From NCBI RefSeq assembly GCF_013035315.1, contig NZ_WQHP01000006.1:186001-250000 (forward strand): DNA of 64,000 nt, read 5' to 3'. The stretch comes from Ruegeria arenilitoris (GTDB taxonomy: Bacteria; Pseudomonadota; Alphaproteobacteria; Rhodobacterales; Rhodobacteraceae). The notes beneath the pieces are model-generated. The model was not told the DNA's origin and made no database searches. It saw only the letters and a program-made list of their open reading frames with translations. Positions 1-64,000 of the stretch are shown piece after piece. The first letter of the stretch is position 1. Every line of letters starts with the position of its first letter. The translations under genes and the position numbers were made by a program.

Positions 1-2
1 CA

Positions 3-734
3 AAGAACCTTTGGGACGTTTGGGGCGATCTGCAGCCCATGGGCGTCGATCTGGTTGCCCAACCGGCAGAGGGGCGACGGAAAAAGATGCTGCTGGCCGA
101 TATGGACAGCACCATGATCCAGCAGGAATGCATTGACGAACTGGCCGATGAGGCCGGTGTGGGAGATCGGGTCAAGGACATCACTGCACGTGCCATGAAT
201 GGCGAGTTGGACTTTGAAGGTGCGCTGACCGAACGGGTCGGCTTGCTGAAAGGTCTGGATGAGGCGGTGATCGGAAAGGTTTTGGACGAACGCATCACCT
301 TGATGCCTGGCGGCAAGGAATTGGTCGCCACGATGCGTGCGAATGGCGGTTATGCCGCCCTCGTTTCCGGCGGGTTCACCGCATTCACGGCCAAGGTCGC
401 CGAGGTGCTTGGTTTTGATGAAAACCGCGCCAACACTCTGTTGGCAGAGGACGGCAAGCTGACCGGAGACGTCCAGCGGCCGATTCTGGGACGTCAGGCC
501 AAGGTTGATGCGCTGGAGCAAATTACTGCGCGTTTGGGTCTGGCAGAGGCGGATGTGCTGGCCGTTGGTGATGGCGCGAACGACCTGGGGATGCTGCATC
601 GAGCGGGAACCGGCGTCGCGCTGCATGCCAAGCCAACGGTGGCCGAGCAGTGCGAGGTTCGTGTGAACCACGGGGACCTGACGGCGTTACTGTATGTGCA
701 GGGCTACAACCGTTCGGAATTCGTGTCCGAATAA
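3..734 (+). CDS. serB: Phosphoserine phosphatase SerB, 5' truncated by window edge
   Basis: This is the C-terminal 243 residues of a HAD-superfamily phosphatase that hydrolyses phosphoserine to serine, the last step of serine synthesis, in the cytoplasm. The open frame is continuous from base 3, reading KNLWDVWGDLQPMGVDL before the first ATG at 39, so the true start lies before the window. Family proteins are roughly 290 aa, so about 50 N-terminal residues are missing. The HAD motifs are visible in order: DMDST (nucleophile Asp), VSGGF, the Lys of GRQAKVD, and GDGANDLGM. The gene ends 35 bases before an ArsR-type gene and a strong inverted repeat. Confidence 0.93.
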   Translation, partial: KNLWDVWGDLQPMGVDLVAQPAEGRRKKMLLADMDSTMIQQECIDELADEAGVGDRVKDITARAMNGELDFEGALTERVGLLKGLDEAVIGKVLDERITLMPGGKELVATMRANGGYAALVSGGFTAFTAKVAEVLGFDENRANTLLAEDGKLTGDVQRPILGRQAKVDALEQITARLGLAEADVLAVGDGANDLGMLHRAGTGVALHAKPTVAEQCEVRVNHGDLTALLYVQGYNRSEFVSE

Positions 735-740
735 ACCGGC

Positions 741-776
741 TAGCCATTATTTAACTTTTGTGTTAAATAATGGCTA
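741..776. promoter_or_regulatory. Perfect 15-bp inverted repeat, candidate ArsR operator
   Basis: TAGCCATTATTTAAC (741-755) is followed after six bases (TTTTGT) by its exact reverse complement at 762-776. The AT-rich dyad lies right at the start codon of the ArsR-type gene, where autorepressor operators of this family commonly sit. It could also act as a hairpin ending serB transcripts, but no T-run follows the stem on the plus strand. The assignment to the ArsR protein is inferred from position and symmetry. Confidence 0.6.
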
Positions 777-1105
777 TGAACACTCTGATAAACACATTTT
801 CTGCTTTGTCCGATTCCACTCGGTTCTCGATTGTCGAGCAACTGATGCAGGACGGCGAGCTGCCCGCCGGAGACCTGATTGAAGGGCGGGGAATGTCTGG
901 TGCCGCAATCTCGCGTCATCTTAAAGTGCTGCGCGAGGCCGGGCTGGTACGACAGCGCGTGCAGGGCACGCAGCGGATGTATTCTATCCAACCTGACGGA
1001 CTGCGGGCGATCGCGGAATGGACCATTTCCAAACGTGAGTTCTGGGAAAACAGCCTTGATCGCTTGGGTGACCTCATTGAAAGGGAAAATTCATGGCCGA
1101 CCTGA
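770..1105 (+). CDS. ArsR-family winged-helix transcriptional regulator
   Basis: This 111-aa protein has the compact ArsR fold. FSALSDSTRFSIVEQL resembles the dimer and first helices, and GAAISRHLKVLREAGLV is the recognition helix region (about residues 43-59), followed by a wing with RVQGTQRMYS. There are no metal-site Cys pairs, so it is unlikely to sense metals. It resembles the ArsR subgroup paired with AHSA1 proteins. ATG at 770 and ATG at 776 are both possible starts, and neither has a clear ribosome site because a perfect inverted repeat covers the leader. It overlaps the next gene by 13 bases, so the two are probably co-transcribed and autoregulated. The ligand is unknown. Confidence 0.85.
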   Translation: MAMNTLINTFSALSDSTRFSIVEQLMQDGELPAGDLIEGRGMSGAAISRHLKVLREAGLVRQRVQGTQRMYSIQPDGLRAIAEWTISKREFWENSLDRLGDLIERENSWPT

Positions 1106-1521
1106 AACTGGAACGTGAGTTCCCCACCACTCCGGAAAACCTGTTTGCCTGGATCAGCGATGGCGCAAAGCTGTTGCAGTGGTGGGGCCCCGAGGGGCTG
1201 CATGTGCCGGAACATGATCTGGATTTCTCGCGCCTTGGGCCATGGTACTCGGTCATGGTGAATGAAGAAGGCCAGCGGTACAAAGTTTCCGGCCAAGTAA
1301 CCCATGTCGACCCGCCCAATTCAGTCGGTTTCACTTGGGGGTGGCATGATGATCAGGACCAGCGCGGAGCCGAAAGCCATGTGACGTTGACGGTCGAACC
1401 TGCGGGGAATGGTGCCCGCCTGATCCTGGATCATCGCGACCTTGGCGATGATGAGATCGCTGCCAACCACAATTCCGGTTGGACCTCGTCGCTGCGGAAA
1501 CTCGAAGCGCAATTTCAATAG
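1093..1521 (+). CDS. SRPBCC / AHSA1-type domain protein
   Basis: This 142-aa single-domain protein has the START-like (Bet v1) fold of the AHSA1 family. Typical features are the opening LEREFPTTPENLFAWI, the tryptophan-rich LLQWWGPEG, and the closing GWTSSLRKLEAQF helix with the family's G-W pattern. These proteins form a hydrophobic cavity, and their ligands are mostly unknown. The gene starts inside the end of the ArsR-type gene, the usual ArsR-AHSA1 pairing. By inference it works with that regulator in a small stress or ligand response, and not as an Hsp90 co-chaperone. Confidence 0.8.
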   Translation: MADLKLEREFPTTPENLFAWISDGAKLLQWWGPEGLHVPEHDLDFSRLGPWYSVMVNEEGQRYKVSGQVTHVDPPNSVGFTWGWHDDQDQRGAESHVTLTVEPAGNGARLILDHRDLGDDEIAANHNSGWTSSLRKLEAQFQ

Positions 1522-1543
1522 GTTTTATCACGGAGGAAGAGAA

Positions 1544-1864
1544 ATGCCCCAATATTTGTTTGTCTATCACGGTGGAACCACGCCAACCGACCCCGCCGAA
1601 GTCGAAGCAACCATGGCCGCCTGGGGCGCGTGGTTCCAGAACATGGGCGAAGCTCTGGACATCCCCGGCAACCCGGTGGGGCAGTCCTATACGGTCAGCT
1701 CAAGCGGCGTTGTTGACAATGGCGGGGCCAATCCGGCTTCGGGCTTTACGGTCATCAAGGCCGACAGCATTGACGCCGCGACCGAGATGGCCAAGGGGTG
1801 CCCCATGGTCGTCAACGGCTCAGGCTCGGTCGAAGTTGCCGAGGTGCACGAGATCGAGATGTGA
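1544..1864 (+). CDS. YciI/DGPF-like domain protein
   Basis: This 106-aa protein begins MPQYLFVYHGG at an ATG preceded by GGAGGA with good spacing. It has the small ferredoxin-like fold expected of YCII-related proteins. The pattern is a first strand, a helix over DPAEVEATMAAWGAWFQNMG, a small-residue strand, the strand-helix segment GFTVIKADSIDAATEMAKGCP, and a last strand VEVAEVHEIEM. Family members often sit next to AHSA1 and sigma-factor or ArsR genes. It is the third gene of the module that begins at the ArsR-type regulator, 22 bases after the SRPBCC gene. The biochemical role is unknown. Confidence 0.7.
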   Translation: MPQYLFVYHGGTTPTDPAEVEATMAAWGAWFQNMGEALDIPGNPVGQSYTVSSSGVVDNGGANPASGFTVIKADSIDAATEMAKGCPMVVNGSGSVEVAEVHEIEM

Positions 1865-1867
1865 GCC

Positions 1868-2866
1868 TTAGCCGGGAAACCCCGGCGCAGGTCTGATCAC
1901 GCCGCATTCAATTCCGCGACGGGAATACTGAACCGCGTTCATGAATTTGCGGGTGGCCGGGTGCTCGGCCTCCAGCACTCCCAAGCTGACCAGAATGGCA
2001 GCAATCGAGCATTCGCTGGCGCGGGTAGTGCCGTCGGTGATTTTCAGTGCAACGCCCAGCTTTTTCTCGGGAATGATCGCGACGAAAACCGCCTCGGCCC
2101 CGGTCTTGATCGCGGCGCGTCCGTTCATCGCTCGCATAAGTTCAGTGCAGGCGCGGCTTTCGCCAGCGACCAGTTCCGGATGTTTGATCATGGCGGCGGT
2201 GAGTTGCTGCGCGGCGTGGCTGGCCCGGTCAGACCGGTCAGCAGCTGACGCAAACCACGCCATCGAGCGCGCAAGGCCCACCAGAGAAGTGGCAAAGTTC
2301 GGTGCCGAGCACCCGTCGATCCCGTAGCCCGGGCTGGTTTCGCCGGTGGTCTCTTCCAGGGCGGACAGGCAGGCCTGCTGTACCGGGTGGTCGATCTCAA
2401 GGTATTCCGGTCCGGCCCCCATATGCTGTGCTACAGTCAGGAACCCGCAGTGTTTGCCTGAACAATTGTTGTGAATCTGGCAGGGCGTATCATCGGCAAG
2501 GATCAGCCCATCCCGCGCCGCCATGTCCTGCGGTTCCTGTGGGCCGCAGCGCAGGTCGTGCTCGGCCAGCCCGAGGTGATCCAGCCAGGCGGTTACGCGA
2601 TCCGTGTGAATATGCGCGCCACTATGAGAGGCGCAGGCTAGAGCAAGATGTTCGCTGTTCAGGCCATACTTCGCAGCAGCGCCGGACGTAATCAACGGCA
2701 GTCCCTGGATCATTTTTGCCGAGGATCGGGGATAGATCACGGCGTTGGGATCGCCCCAGCTTTGCACGATCTGACCACTGTCATCACAGATCACTGCGTG
2801 GCCCAGATGCAGGCTTTCCAGCAATGGGCCACGCCACAGTTCTGTCATTGGTACCGGCTGCGTCAT
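1868..2866 (-). CDS. L-asparaginase II (thermolabile, Rhizobium type)
   Basis: The predicted product of 332 aa matches the asparaginase II family of alphaproteobacteria, which is unrelated to the E. coli EcAII fold. It hydrolyses asparagine to aspartate and ammonia. Recognisable segments are the N-terminal ELWRGPLLESLHLGHAVI, the SSAKMIQGLPL motif, HSGAHIHTDRV, the conserved NNCSGKHCGFL and GIDGCSAPNFA. The ATG at 2866 is preferred over one eight codons upstream because family members begin close to the ELWRG segment. Its 3' end faces the YciI-like gene with only three bases between. No signal peptide is visible, so it should be cytoplasmic. Confidence 0.85.
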   Translation of the reverse strand: MTQPVPMTELWRGPLLESLHLGHAVICDDSGQIVQSWGDPNAVIYPRSSAKMIQGLPLITSGAAAKYGLNSEHLALACASHSGAHIHTDRVTAWLDHLGLAEHDLRCGPQEPQDMAARDGLILADDTPCQIHNNCSGKHCGFLTVAQHMGAGPEYLEIDHPVQQACLSALEETTGETSPGYGIDGCSAPNFATSLVGLARSMAWFASAADRSDRASHAAQQLTAAMIKHPELVAGESRACTELMRAMNGRAAIKTGAEAVFVAIIPEKKLGVALKITDGTTRASECSIAAILVSLGVLEAEHPATRKFMNAVQYSRRGIECGVIRPAPGFPG

Positions 2867-3044
2867 CTGGCCCCTCCATAATATGCGCAAAATTCTGCCA
2901 ATCGCCCTTTCGCCTGTGGCGAAACCTGCGTTAGTGTGTGTATGTCGACAATCATCGGAATACGCAACTTACAGACGAACCGGCAGAGTTCGTACGCATC
3001 TTCGATGGGTATGAGGTATTAGGTCGAGCTAGGAGGCTGGACAG

Positions 3045-3578
3045 ATGGGATCAAAACTCGTCCGTGTGATCGCGGGCCTGTGCGTGGCAGGAATGGCCAC
3101 AACCGCAACCGCTCAGCAGGGGACCAGCACAAATCGTGTGGCGGCAAAAACGGATTGGAGCGTTTTCGTCGAAGACGATCCCACCGAGTGCTGGAGCGTG
3201 TCTGCCCCCAAGGAAACCGTAAACACCCGCGGTGGTCGCGTGGTCTCGGTGCGCCGTAGTGACATCCTGTTATTCGTGTTCTACCGCCCCAATGCCGAGG
3301 TCAAAGGTCAAGTCACCTTCACCGGCGGCTACCCGTTTGCGGCGGGATCGACCGTAAACCTTGAGATCGACGGGACCGAGTTTGAACTGATCACCGAAGG
3401 CGAATGGGCCTGGCCGGCAACCGAAGGCGAAGACCTGAAGGTGGTCGCCGCGATGAAGCGCGGCACCGAGGCTGTTCTGACGGCACGTTCGGAACGCGGT
3501 ACCCAGACCAAGGATACGTTCTCTTTGCTGGGCTTTACGGCCGCAATCGAAGACGCGGAAAAGCGCTGCACCGATTGA
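3045..3578 (+). CDS. Invasion-associated locus B (IalB)-like exported protein
   Basis: This 177-aa protein has a signal peptide (about residues 1-23, ending in TATAQ) and an AGGAGG ribosome site just upstream. The mature part shows the IalB pattern: DWSVFVEDDPTECWSVSAPKET, a central ISFRP-like segment here as LLFVFYRP, and a C-terminal GFTAAIEDAEKRC. The two Cys residues at either end probably form a disulfide in the periplasm. IalB-like proteins are widespread in non-pathogenic Rhodobacteraceae, so the name does not imply invasion. A rho-independent terminator follows directly. Confidence 0.8.
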   Translation: MGSKLVRVIAGLCVAGMATTATAQQGTSTNRVAAKTDWSVFVEDDPTECWSVSAPKETVNTRGGRVVSVRRSDILLFVFYRPNAEVKGQVTFTGGYPFAAGSTVNLEIDGTEFELITEGEWAWPATEGEDLKVVAAMKRGTEAVLTARSERGTQTKDTFSLLGFTAAIEDAEKRCTD

Positions 3579-3599
3579 TCTGGCAAGACCCTTGCAAGC

Positions 3600-3626
3600 A
3601 GCCCCGTCATATGGCGGGGCTTTTGC
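3600..3626 (+). terminator. Rho-independent terminator after the IalB-like gene
   Basis: AGCCCCG (3600-3606) pairs with CGGGGCT (3615-3621) around an eight-base loop, and the stem runs into TTTT. It lies about 20 bases after the stop codon. Confidence 0.8.
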
Positions 3627-3735
3627 TTTCTTTAGAAACGACTGCTTCGTCTTTCCCGCATTTATTGATCCGTATCAAGGAAAGCCGACCGAATTTCAGC
3701 ACAATAAAATCCTAAGTTATGCGGGGAGTTTTCTG

Positions 3736-3903
3736 ATGTTGAAGCAATCACTGACAGTTTTGCTTATGATGGCCGTCGCGTTTCTGAGCGCATGCGAAAA
3801 AGATACTAATACCTATCCGATCACTGGTGAACAGTGTGGCCCGGACGATCCGGTCAAAACCCTGGATGCAGAGGACTGCTTTATTCCACCCGCGGGCACC
3901 TGA
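3736..3903 (+). CDS. Small lipoprotein, 55 aa, function unknown
   Basis: The frame beginning at the ATG at 3736 gives a lipoprotein signal sequence, MLKQSLTVLLMMAVAFLSAC, with a good lipobox (LSAC, Cys about residue 20). Only about 35 mature residues follow. The mature peptide has two further Cys (EQCGP and EDCFI) that could pair. Its position between two exported-protein genes and its length suggest a small envelope protein. I recognise no family, and no function should be assumed. Confidence 0.6.
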   Translation: MLKQSLTVLLMMAVAFLSACEKDTNTYPITGEQCGPDDPVKTLDAEDCFIPPAGT

Positions 3904-4024
3904 ACCTAGTCTCACTAGACGCGCAGAATTGGCTATAGAACCTTTTGGCTAGGTTGCCTTAGTTACGTTTCCCAAAATGTGATAGTCCGGTACTTAGTAC
4001 GGTTTCGATCAGGAGGAAACGACC

Positions 4025-4402
4025 ATGCGCTGGGCTTTGATTGCTTTTCTTATTCCATTTGCCGCTGTAGCCGATCCGACGCTGGAATGCTCGGACGCTG
4101 GCTCGCAGGTCGAGATCGGCGCGTGCGTTTCCGATATGGAAGCGCGCGTGAATCAGGCGGTGGCCGAGAGTTACTCATTTGCCCTTGCCGCAGCGCAAGA
4201 GCTGGATGAGGTGACGGATCGCGTTGTTGCCCAGCCCGCGCTCGAGGCCGCACAAGCTGCCTGGGAAGCTTATCGCGATACGCAATGCGAGGCAGTGGGC
4301 GCCTGGTTTGGCGGCGGATCAGGTACGGGTATTGGAATTACGTCTTGCCGGGTTGATCTGGGGCGCGAGCGCGTGGACGAATTGCTGCGAATGACAAATT
4401 AA
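4025..4402 (+). CDS. LprI-like (DUF1311) periplasmic protein
   Basis: This 125-aa protein has a short signal peptide (MRWALIAFLIPFAAVA) and a clear ribosome site, AGGAGG, just upstream. The mature region has the DUF1311 pattern: ECSDAGSQVEIGAC, a helical middle with WEAYRDTQCEA, and a final TSCRVDLGRERVDELL. Four Cys are placed to form two disulfides. The family includes the lysozyme inhibitor LprI of Mycobacterium, but most members are uncharacterised. Inhibition of lysozyme here is only a possibility. The gene is flanked by rlmN on the same strand, 79 bases downstream. Confidence 0.75.
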   Translation: MRWALIAFLIPFAAVADPTLECSDAGSQVEIGACVSDMEARVNQAVAESYSFALAAAQELDEVTDRVVAQPALEAAQAAWEAYRDTQCEAVGAWFGGGSGTGIGITSCRVDLGRERVDELLRMTN

Positions 4403-4481
4403 GCGTCACGATTTCTTTTGATCTTTGCGCGCGATCCTATATAGAGGCGCATCCCAAGCCAGAATCCGTTGAGATAAGCCA

Positions 4482-5669
4482 ATGTCGCCCAAAGCGCCGA
4501 TCACTCAAGACGTCATGACCATCCCCCGCAAATTGCCAGAGGGGAAGGTGAACCTTGTGGGTTTGACCCGTGATCAACTGCGCGAGGCGCTCATCGAACA
4601 CGGCACGCCGGAAAAGCAGGCCAAGATGCGCACCGGCCAGATCTGGCAGTGGATTTACCAATGGGGCGTGCGCGACTTTGCCGAGATGACCAATCTGGCA
4701 AAAGCGTATCGTGCGCAGCTGGCCGAGAGATTCGTGATCGAGATCCCCGAGGTCGTGACGCGTCAAGTGTCTGAGGATGGCACGCGCAAATACCTGTGCC
4801 GCATCGCGGGCGGGCATGAGGTCGAGGTGGTATATATCCCCGAAGAAGATCGCGGTACGCTGTGTATCTCGTCTCAGGTGGGGTGCACGCTGACCTGTTC
4901 CTTCTGCCATACCGGTACGCAGAAACTGGTGCGCAACCTGACGGCGGCCGAGATTGTTGGCCAGGTGATGATGGCTCGCGACGATCTTGAGGAATGGCCG
5001 ACCCCCGGCGCGCCAAAGGATGAAACCCGCCTGCTGTCGAACATCGTTCTGATGGGCATGGGCGAGCCGCTCTATAATTTTGAAAACGTCCGTGACGCGA
5101 TGAAGATCGCGATGGACCCGGAAGGGATTTCCCTGTCGCGCCGTCGGATCACGCTGTCGACCTCCGGCGTTGTGCCGGAAATCGCGCGGACGGCTGAGGA
5201 AATCGGCTGCCTGCTGGCGATCTCGTTTCACGCCACCACCGATGAAACCCGTGACGTGCTGGTGCCGATCAACAAGCGCTGGAACATCGAAGAGTTGCTG
5301 GAAGCTTTGGCCAGCTATCCCAAAGCATCGAACTCGGAACGGATCACCTTTGAATACGTGATGTTGGACGGTGTGAACGACAGCGATGAGGACGCTCATC
5401 GACTGATCGACCACATAAAGCGCTATAACATCCCGGCCAAGATCAACCTGATCCCGTTCAACGAATGGCCGGGCGCGCCTTATAAGCGCAGCTCGAACAA
5501 TCGTATCCGTGCTTTTGCAAACATCATCTATCAGGCGGGCTATGCCTCTCCTATCCGCAAAACACGGGGCGAGGACATCATGGCCGCCTGTGGTCAGCTC
5601 AAGTCGGCCACCGAGCGCGCGCGTAAGTCGCGCAAACAGATCGCAGCTGAAGCAGGCTTGCAAAGCTGA
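4482..5669 (+). CDS. rlmN: Dual-specificity 23S rRNA/tRNA A2503/A37 methyltransferase RlmN
   Basis: This 395-aa radical-SAM enzyme methylates C2 of A2503 in 23S rRNA and of A37 in some tRNAs. The radical-SAM cluster motif CTLTCSFC gives Cys135, Cys139 and Cys142, preceded by CISSQVG. The [10 protein letters not shown] motif and [12 protein letters not shown] are typical of the family. The conserved C-terminal Cys370 (IMAACGQL) is the methyl-transfer cysteine on the mobile loop. ATG at 4482 gives the usual family length, and an in-frame ATG at 4515 is an alternative. It appears monocistronic. Confidence 0.96.
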
Positions 5670-5692
5670 TCCGCCCAAGATTTGTGCAGTGC

Positions 5693-5719
5693 GCGGACAG
5701 AAATTAATATTCTGTCCGC
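5693..5719. repeat. Perfect 10-bp inverted repeat downstream of rlmN
   Basis: GCGGACAGAA (5693-5702) is repeated as its exact reverse complement at 5710-5719 around ATTAATA. No T-run follows on either strand, so it is a weak terminator candidate. It may instead be an operator in the 233-base gap before the cytochrome P460-like gene. Confidence 0.5.
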
Positions 5720-5902
5720 TGTCATTTGTATGCGCAATTTGATATGTTTTAAGGGCCGAAACCGGGGGCTGCTGCCTCATGTCTGTGCACGAAGCGGTGA
5801 GTTTCACCATCCGTTTGTGGCGCGTTTGTTCATGGCCGCTACTTTTTGGGTACGTGTATCGCGGCGTTCAGGCGAACCTTTTGAACCAGGTGGGCCAATT
5901 AA

Positions 5903-6529
5903 ATGTTTTACCGATTTGAAAAATTGTTTTCGACATCATTTGCGGTTGTAATCCTTGCGGGCTTAGTCGCGCATGGGGCAGAAGCACAATCCAGTGGTGA
6001 GGATGCGCATCTTGCCATCGAGAACCCTGCGGAGCTGTCCAAGGAAGAGGCTCTGCGCATTTACAAGTCCCTGCAGCGGCGGATGGAGCGTGGCTATGCC
6101 GCGGCGCAATTGGACCAGCTGATCAACTATCAGGCCTGGCCGTTGTTCAACGATGCGCCCTACATCTCAGCAACCCACGGGCAGCGTTATGTGAACAGTT
6201 ATGCCAACCGCATGGCGCATAACTATGGTACTTTGGCCGAGGGTGAAAAGCTGCCGATGGGGTCGGTTCTGGCCAAGGACAGCGTTACCGTGACGGATGA
6301 GGGCAACGTCCACCCCGGCGCTTTGTTCGTGATGGAAAAACTTGCCGAAGGTGCCAACCCGGACACTGCGGATTGGCGCTATATCATGGTGATGCCGGAC
6401 GGGTCGCTGTTCGGCGATACGATGGGCGCACGCGCCGCAGCGGTCGCCTATTGCCACGACTGCCACGAAGCGGTGGCTGACCGGGACTACACGTTCTTCG
6501 TGCCCGAGGATTACGCGGTCGGCAACTGA
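5903..6529 (+). CDS. Cytochrome P460-family c-type haem protein
   Basis: This 208-aa exported protein has an N-terminal hydrophobic signal (about residues 11-28, ending AEA) and a single c-type haem site CHDCH at residues 184-188. The CxxCH sits near the C-terminus, as in cytochrome P460 proteins. The preceding MVMPDGSLFGD and LPMGSVLAKDSV segments also fit. In P460 of ammonia oxidisers a Lys is cross-linked to the haem and the protein oxidises hydroxylamine or NO. Lys125 here is a candidate, but this is inference. It stands alone, convergent with cbpM. Confidence 0.75.
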   Translation: MFYRFEKLFSTSFAVVILAGLVAHGAEAQSSGEDAHLAIENPAELSKEEALRIYKSLQRRMERGYAAAQLDQLINYQAWPLFNDAPYISATHGQRYVNSYANRMAHNYGTLAEGEKLPMGSVLAKDSVTVTDEGNVHPGALFVMEKLAEGANPDTADWRYIMVMPDGSLFGDTMGARAAAVAYCHDCHEAVADRDYTFFVPEDYAVGN

Positions 6530-6536
6530 GCGTCGG

Positions 6537-6881
6537 CTATTTGCGGCCGAACCGGGCGGTGCCGATCACTTCGATCAGGGTCTGTCGCACCGGTTCCGGT
6601 TGCGCCTCGACCGCGGACAGCACCTCGCGCAGTTCTGCGCGCAAGCCATGCATCTGGTCGATCAGTGAGATCATCATCGACAGCGCGTCAGGCTCCATCT
6701 CGTATTGATCGTGCAATTCGCAGGCCAGTTCCAGCCGCGCCACGTCCAGACTGTGATAGACGAGCCCCTGATCGGTTTGTTCAGGGATGACAATCTCGGC
6801 GGCCAGATACTCGGTCAAACGGGACGACGTCAGGCGGGTGACGGTCGTAATCAGCTGCTCTTCGGTCAGGGTGCGGGTCAT
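6537..6881 (-). CDS. cbpM: CbpM-like chaperone modulator
   Basis: This 114-aa protein lies immediately downstream of the DnaJ-like gene, and the two overlap by four bases. The sequence is helical with a MerR-like start (RLTEYLAAEIVIP) and a segment VARLELACELHDQYEMEPDALSMM, which matches the CbpM/CbpA-modulator pattern. In E. coli CbpM binds the J domain of CbpA and blocks its co-chaperone and DNA-binding activities. The assignment rests on weak sequence similarity plus the diagnostic gene order. Confidence 0.75.
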   Translation of the reverse strand: MTRTLTEEQLITTVTRLTSSRLTEYLAAEIVIPEQTDQGLVYHSLDVARLELACELHDQYEMEPDALSMMISLIDQMHGLRAELREVLSAVEAQPEPVRQTLIEVIGTARFGRK

Positions 6882-7795
6882 GACGGCATTCCTTTCCGGG
6901 GATCATAGCTGTGGGTTTCGCGCCACGTCTCCATGAATTGCTTCAATTCATCATCGATCTCGTCAGGCATTGCGATCGTCAGTTCAATCAGTTGATCCCC
7001 ACGATCGGAGGAGCCCCGTTTCTTCACCCCCTTGCCACGCAGTCGCAAGGTCTTACCACTGCTGGTACCCGCCGGAACACTGACATTAACGCCACCATCA
7101 ATGGTGGGGGCAGGCACTTTGCCACCCAGAACAGCCTCGTCGATGGTGATCGGCAGAGTGATGTGGATGTCGTCGCCCTGACGGTCAAAGACCGGGTGCT
7201 TGGCGACCGAGACCGTGACCAGAGCATCGCCCGCAGGTCCTTCACCAAATCCCGGATCGCCCTTGCCGCGCAGGCGGATGGTCTGACCGTCGGTGATACC
7301 GGCTGGGATTTTCACTTCGATCCGGTCGCCGTCGGGCAAGGTCAGCTTTTGGCTGGCGCCAAACACCGCATCCAGAAAGCTGATCTGCAGGCTGTAGTTG
7401 CGGTTGTGTCCCGGCGCATGAAACTCGTGTGTGCGCTGGCCATACCCGCCGCGCCCCCGCATGAATTCGGCGAAGATGTCCGACATGTCGTCCGGGTCTG
7501 CAGCCCGTCCACGATAGGGGTTTCCTGCGGCCTCGGCATAGTCGCGGTAATACTGCTGTTGCGGGCGTTCCTGACCCGAGGCATCAATCTCACCCCGGTC
7601 GTATTGCCCTCGCTTTTCAGGGTCTTTCAACAGATCGTATGCGGCGGCAGCGGCCTTGAACTTGGCCTCGGCTTCGGCATCGCCCGGTTTCAGGTCGGGG
7701 TGGCATACCTTGGCGATGCGCCGATAGGCTTTTTTGATCTCGGCATCGCTGGCATCTTTGGCGACACCAAGGGCGGAATAGGGATCGTCGCTCAT
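6878..7795 (-). CDS. cbpA: CbpA-type DnaJ co-chaperone
   Basis: This 305-aa J-protein has an N-terminal J domain with the HPD motif at residues 32-34, a Gly-rich linker around FMRGRGGYGQ, and two DnaJ C-terminal substrate-binding domains (for example LPDGDRIEVKIPAGI and VNVSVPAGT). The Cys-rich zinc finger of DnaJ is absent, which defines the CbpA type. It stimulates DnaK ATPase. The ATG at 7795 has a purine-rich ribosome site, and the longer frame reaching 7837 lacks one. It is translationally coupled to cbpM. Confidence 0.9.
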   Translation of the reverse strand: MSDDPYSALGVAKDASDAEIKKAYRRIAKVCHPDLKPGDAEAEAKFKAAAAAYDLLKDPEKRGQYDRGEIDASGQERPQQQYYRDYAEAAGNPYRGRAADPDDMSDIFAEFMRGRGGYGQRTHEFHAPGHNRNYSLQISFLDAVFGASQKLTLPDGDRIEVKIPAGITDGQTIRLRGKGDPGFGEGPAGDALVTVSVAKHPVFDRQGDDIHITLPITIDEAVLGGKVPAPTIDGGVNVSVPAGTSSGKTLRLRGKGVKKRGSSDRGDQLIELTIAMPDEIDDELKQFMETWRETHSYDPRKGMPS

Positions 7796-7942
7796 CTCAC
7801 CTCTCGCGGGTCGGGCTGAACAGGATGGTTTTATCATGCGTTTTCAAAGGGCCAAAAGGAAGAGGCTTTTGAAACCGCTCGCAAATTCCTGCAGGTCTGT
7901 TAACATATGCATGTTTTTAGGTGAACGCTGACGGAGATCCCC

Positions 7943-8326
7943 ATGACACGCAGACTCAAGTCCATTCTGGCCCTTTTGGCCGGCAATGCCATCGGGTTGT
8001 TGCTTGCCGCGATATTGCTGCCGGAGTTTGCGATCCGACCAATCTCGTTCATCGTGGTGGTGATCGTCTTTACGCTGGTCCAGTGGATTGCCGAGCCGTT
8101 GATCCTGAAACTGGGCGAGAAACGTGCTCCCGCGATCAAAGGCGGGATTGCCCTGATCGTGACATTTGTTGGTCTGTTGATAACCGATCTGGTCACCAAC
8201 GGTCTGACGGTCGGTGGAATTTCCAACCTGCTGGCGGCAACGCTTCTGGTCTGGCTGGGCGCATTGATCGCCAGCGTGGTCCTGCCGATCTACGTGTTCA
8301 AGGAACTGCGCGAGCCCAAGAAGTAA
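7943..8326 (+). CDS. Small four-helix membrane protein
   Basis: The 127-aa product is almost entirely hydrophobic with four predicted membrane spans: residues about 7-27, 32-53, 69-90 and 97-119. A charged loop (KLGEKRAPAIKG) separates spans 2 and 3. The pattern resembles the phage-holin-4/DUF360-type small membrane proteins, whose function is unknown. That assignment is tentative. It stands alone between cbpA (divergent) and the Cys/Met PLP enzyme (convergent, ending one base later). Confidence 0.65.
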   Translation: MTRRLKSILALLAGNAIGLLLAAILLPEFAIRPISFIVVVIVFTLVQWIAEPLILKLGEKRAPAIKGGIALIVTFVGLLITDLVTNGLTVGGISNLLAATLLVWLGALIASVVLPIYVFKELREPKK

Positions 8327-9427
8327 CTATAGCGCGTTTAGACTGGTCTCGAATGCCTGCCACAATTCTTCGACCGGTTCGCATCCGACCGAGAGCCTGA
8401 CGAAACCCGGATCAACGTCGTCGCCCCAACGGGCGCGACGTTCTGCCGAGCTGTGGACACCACCAAACGAGGTGGCGGGTCGCAGTAACGGACAGGTATT
8501 GATAAAGCTCTCGGCTTTTTCTTCCGAGGCCAACGTAATTGACAGCAGGAACCCGAACCGTGTCGTTTGTGCATTGGCCAGCGCGTGTGACGGGTCGCCC
8601 GGCAGGCCGGGATAGCGGATCGCCGTGATCGCCGGGTGATTGGCCAGCCGTTCCGCCAGAACCTGCGCCGAGCTGCACATCCGGTCGAACCGTACATCCA
8701 GCGTTTCCAAACCACGATGCAGCAGCCATGCCTCGTGCGGGCCGGGGATCGCGCCGGACACGCGCCGCCATTCTTCCACCCGTTCCATGATTTTCTCGTC
8801 GCGGCTGGCAACATGCCCCATCAGCAGGTCCGAATGTCCGCCCATCGCCTTGGTGTCCGAGGCAACCACGACATCGATACCCATATCCAGCGGGCGTTGG
8901 CCCAACGGGGTCATGGTCGTGTTGTCGGCGATGGTGATCCCTCCGGCCGCACGTACAGCAGAGGCGATGGCGGGCAGGTCCATCATGTCCAACCCGGGGT
9001 TCGAAGGGCTTTCCAGAAAGACCACGTCGAACCCTTCGAAGCCGCCTTGATCAAACGCGGTCGTCGGGCGTTCAGTGACCAAGACGCCGAGGTTCGACAG
9101 AAACCGGTCGGCCAACAGTCGTGTGACGTAGTATCCGTCCGATGGAATCAGGACGCGGGACCCGGCTTTGACCGTCGCGAACAATGCTGCCGAGATCGCG
9201 CCCATGCCCGACGGAAAGGTCAGGCAAGGCGCGTTTTCCAGATGGGCCAGCACGTGTTCCAGATGCACCCAAGTCGGGTTGTCGACGCGACCGTAGGTTG
9301 GGTGACCGTCCGGCGCGCCCGGCAGGTGGTACATGCTGCTCTGCGTCAGCGGTAGGGCCACAGGCTCACCTTTGGACAACGCATTGCCGCGCAGGTGCAG
9401 CATCTCACCGGTCTTTGGGTTCTTCAT
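8327..9427 (-). CDS. Cys/Met-metabolism PLP-dependent enzyme (cystathionine lyase-like)
   Basis: This 366-aa fold-type I PLP enzyme belongs to the trans-sulfuration family. The PLP lysine is Lys193 in SDTKAMGGHSDLL, the family motif is ESPSNPGLDMMDLP, and the cofactor stacking residues lie around SGMGAISAAL. The sequence fits cystathionine beta-lyase or a related lyase acting on sulfur amino acids. Exact substrate cannot be read from sequence. It starts three bases after the LOG-family gene ends and is probably in the same transcript. Confidence 0.85.
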   Translation of the reverse strand: MKNPKTGEMLHLRGNALSKGEPVALPLTQSSMYHLPGAPDGHPTYGRVDNPTWVHLEHVLAHLENAPCLTFPSGMGAISAALFATVKAGSRVLIPSDGYYVTRLLADRFLSNLGVLVTERPTTAFDQGGFEGFDVVFLESPSNPGLDMMDLPAIASAVRAAGGITIADNTTMTPLGQRPLDMGIDVVVASDTKAMGGHSDLLMGHVASRDEKIMERVEEWRRVSGAIPGPHEAWLLHRGLETLDVRFDRMCSSAQVLAERLANHPAITAIRYPGLPGDPSHALANAQTTRFGFLLSITLASEEKAESFINTCPLLRPATSFGGVHSSAERRARWGDDVDPGFVRLSVGCEPVEELWQAFETSLNAL

Positions 9428-9430
9428 GTC

Positions 9431-10273
9431 TCAGCGTCCCGGAATTTCGTCGCGGGGCGGGGCAGGTTCCCAGTTCTCGATGATGTCGACCGCCTCTTGC
9501 GCGGTGTCGACAAAGCGGAACAGGTCCAGGTCTTCGTCCGAGATGGTGCCTGCGTCCGCAAGCGCCTCCCAATTGATGACCTTTTCCCAGAATTCGCGAC
9601 CGAACAGCAGGAAGGGGACACGCTCCATCCGACCGGTCTGAATCAGGGTCAGGGACTCAAACAATTCATCCATCGTGCCAAAGCCACCGGGGAAGATGGT
9701 GATGGCACGGGCGCGCATCAGGAAATGCATCTTGCGGATGGCGAAATAGTGGAAGTTAAAGCTGAGATCGGGCGTGACATAGAGGTTCGGCGCCTGTTCG
9801 TGCGGCAGTACGATGTTCAAACCAATGGAACAGCCGCCCGCATCCTGAGCCCCGCGGTTCCCAGCCTCCATCACGCCGGGGCCGCCACCGGTGACGATGA
9901 CGTTCTCGCGGCAACCGGTTTCGTTGGATTTCTTGGTCATCAGCCGCGCAAACTCACGCGCTTCGTCATAATACTCAGACAGATTGGCCAGCGTTTCGGT
10001 TCGCGCGGTGTGTTTCTTGGATGGCTCGGGGATACGTGCGCCGCCGAACATGACGATGGTCGAGGTGATTTCACGCTCGGACATGATCATTTCTGGTTTC
10101 AGCAATTCCAGCTGCAGGCGCACGGGACGCAGTTCGTCCCGGCACAGGAAATCGTCATCTGCAAAGGCAAGGCGATAAGCGGATGAGCGCGTCTGCGGCG
10201 TGTCCGGTACCTCGCTCGCGGTCGAGCGGTCGGTCTGTGCGTCGCGGAATGGGCTCAGGCGGTCTTCTCTCAT
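9431..10273 (-). CDS. LOG-family nucleotide phosphoribohydrolase-like protein
   Basis: This 280-aa Rossmann-fold protein carries the LOG signature PGGFGTMDE together with GGGPGVMEAGNRGA. Such proteins, long mis-annotated as lysine decarboxylases, release the base from nucleoside 5'-monophosphates and make cytokinins in plants. This one belongs to the longer form with about 80 extra N-terminal residues. The in vivo substrate in marine bacteria is unclear. It precedes the PLP lyase gene on the same strand, and is divergent from the threonine/serine dehydratase gene. Confidence 0.85.
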   Translation of the reverse strand: MREDRLSPFRDAQTDRSTASEVPDTPQTRSSAYRLAFADDDFLCRDELRPVRLQLELLKPEMIMSEREITSTIVMFGGARIPEPSKKHTARTETLANLSEYYDEAREFARLMTKKSNETGCRENVIVTGGGPGVMEAGNRGAQDAGGCSIGLNIVLPHEQAPNLYVTPDLSFNFHYFAIRKMHFLMRARAITIFPGGFGTMDELFESLTLIQTGRMERVPFLLFGREFWEKVINWEALADAGTISDEDLDLFRFVDTAQEAVDIIENWEPAPPRDEIPGR

Positions 10274-10352
10274 CGGTGATGGTTCCCTGGTTGCGTGTTC
10301 CTAAAACAGCTATAGGGTTCGCGGGCAGAGTGCCAGTCACGGAAGAACAAGA

Positions 10353-11270
10353 ATGAATTGGAAGACCGAAATTTCCGCAGCCGCCGAACGGATCGATGGA
10401 TATGCGCAGGTGACGCCCGTGATGGAGTGCCGTGTTCCCGGGCTGGATGACCCGATTGAGATGAAGCTTGAACACATGCAGCACACCGGCAGCTTCAAGG
10501 CGCGCGGAGCGTTCAATACCTTGCTGAGCCATGAGGTGCCGGAGGCGGGCGTTGTGGCGGCATCTGGCGGCAACCACGGTGCAGCGGCGGCTTATGCGGC
10601 ACAAACACTGGGCCATCCGGCCAAAATCTTTGTGCCCGAGCTTGCGGGCCCCTCCAAAATCGCCTTGATCAAACAGACCGGCGCGGACCTGACTGTGGTT
10701 CAGGGCGAATACGCCAATGCCCTGAACGCCGCGCAGGAACATGAGGCAGCGAGCGGTGCGATGCAAATCCATGCCTATGATGCCCCCGCAACCGTTGCAG
10801 GGCAGGGGACGTGTTTCCGGGAATGGGACGCGCAAGGATTGCAGGCCGACACCGTTCTGGTCGCTGTCGGCGGTGGCGGTCTGATCGCGGGGGCTCTTGC
10901 CTGGTTTGACGGCGCAAGAAAGGTCGTCGCGGTCGAGCCCGAAACTTCTTGTGCCTTGAATGCGGCGTTGCAGGCAAGTGAGCCGGTGGACGTTTCGGTG
11001 TCAGGGATCGCAGCCAATGCGCTGGGCGCCCGGCGGATCGGCGGCATCTGTTTCGGTCTGGCGCGGGGTATGACCTCGGTTCTGGTGTCGGACGATGCAA
11101 TTGCAGACGCGCAGCGGTTGTTGTGGCGGAGTCATCGTATTCTGGTTGAGCCCGCAGGTGCGACCGCATTGGCCGCTTTGACTTCGGGCGCGTACAAGCC
11201 GCAGCCGGGCGAACGTGTGGCGGTTCTGGTCTGCGGCGGAAATATCTCTCCTGATCCGTTTTTGGAGTGA
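10353..11270 (+). CDS. Threonine/serine dehydratase-like PLP enzyme
   Basis: This 305-aa fold-type II PLP enzyme has the lysine motif TGSFKARGAF (Lys49), SGGNHG at residues 71-76 and the phosphate-binding GGGGLIAG at 173-180. It lacks the C-terminal ACT regulatory domain, so it resembles catabolic threonine ammonia-lyase, serine dehydratase or serine racemase. It should deaminate a hydroxy amino acid to a 2-oxoacid. A GntR regulator gene follows after 44 bases on the same strand and may control it, which is an inference from proximity. Confidence 0.85.
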   Translation: MNWKTEISAAAERIDGYAQVTPVMECRVPGLDDPIEMKLEHMQHTGSFKARGAFNTLLSHEVPEAGVVAASGGNHGAAAAYAAQTLGHPAKIFVPELAGPSKIALIKQTGADLTVVQGEYANALNAAQEHEAASGAMQIHAYDAPATVAGQGTCFREWDAQGLQADTVLVAVGGGGLIAGALAWFDGARKVVAVEPETSCALNAALQASEPVDVSVSGIAANALGARRIGGICFGLARGMTSVLVSDDAIADAQRLLWRSHRILVEPAGATALAALTSGAYKPQPGERVAVLVCGGNISPDPFLE

Positions 11271-11301
11271 ATTATCGGCTTGTGGAAGCAGGTTAAGAAT
11301 T

Positions 11302-11311
11302 TTATCGATAA
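11302..11311. promoter_or_regulatory. TTATCGATAA palindrome, candidate GntR operator
   Basis: A perfect 10-bp palindrome ends three bases before the ATG of the GntR regulator gene. FCD-type GntR proteins usually bind short palindromes near their own promoter. There is no convincing ribosome site between the dyad and the ATG, so the transcript could be leaderless or the dyad may overlap it. Confidence 0.4.
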
Positions 11312-11314
11312 TCT

Positions 11315-11914
11315 ATGACCGCCACGATCGCCGACTCAATCTACCAGAACCTCAGCCAGAAAATCATCACCGGCGAATTGCTGGCCGGTGAAAAGCTGCG
11401 CCAGGATCACATTGCGCGCGCCTTTAACACCAGCCACGTTCCGGTGCGCGAGGCTTTGCTGCGGCTTGAGGCGCATGGCCTTGCCCAAAGTGAACCGCGC
11501 AGGGGCATGCGTGTTACGGCGCTGGATCCGGCTGAGGTACGCGAAGTGATCGAGATGCGGGTCGCGCTGGAGTCGCTAGCCCTCCAACACTCTGTCCAGA
11601 ATATGTCGCCCGGCGCGATCAAACTGGCGGACGAGGCGCGCATCGCTTGTGACGCAGCGCAGACTATGCCCGATTGGGAGGCGCGCAACCGCGCCTTTCA
11701 CCGGGCAATCCTGACGCCCTGCGGGTTGCCGCGCCTGTTGCATGCCATTGATGACCTGCACATCGCTAGTGCGCGCCACCTGTTTGCCCACTGGCGTCCC
11801 AAATGGGTGCAGCGCGCGGACAGCGATCATGCGGCCATTGTTCAGGCCCTGAAACGCAAGGATACAACGACTGCCGTTTCGATTTTGACGCGCCATATCC
11901 GGCGGGCCAGCTGA
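11315..11914 (+). CDS. GntR-family regulator, FCD type
   Basis: This 199-aa regulator has an N-terminal winged helix (residues about 8-72) with the GntR signature SHVPVREALLRLEAHGL. An all-helical FCD ligand-binding domain follows, with EMRVALESLAL, RNRAFHRAIL and the final DHAAIVQALKRKDTTTAVSILTRHI. The conserved metal or ligand residues in the FCD domain (Asp/His pattern RAFH and HLFAHW) appear present. FCD regulators respond to organic or amino acids. A perfect palindrome precedes its start, consistent with autoregulation. Confidence 0.88.
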   Translation: MTATIADSIYQNLSQKIITGELLAGEKLRQDHIARAFNTSHVPVREALLRLEAHGLAQSEPRRGMRVTALDPAEVREVIEMRVALESLALQHSVQNMSPGAIKLADEARIACDAAQTMPDWEARNRAFHRAILTPCGLPRLLHAIDDLHIASARHLFAHWRPKWVQRADSDHAAIVQALKRKDTTTAVSILTRHIRRAS

Positions 11915-12023
11915 TCCACCAGCGATCTGGACGCAATTTGGTCGTTCTGCGTCGCATTGCACCACGAGGTGCAGTTGCGTATAGGCCAAACAAACGTGAA
12001 CAGATTCTGCAGGGAGCTATCTG

Positions 12024-12851
12024 ATGTCCAACGCGCAACTGGAAACCGCTATCGAAGCCGCCTGGGAGGCGCGCGATACTATCACGCCCGCCACCACCGG
12101 CGAACAGCGCGAAGCGATCGAGGATACGCTGAACGCGCTGGACAGCGGCTCGCTGCGTGTCGCCGAAAAGCTGGAAAGCGGCGACTGGCACGTGAACCAG
12201 TGGGCCAAGAAAGCGGTTTTGTTGGGCTTCCGCATCAAGGACATGGAAATCCAGGCCGGTGGTCCGCAGGGCGGCGGCTGGTGGGACAAGGTGGACAGCA
12301 AGTTCGCCGGTTGGGGTGAAAACCAGTGGCGCGCCGCCGGTTTCCGCGCGGTTCCGAACTGTGTGGTTCGCAAATCGGCCTATGTCGCTCCCGGCGTTGT
12401 GCTGATGCCGTCCTTCGTGAACCTTGGCGCTTATGTTGACGAAGGCACCATGGTTGATACCTGGGCTACCGTTGGTTCCTGCGCGCAGATCGGCAAAAAC
12501 GTGCACCTGTCCGGCGGTGTTGGCATCGGCGGCGTTCTGGAACCCATGCAGGCGGGGCCGACCATCATTGAGGACAACTGCTTTATCGGCGCGCGTTCTG
12601 AGGTCGTCGAAGGCTGTATCGTTCGCGAAGGCTCGGTTCTGGGGATGGGTGTGTTCATCGGCAAGTCGACCAAGATCGTCGATCGTGAAACCGGTGAAGT
12701 CATGTATGGCGAAGTGCCGCCATACTCGGTGGTGGTTGCGGGCTCGATGCCGTCCAAGAACAACGTCAGCCTGTACTGCGCCGTGATCGTAAAGCGTGTT
12801 GACGAGAAGACCCGCTCGAAAACCGGTATCAACGAACTGCTGCGCGACTAA
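12024..12851 (+). CDS. dapD: Tetrahydrodipicolinate N-succinyltransferase DapD
   Basis: This 275-aa left-handed beta-helix enzyme transfers succinyl from succinyl-CoA to tetrahydrodipicolinate, in the lysine and meso-diaminopimelate pathway. Hexapeptide-repeat rungs are seen across residues about 105-215, including [32 protein letters not shown] and [13 protein letters not shown]. The C-terminal [20 protein letters not shown] is typical. An AGGGAG ribosome site lies upstream. A strong terminator follows, and dapE, a later enzyme of the same pathway, lies about 2.1 kb downstream. Confidence 0.97.
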
Positions 12852-12871
12852 GTTTCGAACAACCCGAATAC

Positions 12872-12902
12872 AGGCCGCAGCAACGCGCTGCGGCCTTTTT
12901 TA
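12872..12902 (+). terminator. Rho-independent terminator after dapD
   Basis: AGGCCGCAG (12872-12880) pairs with CTGCGGCCT (12888-12896) around a seven-base loop, followed by a run of T residues. It sits against the 3' end of the convergent cupin gene. Confidence 0.9.
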
Positions 12903-13238
12903 TTTGCCTTTTACCGGATAACGATCCGGCTCTTCAAACACGTCGATTACGCGTGTTCCGGCCTTGATCGTTCCGCCGTGCTCGACACCGGACGGGATCG
13001 AATAGCTGTCTCCGGGGCGGTAGGTCTTGGTGTCCTCGCCGATGGTCAGTTCGACCTCACCCTCAATCACCGTGCCCCATTGCGCCTTGTGCGAATGCAA
13101 GGGCAGTTCGAAGTCCTTGAGAAACGTGAAGAACGCGACCAGACCGGCGTCGGACCGGATCACGGCGGTTTGCACCACGTCCTCGGGGAACGGCACGTCG
13201 AGGGCTGGAAAGTCCGTGATGAAATCTGGATAGGCCAT
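12900..13238 (-). CDS. Cupin-domain protein
   Basis: This 112-aa protein is a single small beta-barrel. The cupin motif 1 region contains LPLHSHKAQWGTVIEGEVEL and motif 2 contains YRPGDSYSIPSGVEHGG, giving likely metal ligands His, His, Glu and His. The start at 13238 (MAYPDF) is preferred because AAGGAT lies just upstream. Such proteins can be enzymes, sugar or ligand binders, or regulators, and the substrate cannot be predicted. It converges on dapD and appears to be a single-gene transcript. Confidence 0.8.
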   Translation of the reverse strand: MAYPDFITDFPALDVPFPEDVVQTAVIRSDAGLVAFFTFLKDFELPLHSHKAQWGTVIEGEVELTIGEDTKTYRPGDSYSIPSGVEHGGTIKAGTRVIDVFEEPDRYPVKGK

Positions 13239-13351
13239 AAAAATATCCTTTTCGGTCTGAACTGGGTTTGGGGGCACTATGGACGCGCAGCGGCGGTCCT
13301 GCAATTCCCGGCTGCTTGACCGCGCGCGGGCGCGGGGCTATGGCCCCCTGC

Positions 13352-13696
13352 ATGGAAAAGCAAAAGAAACCGTCCCGCCAGCAAGTCTACACATTGCTCG
13401 TTCAGATCGGCCGCAAAGACGGTGATGGCCTGCCCGAAGGTGCGACCGGGGCAGCGTTGATGTGCTTTGCCAGCGGTGTTGATGAGGCCGAGGCGGTGCG
13501 CGAAACCGTGGCGATCCTAAAGCAGGCCGATACCGCTCCGCTGGATGTCACCGGCTACGGAACTTTGGCCGAGCGCGAAGCACAGGGCCACGACATTGAT
13601 CCGGACGAACGGGCCCTGATGCAGCGCGCTTTGGACGAAAACGCCGTGATCGTGGCTCAGATGACCCCGTTCTTCGGGGACGAGGAAACGACCTAA
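13352..13696 (+). CDS. Conserved hypothetical protein, 115 aa
   Basis: The frame from ATG 13352 ([16 protein letters not shown]) encodes a soluble acidic protein with alternating helix and strand. There is a regular segment [41 protein letters not shown] and a C-terminal helix over [21 protein letters not shown]. An ATG four codons earlier is also possible. There is no signal peptide or membrane span. I do not recognise a family. It converges with the channel-type receptor gene, overlapping it by four bases. Confidence 0.6.
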
Positions 13697-14751
13697 TTCC
13701 GCACCCCGAACCACTTGCGGTAAATCTCGTCATAGGTCCCGTCTTCGCGCAGCGCCAGAAGCGCCTGGTTGACGTCCTCGACCAGGGGTGAGCCGGTCGG
13801 GAAGGCAATTCCGTAATTTTCCCGCAGGAAAACGCCACCGGTCATGGTTGCAATCCGGCGGCCTTCATGCGACGCGAAATAGGATAAGATTGGTGCGTCA
13901 AAGACGACTGCATCCAGCTCTTTCTCGCGGAAGGCGGTTAGCATGCTGTCCAGATCTTCATAGCCGTTGAATTCGACTTCGCGACGGTTCAGGAAATTGG
14001 CCGCCGTCGAGCCCGATATGGTGCCGACTTGTTTGCCATACAGATCATTGACCGAATTCACATTGCCGCTGATGGCCTCGACAGTCATCACCGAGGCAAT
14101 GCGTGCCGTAAAGACCGACACGATGAATAGCGATGACACCACAAGGATCACGCCCAGCAACCGGCCAAAGGGTGTGCGCGGCATGCGCTCTTCAAAGCCG
14201 CCATTCACAACCAGATTGAGCGCCCACCAGAACGAAGGGAACCACGCCTCGTTCAGCTTGCGATCGAAATAGGGTTGGGCACGGCGCTCAAAGCTCCACA
14301 TCAGCATGCCGCCGCCCAGCAGGATGGCAAAGGCCAGACCGATAGCCAGGAACAACTCGGCCGACAGCAGCGCTTGCAGCAGTGAGGGCGAGCGCGCGGA
14401 TTCCGAGGGTACCATGATTTGCAACCCGGCCTCAAAGATGGGCTGGCTAAAGTCCATTTGCGTTTCCCGCGCTGCGGTGATCGAGATATTGGCCACGGCC
14501 AGATCGGCGCTGCCGTCCTGAACGGCCCCCAACATATCACCAAATGACTCGACACGGTTGACGGCATAGTCCCAATCCAGCGCCTCAGCCAAAGCCTGCA
14601 ACAGGTCCATCGAAAAACCGGTCTGGGCCTCGTCCTCGACATAGGAAAACGGGGGGCGGGTCACGGTCGTGACCGAAAGTGTCTGTGCCTGGCTTTGCTG
14701 TGCGAGAACGGCGAAAGTCAGGCAGAACCATACGAAAAGCGCGCGTAGCAT
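13693..14751 (-). CDS. Prokaryotic ionotropic glutamate receptor-like ligand-gated channel
   Basis: This 352-aa protein joins a periplasmic amino-acid-binding domain to a pore. Residues 1-22 are a signal peptide. Lobe S1 runs about 23-125 with the binding motif [14 protein letters not shown] (Arg95). TM1 is about 131-152, a re-entrant pore helix is about 172-186 ([15 protein letters not shown]), TM2 is about 196-222, and lobe S2 is about 226-350 with VVFDAP (Asp285). This S1-TM-P-TM-S2 order is that of GluR0-type bacterial glutamate receptors, not of ordinary binding proteins. The potassium filter TVGYG is absent. ATG 14751 leaves a proper signal peptide. Ligand and ion are unknown. Confidence 0.8.
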
Positions 14752-14851
14752 CGTTGAGTCACCTGTTTCGCGGCCCTCTAACGCAAATTTGAAAGGTGCA
14801 GCAAGGTGTCCGCTGGGTAAACCTCCAAGTTTTATTGGGGTTTCAATCCGA

Positions 14852-14886
14852 GAGCAGCGAAAAAAAACGCGCGCATTTCGCTGCTC
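14852..14886. repeat. Perfect 11-bp inverted repeat between channel gene and dapE
   Basis: GAGCAGCGAAA (14852-14862) and its reverse complement (14876-14886) flank a 13-base loop of A-run and CG repeats. The dyad lies about 100 bases from both divergent gene starts. It could be a regulatory site or a structured leader for dapE. Confidence 0.5.
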
Positions 14887-14954
14887 AGGGGTTGGCAATT
14901 GGTGCAATTCGTTGAATCTGTGCGCGAACCCGCGAAGGAACCAATAAAAAGGGC

Positions 14955-16100
14955 ATGCAAATGACAGATCCGGTGAAGTTGACGGCAGACCTGATCCGTT
15001 GCCCATCAGTCACACCCGAAGAGGGCGGCGCATTGGTTTTGCTGGAAAACCTGCTTTCTGGCGCTGGGTTCGATTGCACCCGCGTCGACCGGGGCGATGT
15101 CAGCAACCTGTTCGCCCGTTGGGGAGACAAAGGGCACGCGCGCAGCTTTGGTTTCAATGGTCACACCGATGTTGTTCCCGTTGGGGACGAAGCCGCCTGG
15201 ACGTACGCGCCCTTTGGTGCGGAAATCCGTGACGGAGTAATGTATGGCCGCGGAACCTCGGATATGAAATCCGGTGTCGCGGCATTCGCAGCGGCGGCGA
15301 TGGATTTCGTGCGGGATACGCCTCCGGACGGGGCGATTATTCTTGCGATCACAGGTGACGAAGAGGGCGATGCCATCGACGGCACCACGGCGTTGCTGGA
15401 CTATATGACTGAGGCCGGAGAGCAGATGTCCGCCTGTCTGGTGGGCGAGCCGACATGCCCCAATACCATGGGTGAGATGATGAAGATCGGGCGACGCGGA
15501 TCGATGACCGCGTGGTTCACCGTGACCGGGGTACAGGGGCATTCAGCCTATCCGCATCGGGCCAAGAACCCTCTGCCGGCAATGGCACGGCTGATGCATC
15601 AACTGGCCAGCCATGAACTGGATCTGGGCACGGATCACTTTGACGCCTCAACCCTGGCCGTTGTGACCATCGACACGGGCAACGCTGCCACCAATGTGAT
15701 CCCGGCGCAGTGTTCGGGAGCGGTCAATATTCGTTTTAACGATCTGCATTCGGGGGCCAGCCTAAGTGAGTGGCTAAAGGCCGAAGCCGATGCGATTGCC
15801 GAAGCCTACGGTGTCGAGATCGACACCCGTATTAAGATTTCAGGCGAAAGCTTCCTGACCCCGCCCGGCCCCTTGTCCGACTTGGTCGCAAAAGCCGTCG
15901 AGGCCGAGACCGGCGTGCGCCCCGAAATGTCGACCACCGGAGGTACTTCGGACGCACGGTTCGTAAAAAATCACTGCCCCGTCGTCGAGTTCGGCCTTGT
16001 TGGCCGTACGATGCATCAGGTCGACGAATGCGTTGAGGTGGCCCGGATCGAGCAACTCAAGGCGATCTACACCCGAATCCTTAAGGACTACTTCGCCTGA
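14955..16100 (+). CDS. dapE: Succinyl-diaminopimelate desuccinylase DapE
   Basis: This 381-aa M20-family zinc hydrolase converts N-succinyl-LL-diaminopimelate to LL-diaminopimelate and succinate. Metal ligands are visible: His70 and Asp72 in GHTDVVP, Asp103 in [10 protein letters not shown], the Glu pair at 136-137 in TGDEEGD, and a C-terminal His in [12 protein letters not shown]. The dimerisation domain occupies the middle (about 180-295). ATG at 14961 (MTDPVK) is also possible. With dapD in the same window it supports the succinylase branch of lysine synthesis. Confidence 0.96.
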
Positions 16101-16103
16101 TCC

Positions 16104-16679
16104 ATGCAACGCACGCTGGTCATTATGGTGAAAGAGCCGCGTCCGGGTCGGGTTAAGACTCGATTGGGGCGTGATATTGGTATGGTCGGCGCGGCATGGT
16201 GGTTCCGTCACCAGACTCGCGCGCTGATCCGACGCTTGCGCGATCCGCGTTGGCAGATCGTGCTGGCCGTTGCGCCGGATCGCGAGGGGCTGACCAGCCG
16301 GATATGGCCCGCCGATCTGCCACGTGCCGCGCAAGGGCGTGGGGACTTGGGCGATCGCATGGGGCGGATGCTGCGGGGGATGCCGCCCGGGCCCGTCTGT
16401 TTGATCGGTGCGGATATCCCAGGGATCACGCGCGGCCATATTGCGCGGGCATTTTCAGAATTGGGGCAGGCCGAACTCGTCTTTGGCCCGGCACCGGACG
16501 GCGGCTATTGGTTGGTTGGCGCTCAGCGATACGGGGCCTTGCCGACAAGCCTGTTCCGAGACGTGCGCTGGTCCACCGAAACCGCTCTGGCCGACACATT
16601 GGCCTCGGTGCCCGGATGTCGCGTGGCTTTGCTGGATCATCTGCGCGACGTGGATACGGTCGCTGACTTGAAGCCCTGA
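16104..16679 (+). CDS. DUF2064 glycosyltransferase-like protein
   Basis: This 191-aa protein starts three bases after dapE ends, so it is very likely co-transcribed. The start MQRTLVIMVKEPRPGRVKTRLGRDIG, the internal LIGADIPGI and the FGPAPDGGYWLVG motif define DUF2064 (the family near TIGR04282). The fold is GT-A-like, related to nucleotide-sugar and molybdenum-cofactor transferases. The Asp in GADIP and in APDGGYW should bind nucleotide and metal. The substrate is unknown. It has no membrane span. Confidence 0.85.
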   Translation: MQRTLVIMVKEPRPGRVKTRLGRDIGMVGAAWWFRHQTRALIRRLRDPRWQIVLAVAPDREGLTSRIWPADLPRAAQGRGDLGDRMGRMLRGMPPGPVCLIGADIPGITRGHIARAFSELGQAELVFGPAPDGGYWLVGAQRYGALPTSLFRDVRWSTETALADTLASVPGCRVALLDHLRDVDTVADLKP

Positions 16680-16725
16680 ACTTTTTGGTCATGACGCGGT
16701 CGCATACCCGTGATAGGCCGGAAGT

Positions 16726-18984
16726 ATGACTCGCATCCCCACCAAGCAAGAGGTCCTGGACTGGATCTCGGCGAACCCCACCCTGACCTCGAAACGCGAT
16801 ATCGCCAAGGCCTTTGGTATCAAGGGCGCGGACCGGATCGACCTGAAACGCATCCTCAAAGAGCTTGAGGCCGAAGGTCATCTGGAAAAGCGCAAGCGCA
16901 GCTATCGTGACCCGGATCGTCTGCCGCCGGTCAGCGTGTTGCAGGTCAAAGCGCCGAATGACGATGGCGACCTGTTTGCCCGTCCTCTGGAATGGCATGG
17001 CGAAGGGGTTGAACCCATCGTTCTGCTGATCATCCGCGCCAGCGACCCTGCGCTGGGCGAAGGCGACCGAATTCTGGCCCGCCTTAACGTGGTGCACGAA
17101 GAAGACCACAATTACGAGGCGCGCCTGATCCGCCGCATCGGAACCAACCCGCGCAAGATCGTGGGCATCTTCCGCAAAGGGGCCGAAGGCGGGCGGATCG
17201 TACCCATCGACAAGACCGGACAGACCGAGTGGCTGGTCCATGACGGCGCGGTGCTGGGTGCGAAAGACGGCGAATTGGTCGAGGCAGAACAGTCTGGACC
17301 CAAGAACCGTATGGGCCTGCCACGCGCGCGGATAGTGGAGCGGTTGGGCGATCCGTCGGCCCCCAAAGCTGTCTCGCTGATTGCGATCCACCAGCACGGT
17401 ATCCCGGATGATTTTCCCGACAAGGTGATCGCTGAGGCCGATAAGGCCAAACCCGTCGGCCTGAAAGGCCGCGAAGACCTGCGGGATATGCCGCTGCTGA
17501 CCATCGACCCATCGGATGCGCGGGATCATGATGATGCGTGCTATGCTCATGCGGATGACGATCCGAAGAACCCCGGCGGTCACGTGATCTGGGTCGCCAT
17601 CGCCGATGTCGCCGCCTATGTGCAGCCCGGCTCTGCTCTGGATCATGAGGCGCGCAAGCGCGGCAATTCCAGCTATTTCCCGGACCGGGTTGTGCCGATG
17701 CTGCCGGATCGTCTGTCGGGTGATCTGTGTTCGTTGCACGAAGGCGTCCCGCGGGCCTGTATCGCCGTACGGATGCAGATCGATGCAGACGGAAACAAGA
17801 TCGGCCACCGGTTCGTGCGGGGGCTGATGCGCTCGGCCGCGTCGCTGCACTATGCTGAGGTGCAGGAGGCCATCGACGGCAATCCCAATGACCGCACAGG
17901 GCCTTTGTTAGACCCTGTTTTGAAGCCTTTGTACGCTGCCTATGCTGCGCTGAAAAAAGCCCGTTCCGTGCGCCAACCGCTGGAGCTGGACCTACCAGAA
18001 CGCAAGATCGTTCTAAGTGATACAGGCGAAGTGACCAGCGTGGCCTTCCGCGAACGTTTGGACGCGCACAAGCTGATCGAGGAGTTCATGATCCTTGCGA
18101 ACGTGGCGGCTGCTGAGACGTTGTTCGCCAAACGCCGCCCGCTGCTGTTCCGGGTGCATGAAGAACCGGCGCCGGAAAAACTGGAAAGCCTGCGGGAAAC
18201 GGCGCAGGCGGCAGGGCTGAATTTGGCGAAAGGACAGGTACTGCAAACTCGCCACCTGAACGCGCTGCTAAACGCTGCCGCCGGGACTGAGGACGCCGAA
18301 CTGATCAACCTCACCACCCTGCGGTCGATGGCACAGGCCTATTATAACCCTGAGAATTTCGGTCATTTCGGGCTGGCCCTGCGGAACTATGCGCATTTCA
18401 CCTCGCCCATCCGCCGCTATGCGGACCTGATCGTGCACCGGGCACTGATCTCGGCCCATGGCTGGGGCAAGGACGGGTTGACCGAGGATGAAATCATGCG
18501 GCTGGATGAGACCGCCACACATATTTCGGATACCGAACGTCGTTCGATGATGGCCGAACGGGATACGACCGACCGGTACTTGGCCGCGTATCTCAGTGAG
18601 CGGGTGGGCAATGAGTTTTCGGGCCGCATCAGCGGCATCGCCCGCTTCGGCGCGTTTGTGAAGATGGACGAAACCGGAGCGGACGGATTGGTGCCGGTAC
18701 GCTCACTTGGGCGCGAGTTCTTCCATTTCGACCGAGAGGCCGGGACATTGATGGGGTCAGATACGGGCCTGATCATTGCTATCGGCCAACGTGTGACTGT
18801 ACGTCTGACCGAAGCGACGCCGGTCACCGGCGGGCTGGAGCTGGAGTTGCTGTCCATCGATGATCAGGCCCTACCGCGTGGACGTGGCCCTGCCAAACGA
18901 TCCACCCGGCGCAAGGCCGTCAGCACCAAGCGCAAGAAGGACAAGATCAAGCGCAAGGTCGAACGCAAACGTCGTCAAAGGTGA
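16726..18984 (+). CDS. rnr: Ribonuclease R
   Basis: This 752-aa processive 3'-5' exoribonuclease degrades structured RNA. An N-terminal winged-helix-like region (1-65) precedes cold-shock domains. The RNB catalytic domain begins around 255 with DPSDARDHDDACY (metal Asp residues 261-270) and includes SYFPDRVVPMLPDRLS and the region HFTSPIRRYADLIVHR. An S1 domain follows (about 632-708), then a Lys/Arg-rich tail ending in KVERKRRQR, as in other RNase R proteins. The gene overlaps a convergent gene by ten bases. Confidence 0.95.
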   Translation: MTRIPTKQEVLDWISANPTLTSKRDIAKAFGIKGADRIDLKRILKELEAEGHLEKRKRSYRDPDRLPPVSVLQVKAPNDDGDLFARPLEWHGEGVEPIVLLIIRASDPALGEGDRILARLNVVHEEDHNYEARLIRRIGTNPRKIVGIFRKGAEGGRIVPIDKTGQTEWLVHDGAVLGAKDGELVEAEQSGPKNRMGLPRARIVERLGDPSAPKAVSLIAIHQHGIPDDFPDKVIAEADKAKPVGLKGREDLRDMPLLTIDPSDARDHDDACYAHADDDPKNPGGHVIWVAIADVAAYVQPGSALDHEARKRGNSSYFPDRVVPMLPDRLSGDLCSLHEGVPRACIAVRMQIDADGNKIGHRFVRGLMRSAASLHYAEVQEAIDGNPNDRTGPLLDPVLKPLYAAYAALKKARSVRQPLELDLPERKIVLSDTGEVTSVAFRERLDAHKLIEEFMILANVAAAETLFAKRRPLLFRVHEEPAPEKLESLRETAQAAGLNLAKGQVLQTRHLNALLNAAAGTEDAELINLTTLRSMAQAYYNPENFGHFGLALRNYAHFTSPIRRYADLIVHRALISAHGWGKDGLTEDEIMRLDETATHISDTERRSMMAERDTTDRYLAAYLSERVGNEFSGRISGIARFGAFVKMDETGADGLVPVRSLGREFFHFDREAGTLMGSDTGLIIAIGQRVTVRLTEATPVTGGLELELLSIDDQALPRGRGPAKRSTRRKAVSTKRKKDKIKRKVERKRRQR

Positions 18985-19361
18985 TAGGTCAGCGCCCGCG
19001 CAATTAACCAGCCATGGCGGGTGTCATCGATCTGGTCAGGGTCGTCAAACAGGACGGCCCGATTGCCTTCCAGCCGATCCTCGCCTGGAAAGGCGGTGGT
19101 GAAATCACCCATCAATCGGCTCTGACAATGGACGAACAGGGCAAAAGACGCGGCTTTGTGCCCTCCCAACCGAATGGTTGAGCCTTTCGGCGCCAGATAG
19201 GCGGGCTGTCTCCAGCGCAACGCCTCGGTCAAGGGTTGCGCATCTGGCAAAGCCTGCGCGGTGTCGAACACCAGGTCTCGCAAGGCCAGAGCACCTTTGC
19301 GGGTGTCTTCGGGCAAGGCGTCAAAGGCGGCTTCAACCGCGGGATCATCAAAAAGTCTCAT
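18975..19361 (-). CDS. DUF1801-domain protein
   Basis: This 128-aa protein has the DUF1801 (YdhG-like) pattern: DDPAVEAAFDALPEDTRKGALALRDLVFDTA, then EALRWRQPAYLAPKGSTIRLG and ASFALFVHCQSRLM. These proteins share an alpha/beta fold with frataxin-like features, but their role is unknown. It overlaps the glutathione transferase gene upstream by four bases and its 3' end overlaps rnr by ten, so it is co-transcribed with the transferase. Confidence 0.75.
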   Translation of the reverse strand: MRLFDDPAVEAAFDALPEDTRKGALALRDLVFDTAQALPDAQPLTEALRWRQPAYLAPKGSTIRLGGHKAASFALFVHCQSRLMGDFTTAFPGEDRLEGNRAVLFDDPDQIDDTRHGWLIARALTYHL

Positions 19362-20056
19362 GACAGCGGTATCGTTTGTTCCAACCGGTCCACGTAATCG
19401 TTCAACAGCCTATCATGTTTGATCCGCCGGGTCAGCGGGGTTTCTGCCGGTGTCGCGCGCATCGCACCCAGGACAGGTCCCACGCTCATATCCGCAGCTG
19501 TGGGGGTTTCGCCCAGCAAGAACGGCGATTGCCAGAGGAATGCCGAGATCGCCTCGAGGTCGTGTTCCAACCTGTCGGTCCGCTCGGCGTCCGAGAACCG
19601 CGATACACCTTGTCCGTCCAGACGTTTCAACACGGATTTGCGGATCGCGCCTGAGACCGGTTTGCGGATCAGGGAAGGGATTTCATTGAAGAACATCTCA
19701 CGCAGGATCGGCCAGACAGCATCATTACCCCAGCGGTCCAACACCACATGGTGATAGATATGTTCCTCGGCCATGCGGATCAGCGCGCGGGACTGCGCCT
19801 TTTGAATGTCGGTAAGGCCGTGGTCAAAGTCAGCGCCCTGCGCCTCGAGCCACTCGCGGATCAAGTCACTGTCGGGCAGAAGGCGGTCCGGTGTGCGCAG
19901 GACTGGCAGCTTGTGATGGGGCATCTTGCCCGGGTTCAGCAGATCGGATCGCTGCCAGCTTTGGCCAGATCGCTGCAACATATAGGCGGACTTGACGCAA
20001 AAGGGGCTGGCGCTGAACAGGCCAAAGGCGGCGGGAAATGTCAAAAGAGTCAGCAT
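19358..20056 (-). CDS. Glutathione S-transferase family protein
   Basis: This 232-aa protein has an N-terminal thioredoxin-like domain (about 1-80: LLTFPAAFGLFSASPFCVKSAYML, with the Ser or Cys near residues 15-19 as candidate glutathione contacts, KLPVLRTPDRLLPDSDLIREWLE). An all-helical C-terminal domain follows, containing FLLGETPTAADMSVGPVL. The SPFC segment resembles beta-type or FzlA-like GSTs. The electrophilic substrate cannot be told. Its start faces the WYL regulator, with a dyad between them, suggesting it is that regulator's target. Confidence 0.85.
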   Translation of the reverse strand: MLTLLTFPAAFGLFSASPFCVKSAYMLQRSGQSWQRSDLLNPGKMPHHKLPVLRTPDRLLPDSDLIREWLEAQGADFDHGLTDIQKAQSRALIRMAEEHIYHHVVLDRWGNDAVWPILREMFFNEIPSLIRKPVSGAIRKSVLKRLDGQGVSRFSDAERTDRLEHDLEAISAFLWQSPFLLGETPTAADMSVGPVLGAMRATPAETPLTRRIKHDRLLNDYVDRLEQTIPLS

Positions 20057-20100
20057 CGGGGCCTCCGGGTTTGGGGATGCCCGATGGATAGCGTCGCCTG

Positions 20101-20117
20101 ATGACAGATATTGTCAT
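20101..20117. promoter_or_regulatory. ATGACA-N5-TGTCAT dyad, candidate WYL-regulator operator
   Basis: A perfect 6-bp inverted repeat around GATAT lies between the divergent GST gene and the WYL regulator gene, 22 bases before the chosen regulator start. Its place and symmetry fit an operator that controls both genes. Binding by this regulator is inferred. Confidence 0.5.
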
Positions 20118-20139
20118 TAGGTTTAGTCTAACCTGCACT

Positions 20140-20853
20140 ATGTCCCGTACCGCCCGCCTTTTCCAATTGATGCAAGCGCTGCGCTCTGGCCCATCGCCCA
20201 AAACATCCGGGCAACTGGCACAGGATCTGGGCGTGTCACCCCGCACCGTTCACCGCGATATCGAGTCCCTGCGTGGTCTAGGGGCCGTCATCGACGGAGA
20301 GGCTGGGTTTGGGTTCACGCTGATCGAAGACGCAACCCTGCCGCCACTTGGATTCACCGATGATGAGCTGGAGGCGCTGGTACTGGGGCTGCGCGAAGTT
20401 CAGGCCATTGGTGACCCCGGTCTGTCTGATGCGGCTGGCAACGTACTGCGCAAACTACAAGGCCGCCTGCCACAACGCCAATCGCATCGCCTGAGCCATG
20501 CGGTTCTGACGGCGACGCGATTTGACCGCCCGGCCAAGCCGAGGATCGCGGTCGCCGACCTGCGCCAGGCCACCTGGGACGAACGTACGATCGAGTTCGC
20601 CTATACCGACGCCAAGGGCGACGATACGCGGCGCAAGGTAAATCCGCTGAGCATCGTCTATATGGACCGCGCCAGCGTTCTGATTTCCTGGTGCCACCTG
20701 CGCCAAGATTTCCGGGTTTTTCGCTTGGACCGAATCCGGGAAATGTCCGTGGTGGATGAGAGCTTTAGGCCAAACCGTATCCCTTTGCTGCGCGAGGCAC
20801 TGGCTCGCATTCGCGCGGAACATGAGGCAAAAGATCGCGAGGGGGAAAGCTGA
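20140..20853 (+). CDS. HTH and WYL-domain transcriptional regulator (YafY type)
   Basis: This 237-aa protein begins MSRTARLFQLMQALRSG. A helix-turn-helix domain spans residues 1-60, with LAQDLGVSPRTVHRDIESLRGLG as the recognition region. A WYL domain follows (about 135-215, ERTIEFAYTDAKGDDTRRKVNPLSIVYMDRASVLISWCHLRQDFRVFRLDRI). WYL domains bind nucleotide or nucleic-acid ligands in several regulators. ATG 20140 is chosen because the family starts at this point and the frame to 20101 would cover the dyad. It is divergent from the GST gene. Confidence 0.88.
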   Translation: MSRTARLFQLMQALRSGPSPKTSGQLAQDLGVSPRTVHRDIESLRGLGAVIDGEAGFGFTLIEDATLPPLGFTDDELEALVLGLREVQAIGDPGLSDAAGNVLRKLQGRLPQRQSHRLSHAVLTATRFDRPAKPRIAVADLRQATWDERTIEFAYTDAKGDDTRRKVNPLSIVYMDRASVLISWCHLRQDFRVFRLDRIREMSVVDESFRPNRIPLLREALARIRAEHEAKDREGES

Positions 20854-20916
20854 ACGCTTTGGAAAACGCCGATTCTGCGCTACCATAGGGTTGAGCAGTA
20901 ATCAGGAAAATTCGGA

Positions 20917-22215
20917 ATGCGTAAATGCATAGGTGGCGTCATGACCGCCGCATTATGGGCATCCATCGTGCAGGCGGAATCAATCAACACGTTGAGCGGG
21001 TCTCAGGCCATACAGCTGGCATCAGCTGGTGTAGTCGTGTCGATCCGGCCGGTCATACGGCCCTCAACTAAGGAGTACCGGGTGTCAGTGGAAGGAAATG
21101 CGCGGTTCCAGGCATGGCTTGGAGCGTTTCGCGAGCGGGCGGTCGAGCAAGGTATTTCAGCCACAACACTGGATCGGTCGCTGGCGGGGCTGTCGTATGA
21201 CAAGGACGTCATCCGCCGAGATCGCAATCAGGCTGAGTTCTCGAAACCGATTTGGGAGTATCTAGATTCTGCTGTTTCCAACACGCGTATCCGAAATGGT
21301 CGCGCTGGGCTGCAACAGTATTCCGAGGCTTTGACCCGGATCGAAGCGACCTATGGCGTTGAAAAAGAGGTCGTAGCGGCGATCTGGGGTCTTGAGACTT
21401 CATTCGGAGCCTATAGGGGCAGCGATCAAACCATCCGTTCGCTGGCGACGCTGGCCTTTGACGCGAGGCGTGCGCAGTTTTTTGAAACTCAGCTAATCGC
21501 GGCTTTGCAGATCATCCAGGCTGGCGATGTCAGCCCAAAAAGCATGGTCGGCAGTTGGGCCGGCGCAATGGGTCACACGCAATTCATGCCGACGTCATAT
21601 CTGGACCATGCGGTCGACTTTGACGGCGACGGGCGGCGAGATATCTGGTCCGAGGACCCGACAGACGCGCTGGCCTCAGCGGCGGCTTATCTGGCGCGCC
21701 ACGGCTGGACCAAAGGCCAACCATGGGGTGTCGAGGTGCGTTTGCCCGAAGGCTTTGACTTTGCCACCGCACGGCGCGACCACACCCTGCTGCCCTCGGA
21801 ATGGGCTGCATGCGGGGTGGCGGCTGCAAATGGTGCAGCTATCGCAGATCACGGGCAGGCAGCGATCCTGTTGCCAGCCGGAGGGCAAGGCGTCGCCCTG
21901 ATGATTTTCGACAATTTCAAAGTGATCGAGAAGTACAACGGCGCAGATGCCTACGTAATCGGCATCGGCCACCTGTCCGACCGTCTGGTCGGACGCGCAC
22001 CGTTTGATGCCGACTGGCCACGCGGTGACCGTGTGCTGAGCTTCACCGAGAAAAAAGAGCTGCAAACGCGCCTGACCGAAGCCGGTTTCGACACTCAAGG
22101 CATCGACGGGCGCACCGGGCCGAACACGACCAAAGCTGTCAGAGCTTATCAGTTGGCGCAAGGATTGTTGCCCGATGGGTATGCCAGCTTGAAGCTGTTG
22201 GAGCGGTTGCGGTGA
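20917..22215 (+). CDS. Lytic murein transglycosylase, MltB type, with peptidoglycan-binding domain
   Basis: This 432-aa exported enzyme cleaves peptidoglycan glycan strands to give 1,6-anhydro ends. Residues 1-20 look like a signal peptide with no lipobox. The SLT/MltB catalytic domain spans about 60-355: catalytic Glu160 in IWGLETSFG, then GSWAGAMGHTQFMPTSY and DFDGDGRRDIW. A C-terminal peptidoglycan-binding domain is at about 372-430 (TRLTEAGFDTQGIDGRTGPNTTKAVRAYQ). It is likely soluble in the periplasm and monocistronic. Confidence 0.93.
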   Translation: MRKCIGGVMTAALWASIVQAESINTLSGSQAIQLASAGVVVSIRPVIRPSTKEYRVSVEGNARFQAWLGAFRERAVEQGISATTLDRSLAGLSYDKDVIRRDRNQAEFSKPIWEYLDSAVSNTRIRNGRAGLQQYSEALTRIEATYGVEKEVVAAIWGLETSFGAYRGSDQTIRSLATLAFDARRAQFFETQLIAALQIIQAGDVSPKSMVGSWAGAMGHTQFMPTSYLDHAVDFDGDGRRDIWSEDPTDALASAAAYLARHGWTKGQPWGVEVRLPEGFDFATARRDHTLLPSEWAACGVAAANGAAIADHGQAAILLPAGGQGVALMIFDNFKVIEKYNGADAYVIGIGHLSDRLVGRAPFDADWPRGDRVLSFTEKKELQTRLTEAGFDTQGIDGRTGPNTTKAVRAYQLAQGLLPDGYASLKLLERLR

Positions 22216-22262
22216 ACGGACTCTAAGTCGTTTTGATTGGCCTAGCGATTGCCGCGATTGTA

Positions 22263-22302
22263 GCCTCCCGACTATCGCCACTCACTTAGATAGACGGGAG
22301 GC
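22263..22302. repeat. Long imperfect hairpin after the transglycosylase gene
   Basis: GCCTCCCG (22263-22270) pairs with CGGGAGGC (22295-22302). After an A-A mismatch, CTATC pairs with GATAG inside it. The stem is thus 8 plus 5 bp with a 12-base loop. There is no T-run, so it is either a weak terminator or a structured RNA element. Confidence 0.5.
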
Positions 22303-22532
22303 GGACCCTTCACTAAATCGGGCCGCGGCACTGGCCGAGATAATACAATTGCCGCGCCGCATTCGAATACTTGAATCCAAAATACATCAAATCAAGAAAT
22401 TTGTCGCGCGTAAACTTATGAAACTCCGCGCACCGAATTACTCTTGTGACCTAAATTGTAAGTCTTTTGAAAGCCACACCATGTTGTGTGACTGCTCTGT
22501 GTGTGCAGAGACTGTCTCTTTTGTAGAAGAGT

Positions 22533-22566
22533 GAAAAAAATGGGGCGCCTTTTTCAAGAGCGCCCC
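22533..22566 (-). terminator. Rho-independent terminator of the aminotransferase gene
   Basis: On the minus strand GGGGCGC and GCGCCCC (22542-22566) form a stem followed by ATTTTTTT. It lies about 27 bases after the aminotransferase stop codon. Confidence 0.85.
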
Positions 22567-22592
22567 TGCAAAATAAACTTTCTTTGCGTGGC

Positions 22593-23990
22593 CTATGAAG
22601 CGGCTTTCATCAGCCCCTGCGCGATGATCTCAGCCTGTGCTTCGTCAAGCGATTTGCGAATTCGCACGAACATCTCGTCGATTTCCGCTGGGGTCAGGAT
22701 TAGTGGGGGCGAAATGATCATACGGTCGCCCACATGGCGCATGACCAGATTGTTGGCAAAGCAACGGTCGCGGCAGATGTAACCGATCGTGCCGGGCTCG
22801 GACGCGAACTTGGCACGGCTGGCCTTGTCCGGAGTCAGCGCGATTGAGGCCATCATGCCGACGATCTTGGCCTCACCGACCAGCGGGTGATCAACCAGCG
22901 CCTCCCATTTCTCTTTCAGATAGGGGGCCGCCACATCGCGGACGTGATCGACGATCCCTTCTTCTTCGAGGATACGCAGGTTTTCCAGTGCGACCGCCGC
23001 AGCGACCGGGTGGCCGGAATAGGTGTAGCCGTGGTTGAACTCGGTGCCGCCGATCACCTCGGCGATCTCGTCATTCACGATGGACCCGCCGATGGGCGCA
23101 TAGCCCGAGCTAAGGCCCTTGGCGATCGTCATGATGTGCGGCTTGATGCCAACCGTTTCGGACCCGAACCAGTTGCCGGTACGACCAAAGCCGCAGATGA
23201 CCTCATCCGCGATCAGCAGGATGTCGTACTTGTCGCAAATACGCTGAATCTCAGGCCAGTAGGTATCGGGGGCAACGATTACACCGCCCGCACCTTGAAC
23301 GGGTTCGGCGATAAATGCTGCAACGCGATCCTCGCCCAGTTCCTGAATGGCTTCTTCCAGCTCACGCGCGCGGGCCAGGCCGAACTCCTCGGGGGTCATG
23401 TCACCGCCCTCGGCCCACCAGTTCGGCTGATTGATGTGGTGAATGTTCGGGATCGGAATGCCGCCCTGCGCATGCATCCCGGCCATACCACCCAGCGAAG
23501 CCGAACCCACGGACGAGCCATGGTATGCGTTCTTGCGGCTGATGATGATGTTCTTGTCCGGATGGCCCTTTTCGGCCCAGTAGGTGCGGACGAGACGGAT
23601 GTTGGTGTCATTCGCCTCGGACCCGCCCGCGGCAAAGAAGACGTGGTTCAAATCGCCCGGTGCCAGCTCGGCGATTTTAGCCGCCAGAGCGATGGCCGGC
23701 ACATGGGTCGTTTTGAAAAACGTGTTGTAGTAGGGCAGTTCGCGCATCTGGCGCGCGGCGACCTCGGCCAGCTCGTCCCGGCCATAGCCGATATTGACGC
23801 ACCACAGACCGGCCATGGCGTCCAGAATCTCTTCGCCTTCGCTGTCCGTCAGGTACACGCCTTTCGCGCGTGTGATGACCCGCGCGCCTTCTTTGCCCAA
23901 GGATCCGTTGGCGGAAAACGGGTGCATGTGATGCGCCGCATCCAAAGCCTGCAACTCGGCGGTCGGCATGTGATTGGTGATGGTCGACAT
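22593..23990 (-). CDS. spuC: Class III aminotransferase, probably putrescine/polyamine:pyruvate (SpuC-like)
   Basis: This 465-aa fold-type I PLP enzyme of class III has the PLP lysine at Lys291 in TIAKGLSSGYAPIGG and the pyridine-nitrogen Asp262 in LIADEVICGFGRTG. The early GLWCVNIGYGRDEL segment and PYYNTFF match omega-aminotransferases acting on polyamines. It would transfer the amino group of putrescine or a related diamine to pyruvate. The adjacent GntR regulator and the polyamine ABC transporter support this substrate. A TGATCAAAT site lies 39 bases upstream of its ATG. Confidence 0.85.
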   Translation of the reverse strand: MSTITNHMPTAELQALDAAHHMHPFSANGSLGKEGARVITRAKGVYLTDSEGEEILDAMAGLWCVNIGYGRDELAEVAARQMRELPYYNTFFKTTHVPAIALAAKIAELAPGDLNHVFFAAGGSEANDTNIRLVRTYWAEKGHPDKNIIISRKNAYHGSSVGSASLGGMAGMHAQGGIPIPNIHHINQPNWWAEGGDMTPEEFGLARARELEEAIQELGEDRVAAFIAEPVQGAGGVIVAPDTYWPEIQRICDKYDILLIADEVICGFGRTGNWFGSETVGIKPHIMTIAKGLSSGYAPIGGSIVNDEIAEVIGGTEFNHGYTYSGHPVAAAVALENLRILEEEGIVDHVRDVAAPYLKEKWEALVDHPLVGEAKIVGMMASIALTPDKASRAKFASEPGTIGYICRDRCFANNLVMRHVGDRMIISPPLILTPAEIDEMFVRIRKSLDEAQAEIIAQGLMKAAS

Positions 23991-24028
23991 CAGAGAATCT
24001 CCTGCAAAAGCGGTTGCCCGTCACAATA

Positions 24029-24037
24029 TGATCAAAT
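24029..24037. promoter_or_regulatory. TGATCAAAT element upstream of the aminotransferase gene
   Basis: This 9-mer recurs at 24737-24745 and 24837-24845 in the same locus. Here it lies between the aminotransferase start and the end of the GntR gene. It is a candidate operator of that GntR regulator. Confidence 0.45.
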
Positions 24038-24065
24038 TTCGGACTGTCAATCGAATCGGACTGAA

Positions 24066-24749
24066 TCAGGCGTCCGTCAACGCGTCCGACATCAGTTCCA
24101 TTCCTTGTTCAATGTCCTGCGCGGTGGCTTTTGCCACTCTTTCAGCATCTCTGGCGCGCAGGGCCGCGATGATATCCTTGTGCCGATCTGGCAAGCTGTG
24201 CGTGCCAAAACGTCCGCACACAACGCGCAAGGAAGGGCCGAATCGCAGCCACAAACGTTCAGCCAAATCATTAAGGATCGGAGCATCCGCATGTGCATAG
24301 AGCGTTTCGTGAAACTGATGGTTCAAGCGCAGGTAGCCGCTGACGTCACCATCGGCGATGGTTTGATCCAAGCGCTGATCAAGCTGCTCAAGCTGGTCGA
24401 TGTCACTGGGTGTCACGATCGCAGTCGCGCGTCTGGAAAGCTCTGATTCTATTGATATTCTCGCAAATATCAACTGTTCAACATCGGTATTCGACAGCAG
24501 CGGAACGCTGACCCGACGGTTGCCCTGGAACACAAGCGCACCATCCGAAATCAACCGCCGAATCGCCTCGCGAACGGGGGTCATCCCGACGCCGAGCGAA
24601 TCAGTCAAACCTTGTATCGTCACAGGCTGTCCGGGGACCAGTTCCCCGTACATGATCTGGGATCTCAGGGTTTGGTACACCTGCTCGTGCGCGGGCTTCT
24701 TTCCTTCGCCTGTCTTGGCGTCAGATGCATTATTTTTGATCAAATCCAA
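24066..24749 (-). CDS. GntR-family regulator (FCD type) of the polyamine locus
   Basis: This 227-aa regulator has a winged helix (about 18-85, with VGMTPVREAIRRLISDGAL) and an FCD domain (about 95-220) containing RISIESELSRRA, RLNHQFHETLY and DRHKDIIAALRARD. The best start is TTG at 24749, because no ATG precedes the DNA-binding domain. The first codons are themselves the TTGATCAAATCCAA element on the other strand, which suggests autoregulation by binding across its own start. It lies between the aminotransferase and the divergent transporter operon and probably controls both. Confidence 0.87.
   Translation of the reverse strand: MDLIKNNASDAKTGEGKKPAHEQVYQTLRSQIMYGELVPGQPVTIQGLTDSLGVGMTPVREAIRRLISDGALVFQGNRRVSVPLLSNTDVEQLIFARISIESELSRRATAIVTPSDIDQLEQLDQRLDQTIADGDVSGYLRLNHQFHETLYAHADAPILNDLAERLWLRFGPSLRVVCGRFGTHSLPDRHKDIIAALRARDAERVAKATAQDIEQGMELMSDALTDA
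24736..24749. promoter_or_regulatory. TTGATCAAATCCAA element at the GntR start
   Basis: This 14-mer is identical to the one at 24836-24849, exactly 100 bases away. It contains the palindromic core TTGATCAA and covers the start codon of the regulator gene. Role as GntR operator is inferred. Confidence 0.5.
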
Positions 24750-24835
24750 GTAGCTTACCCTGTTTCGCTTTGTGTCGACTTGCCAGAAGTCTGACCTCGT
24801 GAAACCATACGATGGATCGGGGGAAAACGCAAAAC

Positions 24836-24849
24836 TTGATCAAATCCAA
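24836..24849. promoter_or_regulatory. TTGATCAAATCCAA element upstream of the binding-protein gene
   Basis: Second copy of the 14-mer, 41 bases before the ATG of the solute-binding protein gene. It is followed by a small inverted repeat ACGGG-N6-CCCGT at 24854-24869. Likely operator for the transporter operon. Confidence 0.5.
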
Positions 24850-24889
24850 AAAAACGGGAAAATACCCGTACACTTGCAGGGAGAAAAAT

Positions 24890-25975
24890 ATGTCACTCAA
24901 AACGCTGACGATGACAGCGATCGTCGCGCTGGGGGCTTCGGCGGCTTTCGCCGAAGAGGTGCGCGTCTATAACTGGTCTGACTACATTGATGAGGAACTG
25001 CTTCAGAAATTCGAAGAAGAAACCGGTCTGACGCTGATCTACGATGTGTTCGACAGCAACGAGGTCCTGGAGACCAAGATGCTGGCGGGTGGATCAGGTT
25101 ACGATGTGGTTGTGCCGTCGGGCACTTTCCTTCAACGCCAGATTCAGGCTGGCGCCTTCCAGGAACTGGACGCCTCGAAACTTTCGAACTCGGGGAATCT
25201 GTGGGACGTCATTCAGGAACGTACCGCTGGGTATGACCCAAACAATGCGTATTCGATCAACTACATGTGGGGAACGACGGGCATCGGTGTGAACGTTGCC
25301 AAGGTCAAAGAGGCACTGGGTGACGATGTTGCGTTGAACAGCATGGACCTTGTTCTGAAACCAGAGAATATGGAAAAGCTGGCCTCTTGCGGTGTCTATT
25401 TCCTGGACGCCCCGGCCGAGATTATTCCGATGGTGCTGCAGTACATCGGCGAAGATCCGGATAGCCATGACACGGATGTCATTGCCAAGACCGAGGAAGT
25501 TCTTCTGAGCGTTCGGCCGCACATCCAGAAATTCCACAGCTCGGAATATATCAATGCTCTGGCCAATGGTGACATCTGCGTTGCTGTAGGATGGTCGGGC
25601 GATATCTTGCAGGCCCGTGACCGCGCGGCCGAGGCTGAAAACGGAGTTGAGATCGAATACCACCCGTTTGCTGAAGGTTCACTGATGTGGTTCGACCAGA
25701 TGGCGATTCCGGCGGATGCGCCGAACCCTGAGGGTGCGCACAAGTTCCTGGACTTCATTCTCGACGCCAACAACATGGCTGCGGCCTCGAACTACGTCTA
25801 CTATGCGAATGGCAACAAAGCCTCGCAGGAATTTTTGGTGGAAGATGTGATCGGTGATCCGGCCATCTATCCGGATGAGACGACGATGCAGAACCTCTAC
25901 ATCACCACGCCCTATCCGGCAAAAACCCAGCGGGTCGTGACCCGTCTGTGGACCAAAGTCAAATCGGGCACCTGA
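24890..25975 (+). CDS. potF: Polyamine ABC transporter substrate-binding protein (PotF-like)
   Basis: This 361-aa periplasmic protein binds polyamine, probably putrescine. Residues 1-21 are a signal peptide ending AAFA. The mature start EEVRVYNWSDYIDEELLQKFEEETG is the classic PotD/PotF opening, and GYDVVVPSG, WGTTGIGVN and VGWSGDILQARDRA fit the family. CAGGGAG lies upstream of ATG 24890. It is the first gene of a transporter operon whose hairpin (25992-26010) separates it from the ATPase gene, which would allow higher binding-protein expression. Confidence 0.92.
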   Translation: MSLKTLTMTAIVALGASAAFAEEVRVYNWSDYIDEELLQKFEEETGLTLIYDVFDSNEVLETKMLAGGSGYDVVVPSGTFLQRQIQAGAFQELDASKLSNSGNLWDVIQERTAGYDPNNAYSINYMWGTTGIGVNVAKVKEALGDDVALNSMDLVLKPENMEKLASCGVYFLDAPAEIIPMVLQYIGEDPDSHDTDVIAKTEEVLLSVRPHIQKFHSSEYINALANGDICVAVGWSGDILQARDRAAEAENGVEIEYHPFAEGSLMWFDQMAIPADAPNPEGAHKFLDFILDANNMAAASNYVYYANGNKASQEFLVEDVIGDPAIYPDETTMQNLYITTPYPAKTQRVVTRLWTKVKSGT

Positions 25976-25991
25976 TCCGAAGTATCTGAGC

Positions 25992-26010
25992 AAGGCGGCC
26001 AGACCGCCTT
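25992..26010 (+). terminator. Intercistronic hairpin between binding-protein and ATPase genes
   Basis: AAGGCGG and CCGCCTT pair around a five-base loop. The following bases are only moderately T-rich, so it is more likely a partial terminator or mRNA-stabilising stem than a full stop. Confidence 0.5.
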
Positions 26011-26044
26011 GCCCTTTCAATCAGATTGTCGAACGGGGGCCGTT

Positions 26045-27172
26045 TTGAACACTACCGTCTTTGCGCCGTGGGAAGACCCGCAGGCGAAACCCTTGATCCA
26101 ATTCCAGAATGTCACCAAGCGGTTTGGCGAGTTCACGGCGATTGATAATCTGTCGTTGGATATTTTCGAAAAAGAATTCTTTGCTCTGCTGGGTCCGTCC
26201 GGCTGCGGCAAAACCACAATGATGCGGATGCTTGCGGGGTTCGAAACGCCCACCGAGGGCCATATCCTGCTGGGCGGTCAGGATATCGACCCGATCCCGC
26301 CAAACAAGCGGGCAGTGAACATGATGTTCCAGTCCTATGCATTGTTCCCGCATCTCAGCATTTGGGAAAACATCGCCTTCGGATTGCGTCGGGACAACAT
26401 GCCCAAGCGTGATCTGGAAGACCGCGTCGAAGAGATGCTGCGCCTGACCCGGCTGGAGCAATTTGCCCGTCGGAAACCGCATCAGATTTCGGGCGGTCAA
26501 CGTCAGCGGGTCGCGCTGGCGCGGTCTTTGGCCAAGGCTCCGAAACTGCTTTTGCTCGATGAACCGCTGGGTGCACTGGACAAGAAACTACGGCAGGACA
26601 CCCAGTTCGAACTGATGGACATTCAGGAAAAGACAGGCACCACCTTTGTGATCGTGACCCATGATCAGGAAGAGGCGATGACTGTCGCCAGCCGCGTCGC
26701 TGTGATGGATCAGGGCAAACTGATGCAGGTCGCGACACCTGACAAGATTTATGAGAATCCCAACTCGGTCTACGTGGCCGACTTTATCGGCGATGTGAAC
26801 ATCATCGAAGGCCGCGCGACGGCGAACGGAGACGAAACCTATCAGATCGACTGGGCCGAGGGGCAGGCACCTCTGACCGCGACATCGGCCAAGGGGTTTT
26901 CGAATGGGCAGGCTTGCCACATTGCGATCCGACCGGAAAAGGTGACCATCTCGGCCGATCGCCCGGCGGATGCCATCAATGCGGTGCAGGGCAAAGTGCA
27001 TGACATTGCTTATCTGGGGAACCTGTCCACCTATCACGTCGAACTGCCCAACGGCACGATCATCAAGGCGCAAACGGCCAACACCCGCCGTATCTCGCGC
27101 CGGTCCTTTACCTGGGAAGACCCGGTCTGGCTGTCCTGGACAGCTACTGCTGCGGTTCTGCTGGACAACTGA
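26045..27172 (+). CDS. potG: Polyamine ABC transporter ATP-binding protein (PotG/PotA-like)
   Basis: This cytoplasmic ATPase of about 375 aa energises polyamine uptake. It shows Walker A GPSGCGKTT, the signature SGGQRQRVALARSL, Walker B LLLLDEPLGALD, and the H-loop VTHDQEEAM. A C-terminal TOBE domain (about 285-370) contains IAIRPEKV. No ATG opens the frame, so TTG at 26045 is chosen because GGGGG precedes it and the protein then starts MNTTVF. A TTG at 26009 is the alternative. Its stop codon overlaps the permease start (TGATG). Confidence 0.92.
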   Translation: MNTTVFAPWEDPQAKPLIQFQNVTKRFGEFTAIDNLSLDIFEKEFFALLGPSGCGKTTMMRMLAGFETPTEGHILLGGQDIDPIPPNKRAVNMMFQSYALFPHLSIWENIAFGLRRDNMPKRDLEDRVEEMLRLTRLEQFARRKPHQISGGQRQRVALARSLAKAPKLLLLDEPLGALDKKLRQDTQFELMDIQEKTGTTFVIVTHDQEEAMTVASRVAVMDQGKLMQVATPDKIYENPNSVYVADFIGDVNIIEGRATANGDETYQIDWAEGQAPLTATSAKGFSNGQACHIAIRPEKVTISADRPADAINAVQGKVHDIAYLGNLSTYHVELPNGTIIKAQTANTRRISRRSFTWEDPVWLSWTATAAVLLDN

Positions 27173-28062
27173 TGCGCCGCGCCCTTCTGATCGCTGTCCC
27201 TTATGTCTGGCTTCTGGCGCTGTTTTTGGTGCCCTTCTTCATCGTTCTGAAGATTTCGCTCTCGGACGTTGAACTTGCCATCCCGCCTTATACGCCGACA
27301 CTGGACCTGTCGCAGGGCTGGGGCGGTATCAAGGAATTCTTCAGTCAGTTGGATTTCGAAAACTATGTCTGGTTGACCGAGGATGACTTGTATTGGAAAG
27401 CCTACCTCTCAAGCGTCAAGATCGCGGTGATTTCTACCGCTCTGACGCTGCTTGTGGGGTATCCAATTGCCTACGGCATGGCACGCGCTCCGCAGGAATG
27501 GCGGCCAACGCTGATGATGCTGGTGATCCTGCCATTCTGGACCTCGTTCCTGATCCGCGTTTACGCATGGATGGGTATTCTGTCGAACGAAGGGTATCTG
27601 AACCAGATTCTGCTGTGGCTTGGCATCATCTCGACCCCGCTGACCATTCTGAACACCAACACGGCCGTCTATATTGGTATCGTCTACACCTACCTTCCGT
27701 TCATGATCCTTCCGATCTATGCGGCGCTGGAACGTATGGATGAATCCCTGATCGAAGCGGCCGAGGATTTGGGCTGCTCGCGCGTTCAGGCATTCTGGCT
27801 GGTGACGATTCCCCTCTCGCGCCCGGGTATCATTGCGGGGTGTTTCCTTGTCATGATCCCGGTGATTGGTGAGTTCGTGATCCCCTCGCTTTTGGGCGGA
27901 TCGGGCACGCTGATGATCGGTAAGGTTCTGTGGGAAGAGTTCTTCTCGAACCGCGACTGGCCGGTCGCCAGTGCTGTTGCTGTAGTGCTGTTGCTGATCC
28001 TCGTGATCCCGATTGTTCTGTTCCAGCGCAACCAGCAAAAACAGACGGAGGCCGATCAATGA
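27172..28062 (+). CDS. potH: Polyamine ABC transporter permease (PotH-like)
   Basis: This 296-aa inner-membrane permease has about six membrane spans. The first is LLIAVPYVWLLALFLVPFFIVLKISL, and the extended loop after it (about 35-80) is typical of PotB/PotH. The EAA loop is EAAEDLGCSRVQAFWLVTIPLSRPGI, which docks to the ATPase. It overlaps the ATPase gene by one base and the next permease gene by four bases, so the operon is translationally coupled. Confidence 0.92.
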   Translation: MRRALLIAVPYVWLLALFLVPFFIVLKISLSDVELAIPPYTPTLDLSQGWGGIKEFFSQLDFENYVWLTEDDLYWKAYLSSVKIAVISTALTLLVGYPIAYGMARAPQEWRPTLMMLVILPFWTSFLIRVYAWMGILSNEGYLNQILLWLGIISTPLTILNTNTAVYIGIVYTYLPFMILPIYAALERMDESLIEAAEDLGCSRVQAFWLVTIPLSRPGIIAGCFLVMIPVIGEFVIPSLLGGSGTLMIGKVLWEEFFSNRDWPVASAVAVVLLLILVIPIVLFQRNQQKQTEADQ

Positions 28063-28877
28063 ACAGGCTTAGCTGGTTCAATGCGGTTTCCCTGACACTT
28101 GGGTTCGCGTTTCTTTACATCCCGATGGTCATCCTGATCATATTCAGCTTCAACGAAAGCAAGCTGGTCACCGTTTGGGCTGGGTTTTCGACCAAATGGT
28201 ATGGCGAACTGGTCCAGAACGAGGCATTTCTGGACGCAGCCTGGGTTACGATCCGCGTGGCCGTCTTTTCCTCGACGCTGGCAACAGTTCTTGGAACGGC
28301 CGCCGCCTATGTATTGGTGCGAGGCGGACGGTTTTTTGGCCGGACGCTGTTCTCGGGCATGATCTACGCGCCGCTTGTGATGCCCGAAGTCATCACAGGT
28401 TTGTCTCTGCTGCTGCTGTTTATTGGCATCGGGCTGGACCGGGGTATTCTGACGATCGTTTTGGCACATACGACCTTCTCGATGTGCTTTGTGTCGGTCG
28501 TCGTATCCTCGCGGCTGGTCACGTTCGACAAATCGCTGGAAGAGGCCGCCCTGGATCTGGGCTGTTCGCCTGCGCAGGCGTTCCGACTGGTGACTCTGCC
28601 GATCATCGCACCGGCCGTAATTTCAGGTTGGTTGCTGGCGTTCACCTTGTCGTTGGATGATCTGGTCATCGCGTCGTTCACCTCGGGCCCGTCGGCGACG
28701 ACCTTGCCGATCAAGATCTTCTCAGCCGTGCGTCTGGGTGTCAGCCCTGAAATCAACGCCTTGTCCACGATCATGATCGCGGTGGTGACTGTCGGGGTGA
28801 TAACCGCCTCTTTGGTCACGAAACGCGCGATGGTGCGGCAAAAACAAGATGAGCTTGCCGCAGCGCGCACCGAATGA
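28059..28877 (+). CDS. potI: Polyamine ABC transporter permease (PotI-like)
   Basis: This 272-aa permease of the PotC/PotI type has about six spans. It starts MNRLSWFNAVSLTLGFAFLYIPM, with the usual FNESKLVTVWAGFSTKWY segment and the EAA loop EAALDLGCSPAQAFRLVTLP. It pairs with the preceding permease to form the channel. Its ATG overlaps the previous stop, and its own stop overlaps the start of the oxidoreductase gene (ATGA). Confidence 0.92.
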   Translation: MNRLSWFNAVSLTLGFAFLYIPMVILIIFSFNESKLVTVWAGFSTKWYGELVQNEAFLDAAWVTIRVAVFSSTLATVLGTAAAYVLVRGGRFFGRTLFSGMIYAPLVMPEVITGLSLLLLFIGIGLDRGILTIVLAHTTFSMCFVSVVVSSRLVTFDKSLEEAALDLGCSPAQAFRLVTLPIIAPAVISGWLLAFTLSLDDLVIASFTSGPSATTLPIKIFSAVRLGVSPEINALSTIMIAVVTVGVITASLVTKRAMVRQKQDELAAARTE

Positions 28878-30184
28878 AACGTCTGTTCCCGGACTATACC
28901 TATGGCGCTGGACCGCGTCAGAACTGCTGGTGGGACGATACGATCTCGGCGCCGGACTGGCCTGTCCTGAGCGGTGACAAAAGCGTCGATGTCGCCATCA
29001 TTGGCGGTGGCTTCACCGGGCTGTCGGCAGCGCTGCATCTGGCAGAAGCGGGTACAACCGTCGCAGTTCTAGAGGCCGGAACTCCCGGGTGGGGGGCTTC
29101 GGGTCGCAATGGCGGGTTTTGCTGCCTTGGTGGCTCAAAGCTAAGCCAAGCGGCAATGGTCCGTCGCTATGGGGCCGAGGCTGCGGCGTCCTATGAACAA
29201 GTAGAGATCGACGCGGTTCAACTTGTTGAAGACCTACTTGAGCAGCATGGGATCGACGCAGACACCCACTCCAAAGGTGAAACCCAGCTTGCGCATTCCG
29301 CACGGGCCATGGAGCATCTGCGGCGCAGTGCAGGGACGTCTGGCACCTTGCACGAAGCCCGTGATTTGCCCGGCCTTGGTCTGGGTGGTGCCTTTCACGG
29401 GGCCTATACGAACCCAGTTGGATTTGCCCTCAACCCCAGAAAATACCTTTTTGGGCTCGCAAAGGCTGCGCAGTCATTGGGTGCGTCTGTGTACCAAAAG
29501 ACAACGGCTGAACAGATTGCCAAAACGCAGTCTGGTTTCGAGGTCCGAACCGGATCAGGCCGACTACGCGCCGGGAAAGTGCTGATATGTACAAATGGGT
29601 ATTCCAGCGAGGATGTACCCCAATGGATGTCGGGGCGCTACATGCCCGCGCAGTCCACGGTTCTGGTGACACGCCCTCTGTCGGATGCAGAATTGCAGGC
29701 GCAGGGATGGACGTCAGATCAGATGAGTTATGACACCCGCAACCTGCTGCATTACTTTCGTTTGATGCCTGATCGGCGGTTCCTGTTTGGCATGCGCGGC
29801 GGGTTGCGGTCGTCGCCGGGCTCCGAAGCCGCCATCCGAAAAACAGCGCAGCGGGATTTTCATACCATGTTCCCCCAATGGAAAGCCGTCGAGGTGACCC
29901 ATATGTGGTCGGGCATGGTGTGTATGTCGCGCAAACTCACGCCATATGTCGGCCATGTGCCAAACAATCCGGGCATGTTTGCGGCCTTTGCATATCACGG
30001 GAACGGGGTGGCAATGGGAACGTATTGTGGGCGGGCCCTTGCCCAAATGGTCAGGGGTCGCGAGGCTGAGTTGCCTCTACCGATCACGCAAGCTCCGCCA
30101 CGCTTTCCTCTCGGGGGGTGGCGGCGCGTATTGATGCCGCCCGCTTACGCTGCCATGGCGATCGCGGATCGATTGAGCCTTTAA
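28874..30184 (+). CDS. FAD-dependent amine oxidoreductase (DAO / PuuB-like)
   Basis: This 436-aa flavoprotein begins with MKRLFPDYTYGAGP and has the dinucleotide-binding motif VAIIGGGFTGLSAALHLAEAG at about residues 39-59, followed by GWGASGRNGGFCC. C-terminal FAYHGNGVAMGTYCG is typical of the DAO family. It resembles gamma-glutamylputrescine oxidase PuuB. Coupling to the polyamine transporter by an ATGA overlap supports oxidation of a putrescine derivative, though no glutamylputrescine synthetase gene lies in the window. Its stop overlaps a convergent gene by four bases. Confidence 0.85.
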   Translation: MKRLFPDYTYGAGPRQNCWWDDTISAPDWPVLSGDKSVDVAIIGGGFTGLSAALHLAEAGTTVAVLEAGTPGWGASGRNGGFCCLGGSKLSQAAMVRRYGAEAAASYEQVEIDAVQLVEDLLEQHGIDADTHSKGETQLAHSARAMEHLRRSAGTSGTLHEARDLPGLGLGGAFHGAYTNPVGFALNPRKYLFGLAKAAQSLGASVYQKTTAEQIAKTQSGFEVRTGSGRLRAGKVLICTNGYSSEDVPQWMSGRYMPAQSTVLVTRPLSDAELQAQGWTSDQMSYDTRNLLHYFRLMPDRRFLFGMRGGLRSSPGSEAAIRKTAQRDFHTMFPQWKAVEVTHMWSGMVCMSRKLTPYVGHVPNNPGMFAAFAYHGNGVAMGTYCGRALAQMVRGREAELPLPITQAPPRFPLGGWRRVLMPPAYAAMAIADRLSL

Positions 30185-31050
30185 AGCGCGGCGACTTCCA
30201 ATTCCAGGGTTCGGGCGTAGTCCGCCGCCCCGTTTTCCATACGCCACAAGCAATAGGCCGCCATTCGCCACGCATACCACGGACGCAATTCATGGAACCG
30301 CGCAACCGTTTCAGGGTCGCTATATGCGGACAGAAATTGCTCTTCTTCGGTCGGGCTCAGGGGGCTACCGCGATAAAGGCATTGCATGGCAGGCGACAGG
30401 AACATTGCGATGTCCTCGCATGGATCACCCCATGCCGGGCATTGCCAGTCGATCAGCGTCACACCGGATGGTGAGATAAGGATGTTCCCCGCCACGGTGT
30501 CGCCGTGGATCAAACAGGTGCGATTGGCCGCAGAGACGTGGCCCTGAGGGCGCATTTTGGCCAGACGGTCCCGAGTTTCCGAAGTGCAGGCGTTCAGAAT
30601 CCGTTCGGCGTGGTCCGCAAGATCCGCGCTGCCATTGCACCCGCTCGGCGCTTGGACCTGCACGTCCAGTCCGTGCAGTTTGCGCAGCAGGGCGGCGACA
30701 CTTTCGGGGTTTTCGCGCCATGGCGATCCGGGGGCGTGGTCGTAAAACACCCAATGGCCAGTCTCATGCGTACCGGTTGCGCGCAGGCGCGGCACGAATC
30801 CTGTGGGTTCAAGGGCGCGCAGGCAGTCTGCTTCGAGTTCAGGGTCGTTGCGAAACAGCGGATTGCGCGGTGTCGCCCGGTAAAGCTTCAATACCTTGTC
30901 ACCGCCGCCGCCCAGCACTTTCCAGACCTGATTTGTACGTCCGCCGTACAGCGTGTGAAACGCGGTATCGGTCCCGACAAGGCCCCGGTCACACAAGTCG
31001 TCAACCAAATCAGAAGGAGGGCGGGCTGAGGCAGGCAGGAGGGTCACCAA
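30181..31050 (-). CDS. APH/choline-kinase-like phosphotransferase
   Basis: This 289-aa cytoplasmic protein has an aminoglycoside phosphotransferase-type kinase fold. The N-lobe holds GGRTNQVWKVLG and VLKLYR (ATP Lys), and the catalytic loop is LIHGDTVAGNILIS with Asp and Asn. The metal-binding DWQ of TLIDWQCPAWGDPCEDIA replaces the usual DFE. The sequence pattern fits choline or ethanolamine kinase-like or thiamine kinase-like proteins. It converges with the oxidoreductase gene, sharing the stop region, and is upstream of fliK-flgD on the same strand but unrelated to them. Confidence 0.8.
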   Translation of the reverse strand: MVTLLPASARPPSDLVDDLCDRGLVGTDTAFHTLYGGRTNQVWKVLGGGGDKVLKLYRATPRNPLFRNDPELEADCLRALEPTGFVPRLRATGTHETGHWVFYDHAPGSPWRENPESVAALLRKLHGLDVQVQAPSGCNGSADLADHAERILNACTSETRDRLAKMRPQGHVSAANRTCLIHGDTVAGNILISPSGVTLIDWQCPAWGDPCEDIAMFLSPAMQCLYRGSPLSPTEEEQFLSAYSDPETVARFHELRPWYAWRMAAYCLWRMENGAADYARTLELEVAAL

Positions 31051-31107
31051 TGCAGTTAGCGAGTCGATTTCGCCAAGCTTTGGACTGTCCTGCCCGTCAG
31101 ATCAAGT

Positions 31108-31774
31108 TCAGGCTCTGACACCGGTTACAGCCGTTGCGCCAACAACCTGTCCGCTTTCCAGTGTCAGCATCACCTTGTTGTCGACAATTTGCGCTTCAAC
31201 GACGTTGTTGTAGGCCGAGGCCAGTTCCTGGGACAGCAGCTTGTCGCCGTCAAAGCTCTCCAACATGGCTGAATAGGTCCCGGCTGGGAACGGCTGCCCA
31301 TCGCTGTCTTTTCCCGACCAGACCATTTTCTGGTCGGTTTCGGACATAGGGACCCGGTCAATGATTGCGCCTTCGCTGTCGCGGATAACCATAACCGCCT
31401 TGTCCGCTGCCGCGTCGGGTTTGGCAAACAGGGTCACGGGCGCACCTGCAAGTTTGAACGCTGATGGCGCGCGCACGTCCATTCCGACCCACTTGCCGAG
31501 TTTGTCCAGATTTCCACCCCCCCAGAGCCTGACCAAGCGTCGACAACAGATCATTGGTCTGAACCTGCTGCTCCACCATCGAGAATTGCGCCAATTGCGA
31601 TGCGTATTCCGATGCGTCCAAAGGTTTGAGCGGATCCTGATTTCGCGCCTGAATCGTCAGCATTTTTAGGAACGTCACAAAATCGGACGCCAGACCGGTG
31701 GTTTTTGCTGCGTTGAAACTTTTATTTGGGGCGGGTGTTGCGGTGTTGGATTGGGTCGGGGAAATCATTGTCAC
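31108..31774 (-). pseudogene. flgD: Flagellar hook-capping protein FlgD, frameshifted in a G7 tract
   Basis: FlgD caps the growing hook and is needed for hook assembly. The 5' part from ATG 31774 reads as FlgD to QALGG (codon 86): SDFVTFLKMLTIQARNQDP, then ASEYASQLAQFSMVEQQ. The frame then runs into unrelated sequence and stops at 31358. The rest of FlgD (GGNLDKLGKWVGMDVRAP to TAVTGVRA) continues in another frame to 31108. Seven G residues (C7 at 31517-31523 on the plus strand) mark the junction. Six would restore a 221-aa protein. This may be a true mutation, a slippage tract, or a homopolymer sequencing error. It overlaps fliK by four bases. Confidence 0.85.
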
Positions 31775-32961
31775 AACCTCATGTCGATGCGGCCCACAGG
31801 GCCGGTTCTAGTAACAGGCACCGCGTTGCCTGAGGGGTCAGCCATTTGTGCGGCGTCGCCGAGCGGCCTGTTTTCTTGATTCGCGCGCTCGTGGCTCTTG
31901 TCCGAAGAGGTTCCGAGGTCAAAGGATAAATCACCCAGTCCGAGATTCCTGAACTCCTCCTCCAGAACCAAAAGGTGTCGGCGCATCATGTCCAGCGTTT
32001 CGGGGCGTTCGGCCGAAATGGTCAGGTGCACCCCGTCGTCGCTACCATTCAGAACGATGGATACGCGCCCCAGTTCTTCAGGGTTCAAGGCAATTTCAAC
32101 AGCGCCAGAGTTCGGCTGAGCAGTGATGACCGCCGCCATCTGTCCGGCGACCGCGCGGGCCACTCCAGCGCGGGCTGCAGGTGCCATGTTATGAATCGGA
32201 GCCGGGGTCTCTCGACCGGTCGAAACGGGCGCTTCGGTCCTGAGCAGGGCAACCTCCTCGACGATCAAATCAGCGTTTCCATCAACCTGAATATTCGGTT
32301 TCCCGGACGCGAACAGCTGCATCTGCGCGATGCTGGGTGCGCGATCTGGTTTTGGCGTCTGTTGCTGTTCAACCTGAGTTGGCTGGGATTGATCTGCGGC
32401 TTGCCGATGTTGAGGCAAGCGTCGGGTCAGATCAGCGTCTGCTTTCGTTTGACGCTTGGTCGCCTGGATCACTGGAGCTGCAGTTTCTGGTTTAGCTGCA
32501 TCCGCAGAGGACCGAAGTGGTTGATGTGTTGGTGGATCATTCGCCAAAACGCGTGAGGATTGGCGAATGTCCTGTATCGCGCCTTGCTCAGATGCCTGCA
32601 GTGCCTGATCCCGCCCAACAGGGGCAGTAACCAACAATGGAGTGGGCTCGGGGTCAATCTTCGGCTCTGGTTTTTCTAGATCAATGTGTGGTGGATCTTG
32701 GTCCGCCTTTTCAGGATCGACGCGAGCTTCTTCCGTTTCTGGCTTTGGTATACCGTCTGTTTCAACCTCAACCTCAACCTCAACCTCCGGCTCGGCCGGG
32801 ACCATGCCCAGGCTAACATCCTGATCGCTGTTCTCATCGCTATGCTGATCGAGCATGGCAGCAAACGCCGCGCCGGTATCGTCCCCCGGCTCGGGTGTAT
32901 TGCCTTGAGATTTGGCGGCGGCGGTTGGCGAGGAAGTCACCACTGAAAGAGGGTTGGGCAT
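31771..32961 (-). CDS. fliK: Flagellar hook-length control protein FliK
   Basis: The 396-aa protein has the usual FliK form: a long, polar, low-complexity N-terminal ruler (about 1-265, rich in Pro, Glu, Gln) and a compact C-terminal domain (about 275-360). That domain holds GAVEIALNPEELGRVSIVLN and HLTISAERPETLDMMRRHLLVLEEEFRNLG. It controls the switch from hook to filament secretion. A VEVEVEVE run is encoded by four tandem CAACCT hexamers (32763-32786 on the plus strand). It lies directly upstream of flgD, with a four-base overlap. Confidence 0.88.
   Translation of the reverse strand: MPNPLSVVTSSPTAAAKSQGNTPEPGDDTGAAFAAMLDQHSDENSDQDVSLGMVPAEPEVEVEVEVETDGIPKPETEEARVDPEKADQDPPHIDLEKPEPKIDPEPTPLLVTAPVGRDQALQASEQGAIQDIRQSSRVLANDPPTHQPLRSSADAAKPETAAPVIQATKRQTKADADLTRRLPQHRQAADQSQPTQVEQQQTPKPDRAPSIAQMQLFASGKPNIQVDGNADLIVEEVALLRTEAPVSTGRETPAPIHNMAPAARAGVARAVAGQMAAVITAQPNSGAVEIALNPEELGRVSIVLNGSDDGVHLTISAERPETLDMMRRHLLVLEEEFRNLGLGDLSFDLGTSSDKSHERANQENRPLGDAAQMADPSGNAVPVTRTGPVGRIDMRL
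32763..32786. repeat. Four tandem CAACCT hexamers inside fliK
   Basis: The hexamer array encodes alternating Val-Glu in the FliK ruler region. Being a multiple of three, copy-number change would alter length without breaking the frame. Confidence 0.8.
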
Positions 32962-33072
32962 TTTGCTCCGGCTCCGATTGTGTGACCGAATACTTGCCCG
33001 CAGGAAGTTACGTTTATTTTAACTGCTTTCTTCTTTGATCGTGAAAGTTCGATGCAATTTTCGGAGAAAACG

Positions 33073-33354
33073 ATGAAGGTATCAGCGCCATTACCAGCTC
33101 CCCAATCCTCGGCCTGCGCGCAGAAATTGCATGCCGCGGCCGTTGAGCTGGAAGCCGCATTTCTGGGCGAGATGTGGAAGTCCGCGGGGTTGGGACAAGC
33201 CCTTCAGTCCTTTGGAGGCGGCGCGGGCGAGGATCAGTTCGCGTCGTTTCTTGTGCAGCATCGGGCCCGCGCGCTGGCCCAGTCCGGCGGGGTCGGCCTG
33301 TCCGAGATCCTGTTCCAGTCCATGATGGAGAAAACAAATGTCAACGACACCTGA
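33073..33354 (+). CDS. FlgJ-like rod-binding protein
   Basis: This 93-aa protein matches the N-terminal rod-binding domain of FlgJ: AAVELEAAFLGEMWKSAGLGQALQ, then GEDQFASFLVQHRARALAQSGGVGLSEILFQ. The muramidase domain of enterobacterial FlgJ is absent, as is normal in alphaproteobacteria. It helps rod assembly through the periplasm. ATG 33073 is chosen because GGAG precedes it at good distance. It is divergent from fliK and overlaps the next gene by 17 bases. Confidence 0.8.
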   Translation: MKVSAPLPAPQSSACAQKLHAAAVELEAAFLGEMWKSAGLGQALQSFGGGAGEDQFASFLVQHRARALAQSGGVGLSEILFQSMMEKTNVNDT

Positions 33355-33697
33355 AACCGATCTTGTGAAGTCCCTTGAAGAGGTTTTGGACCTTGAGCGC
33401 AATGCACTGGTCGAGGGCGATCTGGACCGCCTGCATCACACGGCGCCCGAAAAGGAAAAGCTGATCGGTGCGCTCAACGACCTTGAGGTCTTTGACAGTG
33501 ACGAGTTGATGCGCTTGCAGAAAAAGGTCGAGCGGAACCAGGCGCTGCTCAACAGTGCGGCTGAGGGGATTCGCGCTGTAGCCGATCGCATGGCCGAACT
33601 TCGGCGGGTGCGACAGGAATTCAGTACCTATGGCGCCGACGGCCAACGCAGCGGATTCGCCGTCAGACATCATGCCAAGCTGGAAAAGCGGGCCTAG
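33338..33697 (+). CDS. FlgN-like flagellar export chaperone
   Basis: This 119-aa protein is a continuous helical hairpin, as in FlgN, which escorts the hook-filament junction proteins FlgK and FlgL. The pattern LEEVLDLERNALVEGDLDRLHHTAPEKEKLIGAL near the N-terminus, with a long C-terminal helix over QALLNSAAEGIRAVADRM, fits the family. Placement between the FlgJ-like and flagellin genes supports this. Sequence identity to well-known FlgN proteins is expected to be low. Confidence 0.7.
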   Translation: MSTTPETDLVKSLEEVLDLERNALVEGDLDRLHHTAPEKEKLIGALNDLEVFDSDELMRLQKKVERNQALLNSAAEGIRAVADRMAELRRVRQEFSTYGADGQRSGFAVRHHAKLEKRA

Positions 33698-33773
33698 GTA
33701 CAGGTTTGATTCAAATCCTAAATTTCTGACTTTCACGCTTTAGCACTCCGTTAGGGGATCAAGGTCAAAGGTG

Positions 33774-33806
33774 TTCGTGCACCTGAAACAGCAGGTGGCG
33801 CGAACA
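33774..33806 (+). promoter_or_regulatory. Stem-loop in the flagellin leader
   Basis: GTTCG (33774-33778) pairs with CGAAC (33802-33806), and inside it CACCTG (33781-33786) pairs with CAGGTG (33793-33798) around AAACAG. The element lies about 100 bases upstream of the fliC start. In Caulobacter FlbT acts on the 5' leader of flagellin mRNA, so this stem is a candidate target for the FlbT encoded downstream; that link is inferred. Confidence 0.4.
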
Positions 33807-33906
33807 GCCCGACGGCGGATCGCACCGATCAGAAAGACGTGAAAGCCCGCACAGGTGGCGGGGTGAGCATGGGCGCAAAAGGCCCGAACGGAAAAGGATG
33901 ACAGAT

Positions 33907-35118
33907 ATGTCCAGCATTCTGACAAACAATGGCGCAATGGTTGCGCTGCAAACACTCAAGTCGGTCAACAAAGATCTTGGCGCGACGCGGAACGCGATCT
34001 CGACGGGTAAGGACGTTGCAACTGCCAAAGACAACTCGGCTGTTTGGGCGATTTCCAAGGTCATGGAGTCGGATGTCAAAGGCTTCAACGCAATCAAGGA
34101 CAGCCTGTCGCTGGGTGAATCCACTGTTGCTGTTGCGCGTAACGCATCTGAGACTGTCACCGACCTGCTGACTCAGATGAAAAGCAAGATTGTCGCGGCA
34201 CAAGAAGACAACGTTGACCGCGACAAGATCAACGCTGACGTGACCGCGCTGAAGGGGCAGATCAACTCGGTGGTGAAGGCTGCTCAGTTCAATGGTTTGA
34301 ACCTTGTGGACGGCTCGGCTGGCTCGGCCTCTATCCTGGCCTCGCTGGACCGGGATAACACCGGCAACGTGACTGCTTCTTCGATCAGTGTCGCAGGGCA
34401 AAACCTGTCGACTGGCGGCTACGTGACCAAGGCAGTGTTTGATGGCTCGACCGGATCGTCCACTGGCAACGACCGCGTGGGTGCAACCATCGCCAACGCA
34501 GCGACCTCGGCCACTGCTTTGGTGACCGATGAATCCAGCGGCACCTTTGCGGCTGGTGACAAAGTGGTCGTCGCCATCGATGATCAGGTCGTGTCCTATA
34601 CCGTGACTGCCGCAGACGCCGCGGCGACCACCACGGGCGACATCGTCGCCGTTGGTCTGAAAGCCAAGATCGAAGAGATGGGTATCAACGGTCTGACTGT
34701 CGGCTATGACTCGGGCACACAAGGCACCCTGGCCGTCACCAACAACACCGGTCGCGACATCTCGTTCTCGGCACAGTTCGTGAACGCAGGTTCGGGCGGT
34801 CTCGGCGCAATGGCGGGTCTGGACGTGTCCACCGGTGCCGGGGCGACAGCCGCGCTGGCCACGATCGAAACGCTGATCGACACATCTATCGACGCGTCGG
34901 CTGCCTTTGGTTCGGCTCAGGGCCGGATCGAGACCCAGAAAGAGTTCATTTCGAACCTGGCGGATTCGTTCAAATCGGGGATCGGCTCGTTGGTTGATGC
35001 GGACATGGAAGAGACCTCAGCGCGCCTGCAGGCCCTTCAGGTTCAGCAGCAGCTGGCGACTCAGTCGCTGTCGATCGCCAACCAGGCACCGCAGTCGATT
35101 TTGTCTCTGTTCCGCTAA
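33907..35118 (+). CDS. fliC: Flagellin
   Basis: This 403-aa filament subunit has conserved ends and a variable middle. The N-terminal D0/D1 region is MSSILTNNGAMVALQTLKSVNKDLG to about residue 140. The central, Ala/Gly/Thr-rich segment is about 145-310. The C-terminal D1/D0 helix ends QQLATQSLSIANQAPQSILSLFR, with the Leu-Phe-Arg terminus usual for flagellin. ATG 33907 is chosen over 33898 because AAGGA is then spaced properly and family proteins start MSSIL. It heads a cluster with flaF and flbT. Confidence 0.95.
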   Translation: MSSILTNNGAMVALQTLKSVNKDLGATRNAISTGKDVATAKDNSAVWAISKVMESDVKGFNAIKDSLSLGESTVAVARNASETVTDLLTQMKSKIVAAQEDNVDRDKINADVTALKGQINSVVKAAQFNGLNLVDGSAGSASILASLDRDNTGNVTASSISVAGQNLSTGGYVTKAVFDGSTGSSTGNDRVGATIANAATSATALVTDESSGTFAAGDKVVVAIDDQVVSYTVTAADAAATTTGDIVAVGLKAKIEEMGINGLTVGYDSGTQGTLAVTNNTGRDISFSAQFVNAGSGGLGAMAGLDVSTGAGATAALATIETLIDTSIDASAAFGSAQGRIETQKEFISNLADSFKSGIGSLVDADMEETSARLQALQVQQQLATQSLSIANQAPQSILSLFR

Positions 35119-35132
35119 GTTCAGGAACCCGG

Positions 35133-35176
35133 TCGGGGCGCGGCAACACGCCCCGATACTGACCGCCAAGTGGCGG
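35133..35176 (+). terminator. Two hairpins between fliC and flaF
   Basis: TCGGGGCG/CGCCCCGA (35133-35156) and CCGCCA/TGGCGG (35163-35176) form two consecutive stems after the fliC stop. No T-run follows, so they may stabilise fliC mRNA or reduce read-through into flaF. Confidence 0.45.
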
Positions 35177-35195
35177 ATTACTGGAAGGATTTCAC

Positions 35196-35570
35196 GTGAC
35201 ACCGCAAGCTTTTGCCCAGCGTGCCTATGCACAGACCGCCGCACCGACGCGCACCCCGCGCGATACCGAATACGAAGCGATATAAAAGATTACCCACAGG
35301 CTCAAAGCCGCCGCTGCCCGGCAAGCGGCCGATTTCGGCGGGTTCGTTCAAGCCCTGCACGAAAACCGCCGGTTATGGACCGTTCTGGCCAGTGGAGTAA
35401 CGGATTCCGAAAACGGTCTGCCCAACGACTTGCGCGCTCGCATTTTCTATCTGGCCGAGTTTACCGAACAGCACAGCAGCCAGGTTCTTGGCAATAAGGC
35501 CTCGGTTGAGCCACTGCTTGAGATCAACATGGTGGTACTGCGTGGTCTGCGGCAGATGAGGGCCACGTAA
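35196..35570 (+). pseudogene. flaF: Flagellin biosynthesis regulator FlaF, interrupted by an in-frame TAA
   Basis: FlaF is needed for flagellin synthesis or secretion in alphaproteobacteria. GTG 35196, preceded by GGAAGGA, starts MTPQAFAQRAYAQTAAPTRT, and 29 codons are read before TAA at 35283-35285. The same frame then continues for 94 codons as clear FlaF: KITHRLKAAAARQAADFG, NRRLWTVLASGVTD, LRARIFYLAEFTEQHS and VLRGLRQMRAT, ending at the flbT start. A single nonsense change explains it, and no nearby restart codon exists. It is a second broken gene in the flagellar block. Sequencing error or read-through cannot be ruled out. Confidence 0.85.
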
Positions 35571-35971
35571 TGGCAGGATTGGTTCTGAAACTGGCCCCGA
35601 AAGAGCGTGTTCTGATCAACGGTGTGGTCTTGGAAAACGGGGACCGACGCAGCCGGTTCTCGATCATGACGCCCGAGGCAAATGTTTTGCGTCTGCGGGA
35701 CGCGATTCATCCCGACGAGGTGAATACCCCGGTTCGACGTGTTTGCTATGCCACGCAGCTCGTCCTGTCGGGCGACACAGAGCCCGATCGGGCCCGCCAA
35801 CAATTGTTGCGCCGGGTCGAGGAGTTGAGCCAGGTTTTCACAGACGCAGACAGCCGCCGGGTGCTGGCCGAAGCGACCGAAGCCTTGCTGGATGAGCAGT
35901 TCTACAAATGCCTCAAGGCTCTGCGTGCATTGCTGCCACGCGAAGAACGCCTGATGGCTTATCAACAATGA
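35570..35971 (+). CDS. flbT: Flagellin mRNA regulator FlbT
   Basis: This 133-aa protein matches FlbT, a post-transcriptional repressor of flagellin in alphaproteobacteria. Recognisable features are LVLKLAPKERVLINGVVLENGDRRSRFSI, the DAIHPDEVNTPVRRVCYATQLVLSGD segment, and a helical C-terminus. The start ATG overlaps the flaF stop (TAATG). Because flaF is interrupted, translation coupling to flbT may be lost. Its stop overlaps the DUF1217 gene by four bases. Confidence 0.93.
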   Translation: MAGLVLKLAPKERVLINGVVLENGDRRSRFSIMTPEANVLRLRDAIHPDEVNTPVRRVCYATQLVLSGDTEPDRARQQLLRRVEELSQVFTDADSRRVLAEATEALLDEQFYKCLKALRALLPREERLMAYQQ

Positions 35972-36759
35972 CCTTCCAGCCGGTTATACCATCGGGCGGG
36001 CTGGTTGGCTGGCGGTTCCTGCAACGCACCTATGACGCGCAGCTGGAAAGCTTTTCGGCGTCTGCGGTCAACAAGCGGGACAGTGAGTATTTTCTGGCGA
36101 ACATTAAAAAGGTTCAGACAGCGGAAGACCTGGTATCAGACCGTCGGTTGTTGCAGGTCGCGCTGGGGGCCTTTGGGTTAGAAGGCGATCTGGATAACCG
36201 CTTTTTCATCCAGAAAATCCTGTCTGATGGAACGAAGGCGCAGGACGCTCTGTCGAACCGCTTGTCTGACAAAAGATACCGGCAGTTCTCGGATGCGTTT
36301 GGATTCGGGCCGGGTGAAGTGCGCAAAACCGGGCTGATCACCAATATGGAAGAGATTGCGCGTGACAACATGGTGTCTCGGTTCGAGGTTGCGGTGGGCG
36401 AGACAGATGAAACGATGCGTATCTCGCTTTACGCCCAACACGCGCCGAGCGATCTTGCCGCGAAGGGGGGCAGCAAGGATACTAAATGGTTCGACCTGAT
36501 GAGCTTGCCACCGCTTCGTCGCATGATGGAGACTGCGTTGGGTTTGCCCGCGAGTTTCGGTCAGCTGAACATCGACAGGCAGCTTGAGGTGTTCAAGGAT
36601 CGGTTGTCCGGTTTGACGGGATCCGATGATTTGGCCCAGTTCAAAGACAAAGAGGCCAGAGAGCAGTTGACGGATCAATTCCTGGCCCGAAGCCAGATCG
36701 CTCAGCTTGAAAACGTGGTTTCACCCGCGCAAACCGCGCTGATCCTTCTGGGCGGCTAA
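35968..36759 (+). CDS. DUF1217 flagellar-locus protein
   Basis: This 263-aa protein starts MTFQPVIPSGGLVGWRFLQRTYDAQ and has the DUF1217 pattern of repeated motifs such as DSEYFLANIKKVQTAEDLVSDRRLLQVALGAFGLE and KILSDGTKAQDALSNRL. The family occurs almost only beside flagellar genes of Rhodobacterales and Rhizobiales, and its role in motility is undefined. ATGA overlap with flbT places it in the same operon. It converges with the adenylate cyclase gene. Confidence 0.85.
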   Translation: MTFQPVIPSGGLVGWRFLQRTYDAQLESFSASAVNKRDSEYFLANIKKVQTAEDLVSDRRLLQVALGAFGLEGDLDNRFFIQKILSDGTKAQDALSNRLSDKRYRQFSDAFGFGPGEVRKTGLITNMEEIARDNMVSRFEVAVGETDETMRISLYAQHAPSDLAAKGGSKDTKWFDLMSLPPLRRMMETALGLPASFGQLNIDRQLEVFKDRLSGLTGSDDLAQFKDKEAREQLTDQFLARSQIAQLENVVSPAQTALILLGG

Positions 36760-36810
36760 GTTACACGGGTGAAGCTCTGACAAAAGCCACGCAGCACTAA
36801 AATGCGGACC

Positions 36811-38382
36811 TTATCCGTCCAGAACGGCATCCGCTGAAGTTCTGAGCGCGTAAGACGTCACCGGTTGCGATACGTTGTGCAGCTTGACATCACCAAGCGG
36901 CAGAGCGTTTGCGCAGGCTGGTAGAATGTCGGCGGAAACGACAATCCTGTGGTTCTTGGTCTTGCCGTATTCCCCTAAACGCGCGGCGATGTTCGCGGCT
37001 TGTCCAATCACAGTAAAGTCCAATCGCTCACGCGAGCCGACATTGCCATAGGTCACCCGACCATAGGCCACGCCGATCGAACAGTCGCAATGCGTGTCCA
37101 AGCCCGACTGGTGCAACTCTCCCAGCTTCTCGACGATACTTATGGCGCTGCGCTGGGCATTGCCGCGGGCCGAAATTGAATCCTCACCCGCCGGGAAGAC
37201 AGCCAGAACCGCGTCGCCGATGAACTTCAGAACCTCGCCGCCATTGTCGTGGACTATGCCCGATACGGTTTCGAAGAAGTCATTCAGAAGGTTGATGTAT
37301 GCGCTGCGGCCCAGGCGCTCTTCGAGGCTGGTCGAGTTGCGCAGGTCGCAGAACATGATGGCGGCGTCGATCTCATCCCCGTCGCCGCGCCTGATCTCAC
37401 CGCCCAGCACGCGCGCGCCCGAGCGTTTGCCCACGTAAGTTTCAAGCAGGACCTGAGCGTTCTCACGCTGCATGAACACCTCGTAAAACCGGGCAATGAC
37501 CTGTGAGCATTCGAATACTAGGCCCAGGTTTTCGGTGGTGAACCCATCCGGGTGATCGCAGGTCAGGGTCAGTACATTGGTACGCCCATCTGAAAAGGGC
37601 AGGGGCATGGCCACATAGTCGGTCGCGCCTTTGGCCCGCAGATCCTCCATGATCGGAAAGCTGTTGTGGGGGTTGTCCGCATTCAGCCGCTGGCGCACGC
37701 CGCCCAGACCGTTCGACACATGGCGCAAGGGGCTGTTGATATAGGCCGGGTGATCGTGGATTTCATAGGTGGGAACATTGGTCGAAATCTCGGCCTCACC
37801 TTTTTCCCAGATATAGTGCTTGCCCGCGATCAGCGGATGCAGGGACCAGGCCAGGATGCTGAGGCGCTGAATGGCGATCCCGTGTTCCAGCATTTTCTCG
37901 GCCAGAGCCTGAGTAAAGGCCTCGGGCGTGTCATTTTCCGACGCTCCGCGCATCAGCCAGTCAATCAACGGGCCGCTGATATTGCCATCCTCGGGGTCCC
38001 GCAGGGTGTTATCGCCCAAGTCAATCTTGGTATAGGCATTCGGCATGAATCCGATATGGCCCTGAATCACAACGCTTTCAGGCAGGGCTTCTTCGTAGGC
38101 CCAGACGGAATTGGCCAACCGCTCGCCGCCGAGGATCACGTCGTGATAGGTCGCAGTGCCCTTGAAGGGACAAAAGGTTTGCAATTCGGTCTCATCGCTG
38201 AGAGCAACACGCACGTCTTCGCGCGGGATGTAGATCGTCGGCGGGAGCCGCGTTTCATACATCACCTTGGCATTGCTGCTTTCGGCCAAAAGAACCTGAT
38301 CCCGGTAAATGGCAATCTTACCGTTCAACCGTTCGACTGAGATCCCATAGCCTTTTGCTCTTGGAGTGGCGTGCACGTTCAT
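36811..38382 (-). CDS. DUF427-adenylate cyclase fusion protein
   Basis: This 523-aa soluble protein joins an N-terminal DUF427 domain (residues about 10-115, diagnostic CPFKGTATYHDV at 71-82), a helical linker (about 140-315) and a class III nucleotide cyclase domain (about 330-515). Catalytic metal Asp346 (FCDLRNS) and Asp390 (KFIGDAVLAVF), Lys387, Asn464 and Arg468 are all present, so it should make cAMP or cGMP. ATG 38382 is chosen since GGGAGG is well spaced. There is no membrane span. It converges with the flagellar operon and may link metabolism to motility, which is inference. Confidence 0.82.
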   Translation of the reverse strand: MNVHATPRAKGYGISVERLNGKIAIYRDQVLLAESSNAKVMYETRLPPTIYIPREDVRVALSDETELQTFCPFKGTATYHDVILGGERLANSVWAYEEALPESVVIQGHIGFMPNAYTKIDLGDNTLRDPEDGNISGPLIDWLMRGASENDTPEAFTQALAEKMLEHGIAIQRLSILAWSLHPLIAGKHYIWEKGEAEISTNVPTYEIHDHPAYINSPLRHVSNGLGGVRQRLNADNPHNSFPIMEDLRAKGATDYVAMPLPFSDGRTNVLTLTCDHPDGFTTENLGLVFECSQVIARFYEVFMQRENAQVLLETYVGKRSGARVLGGEIRRGDGDEIDAAIMFCDLRNSTSLEERLGRSAYINLLNDFFETVSGIVHDNGGEVLKFIGDAVLAVFPAGEDSISARGNAQRSAISIVEKLGELHQSGLDTHCDCSIGVAYGRVTYGNVGSRERLDFTVIGQAANIAARLGEYGKTKNHRIVVSADILPACANALPLGDVKLHNVSQPVTSYALRTSADAVLDG

Positions 38383-38487
38383 CGTCATCCTCCCTGGCGC
38401 GGGTCTATATAGGATGGGCCTTGAAGCGCGGTTTTCCAAGAGGTGATCCCGGCATTTTTACTGCACATCAGCTGTGCAATCGTAAGC

Positions 38488-39189
38488 TCAGACCATCTGG
38501 ATCACATCTTTTTCGATGGACAGCATATAGCCCTTCTTTGCGATGTTCTTGACCAACAACTCGCTGACCATCTGATTGCCCAAGGCGTCCCGCAGCCGTT
38601 TGATCCGGGTCGCGCCAGCGGCCTCGTCGCAATCGGCGGCGCTTTTGCCTGAGATCATCGCTTCGATCTGAGCGCCGGACAGGACCTCGTCATCCAGTCG
38701 GGATTCGGCCAGAACCGACAGCGTTTCCATGGCGGCCGGGGTCAGCTTGAAATCCATGTTGTTCAGATAGACGGTGTTTTCCTCGCGGCTGATCAGCAGC
38801 GATGTCACCTGAATCCCGGTGCGTTCGATCTGCGCCATCCGGCGGTTCAGCAAGACAAGCATCACCAGAAACACCAATGCTGCCACAAGCATCGCGCTGG
38901 CAAAGACCAGCAGCACGTAGATCACCATACGATAGCTCGCCAGTGTATCGGCGAAGGCGGTGCCCGACTGCGCCAGGATCTCAAGCAGGCGAATCTCGGT
39001 CTGCGAAGTCAGGTCGCTTTCGACAAACAGCCGCTCTACCCGCGCGTTGAAGGCGTTGGCGTCCGGCAAGGTCCAGAACAGAAAGGCGGCGGCTGTGATC
39101 AGGATGAAGACGATGGCCGCGATACCTGCGCCGACCAGCCGTGTGCCAGATCGCCGCGTATCAGTAACGGAGATAGAATTGTCCGGCAT
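38488..39189 (-). CDS. Membrane-anchored winged-helix regulator, DNA-binding domain at C-terminus
   Basis: This 233-aa protein has two membrane spans (about 18-40 and 88-114) enclosing a short periplasmic helical loop of about 47 residues. A cytoplasmic C-terminal domain (about 130-228) has the OmpR/PhoB-like winged-helix pattern: FKLTPAAMETLSVLAE, GATRIKRLRDALGN and LVKNIAKKGYMLSI. ToxR and CadC have the reverse order, with the DNA-binding domain first. AAGGAAGG precedes the ATG. Its first 29 bases overlap the end of the upstream exported-protein gene. Targets are unknown. Confidence 0.7.
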   Translation of the reverse strand: MPDNSISVTDTRRSGTRLVGAGIAAIVFILITAAAFLFWTLPDANAFNARVERLFVESDLTSQTEIRLLEILAQSGTAFADTLASYRMVIYVLLVFASAMLVAALVFLVMLVLLNRRMAQIERTGIQVTSLLISREENTVYLNNMDFKLTPAAMETLSVLAESRLDDEVLSGAQIEAMISGKSAADCDEAAGATRIKRLRDALGNQMVSELLVKNIAKKGYMLSIEKDVIQMV

Positions 39190-39445
39190 TGGCCTTCCTT
39201 TTATCCAATCCTTCCGGCCCGAAAACGGACATGACGTTCAGCAAGGTCCAACCCGACGCGCTGAGGCGTTGTGAGACCTCTTGCTGGGCTTGGCCTTTGT
39301 CGCAGGCCGACACCTGCATCACGCCGTAGTGCAGCCGCAGCGGATTGTCCTGCTTGGCCTTGTAATCCGCATAGCATTCGGCCGCAGCCGCGGTGCCAAG
39401 CGATATCAGGGCCGCAATGGCCAGAGAAGAGAGGATCGGTTTCAT
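39161..39445 (-). CDS. Small exported protein coupled to the membrane regulator
   Basis: This 94-aa protein has a signal peptide of 22 residues or so (MKPILSSLAIAALISLGTAAAA), leaving about 72 mature residues with two Cys (ECYADYKA and SACDKG) that may form a disulfide. I recognise no family. Its end overlaps the regulator gene by 29 bases, so they are likely co-translated. By analogy with ToxR/ToxS-type pairs it might modulate the regulator from the periplasm, but this is only inferred. Confidence 0.55.
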   Translation of the reverse strand: MKPILSSLAIAALISLGTAAAAECYADYKAKQDNPLRLHYGVMQVSACDKGQAQQEVSQRLSASGWTLLNVMSVFGPEGLDKRKANAGQFYLRY

Positions 39446-39622
39446 AGGCTGCATCCTGCGCATGGGTTCGCCGGATATTCAATAACCCAAGGGGTTTGAG
39501 GGGGCTGATATTGGATAACACCGGCCCGTTATTGCTTGTCTGAGGGGGGCAGACCCAATGTTGGTGCATCACGTTTGCGGTCTGTGTCGGATCGCCCCTA
39601 AACACCAGGAAGGACACGCATC

Positions 39623-40090
39623 ATGCACCGGAAGTTCATCGCTCTTGTCGTTGCCACCGCAATCACCATCACCGGCGTCTCGGCCTCGCAGGCGCGGGCT
39701 GCGGATGCCAAAGACATCCTTGGTGGGCTTGCTGCCATCGCGATCATTGGCGCGGGCGTTCACTACTATAACAAGGAACAGCGCAAGCAGCGGGCGTCGC
39801 GCCAACAGACCTATACGCAGCAGCCTTATGTCGCGCAGCCCAGCTATCCGGTGCGGCCGCTGCCGCGAAATGTTGCGCGCTATGACCTGCCGCAGCAATG
39901 TCTGCGCAACTACAATGCGTATTCGAACAATCAACCGCTTCTGGCGCCGAATTGCCTCAAAAAGCATTACAAACACGCCAATAGCCTGCCGCAAGAGTGC
40001 AAGGTCGGTTTCTGGAATGGCAAAGAGGTGAAGCGGGCATACGAACCTGCATGCCTGCGCCAGCAAGGATACCGCGTCGTTTACAAGTAA
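39623..40090 (+). CDS. Conserved exported protein, 155 aa, unknown function
   Basis: The frame from ATG 39623 has a signal peptide ([26 protein letters not shown]). It then has a short hydrophobic segment [15 protein letters not shown], a Gln/Tyr-rich linker ([17 protein letters not shown]), and a C-terminal Cys-containing domain with [31 protein letters not shown] and [12 protein letters not shown]. The four Cys probably make disulfides. It is divergent from the exported-protein/regulator pair, so might be a target. I do not recognise a named family. Confidence 0.65.
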
Positions 40091-40200
40091 TCACTTTCGA
40101 GCAGGAGCGGTGCCACAGAAGCGCCGCGCGGGAGAGGGCGGCGCAAGCCGTCCTCGCTTTTTGTCTTGCGGTTGGGCGGGAAACGCGGTTTTCGGTAGGT

Positions 40201-40818
40201 ATGACAAACCCGGACTATTCGATTGAGCAGGCTGCAGTGGCGCAGGGGTATCTGCGTGTGGCCGGTGTGGATGAAGTGGGTCGCGGGCCTTTGGCCGGAC
40301 CCGTGGTTGCGGCGGCCGTGATTCTGAACCCCGAGGACATTCCAGAGGGGCTGAATGACTCCAAGAAACTAACAGCCAAACGGCGCGGCGCATTGGACGT
40401 CGCCATTCGCGAACGGGCCGAGTTCGCGATAGCAGAGGCTTCGGTGGCTGAGATCGACGAACACAACATCTTGCGCGCGTCGCATTTGGCGATGGAACGC
40501 GCGGTTGCCGCATTGGACCCTCAGCCGGACTATCTGTTGATCGACGGAAACATGATTCCGCGCGGTTTGACGATCCCGGCGCAGGCGGTTGTCAAAGGGG
40601 ACGCGCATTCAGTGTCGATTGCGGCGGCTTCGATCATCGCAAAAAACTGGCGCGATCAACTGATGGTGGATTTGGCGCAACAGCATCCCGGCTATGGATG
40701 GGAGAAGAACGCAGGCTATCCGTCGAAACAACACAGAGAAGCGCTGCAAAATCTCGGTGTAACCCCACATCATAGGCGTTCCTTCAAGCCGGTACACAAC
40801 ATCTTGTATCAAGAGTAA
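40201..40818 (+). CDS. rnhB: Ribonuclease HII
   Basis: This 205-aa enzyme removes RNA from RNA-DNA hybrids. The type 2 RNase H catalytic residues lie in [18 protein letters not shown] (Asp-Glu pair), LIDGN (Asp) and [22 protein letters not shown] (Asp). [11 protein letters not shown] and HHRRSF are the C-terminal family motifs. ATG 40201 (MTNPDYS) gives the usual family length. A longer upstream frame runs antisense to nothing and lacks family features. ccrM follows after 107 bases, a conserved neighbour in many alphaproteobacteria. Confidence 0.95.
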
Positions 40819-40831
40819 ATCGTAAGTCGCT

Positions 40832-40870
40832 GATTCAAAAAAGAAATTGACGGCGAATCGACTTTGACTC
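40832..40870. promoter_or_regulatory. Three GANTC sites in the ccrM leader
   Basis: GATTC (40832-40836), GAATC (40855-40859) and GACTC (40866-40870) lie within 39 bases just upstream of ccrM, and a fourth GATTC lies at 40973 inside the gene. GANTC is the target of CcrM itself. In Caulobacter methylation of such sites in the ccrM promoter affects its own transcription. Feedback here is inferred from the clustering. Confidence 0.5.
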
Positions 40871-40916
40871 ATCCTTGTCTCAACCAAATGAGCGCAAAAG
40901 CGCCGTGGATACTTGA

Positions 40917-42026
<1,110 letters not shown>

Positions 42027-42077
42027 ATTCACGAACACCGCCGGTGCCTGTGGCCTGACACAAGGCACTAAGCCTTG

Positions 42078-42108
42078 CCCCGCCGATCACGGCGGGGTCT
42101 TTTGTTTT
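42078..42108 (+). terminator. Rho-independent terminator after ccrM
   Basis: CCCCGCCG (42078-42085) pairs with CGGCGGGG (42090-42097) around ATCA, followed by TCTTTTGTTTT. Confidence 0.9.
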
Positions 42109-42170
42109 GTTGCCCTCCCGGTTCCGATATGAGAGTCCTGATCCTGCTGCGCACGGAAGGAGCCTCGGCA

Positions 42171-43553
42171 ATGTCGGAAACCACAGCCAGCGAATCTCGT
42201 CTTGAACGGTTCTCAATCACCAAGCCGGATGTGTACGATCTGGATAACAAGTACACAGAGGCCGCGCTGGAACGGCACAAGCGCGAAGGGCTGGAACTGG
42301 CCGTCCGCGCACGCTGGATCGCGATGGGCCTGACAGGCATCCTGCTGATCTTCCTGAACCCGCAATGGGAGGTGCTGTGGTATCACTTCATCCTACTGTT
42401 GATCTGCGCGAATGGCTGGTTGATCCAGCGCGCCGGTCGGGTGGGACAGTCTCGGATCGAGCTGTTGCTGATCTTCGTGGACCTGCTGATCATGACGCTG
42501 GGGATGATCGTACCGAACCCGTTTAGCGATGACGTGCGGCCACTGGCCATGCAATACCGGTTCGATAACTTCCAGTATTTCTTCATCATTCTGGCGGCGG
42601 GAACGCTGGCCTATTCCTGGAGCACGGTCGTCGCCATCGGGTCATGGACCGTGATGATGTGGACCGCGGGCTGGGTGATCGCATGGTGGGTGGCAACGCC
42701 GATCCCCGGCATCAGCGAGCGTGTGGCAGACGCCTTGGTGGGCTATCCGGATGTCGCGGAATGGCTGAACCCCAACAGTTTCATGCCAGAGCTGCGCATT
42801 CAGCAGGTCATAGTCTTTATGATGGTTGCCGTGACGCTTGGCATTTCGATGCGTCGGCTCAACCGGTTGTTGATGACCAATGCGGGGTTGGAGAGAGAGC
42901 GGGCGAACCTGTCGCGGTATTTCTCGCCGAATGTTGTGGACGAGCTAAGCCAGAATGACGAACCGCTAAAACAGATACGCAAGGAAAACATAGCTGTTCT
43001 GTTCATCGATATCGTGGGTTTCACCAAGTTCGCGGCAGGGCGTGATCCGTATGAAGTGATCGAAGTTTTGCGAGGTTTCCACGCCCGCATGGAGACCGAG
43101 GTGTTCCGCCATCATGGCACTTTGGACAAATACCTCGGTGACGGGCTGATGGCCACGTTTGGTACGCCGGTTCCGACGCCGCTGGACGCAAGCAACGCGG
43201 TGGCTTGCGCACGCGATATGGTCACGGTGATCGACCGCTGGAACCTTGAGCGGCGGCGGGCGGGTGAGCCCGAGATTCAGGTTGGGATCGGTGTGCACTA
43301 TGGGCCGGTGGTGCTGGGCGACATTGGGGCGAACCGGTTGGAATTTGCAGTAATCGGCGACGCGGTAAATGTCTCGGCCAAGCTTGAGGCGTTGACGCGC
43401 GATCTTGGAGTGCGGGTGGTCCTGAGCGATGCGGTGCGCGTGCAGGTTATCGAGGAAGGCAACAACATTGCCGAGCAGACCGTCGGTTTCGTGAAACACG
43501 AAAATCAACCTGTCCGCGGGGTTCAACAACCAATGGATATTTGGGTGCAATAA
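42171..43553 (+). CDS. Membrane adenylate/guanylate cyclase
   Basis: This 460-aa protein has about six membrane spans (about 46-64, 69-84, 97-114, 135-152, 155-176, 211-227) and a C-terminal class III cyclase domain (about 270-455). Metal-binding Asp280 (LFIDIVGFT) and Asp324 (KYLGDGLMATF) and substrate Lys320 are present. Asn400 is present, but the usual transition-state Arg four residues on is Lys404 (VNVSAKLE). ATG 42171 has GGAAGGA upstream. The membrane part may sense or simply anchor. It is the second cyclase in the window. Confidence 0.87.
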   Translation: MSETTASESRLERFSITKPDVYDLDNKYTEAALERHKREGLELAVRARWIAMGLTGILLIFLNPQWEVLWYHFILLLICANGWLIQRAGRVGQSRIELLLIFVDLLIMTLGMIVPNPFSDDVRPLAMQYRFDNFQYFFIILAAGTLAYSWSTVVAIGSWTVMMWTAGWVIAWWVATPIPGISERVADALVGYPDVAEWLNPNSFMPELRIQQVIVFMMVAVTLGISMRRLNRLLMTNAGLERERANLSRYFSPNVVDELSQNDEPLKQIRKENIAVLFIDIVGFTKFAAGRDPYEVIEVLRGFHARMETEVFRHHGTLDKYLGDGLMATFGTPVPTPLDASNAVACARDMVTVIDRWNLERRRAGEPEIQVGIGVHYGPVVLGDIGANRLEFAVIGDAVNVSAKLEALTRDLGVRVVLSDAVRVQVIEEGNNIAEQTVGFVKHENQPVRGVQQPMDIWVQ

Positions 43554-43631
43554 GGGCTCCCGCCGGTGTGCCGCGCATCAAAAATGCGCGTCCTCCCGTT
43601 GGGCCGTGTAGCGCGTTGGCACGCGCTGCGG

Positions 43632-44768
43632 TCAGGCGCGTGGCAATGGGTTGAGCGATTTGTTGTACGGCTTCCAATCGGTGACTTCGGGGTAGTACTG
43701 ACGTCGCCATGCCCGAACGCGGGGGTTCATGACGCGCCGCCACAGCGGCGGGATCATCGCCGCGACGGTCATCACCGGGTATCCATAGGGTAACTGAGGT
43801 GCCGCGTCCTGAGAATGATGTTGCAGCAGGGGAAAGCGCCGGTTCGGTTTGTAGTGGTGGTCGGAATGGCGTTGCAGGTTGATCAGCAGCCAGTTTGAGG
43901 CTTTCTGCGACGCGTTCCACGAATGGCGGGGCTGAACGTGCTCATACTTGCCATCGCCAAGATGTTTGCGGGTCAGGCCATAATGTTCGACGTAGTTGAC
44001 CAGCTCCAGCTGCCATATGGCGACACCAGCCTGAAGCAGGAACAAAGCGATGCCAGACCATCCTCCGACCATGAAAGCAAGCGCGAGCATGCCCACTTGC
44101 AGGAACCAATACCGCCAGAATGGGTTTGTAGGGTCGGTCCAAGGGCGTTGCTTGCGCGCAAGTTTGTCTTTTTCCGCTCGAAACGCGGAAACGAGACATT
44201 GCAAGAGCACCCTCGGGTAAAATCTGTGGAACCCTTCGTTGTACCGCGCGGTAACGGGGTCGCGTGGCGTGCCGACATAGCGGTGGTGCACCAACAGGTG
44301 TTCCGACCGGAAGTGCGAATACAGCACCATCGCCAGCAGGATGTCACCAAGCCAGCGTTCGAACCGACCTTTTTGGTGCATCAGCTCGTGGCTGTAGTTG
44401 ATCCCGATTGTGCCCGAGATCACACCCATTCCAAAGAAGAGGCCTATTTTGGCCAGAACAGACAGATGATCAGTATGTGTCGCGTACCAGATCAGCCCGA
44501 AAAGCGTGAAAAACTGAACCGGCACCCAAACGTTTGTCAGCAGGATGTACCATTTCAGAACGCCGTCTGGCGTGTCTGGGTCGGCATTTTCAAGGTTCAG
44601 GCCCGTCAATCGATCCAAAACCGCAAAAGCCCACCAGGTCGATAACGGCACGAGCAACACCCACCAGCCGCCTGCAAATGCGGTGACCCAAATCAACGGG
44701 ATCAACAGGAAGGACACCCAGAACGGCGAGGCTTCTTGCCAGCGAGACAGACTGTCTGATGCGATCAT
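43632..44768 (-). CDS. alkB: Alkane 1-monooxygenase (AlkB-like)
   Basis: This 378-aa integral-membrane di-iron enzyme hydroxylates the end carbon of medium-chain alkanes. About six spans are seen. The histidine boxes are HELMHQ, HLLVHHRYVG and LQRHSDHHYKP, with the extra NYVEHYGL motif of AlkB proteins. It needs rubredoxin and a reductase, neither of which is in the window. Length is a little shorter than in Pseudomonas AlkB, as often in Roseobacters. Neighbours mutY and the cyclase are unrelated. Confidence 0.92.
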   Translation of the reverse strand: MIASDSLSRWQEASPFWVSFLLIPLIWVTAFAGGWWVLLVPLSTWWAFAVLDRLTGLNLENADPDTPDGVLKWYILLTNVWVPVQFFTLFGLIWYATHTDHLSVLAKIGLFFGMGVISGTIGINYSHELMHQKGRFERWLGDILLAMVLYSHFRSEHLLVHHRYVGTPRDPVTARYNEGFHRFYPRVLLQCLVSAFRAEKDKLARKQRPWTDPTNPFWRYWFLQVGMLALAFMVGGWSGIALFLLQAGVAIWQLELVNYVEHYGLTRKHLGDGKYEHVQPRHSWNASQKASNWLLINLQRHSDHHYKPNRRFPLLQHHSQDAAPQLPYGYPVMTVAAMIPPLWRRVMNPRVRAWRRQYYPEVTDWKPYNKSLNPLPRA

Positions 44769-44826
44769 TTAGCGCTCCGAACCACTGTGGTCAGATTAGA
44801 CCCGGCTCGCATTCTGGCACAATGGG

Positions 44827-45882
44827 TTACGTCACGCGCCAGAGGTCATACGCCTTGCGCATCACTGTGGGAAGGTCACTGGGGCGGAACGCGTGTTTGT
44901 CGATGATTACCCAGTTATTATGCTTCTGATCGGCTGGAAGACTGGCCGTCCAGATGCATAGGATCAGATGAAAATGGGTAAAGGTATGACGCACCTCACC
45001 TGACAACAGTTGCCAATCCGTTGCGAAGGGCGGGGCTTCGACCGGGGCCTCAGACCACTCGGATCCCGGCCAGCCCAGCATTCCGCCTAGCAGGCCTTTG
45101 TCCGGGCGGCGTTCCAGCAGAAAGGCTCCGTCACTGCTTTGGGCAATATAGACATGGCCGTAGCGGGTGGGTTTGGGCTTTTTTGGGGTCTTGCGCGGTA
45201 GTTCGGCTTGGGTGCCGTTTACGCGCGCCGCGCAGGGATCGCGGAGCGGGCAGATACCGCAGGCCGGGGATTTCGGCGTGCAGATCGTGGCCCCAAGATC
45301 CATCACCGCCTGCGCATAATCTCCGGGGCGAAGACCGGGCGTCAACGCGGCGGCCTTGTCCTTGAGCAGCGGTTTTGAGCCGGGCAGCGGGCCGTGGATG
45401 TTGTAAAGACGCGCCATCACCCGTTCGACATTGCCGTCCAACACGGTTTCGGGCCGATCAAAAGCAATGGCCGAAATCGCGGCGGCGGTATAGGGGCCGA
45501 CCCCCGGCAGTTTCAGCAATTCGTCGTAGGTGTTGGGGAATTGTCCACCGTAGTCTTCGGCCACGACTCGGGCACATTTCAGCAGGTTCCGGGCGCGGGC
45601 GTAATAGCCCAGACCGGCCCATTCCCCCATGACCTGATCATCCGGGGCTGCGGCCAGCGCCTCGACCGTGGGCCAGCGTGTGGTGAACCGCATGAAATAG
45701 TCCCGCACGGCAGCAACAGTGGTCTGCTGTAGCATGACCTCCGACAGCCAGATTCGATAGGGGTCGGGCGTCACTCCGGCCGCCCGATCTGCCGGGCCAA
45801 CACGCCAGGGCATCTCGCGGGCGTGGCGGTCGTACCAGTGCAGCAGCGTGCCGCTCACGTCGAATTCAGCAGAGTCACGCAA
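44827..45882 (-). CDS. mutY: A/G-specific adenine DNA glycosylase MutY
   Basis: This 351-aa repair enzyme removes adenine mispaired with 8-oxoguanine. The catalytic Glu is in LSEVMLQQTTV, the helix-hairpin-helix is LPGVGPYTAAAISAIAF, followed by catalytic Asp in VLDGNVERV. Four cysteines for the [4Fe-4S] cluster are in CTPKSPACGICPLRDPC. A C-terminal NUDIX-like domain (about 235-350) checks 8-oxoguanine. It is divergent from the DciA-like gene, an arrangement that occurs in other Rhodobacterales. Confidence 0.95.
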   Translation of the reverse strand: MRDSAEFDVSGTLLHWYDRHAREMPWRVGPADRAAGVTPDPYRIWLSEVMLQQTTVAAVRDYFMRFTTRWPTVEALAAAPDDQVMGEWAGLGYYARARNLLKCARVVAEDYGGQFPNTYDELLKLPGVGPYTAAAISAIAFDRPETVLDGNVERVMARLYNIHGPLPGSKPLLKDKAAALTPGLRPGDYAQAVMDLGATICTPKSPACGICPLRDPCAARVNGTQAELPRKTPKKPKPTRYGHVYIAQSSDGAFLLERRPDKGLLGGMLGWPGSEWSEAPVEAPPFATDWQLLSGEVRHTFTHFHLILCIWTASLPADQKHNNWVIIDKHAFRPSDLPTVMRKAYDLWRVT

Positions 45883-45963
45883 GTTTTATCTATCTCCCTG
45901 TCGGGTTTCGCTGGCGCCCGTTGTCATGCCCTTTACAATAGCGGCGCAGGAGTTGGAAACCAG

Positions 45964-46470
45964 ATGCAGCGCAGACGTTCTTCGACCCGCGGGTTCAAAC
46001 GCACCGCGACATTGCTGAACGACCAGATCAGGCGCGCCGGTGAAAGCCGGGGTTTCGCCGTGTCGCGCTTGTTGACTCATTGGGCCGAGATTGTGGGGCA
46101 GGATATGGCCGCCATCGCGCGACCCGTGAATGTGGGCTATGGCAAGGGCGGAATCGGTGCGACGCTAACCGTGCTGACCACTGGCCCGCAGGCCCCGATG
46201 CTGGAAATGCAAAAGGAGCAGCTGCGCGGCAAGGTAAACGCGGTTTATGGCTATAACGCCATCAGCCGGGTGCGCATCACACAGACCGCTCCGACAGGAT
46301 TTGCCGAGGGGCAGGCCAGTTTCGACCACAAGCCGAAACAAGCAAAACCCAAGATCGAACCAGAGATCGAAGCCGAGGCGAACCGGACGGCGCAAGATGT
46401 CACAGATGGTGATTTGCGCGCCGCCCTTGAACGTCTGGGCCGTAACGTTTTATCCAAGCAAAAACGCTGA
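45964..46470 (+). CDS. DciA-like (DUF721) protein
   Basis: This 168-aa protein begins MQRRRSSTRGFKRTATLLNDQIRRAGESRGF and has the DUF721 core: LLTHWAEIVGQDMAAIARPVNV, then TLTVLTTGPQAPMLEMQKEQLRGKVNAVYG. In bacteria lacking DnaC or DnaI, DciA loads the replicative helicase, and it has a KH-like fold. The C-terminal tail (about 125-168) is charged. ATG 45964 is chosen to match the family start. A DsbA-like gene follows after 14 bases. Confidence 0.82.
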   Translation: MQRRRSSTRGFKRTATLLNDQIRRAGESRGFAVSRLLTHWAEIVGQDMAAIARPVNVGYGKGGIGATLTVLTTGPQAPMLEMQKEQLRGKVNAVYGYNAISRVRITQTAPTGFAEGQASFDHKPKQAKPKIEPEIEAEANRTAQDVTDGDLRAALERLGRNVLSKQKR

Positions 46471-46484
46471 GAAAGGGCTGAGAC

Positions 46485-47147
46485 ATGAGCCGTATTGCAA
46501 CCGGAATTTGTGCGGCCGTCGCCGTGGCCGCAGGCGGCTATTGGCTGTCGCTGTCGAATTCCAACACGAGCTATCCGCTGATCAGCAGCGCCGAGGCGCA
46601 AGAGGCCGATCTGGACACCTCTACCATCGTTGAGATGACGCTAGGCGCCGAAGACGCACCGGTCGAAATCATCGAGTATGCCTCCTATACCTGTCCCCAT
46701 TGCGCGAACTTCCACAACGGGGCGTTCAAGCAACTGAAAAAAGACTTCATCGACACGGGCAAAGTGAAGTTCGTCTATCGCGAAGTCTATTTTGACCGCT
46801 ATGGCCTGTGGGCTTCGATGGTGGCGCGGTGCGACGGTCCGGATAAGTTCTTTGGCATCTCGGACCTGATCTATCAGGGGCAATCCGAATGGACCCAGGC
46901 CGGTGGCCCGGCCGAGATCGTTGACGAACTGCGCAAGATCGGGCGTCTGGCCGGGATCGACAACGACAAGCTTGAAGCCTGTCTGCAGGACGGTACTCGG
47001 GCGCAGACACTGGTGGCGTGGTATCAGGAAAACGCAGAGCGTGATGGCGTTCAGGCAACCCCGTCCTTTGTTGTTAACGGCAAGAAAGTCGAAAATCAGT
47101 CCTACGATGACTTCAAGGCGCTGATCGAAAACGAGTTGGGCAGCTAA
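46485..47147 (+). CDS. DsbA-family thiol:disulfide oxidoreductase
   Basis: This 220-aa periplasmic protein has a signal or anchor sequence (about 1-38) and a thioredoxin fold with CPHC in EYASYTCPHCANFHN, plus the cis-Pro loop VQATPSFVVNGKK. It belongs to the DsbA/DSBA_oxidoreductase-type found in alphaproteobacteria and should catalyse disulfide formation or exchange in exported proteins. It is 14 bases downstream of the DciA-like gene. A hairpin separates it from the convergent lpxK gene. Confidence 0.9.
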   Translation: MSRIATGICAAVAVAAGGYWLSLSNSNTSYPLISSAEAQEADLDTSTIVEMTLGAEDAPVEIIEYASYTCPHCANFHNGAFKQLKKDFIDTGKVKFVYREVYFDRYGLWASMVARCDGPDKFFGISDLIYQGQSEWTQAGGPAEIVDELRKIGRLAGIDNDKLEACLQDGTRAQTLVAWYQENAERDGVQATPSFVVNGKKVENQSYDDFKALIENELGS

Positions 47148-47155
47148 CAGCCTGC

Positions 47156-47182
47156 GTGACCGGCTCGTGATGGGCCGGTCAC
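47156..47182. terminator. Hairpin between convergent dsbA-like and lpxK genes
   Basis: GTGACCGGC (47156-47164) pairs perfectly with GCCGGTCAC (47174-47182) around a nine-base loop. It touches the lpxK stop. The tails have few T residues, so terminator function in either direction is likely but not certain. Confidence 0.55.
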
Positions 47183-48184
47183 CTATTTCGGTGCTGGGGC
47201 GACCTGTAGCAGCATCTGCTTGACCTCATCTGCGGCCTCAATTTTCAGACGTACCGGTAGCGTGATGACCTTGCTGCGAAACGCGGCGGGCAAGCGCACG
47301 GCATCTTTTTCCGTCGTGACCATCTGCGCGCCTAACAGCCGCGCCTCATTTTCCAGCCGGGTCATCAGAGCTGGAGTAAGGGGCTGGTGATCGTCCAGCG
47401 CTTCGGCCCGCAACAAAGTGGCTCCTTGCTGGCGCAGGGTCTGAAAGAATTTCTCAGGATGGCCGATGCCTGCAAAGGCCAGAACGGGCGTATCGCTCCA
47501 GTCCATGCCGGTTTGCAAAGGCTCAACCGCGCCGGTCGCGTGAGGGACCGGCAGGTGCTGGCCCCAACGTTCAGCGAATTGGGCCTGCGCGCCGGAATCG
47601 CCCAGCGACAAGACCAGATCGGCGCGCTGTAGACCGACATCGACCGGTTCGCGCAGAGGACCCGCAGGCAGGCACAAGCCGTTTCCAAATCCGCGCGCTG
47701 CATCCACCACGATGACCGAGAAATCCTTGGCCACCGAAGGGTTCTGGAACCCGTCATCCAATACGATGACCGTCGCTCCGGCCTCGGCTGCTGCCCTTGC
47801 GCCGGCAGCGCGGTCCTTGGCCACCCAGACATCGGCAAAAGCGGCCAGCAATAGCGGCTCATCGCCCACCTGCGCGGCAGTGTGTTTGCGCGGGTCCACA
47901 AGGACTGGCCCTTCAAGCGAACCGCCGTGGCCGCGGGTCACAACATGCGTATCATGCCAGGCATCGCGCAATTGCTCGATCATCCAGATCACGGTCGGTG
48001 TCTTGCCTGTACCGCCCGCGTTCAGATTGCCGATGCAAATAACAGGAACGCCAGGCTTCACGCCTGCCTCGGAAGCGACCCGGCGGGCAGTAGCCCCAGC
48101 ATAGAGTCGCCCGAGCGGCGACAAAATCCGCGCGCGAAAATCCAGCTTGTCCGGCGCTGTGTTCCAGAAATCAGGTGCTCGCAT
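47183..48184 (-). CDS. lpxK: Tetraacyldisaccharide 4'-kinase LpxK
   Basis: This 333-aa inner-membrane-associated kinase phosphorylates the 4' position of the lipid A disaccharide precursor. The P-loop lies in [18 protein letters not shown], with VTRGHGG and [12 protein letters not shown] as family motifs, and [11 protein letters not shown] near the C-terminus. The N-terminal hydrophobic segment is short. Its start lies within the end of waaA (14-base overlap), so lipid A and Kdo steps are co-expressed. Confidence 0.95.
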
Positions 48185-49406
48185 CGTCGCCGCTCCGCTG
48201 ATCCAGATAGTCCTGCACCAAATCGATCAGGTGATCCGCTTGCGGGGCACCTTCAGTCACGATCTGCCACCCGGCTAAGGCCATGTTGGCGGCCTGATCC
48301 GGTGCCAAAAGCTCGACCACGGCATCACCAAGTTCGGTGGCGGTTCTGACAGAGCGCGCCGCGCCCGCCCTGTCCAGTTGATCGTAAAGCTGTTGTTGGC
48401 CGTGTACAAACGGCCCGTGAATTACCGCCGACCCAAGCGCCGTTGCGACCAGTGGGTCCGCCCCCGCGGCGCCGCGCTCCAGAGACGTGCCCATGAAAGT
48501 GACAGGGGATACCCGTTGCCACAGCCCCAGATCCTCTGGCGCGGCGGACAGGATCACTTGTGTCATGTCCTCGATCAAACCGCTTACGTCCCAATTGGTG
48601 CAGCGCAGGTCCATTGTCTCAAGGCGGCGGTGCAGCGGTTCGGCTTCGGTGATGTCCGCAACGTGCAACACCAACGCCAGCCGCGGCAGCATGCGCATCG
48701 CCTGCCTGTGCGCGCTGAGGACCGAGATGAACTCTTTGTCCTGCACCCATGCCGCCAGCCATACGGGTCGGCCAGACAAGGCATGGTTCACTTCGATCAG
48801 TTCATCCTCGGGCCAGGGCCGCGGATTGGGGCTGATGTGCAGGGGTGGGGCTTCTTTCACTTTGGTCGAAGCGATGCCCAGCCTGCGTATCTGGCGTGCG
48901 CTTTCCGGGGTCGAGCAGACAATCGTGCGGAAACAATCAATCGTGTATCGGGTGATGTCCGGTAGCCAGCGCCCGCCCCGCGCGATGCGGACATCTGCTT
49001 CTGCTTCGATCAGGATCAGGGGGATGCCGCGCTCTTCGGCACGTGTGATGACATTCGGCATCAGGCCGCCACCGACCCACATTCCGACATCCGGTCGCCA
49101 GTGGTCCAGAAACGCGCGTGCGGCCCCGGTCTGTTCGGTCGGCAGATTGACCAGGGGATACCCACTATTGGCCCAGCGGGACAGGTCTGCGTCAGGTGGC
49201 GCTGTCAGAACGATCGACAATGTCGGGCGCGCCTGCTGAAGCCGCTGGCAAAAATCAATAATGGCCCGATGCCGCGCATGGGAGTTGATGTGCAGCCACA
49301 GAACCTCGCCCTCGGGTCGCGGTATGTCCCGATAGTTGGCGGCATTCTGCATACCCCAGGACAGCACGCGATAGGCGGCAAGACTTAATGAGCGTGGCTT
49401 GCTCAT
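48171..49406 (-). CDS. waaA: Kdo transferase WaaA (KdtA), GT30 family
   Basis: This 411-aa glycosyltransferase adds Kdo to the lipid A precursor. The N-terminal glycosyltransferase domain includes [29 protein letters not shown] and [30 protein letters not shown] (usual ETELWPN motif is altered to VGGGLMPN). The C-terminal domain has [32 protein letters not shown]. It overlaps cysQ by four bases and lpxK by fourteen, forming a coupled lipopolysaccharide gene set. Confidence 0.88.
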
Positions 49407-50203
49407 GTGACGATTCCAGGGCTTTCCGGTTCGAGTTGCTCTGACAGTAGCCCAAAAACTTCTGATCCCGCAGCGATCACACCGTTAAGTCGTGGGTGCG
49501 GGTTGTTGAACCGCAACGGTTGCCCCATGCGATCCGAGCATAAGCCGCTGGCCTCGCGGATAATCAGATCACCGGCGGCGATGTCCCATTCCCAACTGGG
49601 CCGGAGCGTCATCATCCCGTCGAACCGTCCTTGCGCTACCAGCGCCATGCGATAGGCCAGCGAGGGGCGATAATTTCGCTTGAACTCAGGCACTTGCCCC
49701 TGACGCCAATGGCGAGGTTGCAAATTCGGTTTCGCGGCCAGAACCTCGGCGGTTTCAAGCGTGTTGATCGCGCTGACCCGGATCGTTTCTCCGTTCAGCG
49801 TTGCCCCCTGACCCTTGGCCGCTGCATACAGCAGGTCGCGTCGCGGCAGATAAATGACCGCCGCCGTGACTTCGCCCCGGTCCGCGATGGCCAGAGAATG
49901 CGCCCAGGTTCGCGATCCTTCGGCAAAGCTGCGGGTGCCGTCTATCGGATCAATGATGAACACACGATCTCTGGAAAGCCGGTCCGCGGAGTCTTCGGTC
50001 TCTTCGCTCAGCCAGCCATAGCCCGGTCGTGCGGCGGACAGCTTTTGCTCCAGCATTGCGTTCACGGCCAGATCAGCCTCGGTCACGGGACCGGCACCGT
50101 CGGGTTTGTCCCAACGCTGCGCGGTGCTGCCGGAATACCGTGTGGCGATCTTTCCCGCCTCAACAGCGGCCTCTGTCAGCAGGTGCAGGTCAGTTGCCGG
50201 CAA
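49403..50203 (-). CDS. cysQ: Inositol-monophosphatase family protein, CysQ-like
   Basis: This 266-aa metal-dependent phosphatase has the three family motifs: GWLSEETEDSADR (metal Glu), DPIDGTRSFAEGSRTW (Asp pair) and WEWDIAAGDLIIREASGL. It resembles 3'(2'),5'-bisphosphate nucleotidase CysQ, which removes PAP from sulfate assimilation, but inositol phosphate substrates cannot be excluded. It lies between pmbA (14-base overlap) and waaA (4-base overlap), all on the minus strand. Confidence 0.87.
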   Translation of the reverse strand: MPATDLHLLTEAAVEAGKIATRYSGSTAQRWDKPDGAGPVTEADLAVNAMLEQKLSAARPGYGWLSEETEDSADRLSRDRVFIIDPIDGTRSFAEGSRTWAHSLAIADRGEVTAAVIYLPRRDLLYAAAKGQGATLNGETIRVSAINTLETAEVLAAKPNLQPRHWRQGQVPEFKRNYRPSLAYRMALVAQGRFDGMMTLRPSWEWDIAAGDLIIREASGLCSDRMGQPLRFNNPHPRLNGVIAAGSEVFGLLSEQLEPESPGIVT

Positions 50204-51536
50204 GTGTCATTCCTTCGATCAGGACCGAGGGCACCACGCGGGACAGAAATGTTCGTGCATCATTGGCGGGGATCATACGTTTCAGCATGTCGCGGAGGTT
50301 CCCCGCGATGGTGCATTCGTTGACCGGATGCGTGATCTCTCCGTTCTCGACCCAGAACCCCGAAGCGCCGCGCGAGTAGTCGCCGGTATTGGGGTTAATC
50401 GTCGATCCGATCATCGAGGTGACCAGCAGTCCTGTGCCCATGTCTCTCAGCAGATCGGCCCGGCTGCTTTCGCCTTGTGTCAGGCTCAGGTTCCAGTTGC
50501 TGGGCGACGGCGGCCCGGATACGCCGCGCGCCGCGTTACCGGTCGAAGCCATGTCCAGCTTGCGCCCGCTGGACAGGTCCAACGTCCAGCCGGTCAGTAC
50601 GCCATTTTCGACGATCGCCCTGCGCTGCGTCGGCAGGCCCTCTGCATCAAACGGGCGCGAGCCCGAAATGCGCGGACGGTGCGGGTCTTCGATCAGTGAC
50701 AGATTTTCGGGCAGCACCTGCTCGCCCAGACTGTCTTTCAACCAAGAGGCACCGCGGGCAATGGCCGCGCCGTTGCTGGCCGCAAGCAGATGGCCGATCA
50801 GCGAGGACGAGATACGTTCGTCAAACAGAACGGGGAAAGTCCCCGTCGCCGGTTTCTGCGCGCCGACCAAAGCAACGGCACGTTCGCCTGCGCTCTGGCC
50901 AATTTCGTCTGCGCTGCGCAAGTCGCTTTGGAAGGTACGGCTGTCACCGTCATAATCCCGCTCCATCCCAGTTCCTTCGCCCGAAATGGCAACGCACGAG
51001 GTCGAACGGCTGCTGCGGGCATAGCCGCCGGAAAAGCCGTTCGTCGCGGCCAGATGGACCCGGTGTGTGCCATAAGCCGCTGCAGCATCCGAGACTTGTG
51101 ACACGCCTTGAACAGCCAGAGCCGCAGATTCAGCGGTCAAAGCGTCCTGCATCAAAGCGTGTGCCGAAGGTTCAGGGGTCGGATCAAACTGTTCCAGTGC
51201 GTCGATGTCCCAGCCCTTGGCCAGCTGCTCGGGGTCGGCGAGGCCAGTGAAGGGGTCTTCGGGCGCTTCGCTGGCCATGGCAACCGCACGTTGCGCCATC
51301 GCCATCAGCGTTTCGGGGCGGCTGTCCGAGCTTGAGACGATTGCCTGACGTTTTCCCAGAAAGACGCGAAGCCCCAGATCGGTGCCCTCGGAACGCTCCG
51401 CATGCTCCAGCGCGCCACCGCGCACTTCGACCGAAACCGACGTGCCATCCAAGACGATCGCATCCGCAGCTTCGGCCCCGGCTTTGCGGGCCGCGTCCAG
51501 CAATTCATGGCTGATTTCTTCGGGTGTGCGGGTCAT
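50190..51536 (-). CDS. pmbA: TldD/PmbA-family protein, PmbA-like
   Basis: This 448-aa protein is of the PmbA half of the TldD/PmbA protease pair. TldD carries the metal HExxxH site, while PmbA lacks it, and no such motif is visible here. Features include LGLRVFLGKRQAIVSSSD near residues 50-65, the Ser/Gly-rich ARGVSGPPSPSNWNLSLTQGE and GLLVTSMIGSTINPNTGDYSRGASGFWVENGEI. The pair cleaves modified peptides, such as microcin B17 precursor, in E. coli. No TldD gene is in the window. It heads the cysQ-waaA-lpxK run. Confidence 0.9.
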   Translation of the reverse strand: MTRTPEEISHELLDAARKAGAEAADAIVLDGTSVSVEVRGGALEHAERSEGTDLGLRVFLGKRQAIVSSSDSRPETLMAMAQRAVAMASEAPEDPFTGLADPEQLAKGWDIDALEQFDPTPEPSAHALMQDALTAESAALAVQGVSQVSDAAAAYGTHRVHLAATNGFSGGYARSSRSTSCVAISGEGTGMERDYDGDSRTFQSDLRSADEIGQSAGERAVALVGAQKPATGTFPVLFDERISSSLIGHLLAASNGAAIARGASWLKDSLGEQVLPENLSLIEDPHRPRISGSRPFDAEGLPTQRRAIVENGVLTGWTLDLSSGRKLDMASTGNAARGVSGPPSPSNWNLSLTQGESSRADLLRDMGTGLLVTSMIGSTINPNTGDYSRGASGFWVENGEITHPVNECTIAGNLRDMLKRMIPANDARTFLSRVVPSVLIEGMTLAGN

Positions 51537-51747
51537 GAGGCCTCCGGTATGGTTGCATTTGACCTAGCCTTCCACTTGGCGTCTCGCAAGGGCTACCGGG
51601 TAAAGCAATCGCTTTGGTTTTGGCTCAATCTGCAAAATCCCGGCATTTGGCTTCAATACAAGGTTCCTTGATTGAGGTTTTTCGATGCATGTTCAATAAA
51701 GTCAGGGTTCCTTGATTTTGAGGCAACGCGAACGAGCAGTGACCAAT

Positions 51748-52428
51748 ATGCTAGAAAATCTAAGCCTGCGCGGCGTTGAGATACCCGACGATCCGCAGAT
51801 CATTACCCAGAAAGTCAAACGATCCATCCTTGCCGAGCGTTACGAAAAGGACGAGGTAAATGGGCTGCCAAAGTTCATCGACCCCAAAGACAGGGTTGTG
51901 GAACTTGGGGCAGGGATAGGCTTTGTTTCATCATTTCTTGTCACGCAATTGGGTGTGCGTCACGTCATGTGCGTCGAAGCCAACCCGGTCCTGTGCGACT
52001 TTATCGGCCGTGTGCATACGGCCAATGACATCTCTGGTGTGAACGTCCTGAATGCCGTCGCACGGACCGATGGTCACGAAACTGGAACCGCCAAGTTCTA
52101 TGTGCGTGAACCGTTTTGGTCGTCTTCTTTGGATCAGTCGCCGGACTACGTGAAAGAGATCGGCGTTCCCGAATATCAATTGTCAGATTTGTTGAGCGAT
52201 TTCGACGCTAATGTTCTGATCGTCGACATTGAAGGGGGCGAGGCGCATCTTTTCGATGGGGCAGACCTTGCGAACGTGCAGAAAGTCTATCTTGAGGTTC
52301 ATACGCGCAAGATAGGAATGCGCGGGATCAAAAAGTGTTTTGATGATTTGTCGGCGCTTGGATTTGCATATGACCAGCGCGTCAGCTGTGGCGGCTCGGT
52401 CTTGTTTCGACGCGTCCGAGGCCGCTAG
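51748..52428 (+). CDS. FkbM-family methyltransferase
   Basis: This 226-aa SAM-dependent enzyme has motif I VVELGAGIGFVSSFLVTQLG and motif II VMCVEANPVLCDFI, then the FkbM-type EYQLSDLLSDFDANVLIVDIEGGEAHLFDGADL. FkbM proteins O-methylate polyketides or sugars, and many are of unknown target. ATG 51748 (MLENLSLRG) is chosen as start, and an upstream TTG at 51712 is weaker. A 12-base direct repeat lies in its leader. It stands alone, convergent with the DUF2125 gene. Confidence 0.82.
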   Translation: MLENLSLRGVEIPDDPQIITQKVKRSILAERYEKDEVNGLPKFIDPKDRVVELGAGIGFVSSFLVTQLGVRHVMCVEANPVLCDFIGRVHTANDISGVNVLNAVARTDGHETGTAKFYVREPFWSSSLDQSPDYVKEIGVPEYQLSDLLSDFDANVLIVDIEGGEAHLFDGADLANVQKVYLEVHTRKIGMRGIKKCFDDLSALGFAYDQRVSCGGSVLFRRVRGR

Positions 52429-52437
52429 CGAGGGTTA

Positions 52438-52459
52438 GGAAGGCAGCAACACGCCTTCC
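52438..52459. terminator. Hairpin between convergent FkbM and DUF2125 genes
   Basis: GGAAGGC (52438-52444) pairs with GCCTTCC (52453-52459) around eight bases. It sits 10 bases after one stop and 8 before the other. Only weak T content follows, so the terminator assignment is tentative. Confidence 0.5.
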
Positions 52460-52466
52460 CTTAACG

Positions 52467-53990
52467 TTACTTGATGCGTTGGCCGTTCGCCTTGATCTGA
52501 CCGTCCGCGGTGAATTCGATTTCCGACTTCAGCGTGTCTGGCGCGTCACCTGGCACCGCCATCAGGCCCATCATCATCCGGGCGCCCATTGCGTCGCTAT
52601 CGGATACCAGACCCATACCGATCAGCTTGTCGATCAAAGCGTTGGCTCCGACCAGTGTCAGCTTGGCTACGCCTGTCGGCGTGGGCATGCCATCAAACTC
52701 TTCGGTGTTTGTGTTGTCGAAGGTGAAATCGCCTTCACCGGTCAGTTTCGCTCCGACCAAAGAGACGAGCAATTCATTGATCTTGAGCGAGTGCAGTTCG
52801 CCTGGTTCCAAGTCCGACGCATCCAGTTCTTCAACTGCGGCCGGGTCAAAGATGTTCATCAACACTTTGGCGGTTCCGGTTGTGTCCAGCGCAATCGTCG
52901 CCGGGTCGCGCGGCAGGGCCTCTGCCGGGTCAAACATGCTCCACAGGACATCCGACATGGTGAAATCGGTCAGGTTCATCGCAAACCCAAACGGTTGAAT
53001 CTCTTCGGATTTCTGCACTGGGATTTCAAATTTGAGCCCTGCGCTTTCCATCGCGATTTCAATCGGGAACGGCAGATCGGCTGTCGTCACAGCGACTTTC
53101 GAGCTGTTTTGTTCGATATCATAGGCAAGACGCTGGGCGTCGATGCTGGCACCAAACTTGCCACCTTTGGATTCGCTGCCGACCGAGAATGCCTCGCCTT
53201 CGCTGGTACCGGCCATTGCCGTCTGGCCGGAGCCATAGGTGAACAGACCCGAGAATGAGAAACCTGCTTCGTATAAGGCCTCGGGATTCGTGATGTCGAA
53301 ATCAGAGGGGATAACGTTTGTGCCTTCAAACGCCAGATCGCTCATCGAACCGTCGATCTTTCCAGTATCGTCGCTTTCCGGATCCTGGAAAGCCAGATCG
53401 TATGTCATGCCAGCCGCGGTAAAGGTCTGGTCGATGTCACGGTTTTCGCCAATCTTCATGCGAGAACTGCCGGACAGATCGGTCATTCCAACATTTACGG
53501 CAAGCGCATCACCGGGCATTTCTTCGCCGTCTACGGTCACGCCGTTTAGTTTGATACCCAGCGTGTCCGCCGAATAATCATAGGTCATGTCCTCTTTCGA
53601 GCCGGAAACGACCATAGTCATACCCGTCTGCGAATAGTCGATATTGACCGCGAACTCTTCACCCTCGCCTTCGCCGGATACGGTCATCGGGAAATTCTCG
53701 GGGAAGCCGATATTGACCGTACCGTCGCCGTTTTCCGTCAATGTCATTTCAGGAACGACCATGCGGAAGGTTGCGCCCTCTTCCGGGATGTCCATCGAGA
53801 CGGTCATGTCTGCAATTGTAGTGACATTGCCCGCAACGGTTTCGTTCCCAGAAACGGTGTAACCCATCTGGCCCAGATAGGCTTTCCAGTCATTCCAGAC
53901 ATCCTGTGAGGTCAGATCGGCGAGAGCGCCTTGAGTGATAACGGCATAAGCCAAAACAGCACCGCAGCTGCGGCGAAGGAAAACGGACAT
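52467..53990 (-). CDS. DUF2125 exported protein
   Basis: This 507-aa protein has a signal peptide (about 1-24, ending GALA) and a long beta-rich mature part made of related strands such as GTVNIGFPENFPMTVSGEGEGEEFAVNIDYSQTGM. There is a C-terminal part with KINELLVSLVGAKLTGEGDF and ALIDKLIGMGLV. This matches DUF2125 proteins of Rhodobacterales, thought to be periplasmic and beta-sheet rich; the function is unknown. The repeats suggest an extended AsmA- or LolA-like lipid-handling fold, but that is only speculation. Confidence 0.8.
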   Translation of the reverse strand: MSVFLRRSCGAVLAYAVITQGALADLTSQDVWNDWKAYLGQMGYTVSGNETVAGNVTTIADMTVSMDIPEEGATFRMVVPEMTLTENGDGTVNIGFPENFPMTVSGEGEGEEFAVNIDYSQTGMTMVVSGSKEDMTYDYSADTLGIKLNGVTVDGEEMPGDALAVNVGMTDLSGSSRMKIGENRDIDQTFTAAGMTYDLAFQDPESDDTGKIDGSMSDLAFEGTNVIPSDFDITNPEALYEAGFSFSGLFTYGSGQTAMAGTSEGEAFSVGSESKGGKFGASIDAQRLAYDIEQNSSKVAVTTADLPFPIEIAMESAGLKFEIPVQKSEEIQPFGFAMNLTDFTMSDVLWSMFDPAEALPRDPATIALDTTGTAKVLMNIFDPAAVEELDASDLEPGELHSLKINELLVSLVGAKLTGEGDFTFDNTNTEEFDGMPTPTGVAKLTLVGANALIDKLIGMGLVSDSDAMGARMMMGLMAVPGDAPDTLKSEIEFTADGQIKANGQRIK

Positions 53991-54128
53991 TACAGTACCC
54001 TTCTAGATAAATTTGCCGGCATCGTCGTGTTTGTGGACCCGGGCGTCAAGGGGCAAGGACTGGACCATTTCCCCATTGACGGGGTAGAGATTCACACAAT
54101 TTCAAGCCGATGGAGGTAAAGGAACCAA

Positions 54129-54872
54129 ATGCAGGGAAAAACCGTACTGATAACTGGGGCCAGCCGGGGCATCGGAGCTGAGGCCGGGCGCGAATTTGCC
54201 GCAGCCGGAGCGAACGTGGCGCTGGTCGCCCGCAGCCAGGATCAGATCGATGCGCTGGCCGCCGCACTGGGTGAAAACGCAATCGCATTGCAATGCGACG
54301 TCAGCGATTTTGCGCAGGTGGAACAGGCGGTCGCGGATTGCGTTGACCGCTTTGGCGGGCTGGACGTTCTGATTGGGAATGCTGGTGTCATTGATCCAAT
54401 CTTTCATCTGTCAAACGCCGATGTCGCGGCCTGGGACAAGGCGATCGACATCAACCTCAAGGGCGTTTTCTACGGAATGCGTGCGGCGCTGCCCGTTATG
54501 CGCGCCGCGGGCGGCGGCACGATCCTGACCGTGTCATCCGGCGCGGCGTCGAACCCGGTTGAGGCGTGGAGCCACTATTGCGCTTCGAAAGCCGGGGCGA
54601 AGATGCTGACGGAATGTCTGCACCTCGAAGAGGCGATCCACGGCATCCGCGCCATGGGCCTGTCTCCGGGCACCGTGGCGACCGAAATGCAGCGTGTCAT
54701 CAAGGCCAGCGGCATCAACGCGGTCAGCCAATTGGACTGGAGTGACCATATCCCGGCCGATTGGCCCGCGAAGGCGCTGTTGTGGATGTGCACCGCGGAT
54801 GCGGACGAGTTTCTGGGCACCGAAATCTCGCTGCGCCGCGAGGACATACGACAAAGGGTTGGACTGACGTGA
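54129..54872 (+). CDS. Short-chain dehydrogenase/reductase (SDR)
   Basis: This 247-aa classical SDR uses NAD(P)H. It has the cofactor motif TGASRGIGAEAGR (about 9-21), the NAG motif as IGNAGVID, catalytic Ser in VSSGAAS and YxxxK as YCASKAGAK (about 152-156). The substrate is unknown. It is the first gene in a coupled trio with the enoyl-CoA hydratase and VOC genes (GTGA and ATGA overlaps), suggesting a short catabolic or detoxification pathway. Confidence 0.9.
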   Translation: MQGKTVLITGASRGIGAEAGREFAAAGANVALVARSQDQIDALAAALGENAIALQCDVSDFAQVEQAVADCVDRFGGLDVLIGNAGVIDPIFHLSNADVAAWDKAIDINLKGVFYGMRAALPVMRAAGGGTILTVSSGAASNPVEAWSHYCASKAGAKMLTECLHLEEAIHGIRAMGLSPGTVATEMQRVIKASGINAVSQLDWSDHIPADWPAKALLWMCTADADEFLGTEISLRREDIRQRVGLT

Positions 54873-55477
54873 TCGAACTGAACAAAGAAGACGGGTTGTG
54901 GATCGTCACACTGAACAATCCCGATAAGGCCAATGCCCTGACCGGCGCGATGTTGACTGAATTGGCTGAGATTGCCGAGTCCGCAACCGAGGCGCGCGCG
55001 CTGATCCTAACCGGGGCGGGCAGCGTGTTCAGCGCTGGCGCTGATCTAGCAGAGGCGCGCACTGGGCTAGCGACCTCGGACGTGTGGGAGCGATTGTCCG
55101 GCGCGATCGCGGCCTTGCCCTGTCTGACGGTTGCCGCGTTGAATGGAACCCTTGCAGGCGGAGCCAACGGAATGGTGCTGGCCTGCGACCTTCGCATCGC
55201 GGTCCCATCGGCCAAGTTCTTCTATCCCGTTATGAAGTTGGGGTTCTTGCCGCAACCCTCTGATCCTGCGCGCATGGCGGCTCTGATCGGTCCGGCCCGT
55301 ACCAAGATGATCCTAATGGCGGGGCAAAAGATCACGGCGGATGAGGCTTATGCTTTTGGATTGGTAGACCGCGTTGTGGCCCCTGATGAATTGATGCAGA
55401 CGGCCCGTGATCTGGTCGCCGACAGCATCGTTGCCGATCCCAAGATCGCGGCTGGTATCGCCGGGCTTTGCGCATGA
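54869..55477 (+). CDS. Enoyl-CoA hydratase/isomerase family protein
   Basis: This 202-aa crotonase-fold protein starts at GTG 54869 inside the SDR stop (GTGA). It has GAGSVFSAGADLAEAR (oxyanion-hole Gly/Ala) and LNGTLAGGANGMVLACDLRIAV, the signature of the family. It is shorter than typical hydratases (about 255 aa), lacking part of the C-terminal helical region. The usual catalytic Glu positions around GGANGM are not plainly seen, so it could be an isomerase or another crotonase. It is coupled to the VOC gene by ATGA. Confidence 0.85.
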   Translation: MIELNKEDGLWIVTLNNPDKANALTGAMLTELAEIAESATEARALILTGAGSVFSAGADLAEARTGLATSDVWERLSGAIAALPCLTVAALNGTLAGGANGMVLACDLRIAVPSAKFFYPVMKLGFLPQPSDPARMAALIGPARTKMILMAGQKITADEAYAFGLVDRVVAPDELMQTARDLVADSIVADPKIAAGIAGLCA

Positions 55478-56211
55478 GGCTGTCTGGCTTGCGATTGCGA
55501 GTCGCCGATCCCAAAAAACTGGCGTCGTTCTACACGGATGTTCTGAGCATGTCGGTTAGACAACAAGGGGTTAGTCTGCGGGTCGGCTATCCGGGGCAGG
55601 ATGCCGATTTGCTTTTGATGCCCGGCGACGGGGGCTACACGCATGACACTGGCCAACGCTATTGGAAGATCGGGATCACCGTACCGGATGTCGATCTGGC
55701 GGCCGCAGTCCTGCGCGACAAAGGGGTCGAGGGCTCGGAGCCCAGGCAGTTTCTGGACATTGGCTATATGTGCCACCTCAAAGACCCTGAGGGCTTTGTG
55801 ATCGAATTGCTGCAACACGATTTCGAAGAAAACCGCCCGGAAAATGCGGCGGACCCCGATGCGCCCTTTGCCAAGGCCTGCATCGGCCAGATCACTCTAC
55901 GCACCGGAGATATTGCAGCGGAGGATGCGTTCTATCAGGCGCAGGGCATGCGTCTGCTTTCAATGCAGGATGTCGAACCATACGGATTCGACCTGCATTT
56001 TTACGCTTTCACTGATGATGTGCCACCGAACCCCGATCTTTGGGCCGTAGAGAACCGCGAGTGGCTGTGGAAACGCGCTTACACGGCGCTCGAATTTCAG
56101 CACGTCGCTGGTGCCCGGTTTGCCAATGTGCCGGACTACGGCGGATTAGAAGTTGAAGGGCTTGCCGCGCCCGCGCGGGATGCCTTTGGCGATCCGGTGA
56201 ACCCAGGCTGA
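55474..56211 (+). CDS. VOC-superfamily (glyoxalase-like) protein
   Basis: This 245-aa protein has two vicinal-oxygen-chelate modules: MRLSGLRLRVADPKKLASFYTDVLSMSV to GFVIELLQHDFEE (1-115), and IGQITLRTGDIAAEDAFYQAQGMRLLS onward (about 130-235). Metal ligands such as Glu in FVIELL and His in DLHFYAFT or LEFQHV are possible. The family includes glyoxalases, ring-cleaving dioxygenases and resistance proteins. It ends the SDR-hydratase-VOC operon and its substrate is unknown. Confidence 0.8.
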   Translation: MRLSGLRLRVADPKKLASFYTDVLSMSVRQQGVSLRVGYPGQDADLLLMPGDGGYTHDTGQRYWKIGITVPDVDLAAAVLRDKGVEGSEPRQFLDIGYMCHLKDPEGFVIELLQHDFEENRPENAADPDAPFAKACIGQITLRTGDIAAEDAFYQAQGMRLLSMQDVEPYGFDLHFYAFTDDVPPNPDLWAVENREWLWKRAYTALEFQHVAGARFANVPDYGGLEVEGLAAPARDAFGDPVNPG

Positions 56212-56508
56212 TCAGCGTCCACGCCGCTTGCCCGGTACTTTCGAGCGAAATCCGGGTGGGCGCTTGCGGACCCAGTTCAGGAATTTCTCAAGCCGGGGAT
56301 GAGCGCGCAGCGCCTCGACCGTGTTGAAACTGCGGGCCAGTTCCGCTTCGGTCAGGGTCGCGTGCACTTCTTTATGGCAAATCTGATGCAGCAGGACCGT
56401 GGGTCCGCCCTTGCCCCCTTTGAGTTTTGGGATCAGATGGTGCAGGCTGCCAGCCCCATCGGGGATCGGGCGGTCGCAAAGCGGGCAGATCGGATCGCTG
56501 TTCGTCAT
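56212..56508 (-). CDS. Small HNH-endonuclease domain protein
   Basis: This 98-aa protein has an HNH-type zinc motif: CPLCDRPIPDGAGSLHHLIPKLKGGKGG and VLLHQICHKEVHATLTEAELA. Cys pairs with spacing CxxC lie at the start, and HH is the catalytic pair. The C-terminus is basic (KKFLNWVRKRPPGFRSKVPGKRRGR type), which may bind DNA. ATG 56508 is preferred because the domain begins right there. It is divergent from the flavoprotein gene by 48 bases. There are no signs of a mobile element or restriction system around it. Confidence 0.75.
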   Translation of the reverse strand: MTNSDPICPLCDRPIPDGAGSLHHLIPKLKGGKGGPTVLLHQICHKEVHATLTEAELARSFNTVEALRAHPRLEKFLNWVRKRPPGFRSKVPGKRRGR

Positions 56509-56556
56509 GGCATGGATAAAGTTGCGCCGGGTGGTGCGAAAGGCAAGAGGGCGGGG

Positions 56557-57726
56557 ATGGCACAGGCATTGGTGATCGGCGGCGGACCCGCGGGCCTGAT
56601 GGCGGCTGAGGAATTGGCCAAAGCCGGGCATGCCGTTCTGGTGGCCGAGGCCAAGCCGTCGTTGGCCCGGAAGTTCCTGATGGCTGGGAAATCCGGGCTG
56701 AACCTGACCAAGAACGAACCGTTTGAGACTCTGATGTCCTCCTATGCCGAGGCCACGGACTGGTTGCGTCCGATGATTGCAGAATTCGACGCCTCGGATG
56801 TGCAAACATGGGCGCAGGGGCTTGGGCAAGAGTTGTTCACCGGTTCGACCGGACGCGTGTTTCCAAAAGTGATGAAAGCCTCGCCGCTTTTGCGAGCATG
56901 GCTCGAAAGGTTGGGCGCTGCGGGCGTGCAGGTCAGAACGCGCTGGCGCTGGGTAGGGTGGGACGACAGACGGTCCATTTTTGACACGCCCGACGGCAGG
57001 CAAGGAATCAACGCGGATGTGACTGTTCTGGCGCTGGGCGGGGCAAGCTGGGCGCGGTTGGGATCGGACGGAGCATGGGCGCCTATGCTACGAGGCAAAG
57101 GTGTCGCGCTTACTCCATTCGCGCCTGCAAACTCGGCCATTTCTGTCGACTGGAGCCCGCATATGCAGCCTCATTTTGGCGCGGCGTTGAAGTCAGTCCG
57201 CTGGATGGCCGGAGAATTGGAAAGCCGGGGTGAGGCTGTGATCTCGGCCACAGGTCTGGAGGGCGGGGGGCTTTATTCCCTGACCCCGGCGTTGCGGGCG
57301 GGCGCGGGTTTGTTCGTCGATTTGGTCCCGGATGTGACTGAATCCGCCTTGCAGGCGCGGATTGAGGCCAAACGCGCGAAAAAAACGACGTCGCAATGGC
57401 TTAAGAAGTCTCTGAAACTGCCGCCGCAGAAAATCGCGCTGTTTCATGAGATGACCCAGCGGGGCGCTGAGCTCACTGCATTGAGACGCCTTCCCATTCT
57501 CGGTGCAGGCCTTCGCCCCATGGACGAAGCCATTTCCACCGCTGGTGGTGTGGCGCGGTCCGCGTTGAATGATGGCCTGATGCTGACCGGATGCCCCGGT
57601 TTGTTCTGCGCGGGCGAGATGTTGGATTGGGAGGCCCCGACCGGGGGCTATTTGCTGACGGCCTGTCTGGCCACGGGCCGTTGGGCTGGACGCAACGCTG
57701 CGGAATGGCTTGATCGGACCGCTTAG
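56557..57726 (+). CDS. TIGR03862-type NAD(P)/FAD flavoprotein (HI0933/BaiN-like)
   Basis: This 389-aa flavoprotein begins MAQALVIGGGPAGLMAAEELAKAG, the FAD-binding GxGxxG motif. It has GKSGLNLTKNEP, the GAAGVQVRTRWRWVGW segment, LALGGASWARLGSDG and a C-terminal GEMLDWEAPTGGYLLTACLATGRWAGRNAAEW. This is the pattern of the HI0933/BaiN-like family (TIGR03862 subgroup). The reaction in this organism is unknown. ATG 56512 is a possible alternative start. It overlaps the convergent holA gene by four bases. Confidence 0.85.
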   Translation: MAQALVIGGGPAGLMAAEELAKAGHAVLVAEAKPSLARKFLMAGKSGLNLTKNEPFETLMSSYAEATDWLRPMIAEFDASDVQTWAQGLGQELFTGSTGRVFPKVMKASPLLRAWLERLGAAGVQVRTRWRWVGWDDRRSIFDTPDGRQGINADVTVLALGGASWARLGSDGAWAPMLRGKGVALTPFAPANSAISVDWSPHMQPHFGAALKSVRWMAGELESRGEAVISATGLEGGGLYSLTPALRAGAGLFVDLVPDVTESALQARIEAKRAKKTTSQWLKKSLKLPPQKIALFHEMTQRGAELTALRRLPILGAGLRPMDEAISTAGGVARSALNDGLMLTGCPGLFCAGEMLDWEAPTGGYLLTACLATGRWAGRNAAEWLDRTA

Positions 57727-58751
57727 CGCGTACGCGCCAGCATCGCCAGACGGATCATTGCCCGTTCAACCAAGGCCATCGCGGGGGCTGTTTGCCCGGC
57801 AGAGCGCAGCGACAGGTCCGTATCGGTCAGAACCGTCAAAGCAGTTTGCAATTTCGGCGCGCCCCATCCCTGCGCCTGACGCAGAATGCGGTCGCGACGC
57901 TTGCCGTAGACCGGCGGGCGCAGCTTGCCGATCCCCTGAGCTGTCCCGCCGGGATCGGAGGCGCAGGCATAAAGTGTCCGAAAATGTCGGGTGGCGCCGA
58001 TACACAGGCTGACCGCATTGGTACCTTGCGATTGAAGACGCCGGATCAGCGGCCCGATCTCACCCGCGCGCCCCTCGGCCACCACGTTCAGCACATCGTC
58101 CAGAGCCGCCTCGGTCGAGCGGGGCGCGCAGGCTTCGATATCCTCGATCGTCAGTTCCGAACTGTCGCCTCGTTTGTAAAGTGACAACTTCTCAATGGTT
58201 TGGGTGAAATCACCGGGGCTGATGCCGGTCGCCAATTCGGTGATCGCAGACATCGAGTCGCGGGGGATATTCTGCAAGCCGGCCTCGGACAGAATCCGTT
58301 CGACCTCGGCCCGCGATGGAGGATCGTCATAGATTCCAACCGCATAAGCCGAAGGGTGCGTTTCGAACGCTTTGCGGATTTTTGAGCTGGCTTTGAGCTG
58401 CCCTGCTGTCACGATGACTTGGGCGTCTCCGGGAACCCAATCTTCCAAAGCGGCCAAGATTGCCGGTGCGGCTGTGTCGGTTGTGTCTTCGACAAATACC
58501 GCGCGCGGTCCGGGAAAGAAGCCAACCGCCTTGACCGCATCCAGCAGCAAAGCGGGATCACCCCGCAAGTCAGCGCCGGGCAGTCGAGTCAGGCGCATTT
58601 CCTCTTCGGCACTTGCGCCCAGCAAAGCGGCCAGAACCTGCTGCCGCTTTAACGCGACCCGCATCGCGTCTGCGCCGTAAATCAGCAGCCCGGTCTTGTC
58701 CGCATCGGGTTTTGAAAAATACCCATCGGCCTCGCGCGGGCTCAGCTTCAT
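57723..58751 (-). CDS. holA: DNA polymerase III delta subunit HolA
   Basis: This 342-aa clamp-loader subunit opens the beta sliding clamp. The N-terminal AAA-like domain has KTGLLIYGADAMRVALKRQQVLAALLG, where the P-loop is degenerate as normal for delta, and PRAVFVEDTTD. The domain II and III helices run to the C-terminus (YGKRRDRILRQAQGWG). It starts four bases inside the end of lptE and ends convergent with the flavoprotein gene. The leuS-lptE-holA order is common in alphaproteobacteria. Confidence 0.93.
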   Translation of the reverse strand: MKLSPREADGYFSKPDADKTGLLIYGADAMRVALKRQQVLAALLGASAEEEMRLTRLPGADLRGDPALLLDAVKAVGFFPGPRAVFVEDTTDTAAPAILAALEDWVPGDAQVIVTAGQLKASSKIRKAFETHPSAYAVGIYDDPPSRAEVERILSEAGLQNIPRDSMSAITELATGISPGDFTQTIEKLSLYKRGDSSELTIEDIEACAPRSTEAALDDVLNVVAEGRAGEIGPLIRRLQSQGTNAVSLCIGATRHFRTLYACASDPGGTAQGIGKLRPPVYGKRRDRILRQAQGWGAPKLQTALTVLTDTDLSLRSAGQTAPAMALVERAMIRLAMLARTR

Positions 58752-59239
58752 GCGGACAGGCCCGGTGTGGCGTACAGGCGGGTGATGATCTGGTCCGACA
58801 ACAGCACCATCAGGCGCTCCGTCGCGTCGCGTTCACTGGCCAGTGTCGACACGGTGGAACCCGCAGCTGAGTATCCCACGAAATCGGTGACTGTGCCTGA
58901 GGCAAGAATCTGACCGGTTGCGTTCGATCTAAGCGCATAGTTTGCGGTTCCATTAATGGTAAGTCTGTTGGTTTCGTTCGTGGTGGTGATAGCCGCAGCA
59001 ACGGTCCTTGTCCGTACCGAAACATCCAGTTTGTATTCGCTGCCGGATGTCGCGCTGCGTCCTAGCTTTTGTTCCAAATCCTCGACCAGAAGGTAGCTGG
59101 TGACCGTGTTTGGCTCGGACACAGCTACGCGGCCAAAAAGCGCTGAGCCTGCTCCGCCCGGAGCATACACAGGCTCAAACCCGCAAGCGGCAAGCGCCAG
59201 CGGCATCAACAACAGGGTTCTGCGATCAAACGACGACAT
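58748..59239 (-). CDS. lptE: LPS-assembly lipoprotein LptE
   Basis: This 163-aa outer-membrane lipoprotein plugs the LptD barrel to export lipopolysaccharide. It has a lipoprotein signal with lipobox LAAC ([19 protein letters not shown], Cys about 19), and the characteristic [10 protein letters not shown] after the Cys. The mature domain includes [20 protein letters not shown] and an [15 protein letters not shown] strand pair. It overlaps leuS by 14 bases and holA by four. Confidence 0.92.
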
Positions 59240-61760
59240 TCACGATACGGCCCGGTACAACGATCACTTTTTTCGGCGCATTACCATCCAGCGCCTTTTG
59301 TACAGCTTCGGTGCTGAGCGCGATTTTTTCAACCTCGTCCTTAGCCATATCCTTGGCGACGCTGATTTCCGCGCGGCGTTTGCCGTTGATCTGGATCGGA
59401 AGGGTCACGGTGTCGTCGACCAGCATGGCTTCATCGGCGACGGGCCATGCGGCGGTGGCGACCAGTCCTTCTCCGCCCAACAGCTGCCACAGCTCTTCGG
59501 ACAGGTGCGGGGTCATGGGTGACATCAGCTGTGCCAGCGTTTTGGCTGCTTCGCGCTTGGCCGCGGTTCCGGCCTTGGATTTGGCCAGAGTGTTGGTGAA
59601 TGCGTAAAGCTTAGCGATCGAGGCGTTGAAGCCAAAGGATTCGACGCCGCCGGTCACGTCATGGATGGCTTTGTGCATCTCGCGCAGCAAGGTTTCGTCT
59701 TCAGCGTTGGCCGGAACGTCCGACTCGGCAATCTCCGAGGCGATGCGGTGCACGCGGCTGAGGTGCTTGAATGCGGCTTCGGCCCCGGATGCTGTCCATT
59801 CAACGTCCCGCTCAGGCGGCGAATCGGACAGCACGAACCAGCGCGCAGTGTCGGCACCGAAGGCCGAGATGATGCTGACCGGGTCGACCACGTTCTTCTT
59901 GGATTTCGACATTTTGGCCGAGGGGATGATCTCGACCTCAGTGCCGTCAGCCAGTTTTCCGTCGGTCACGTCCTCGGGCAGGTGATAGACCGGGCGGCCA
60001 TTGGCGTCGCGGGTCTGGTAGATCTCATGTGTCACCATGCCTTGGGTGAACAGCGCATCGAAGGGTTCGATGGCTTTTTTCGGCAGGTGGCCAGTGATGT
60101 TCATCGCCCGTGCGAAGAAACGGGAATAAAGCAGATGCAGAATCGCGTGCTCAATCCCGCCGATGTACTGGTCGACATTCATCCAGTATTCAGCCTCGGC
60201 CAGGTCGGTCGGTGTTTCAGCGCGCGGGGCGGTGAAACGGGCGAAGTACCAGGACGAATCGACGAAGGTGTCCATCGTGTCGGTTTCACGTTTGGCCGGC
60301 GCACCGCATTTCGGGCAGGAACAATCGCGCCACGTCGGGTGGCGGTCCAGCGGATTGCCCGGTTTGTCAAAGGTCACATCATCGGGCAGTTGAACCGGCA
60401 GGTTCTCTTTCTTCTCAGGCACCACACCGCAGCTGTCGCAATGAACGACGGGAATCGGGCAACCCCAATAGCGTTGGCGGCTGAGGCCCCAGTCGCGAAG
60501 CCGGTATTTGGTGACGCCTTCGCCCCAACCAGCCTTTTCGGCGAAATCGACTGTGGTGTTGATTGCCTCGTCACCGGTCGCCTCGGTCAGGCCTGCGAAA
60601 TGGTTCACCCAACGGACTTTTTCGGTCTTTGGCGGCACAAATGCGATCTTGTCGACCGGAGTGTCGTCATCCAAGGCAAAGAAGGTGTCCACCACGGGCA
60701 GGCCGTATTTGCGGCAGAAATCGAGGTCGCGCTGGTCATGGGCCGGGCAAGCAAAGATTGCGCCAGTGCCGTAGTCCATCAGGATGAAGTTCGCGATCCA
60801 GACTGGCAGCTCCCAGTTCGGGTCCAGCGGATGCTTGACCTTGATCCCGGTGTCATAACCCAGCTTCTCAGCGGTCTCGATGGCCTCTTCGGTCGTGCCA
60901 CCCTTGCGGCATTCGGCAACGAACGCGGCAACCTCTGGGTTTTCAGCTTCCAGCTGCTTGGCAATTGGGTGATCCGGCGAGATGCCGACAAAAGATGCGC
61001 CGAGCAGCGTATCGGGCCGAGTCGTATAGACGGTGATCGGCTCACCTCCGTCGGTGCGTTCAAACCCGAATTGAAGGCCGCGCGATTTGCCGATCCAGTT
61101 CTCCTGCATCAGGCGCACCTTCGCAGGCCAGTTGTCGAGCGTATCAAGTGCGTCCAGCAATTCCTCGGAATAATCGCTGATCTTGAAGAACCACTGCGTC
61201 AGCTCCCGGCGTTCCACCAGCGCGCCCGAGCGCCAGCCGCGCCCGTTTTCCACCTGTTCGTTGGCCAGAACGGTCATGTCGACCGGATCCCAGTTCACCA
61301 CGGCGTTTTTGCGGTAAACCAGTCCGGCTTCGAGCATATCCAGGAACAGCGCCTGCTGCTGGCCGTAATATTCGGGGTCGCAGGTGGCGAACTCGCGGGA
61401 CCAGTCGATAGACAGGCCCAGAGGCTTCATCTGACCGCGCATGTCGGCAATGTTGCCATAGGTCCAGTCTTTCGGATGGCCGCCAATGGCCATTGCCGCG
61501 TTTTCCGCAGGCATTCCGAAAGCGTCCCAGCCCATCGGGTGCAGCACGTTATGGCCGGTCGCCAGTTTGTGCCGCGCGATTACGTCGCCCATCGTATAGT
61601 TGCGCACATGCCCCATATGGATCCGGCCAGAGGGGTAGGGGAACATCTCAAGCACGTAGTATTTCGGCTTGTCCACCTTGTGGCTGGCGGTGAAGATTCC
61701 GGCCTTGTCCCAGGCTTCCTGCCATTTTGCTTCGATTTCGTTGGCCGAGTAGCGCGACAT
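59226..61760 (-). CDS. leuS: Leucyl-tRNA synthetase LeuS
   Basis: This 844-aa class I synthetase attaches leucine to its tRNA. The HIGH motif appears as HMGH in [14 protein letters not shown] (about residues 43-56) and KMSKS in [14 protein letters not shown] (about 617-630). The CP1 editing domain (about 220-420) includes [13 protein letters not shown], a hydrolytic proofreading motif, and [17 protein letters not shown] Cys-rich zinc region follows ([25 protein letters not shown]). It heads the leuS-lptE-holA operon, and a terminator precedes it for the DUF3576 gene. Confidence 0.97.
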
Positions 61761-61780
61761 GGTGCGGTCCTTCGTGAATG

Positions 61781-61805
61781 AAAACGCCGGGCATGAACCC
61801 GGCGT
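61781..61805 (-). terminator. Rho-independent terminator of the DUF3576 gene
   Basis: CGCCGGG (61785-61791) pairs with CCCGGCG (61798-61804) around six bases, and on the minus strand the stem runs into TTTT. It lies between the DUF3576 gene and leuS. Confidence 0.7.
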
Positions 61806-61832
61806 GGTAATATTGTGATTTTCGGCGGGTGG

Positions 61833-62321
61833 CTAGAGCTTGTTGTCCGCAATACGCAGCTGACGGGCGCGATTCAGGATCGCATCCTCGACCGCTCGCG
61901 TCGTTGCGGCGCTGACCGGAGCGCCCCCACTGGATTGCAACGCAACCGACAGAGACCGCGCGGCCAATGCCGGGTCACTTATATGTACGGTTGCCCGGTA
62001 AGAGCGCCCGCCACCCGGCGGTGTGCCGTAACCCGTTACAATAACGCCGGTAAATGGATCGACTTCCTGAACAGGCAGAAAGTTCAGTACATCTAGCGAG
62101 GCTGCCCAGAGATAGCGATTCACATTAACGATCTGTTCGGCATTGCCGCGGTCGAACACATCCCAGATGGTCGTACGCTCGGGATCGTTAAGCTCTCGTT
62201 CAGCAGAGCTGGTGCTGTCTGTATTCAGCAGATCGGGATTCGGTGCAGCACCCCGATTCTGTCCGCAGGCCGACACGGCAGCAGTCATTATGATCAAACC
62301 GAAAATCGTCTGCAGGCGCAT
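61833..62321 (-). CDS. DUF3576 lipoprotein
   Basis: This 162-aa protein has a lipoprotein signal, MRLQTIFGLIIMTAAVSAC, with lipobox VSAC (Cys about 19). The DUF3576 core includes ERTTIWDVFDRGNAEQIVNVNRYLWAASLDVLNFLPVQEVDPFTGVIVTGYGTPP and SYRATVHISDPALAARSLSVALQSS. A start at 62342 would add seven residues. The family is alphaproteobacterial and of unknown function, predicted in the outer membrane or periplasm. It is divergent from the porin gene. Confidence 0.85.
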   Translation of the reverse strand: MRLQTIFGLIIMTAAVSACGQNRGAAPNPDLLNTDSTSSAERELNDPERTTIWDVFDRGNAEQIVNVNRYLWAASLDVLNFLPVQEVDPFTGVIVTGYGTPPGGGRSYRATVHISDPALAARSLSVALQSSGGAPVSAATTRAVEDAILNRARQLRIADNKL

Positions 62322-62540
62322 TGTCGACTGGTCCTGTTTCACTTGGTCTACTTTGTTCAGTGTTACTCCTAGACAAGGTCCAGTTCAGCAACAACCCTAT
62401 TCTTCTTACATATGCTGGCGCGGTATGCAGATAAGGCTCCAAATGCGACTGTGGCATCCTTGCACCAATTTGTGGCCAATGCGTGCTGCTCGTTTAAGGC
62501 AAGCTTGCGTGAAGGGGGCAAAAAAAGCGAAACGGTTCCC

Positions 62541-62564
62541 GTGCTGAGACATGTGCTGAGGCAT
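62541..62564. repeat. Tandem 12-bp repeat in the porin leader
   Basis: GTGCTGAGACAT is followed by GTGCTGAGGCAT (one mismatch), then GTGTCGAG as a partial third unit. It lies 39 bases before the porin ATG and may be a regulator site or chance. Confidence 0.45.
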
Positions 62565-62602
62565 GTGTCGAGTAGAAAAACTTTGAAACCGAGGGAAACA
62601 AG

Positions 62603-63622
62603 ATGAAAAAAGTTCTCTTCGCATCGACCGCTCTGATCGCAACCGCAAGTGTTGCAGCGGCCGACGTACGCTTCAGCGGCTATGGCCGTTTTGGTATTGG
62701 TTACCTGGAAGACCGCACCGGTACCGTAACCAACATCGACACCACAACCACTCCGCCGACCATCGACGAAGCGGTTGTCCCAACTGACGAAACCATTCTG
62801 GTCTCGCGCTTCCGTCTGAACATCGATGGCGTTGTCGAAACCGACGGCGGTGTTGAGTTCTCGGCTCGTGTTCGTCTGCAGGCTGACGAAAATGCCGGTA
62901 ACGGTGAAGCAAACGCAGCTGGCCTGAACGGCGCACGCTTCTCGGTCATCTACGGTGGTCTGCGTGTTGACGCGGGCAACGTTGCTGGCGCATTCGACAA
63001 CCTGGCAAACTACTACGGTAACGAGCCTGGCCTGGAAAACTTCATCGGTCAGTACTCCGGTGTTGACTATAGCTTCCTGGGTTACTCGTCGACCGGTTCC
63101 GGTTCGAACGCTGTGTTCTTCCAGTATGCAGTTGGCGACTTCGCCTTTGGCGCATCGTACGACCAAGCAACTTTCGCAGTTAACGGCCTTCCCGAGGACG
63201 GCTCTCGCTGGGACATCAGCGCGACCTACAACTTCGCGAACGTAACTGCTGCTCTGGCTTATGGTCAGACCAAAGCTTCTGTAGACTCGATCACCGAAAA
63301 GCAGTCGCTGACCGTTCTGACCCTGGGTGCAGAATTTGGTGACTTCTCGGGTACGATCTTTGTCGCAGACGACGATGTTGTGAACGAAGCACGCAACGGT
63401 ACCGCATACGGTCTGTCGGCAGCCTACAACCTGGGCGCTGCTACCACCCTGACCTTCGCTTACGGTGACGGTTCGGCTGATGACGACCTGCAGCAGTACG
63501 GTATTGGTGCCATCTACGACCTGGGCGGCGGTGCATCGCTGCGCGGTGGTATCGGCAACCAGAAGCGTGGCGACGGCGAGAGCCAGCTGCGCGCTGACTT
63601 CGGTGCTCAGTTCAACTTCTAA
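62603..63622 (+). CDS. Rhodobacter-type outer-membrane porin
   Basis: This 339-aa porin has a signal peptide (MKKVLFASTALIATASVAAA) and the first strand DVRFSGYGRFGIGYLE, typical of gram-negative porins of this group. Amphipathic strands continue through GGVEFSARVRLQ and FSVIYGGLRVDAGN to the last strand, GDGESQLRADFGAQFNF, whose C-terminal Phe is needed for barrel assembly. It would form trimers for diffusion of small solutes. The codon use is strongly biased to common codons, as expected of a highly expressed gene. A GAGGGA ribosome site precedes it and a strong terminator follows. Confidence 0.93.
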   Translation: MKKVLFASTALIATASVAAADVRFSGYGRFGIGYLEDRTGTVTNIDTTTTPPTIDEAVVPTDETILVSRFRLNIDGVVETDGGVEFSARVRLQADENAGNGEANAAGLNGARFSVIYGGLRVDAGNVAGAFDNLANYYGNEPGLENFIGQYSGVDYSFLGYSSTGSGSNAVFFQYAVGDFAFGASYDQATFAVNGLPEDGSRWDISATYNFANVTAALAYGQTKASVDSITEKQSLTVLTLGAEFGDFSGTIFVADDDVVNEARNGTAYGLSAAYNLGAATTLTFAYGDGSADDDLQQYGIGAIYDLGGGASLRGGIGNQKRGDGESQLRADFGAQFNF

Positions 63623-63644
63623 GTTGATCTAAACCGCAAGGTTT

Positions 63645-63677
63645 AAGGGCAGGTCTTCGGACCTGCCCTTTTCTTTT
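63645..63677 (+). terminator. Rho-independent terminator after the porin gene
   Basis: AAGGGCAGGTC (63645-63655) pairs with GACCTGCCCTT (63660-63670) over a stable TTCG tetraloop, and TTCTTTT follows. Confidence 0.95.
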
Positions 63678-63724
63678 GCGCAGACTTGGTGTTTTTCTGC
63701 CGTCAAAGCACAGAGAGGAAACCC

Positions 63725-64000
63725 ATGTCGCTGCACGACATTACCGCCCGAATCGCCAAAGCCGAAGCTGCTGCAGGCCGCCCTGCAGGGTCGACCAAAC
63801 TGATCGCCGTTTCAAAGGTGCAGCCCAACGAACGCGTCGAGGCCGTTCTGGAACAAGGGCATCGCTGTTTCGGTGAAAACCGGGTGCAAGAGGCCGCGGG
63901 CAAATGGCCCGAATTCAAAGAGCGGTTTTCGGGCATAGACTTACATCTGATCGGACCGTTGCAAACCAACAAAGCCCGTCAGGCAATCGAGCTGTTCGAC
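63725..64000 (+). CDS. YggS-family PLP-binding protein, 3' truncated by window edge
   Basis: The first 92 codons of a YggS/PLPBP-type protein are seen. These bind PLP and help keep vitamin B6 in balance, without a known catalytic activity. The PLP lysine is in KLIAVSKVQP (about residue 31), and GHRCFGENRVQEA and LHLIGPLQTNK are family motifs. GAGAGGA lies close upstream of ATG 63725. The frame is open to the end of the window, and about 130 more residues are expected beyond it. Confidence 0.93.
   Translation, partial: MSLHDITARIAKAEAAAGRPAGSTKLIAVSKVQPNERVEAVLEQGHRCFGENRVQEAAGKWPEFKERFSGIDLHLIGPLQTNKARQAIELFD

Follow-up and report, generated by a model that had tools for sequence, protein, structure and literature searches.

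A frame-broken flgD in Ruegeria arenilitoris as the very probable remnant of a dismantled fla1 flagellum

The flgD gene and its flagellin island

The stretch of DNA analysed here, hereafter the window, comprises 64 kb (G000:C20:186001-250000) of a 4.39 Mb genome (G000) assembled in 23 contigs and listed as 99.99% complete. On its minus strand lies a gene for the hook-cap protein FlgD (31108-31774), which is read in two frames. PF03963, the FlgD N-terminal domain, is recognised at 61.5 bits in the frame that starts at 31774, and PF13860, the FlgD Ig-like domain, at 44 bits in the frame that ends at 31108. Both domains score above cut-off but are split over two frames, and the gene has no single continuous open frame. 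Stops are absent from both frames, each within its own FlgD portion. The frames meet at a run of seven G (C7 on the plus strand) at 31517-31523, which is the only G/C run of at least seven bases in the 64 kb, where runs of six or more number seven. According to PMC8595650, FlgD forms the hook cap and is needed for hook assembly; a profile search of the whole genome returned the window flgD as its one FlgD match.

The named records matching the N-terminal piece were mostly from Ruegeria, with Ruegeria sp. R14_0 at the top, and included some other Roseobacter-group genera. R14_0 (L032; G022), the nearest relative, carries six G at the tract, and its flgD is one frame of 221 aa; the DNA alignment places one extra base in the window at exactly this tract, and the encoded amino acids are 90% identical in the N-terminal and 83% in the C-terminal piece. 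The sequence-only reading, which held that two FlgD frames join at the G7 run and that removing one G restores a protein of 221 aa, is thus borne out on both points. It had also pointed to tract length in relatives as informative. Across 98 loci, a set that includes the window's own genome and several strains twice, the 66 bases surrounding the tract have a longest G run of seven in three loci (the window, and R13_0 twice), six in two (R14_0 twice), five in three and two to four in 90; with at most five G in 93 of the 98, the tract is not conserved among relatives. In R13_0 (L026/L050) the seven G leave the frame intact, so the number seven alone is no lesion; the lesion is the frame break, which, judging by the genomes read, is private to the window's lineage. 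Seven bases is also short for a switch tract. The flgD frame of R. atlantica CECT 4292 (L037; L096, G018) is also broken by one base, but at another site, in the second half of the gene.

Adjoining flgD on the minus strand is an open frame for the hook-length control protein FliK (31771-32961; PF02120), full-length relative to R14_0. The plus strand carries open frames for a flgJ-like rod-binding protein (33052-33354; PF10135), a flgN-like chaperone (33338-33697; PF05130, partial match) and the flagellin gene fliC (33898-35118; PF00669 and PF00700), followed by a flaF pseudogene (35196-35570), an open flbT (35570-35971; PF07378) and, adjoining flbT, an open DUF1217 gene (35968-36759; PF06748) that is syntenic in R14_0. 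The in-frame stop of flaF (35283-35285) is a serine codon in R14_0, from which it differs by three substitutions within four bases, and the PF07309 match lies 3' of this stop. The order flbT-flaF-fliC-flgN-flgJ-fliK-flgD is also that of the fla1 flagellum of Phaeobacter inhibens DSM 17395 as described in PMC11974857, where an unbroken flgD comes after the core within a single run of locus tags; unlike this arrangement, both R14_0 and the window genome have island and core on different contigs. We consider it very probable, from the sequence comparisons assembled below, that the window flgD is a pseudogene in what survives, as a flagellin island (flgD-fliK-flgJ-flgN-fliC-flaF-flbT), of a fla1 flagellum since dismantled.

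Flagellar deletions in the same genome

R14_0 retains the complete flagellar core, which extends over about 16 kb with flgI and flhA at its ends. Contig C4 of the window genome aligns with both flanks of this core, with about 14.9 kb between them gone, and the scar (G000:C4:46964-46971) joins flhA at about residue 343 to flgI at residue 247, with no clear long repeat at the junction. By comparison with R14_0, the deletion took the export-gate, rod, hook and ring genes. Relative to R14_0, the flhA remnant has lost one base and, further along, two more, and the FlhA family is represented in the genome only by two fragments in different frames, which cover positions 1-73 and 73-281 of a model 657 positions long. 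A second scar, on contig C19 (G000:C19:266723-266731), runs from the start of fliP to a gene of 710 aa beside motA that has no Pfam match and is here labelled CP710; the 5.6 kb that R14_0 has at this place, including fliN, the gene at the fliH position, fliF, fliL and motA, are missing, and the junction carries an 8-bp repeat that is present at both edges in R14_0. Most of fliP is retained in frame at this junction, and CP710 is left in several pieces; the CP710 remnant (G000:C19:266723-267947; L175/L176) lies in several frames, with an identity below that of its flanks. The names FlgI, FlgK, FlgE, FliF, FlhA, FlhB, FliR, FlgG, FliN, MotA, FliL, FlgB, FlgH and FlgA are Pfam-based, as are SLT transglycosylase, Lrp/AsnC and DUF1523; fliI was named from an ATPase match, fliP and motB by eye, and fliH and flgL by position.

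Flg_bb_rod and Flg_bbr_C are the marks of rod, hook and FlgK proteins, and neither of them, nor the FliF C-domain, had a single match in the genome at E <= 0.001. FliF was found in 52 of the 54 Ruegeria genomes compared, the two without it being G000 and R. atlantica (G018). The models for FlgD, FlhA, Flg_bb_rod, Flg_bbr_C and FliF_C likewise disclosed no second flagellar system in the window genome. Two features expected of a decayed system are present, namely an intact orthologue in the nearest relative (the 221-aa flgD of R14_0, together with its complete core) and the loss of other essential flagellar genes from the same genome. With export-gate, MS-ring, rod and hook genes deleted or unfound, a hook would be impossible at any tract length, and the cell is predicted to be aflagellate and incapable of swimming. 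The earlier expectation of a non-flagellate cell is accordingly very probably right in its outcome, but the reason it gave, the break in flgD, is too small: the cause would be the loss of the core.

These deletions also bear on whether the broken frame could still be put to use. FlgD is exported through an FlhA/FlhB/FliR-type gate within the FliF ring, and because gate and ring genes are deleted, even whole FlgD would have no export route, which makes switching or slippage irrelevant to motility. Two suggestions of the sequence-only reading, a reversible on/off tract and expression rescued by slippage, fall with this. That the G tract is a phase-variable contingency switch, its length toggling the hook and thus motility, has in its favour that the G run sits exactly at the break and that short homopolymer switching is known in a flagellar gene, H. 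pylori fliP (as cited in PMC2831843), where a change in homopolymer length likewise breaks a flagellar frame; however, no intact system is left here to switch on, the rest of it being non-functional, and the tract is short and has not been kept among relatives, so that we regard a switch as extremely improbable. Hardly any weight can be given either to the view that a ribosome or polymerase slipping at the G run yields enough whole FlgD: the open frame kept in both halves of the gene would fit it, but is accounted for by a recent lesion, the flagellar core is missing, and the tract is out of frame in no other genome of the genus examined. The third suggestion, a true loss, is instead supported by the two multi-kb deletions and by the broken flhA and flaF in the same genome.

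That flgD is in fact intact, with one base at the tract misread in sequencing or assembly, has to be considered separately, as the site is a homopolymer in a draft assembly. We judge such an error unlikely. The other lesions differ in kind (two multi-kb deletions, and a flaF nonsense codon with three clustered substitutions), R. atlantica CECT 4292 has a different flgD break and is also core-less, and the flagellum would be gone even if the tract had been misread. As a quality control, 70 greedy-picked R14_0 ORFs of at least 100 aa from two syntenic stretches were compared with the window genome, in which 33 are whole in one frame. Among the 37 others, 25 lie within the two flagellar spans, five touch or pass the limit of the sequence compared, and three are unmatched in the window genome. 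None of the last four has a Pfam match; two appear to be shadows of the long ORFs opposite them (an ABC-type pair; fliP), and the other two could be non-flagellar frame breaks. Frame breaks thus concentrate in flagellar genes, which is unexpected from an error process, although the two remaining ORFs leave some doubt.

Core loss across Ruegeria

The genus sample comprised 54 Ruegeria species genomes, one per species, all of which have an FlgD match. FlhA is full length in 46, including G077 with its internal TGA, partial in four (G000, G029, G036, G063) and not found in four (G001, G018, G033, G074). The distance from flhA to DUF1523 is about 14.2-14.4 kb in 43 of the 45 non-deleted genomes; the other two (G014, G030) have flhA and DUF1523 on separate contigs and were scored as non-deleted, with six rod matches each. 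G075 has a whole FlhA, yet its flhA and DUF1523 genes are separated by just some 3.7 kb, which makes it the ninth core-deleted genome. The scan for Flg_bb_rod covered 41 of the 54 genomes and gave five matches in G010 and one in G036.

The break points differ in all nine core-deleted genomes. With each edge expressed as an approximate residue number in the R14_0 protein, flhA is joined to flgI in three of them (343/247 in G000, 198/72 in G029, 416/11 in G063) and to flgE in G036 (L108; 239/304), which has a second deletion in flgK-flgL (locus 8549-8568). The transglycosylase gene is joined to flgI in G018 (142/326), G001 (167/177) and G033 (85/91) and to flgL in G074 (178/268), and in G075 the end of flhB is joined to flgL at residue 198. 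Junctions were resolved base by base for the window genome, R14_0 being more distant from most of the other deleted genomes. A quick tree was built from about 1.25 kb, covering flgD and the neighbour downstream of it, with SH-aLRT as the only support measure. On it the nine deletions need eight changes, seven of them forced by strongly supported branches, and the deletion label shows no clustering on this tree beyond shuffles (172-183 of 500 equally low); the core deletions thus probably fall on seven to eight lineages. G018 and G063 are sisters, and because the deletion of G063 lies inside that of G018, the two may go back to one shared event. The sister of the window genome, R14_0, retains the core.

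Frame breaks in flgD occur in two of the nine core-deleted genomes (G000, G018) vs none of the 45 others; the chance of both falling into the core-deleted set is C(9,2)/C(54,2) = 36/1431 = 0.025, a value calculated by hand and post hoc. In the other seven core-deleted genomes flgD is open, and a flgD lesion is therefore no necessary sequel of core loss. A gene counted as intact when one frame covered at least 85% of the query, a test that small terminal lesions would escape. By the same measure fliK falls below 85% in three core-intact genomes (G030, G024, G016), each with one long frame, which we read as divergence. As for the rest of the island, flaF is broken in the window genome; in G018 (L110) and G063 (L115) flgJ, flgN, fliC, flaF and flbT were unmatched within the 7.9 kb examined, with fliK partial and flgD still recognisable, and in the remaining six core-deleted genomes the whole flagellin island is open. 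G077 (L177, G077:C8) has one in-frame TGA in flhA (locus 1002-3086) in an otherwise complete core span, and may represent a tenth lineage, in which flagellum loss has only just begun.

Taken together, and with the caveat of a small sample viewed post hoc, the states across the genus read as stages of one process: a nonsense codon in flhA, a core deletion that leaves the island intact, one in which the island is broken too, and near-complete removal. With such a graded series, one can test in what order, and how repeatably, marine bacteria lose the flagellum. A lone broken gene that resembles a switch or a sequencing slip very probably marks, in the window genome, the loss of a whole organelle. 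The deletion ends recur in few edge genes, namely transglycosylase, flhA or flhB on one side vs flgE, flgL or flgI on the other. We raise only tentatively, and with some doubt, the further idea that the same core has been dropped repeatedly by separate deletions under selection for loss, not by neutral decay, and that the leftover island may go on serving a second function until it decays too.

Sporadic loss of fla1 is already published for Rhodobacterales: PMC12363192 gives fla1 as absent in 7 of 50 clade-1 genomes, best explained by independent losses, and in 8 of 35 genomes of clade 3B and 3 of 50 of clade 8. The window genome would be another such loss. That account deals with presence and absence, and what our analysis adds is the deletion scars and decay stages, the joins, the second deletion and the small lesions having been read and the island being left in most of the nine genomes. 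The literature listings searched, outside which most subscription papers lie, show no title on Ruegeria flagellar pseudogenes, and passages on R. atlantica in two papers make no mention of its motility.

Order of events and substitutions in the island

The deletion of the core most likely came first in the window's lineage, with unselected lesions in the leftover genes later, an order that we infer; a point lesion could also precede the deletion, given the TGA in flhA of G077 with its whole core span. Once basal body and export apparatus were absent, selection on flgD and flaF would have ceased, and the gain of one base in a short G run would have been tolerated.

Over the island, substitutions on the branch of the window genome (96 amino-acid-changing, 192 silent) are apportioned as on the R14_0 branch (70 and 131; Fisher p = 0.77), and the same holds for two control genes (24/43 vs 22/53, p = 0.47). 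There is hence no excess of amino-acid change on the window genome's branch over the island, and relaxed selection is visible only as the lesions in flgD, flaF and flhA, which suggests that the flagellum was lost recently relative to the divergence from R14_0, or that some use for the island persists.

Within the island, fliC (33898-35118) has a pattern of its own, with 32 amino-acid-changing and 84 silent changes on the branch of the window genome and two and 28 on that of R14_0. It resembles the outcome of a swap to a different flagellin allele in one lineage.
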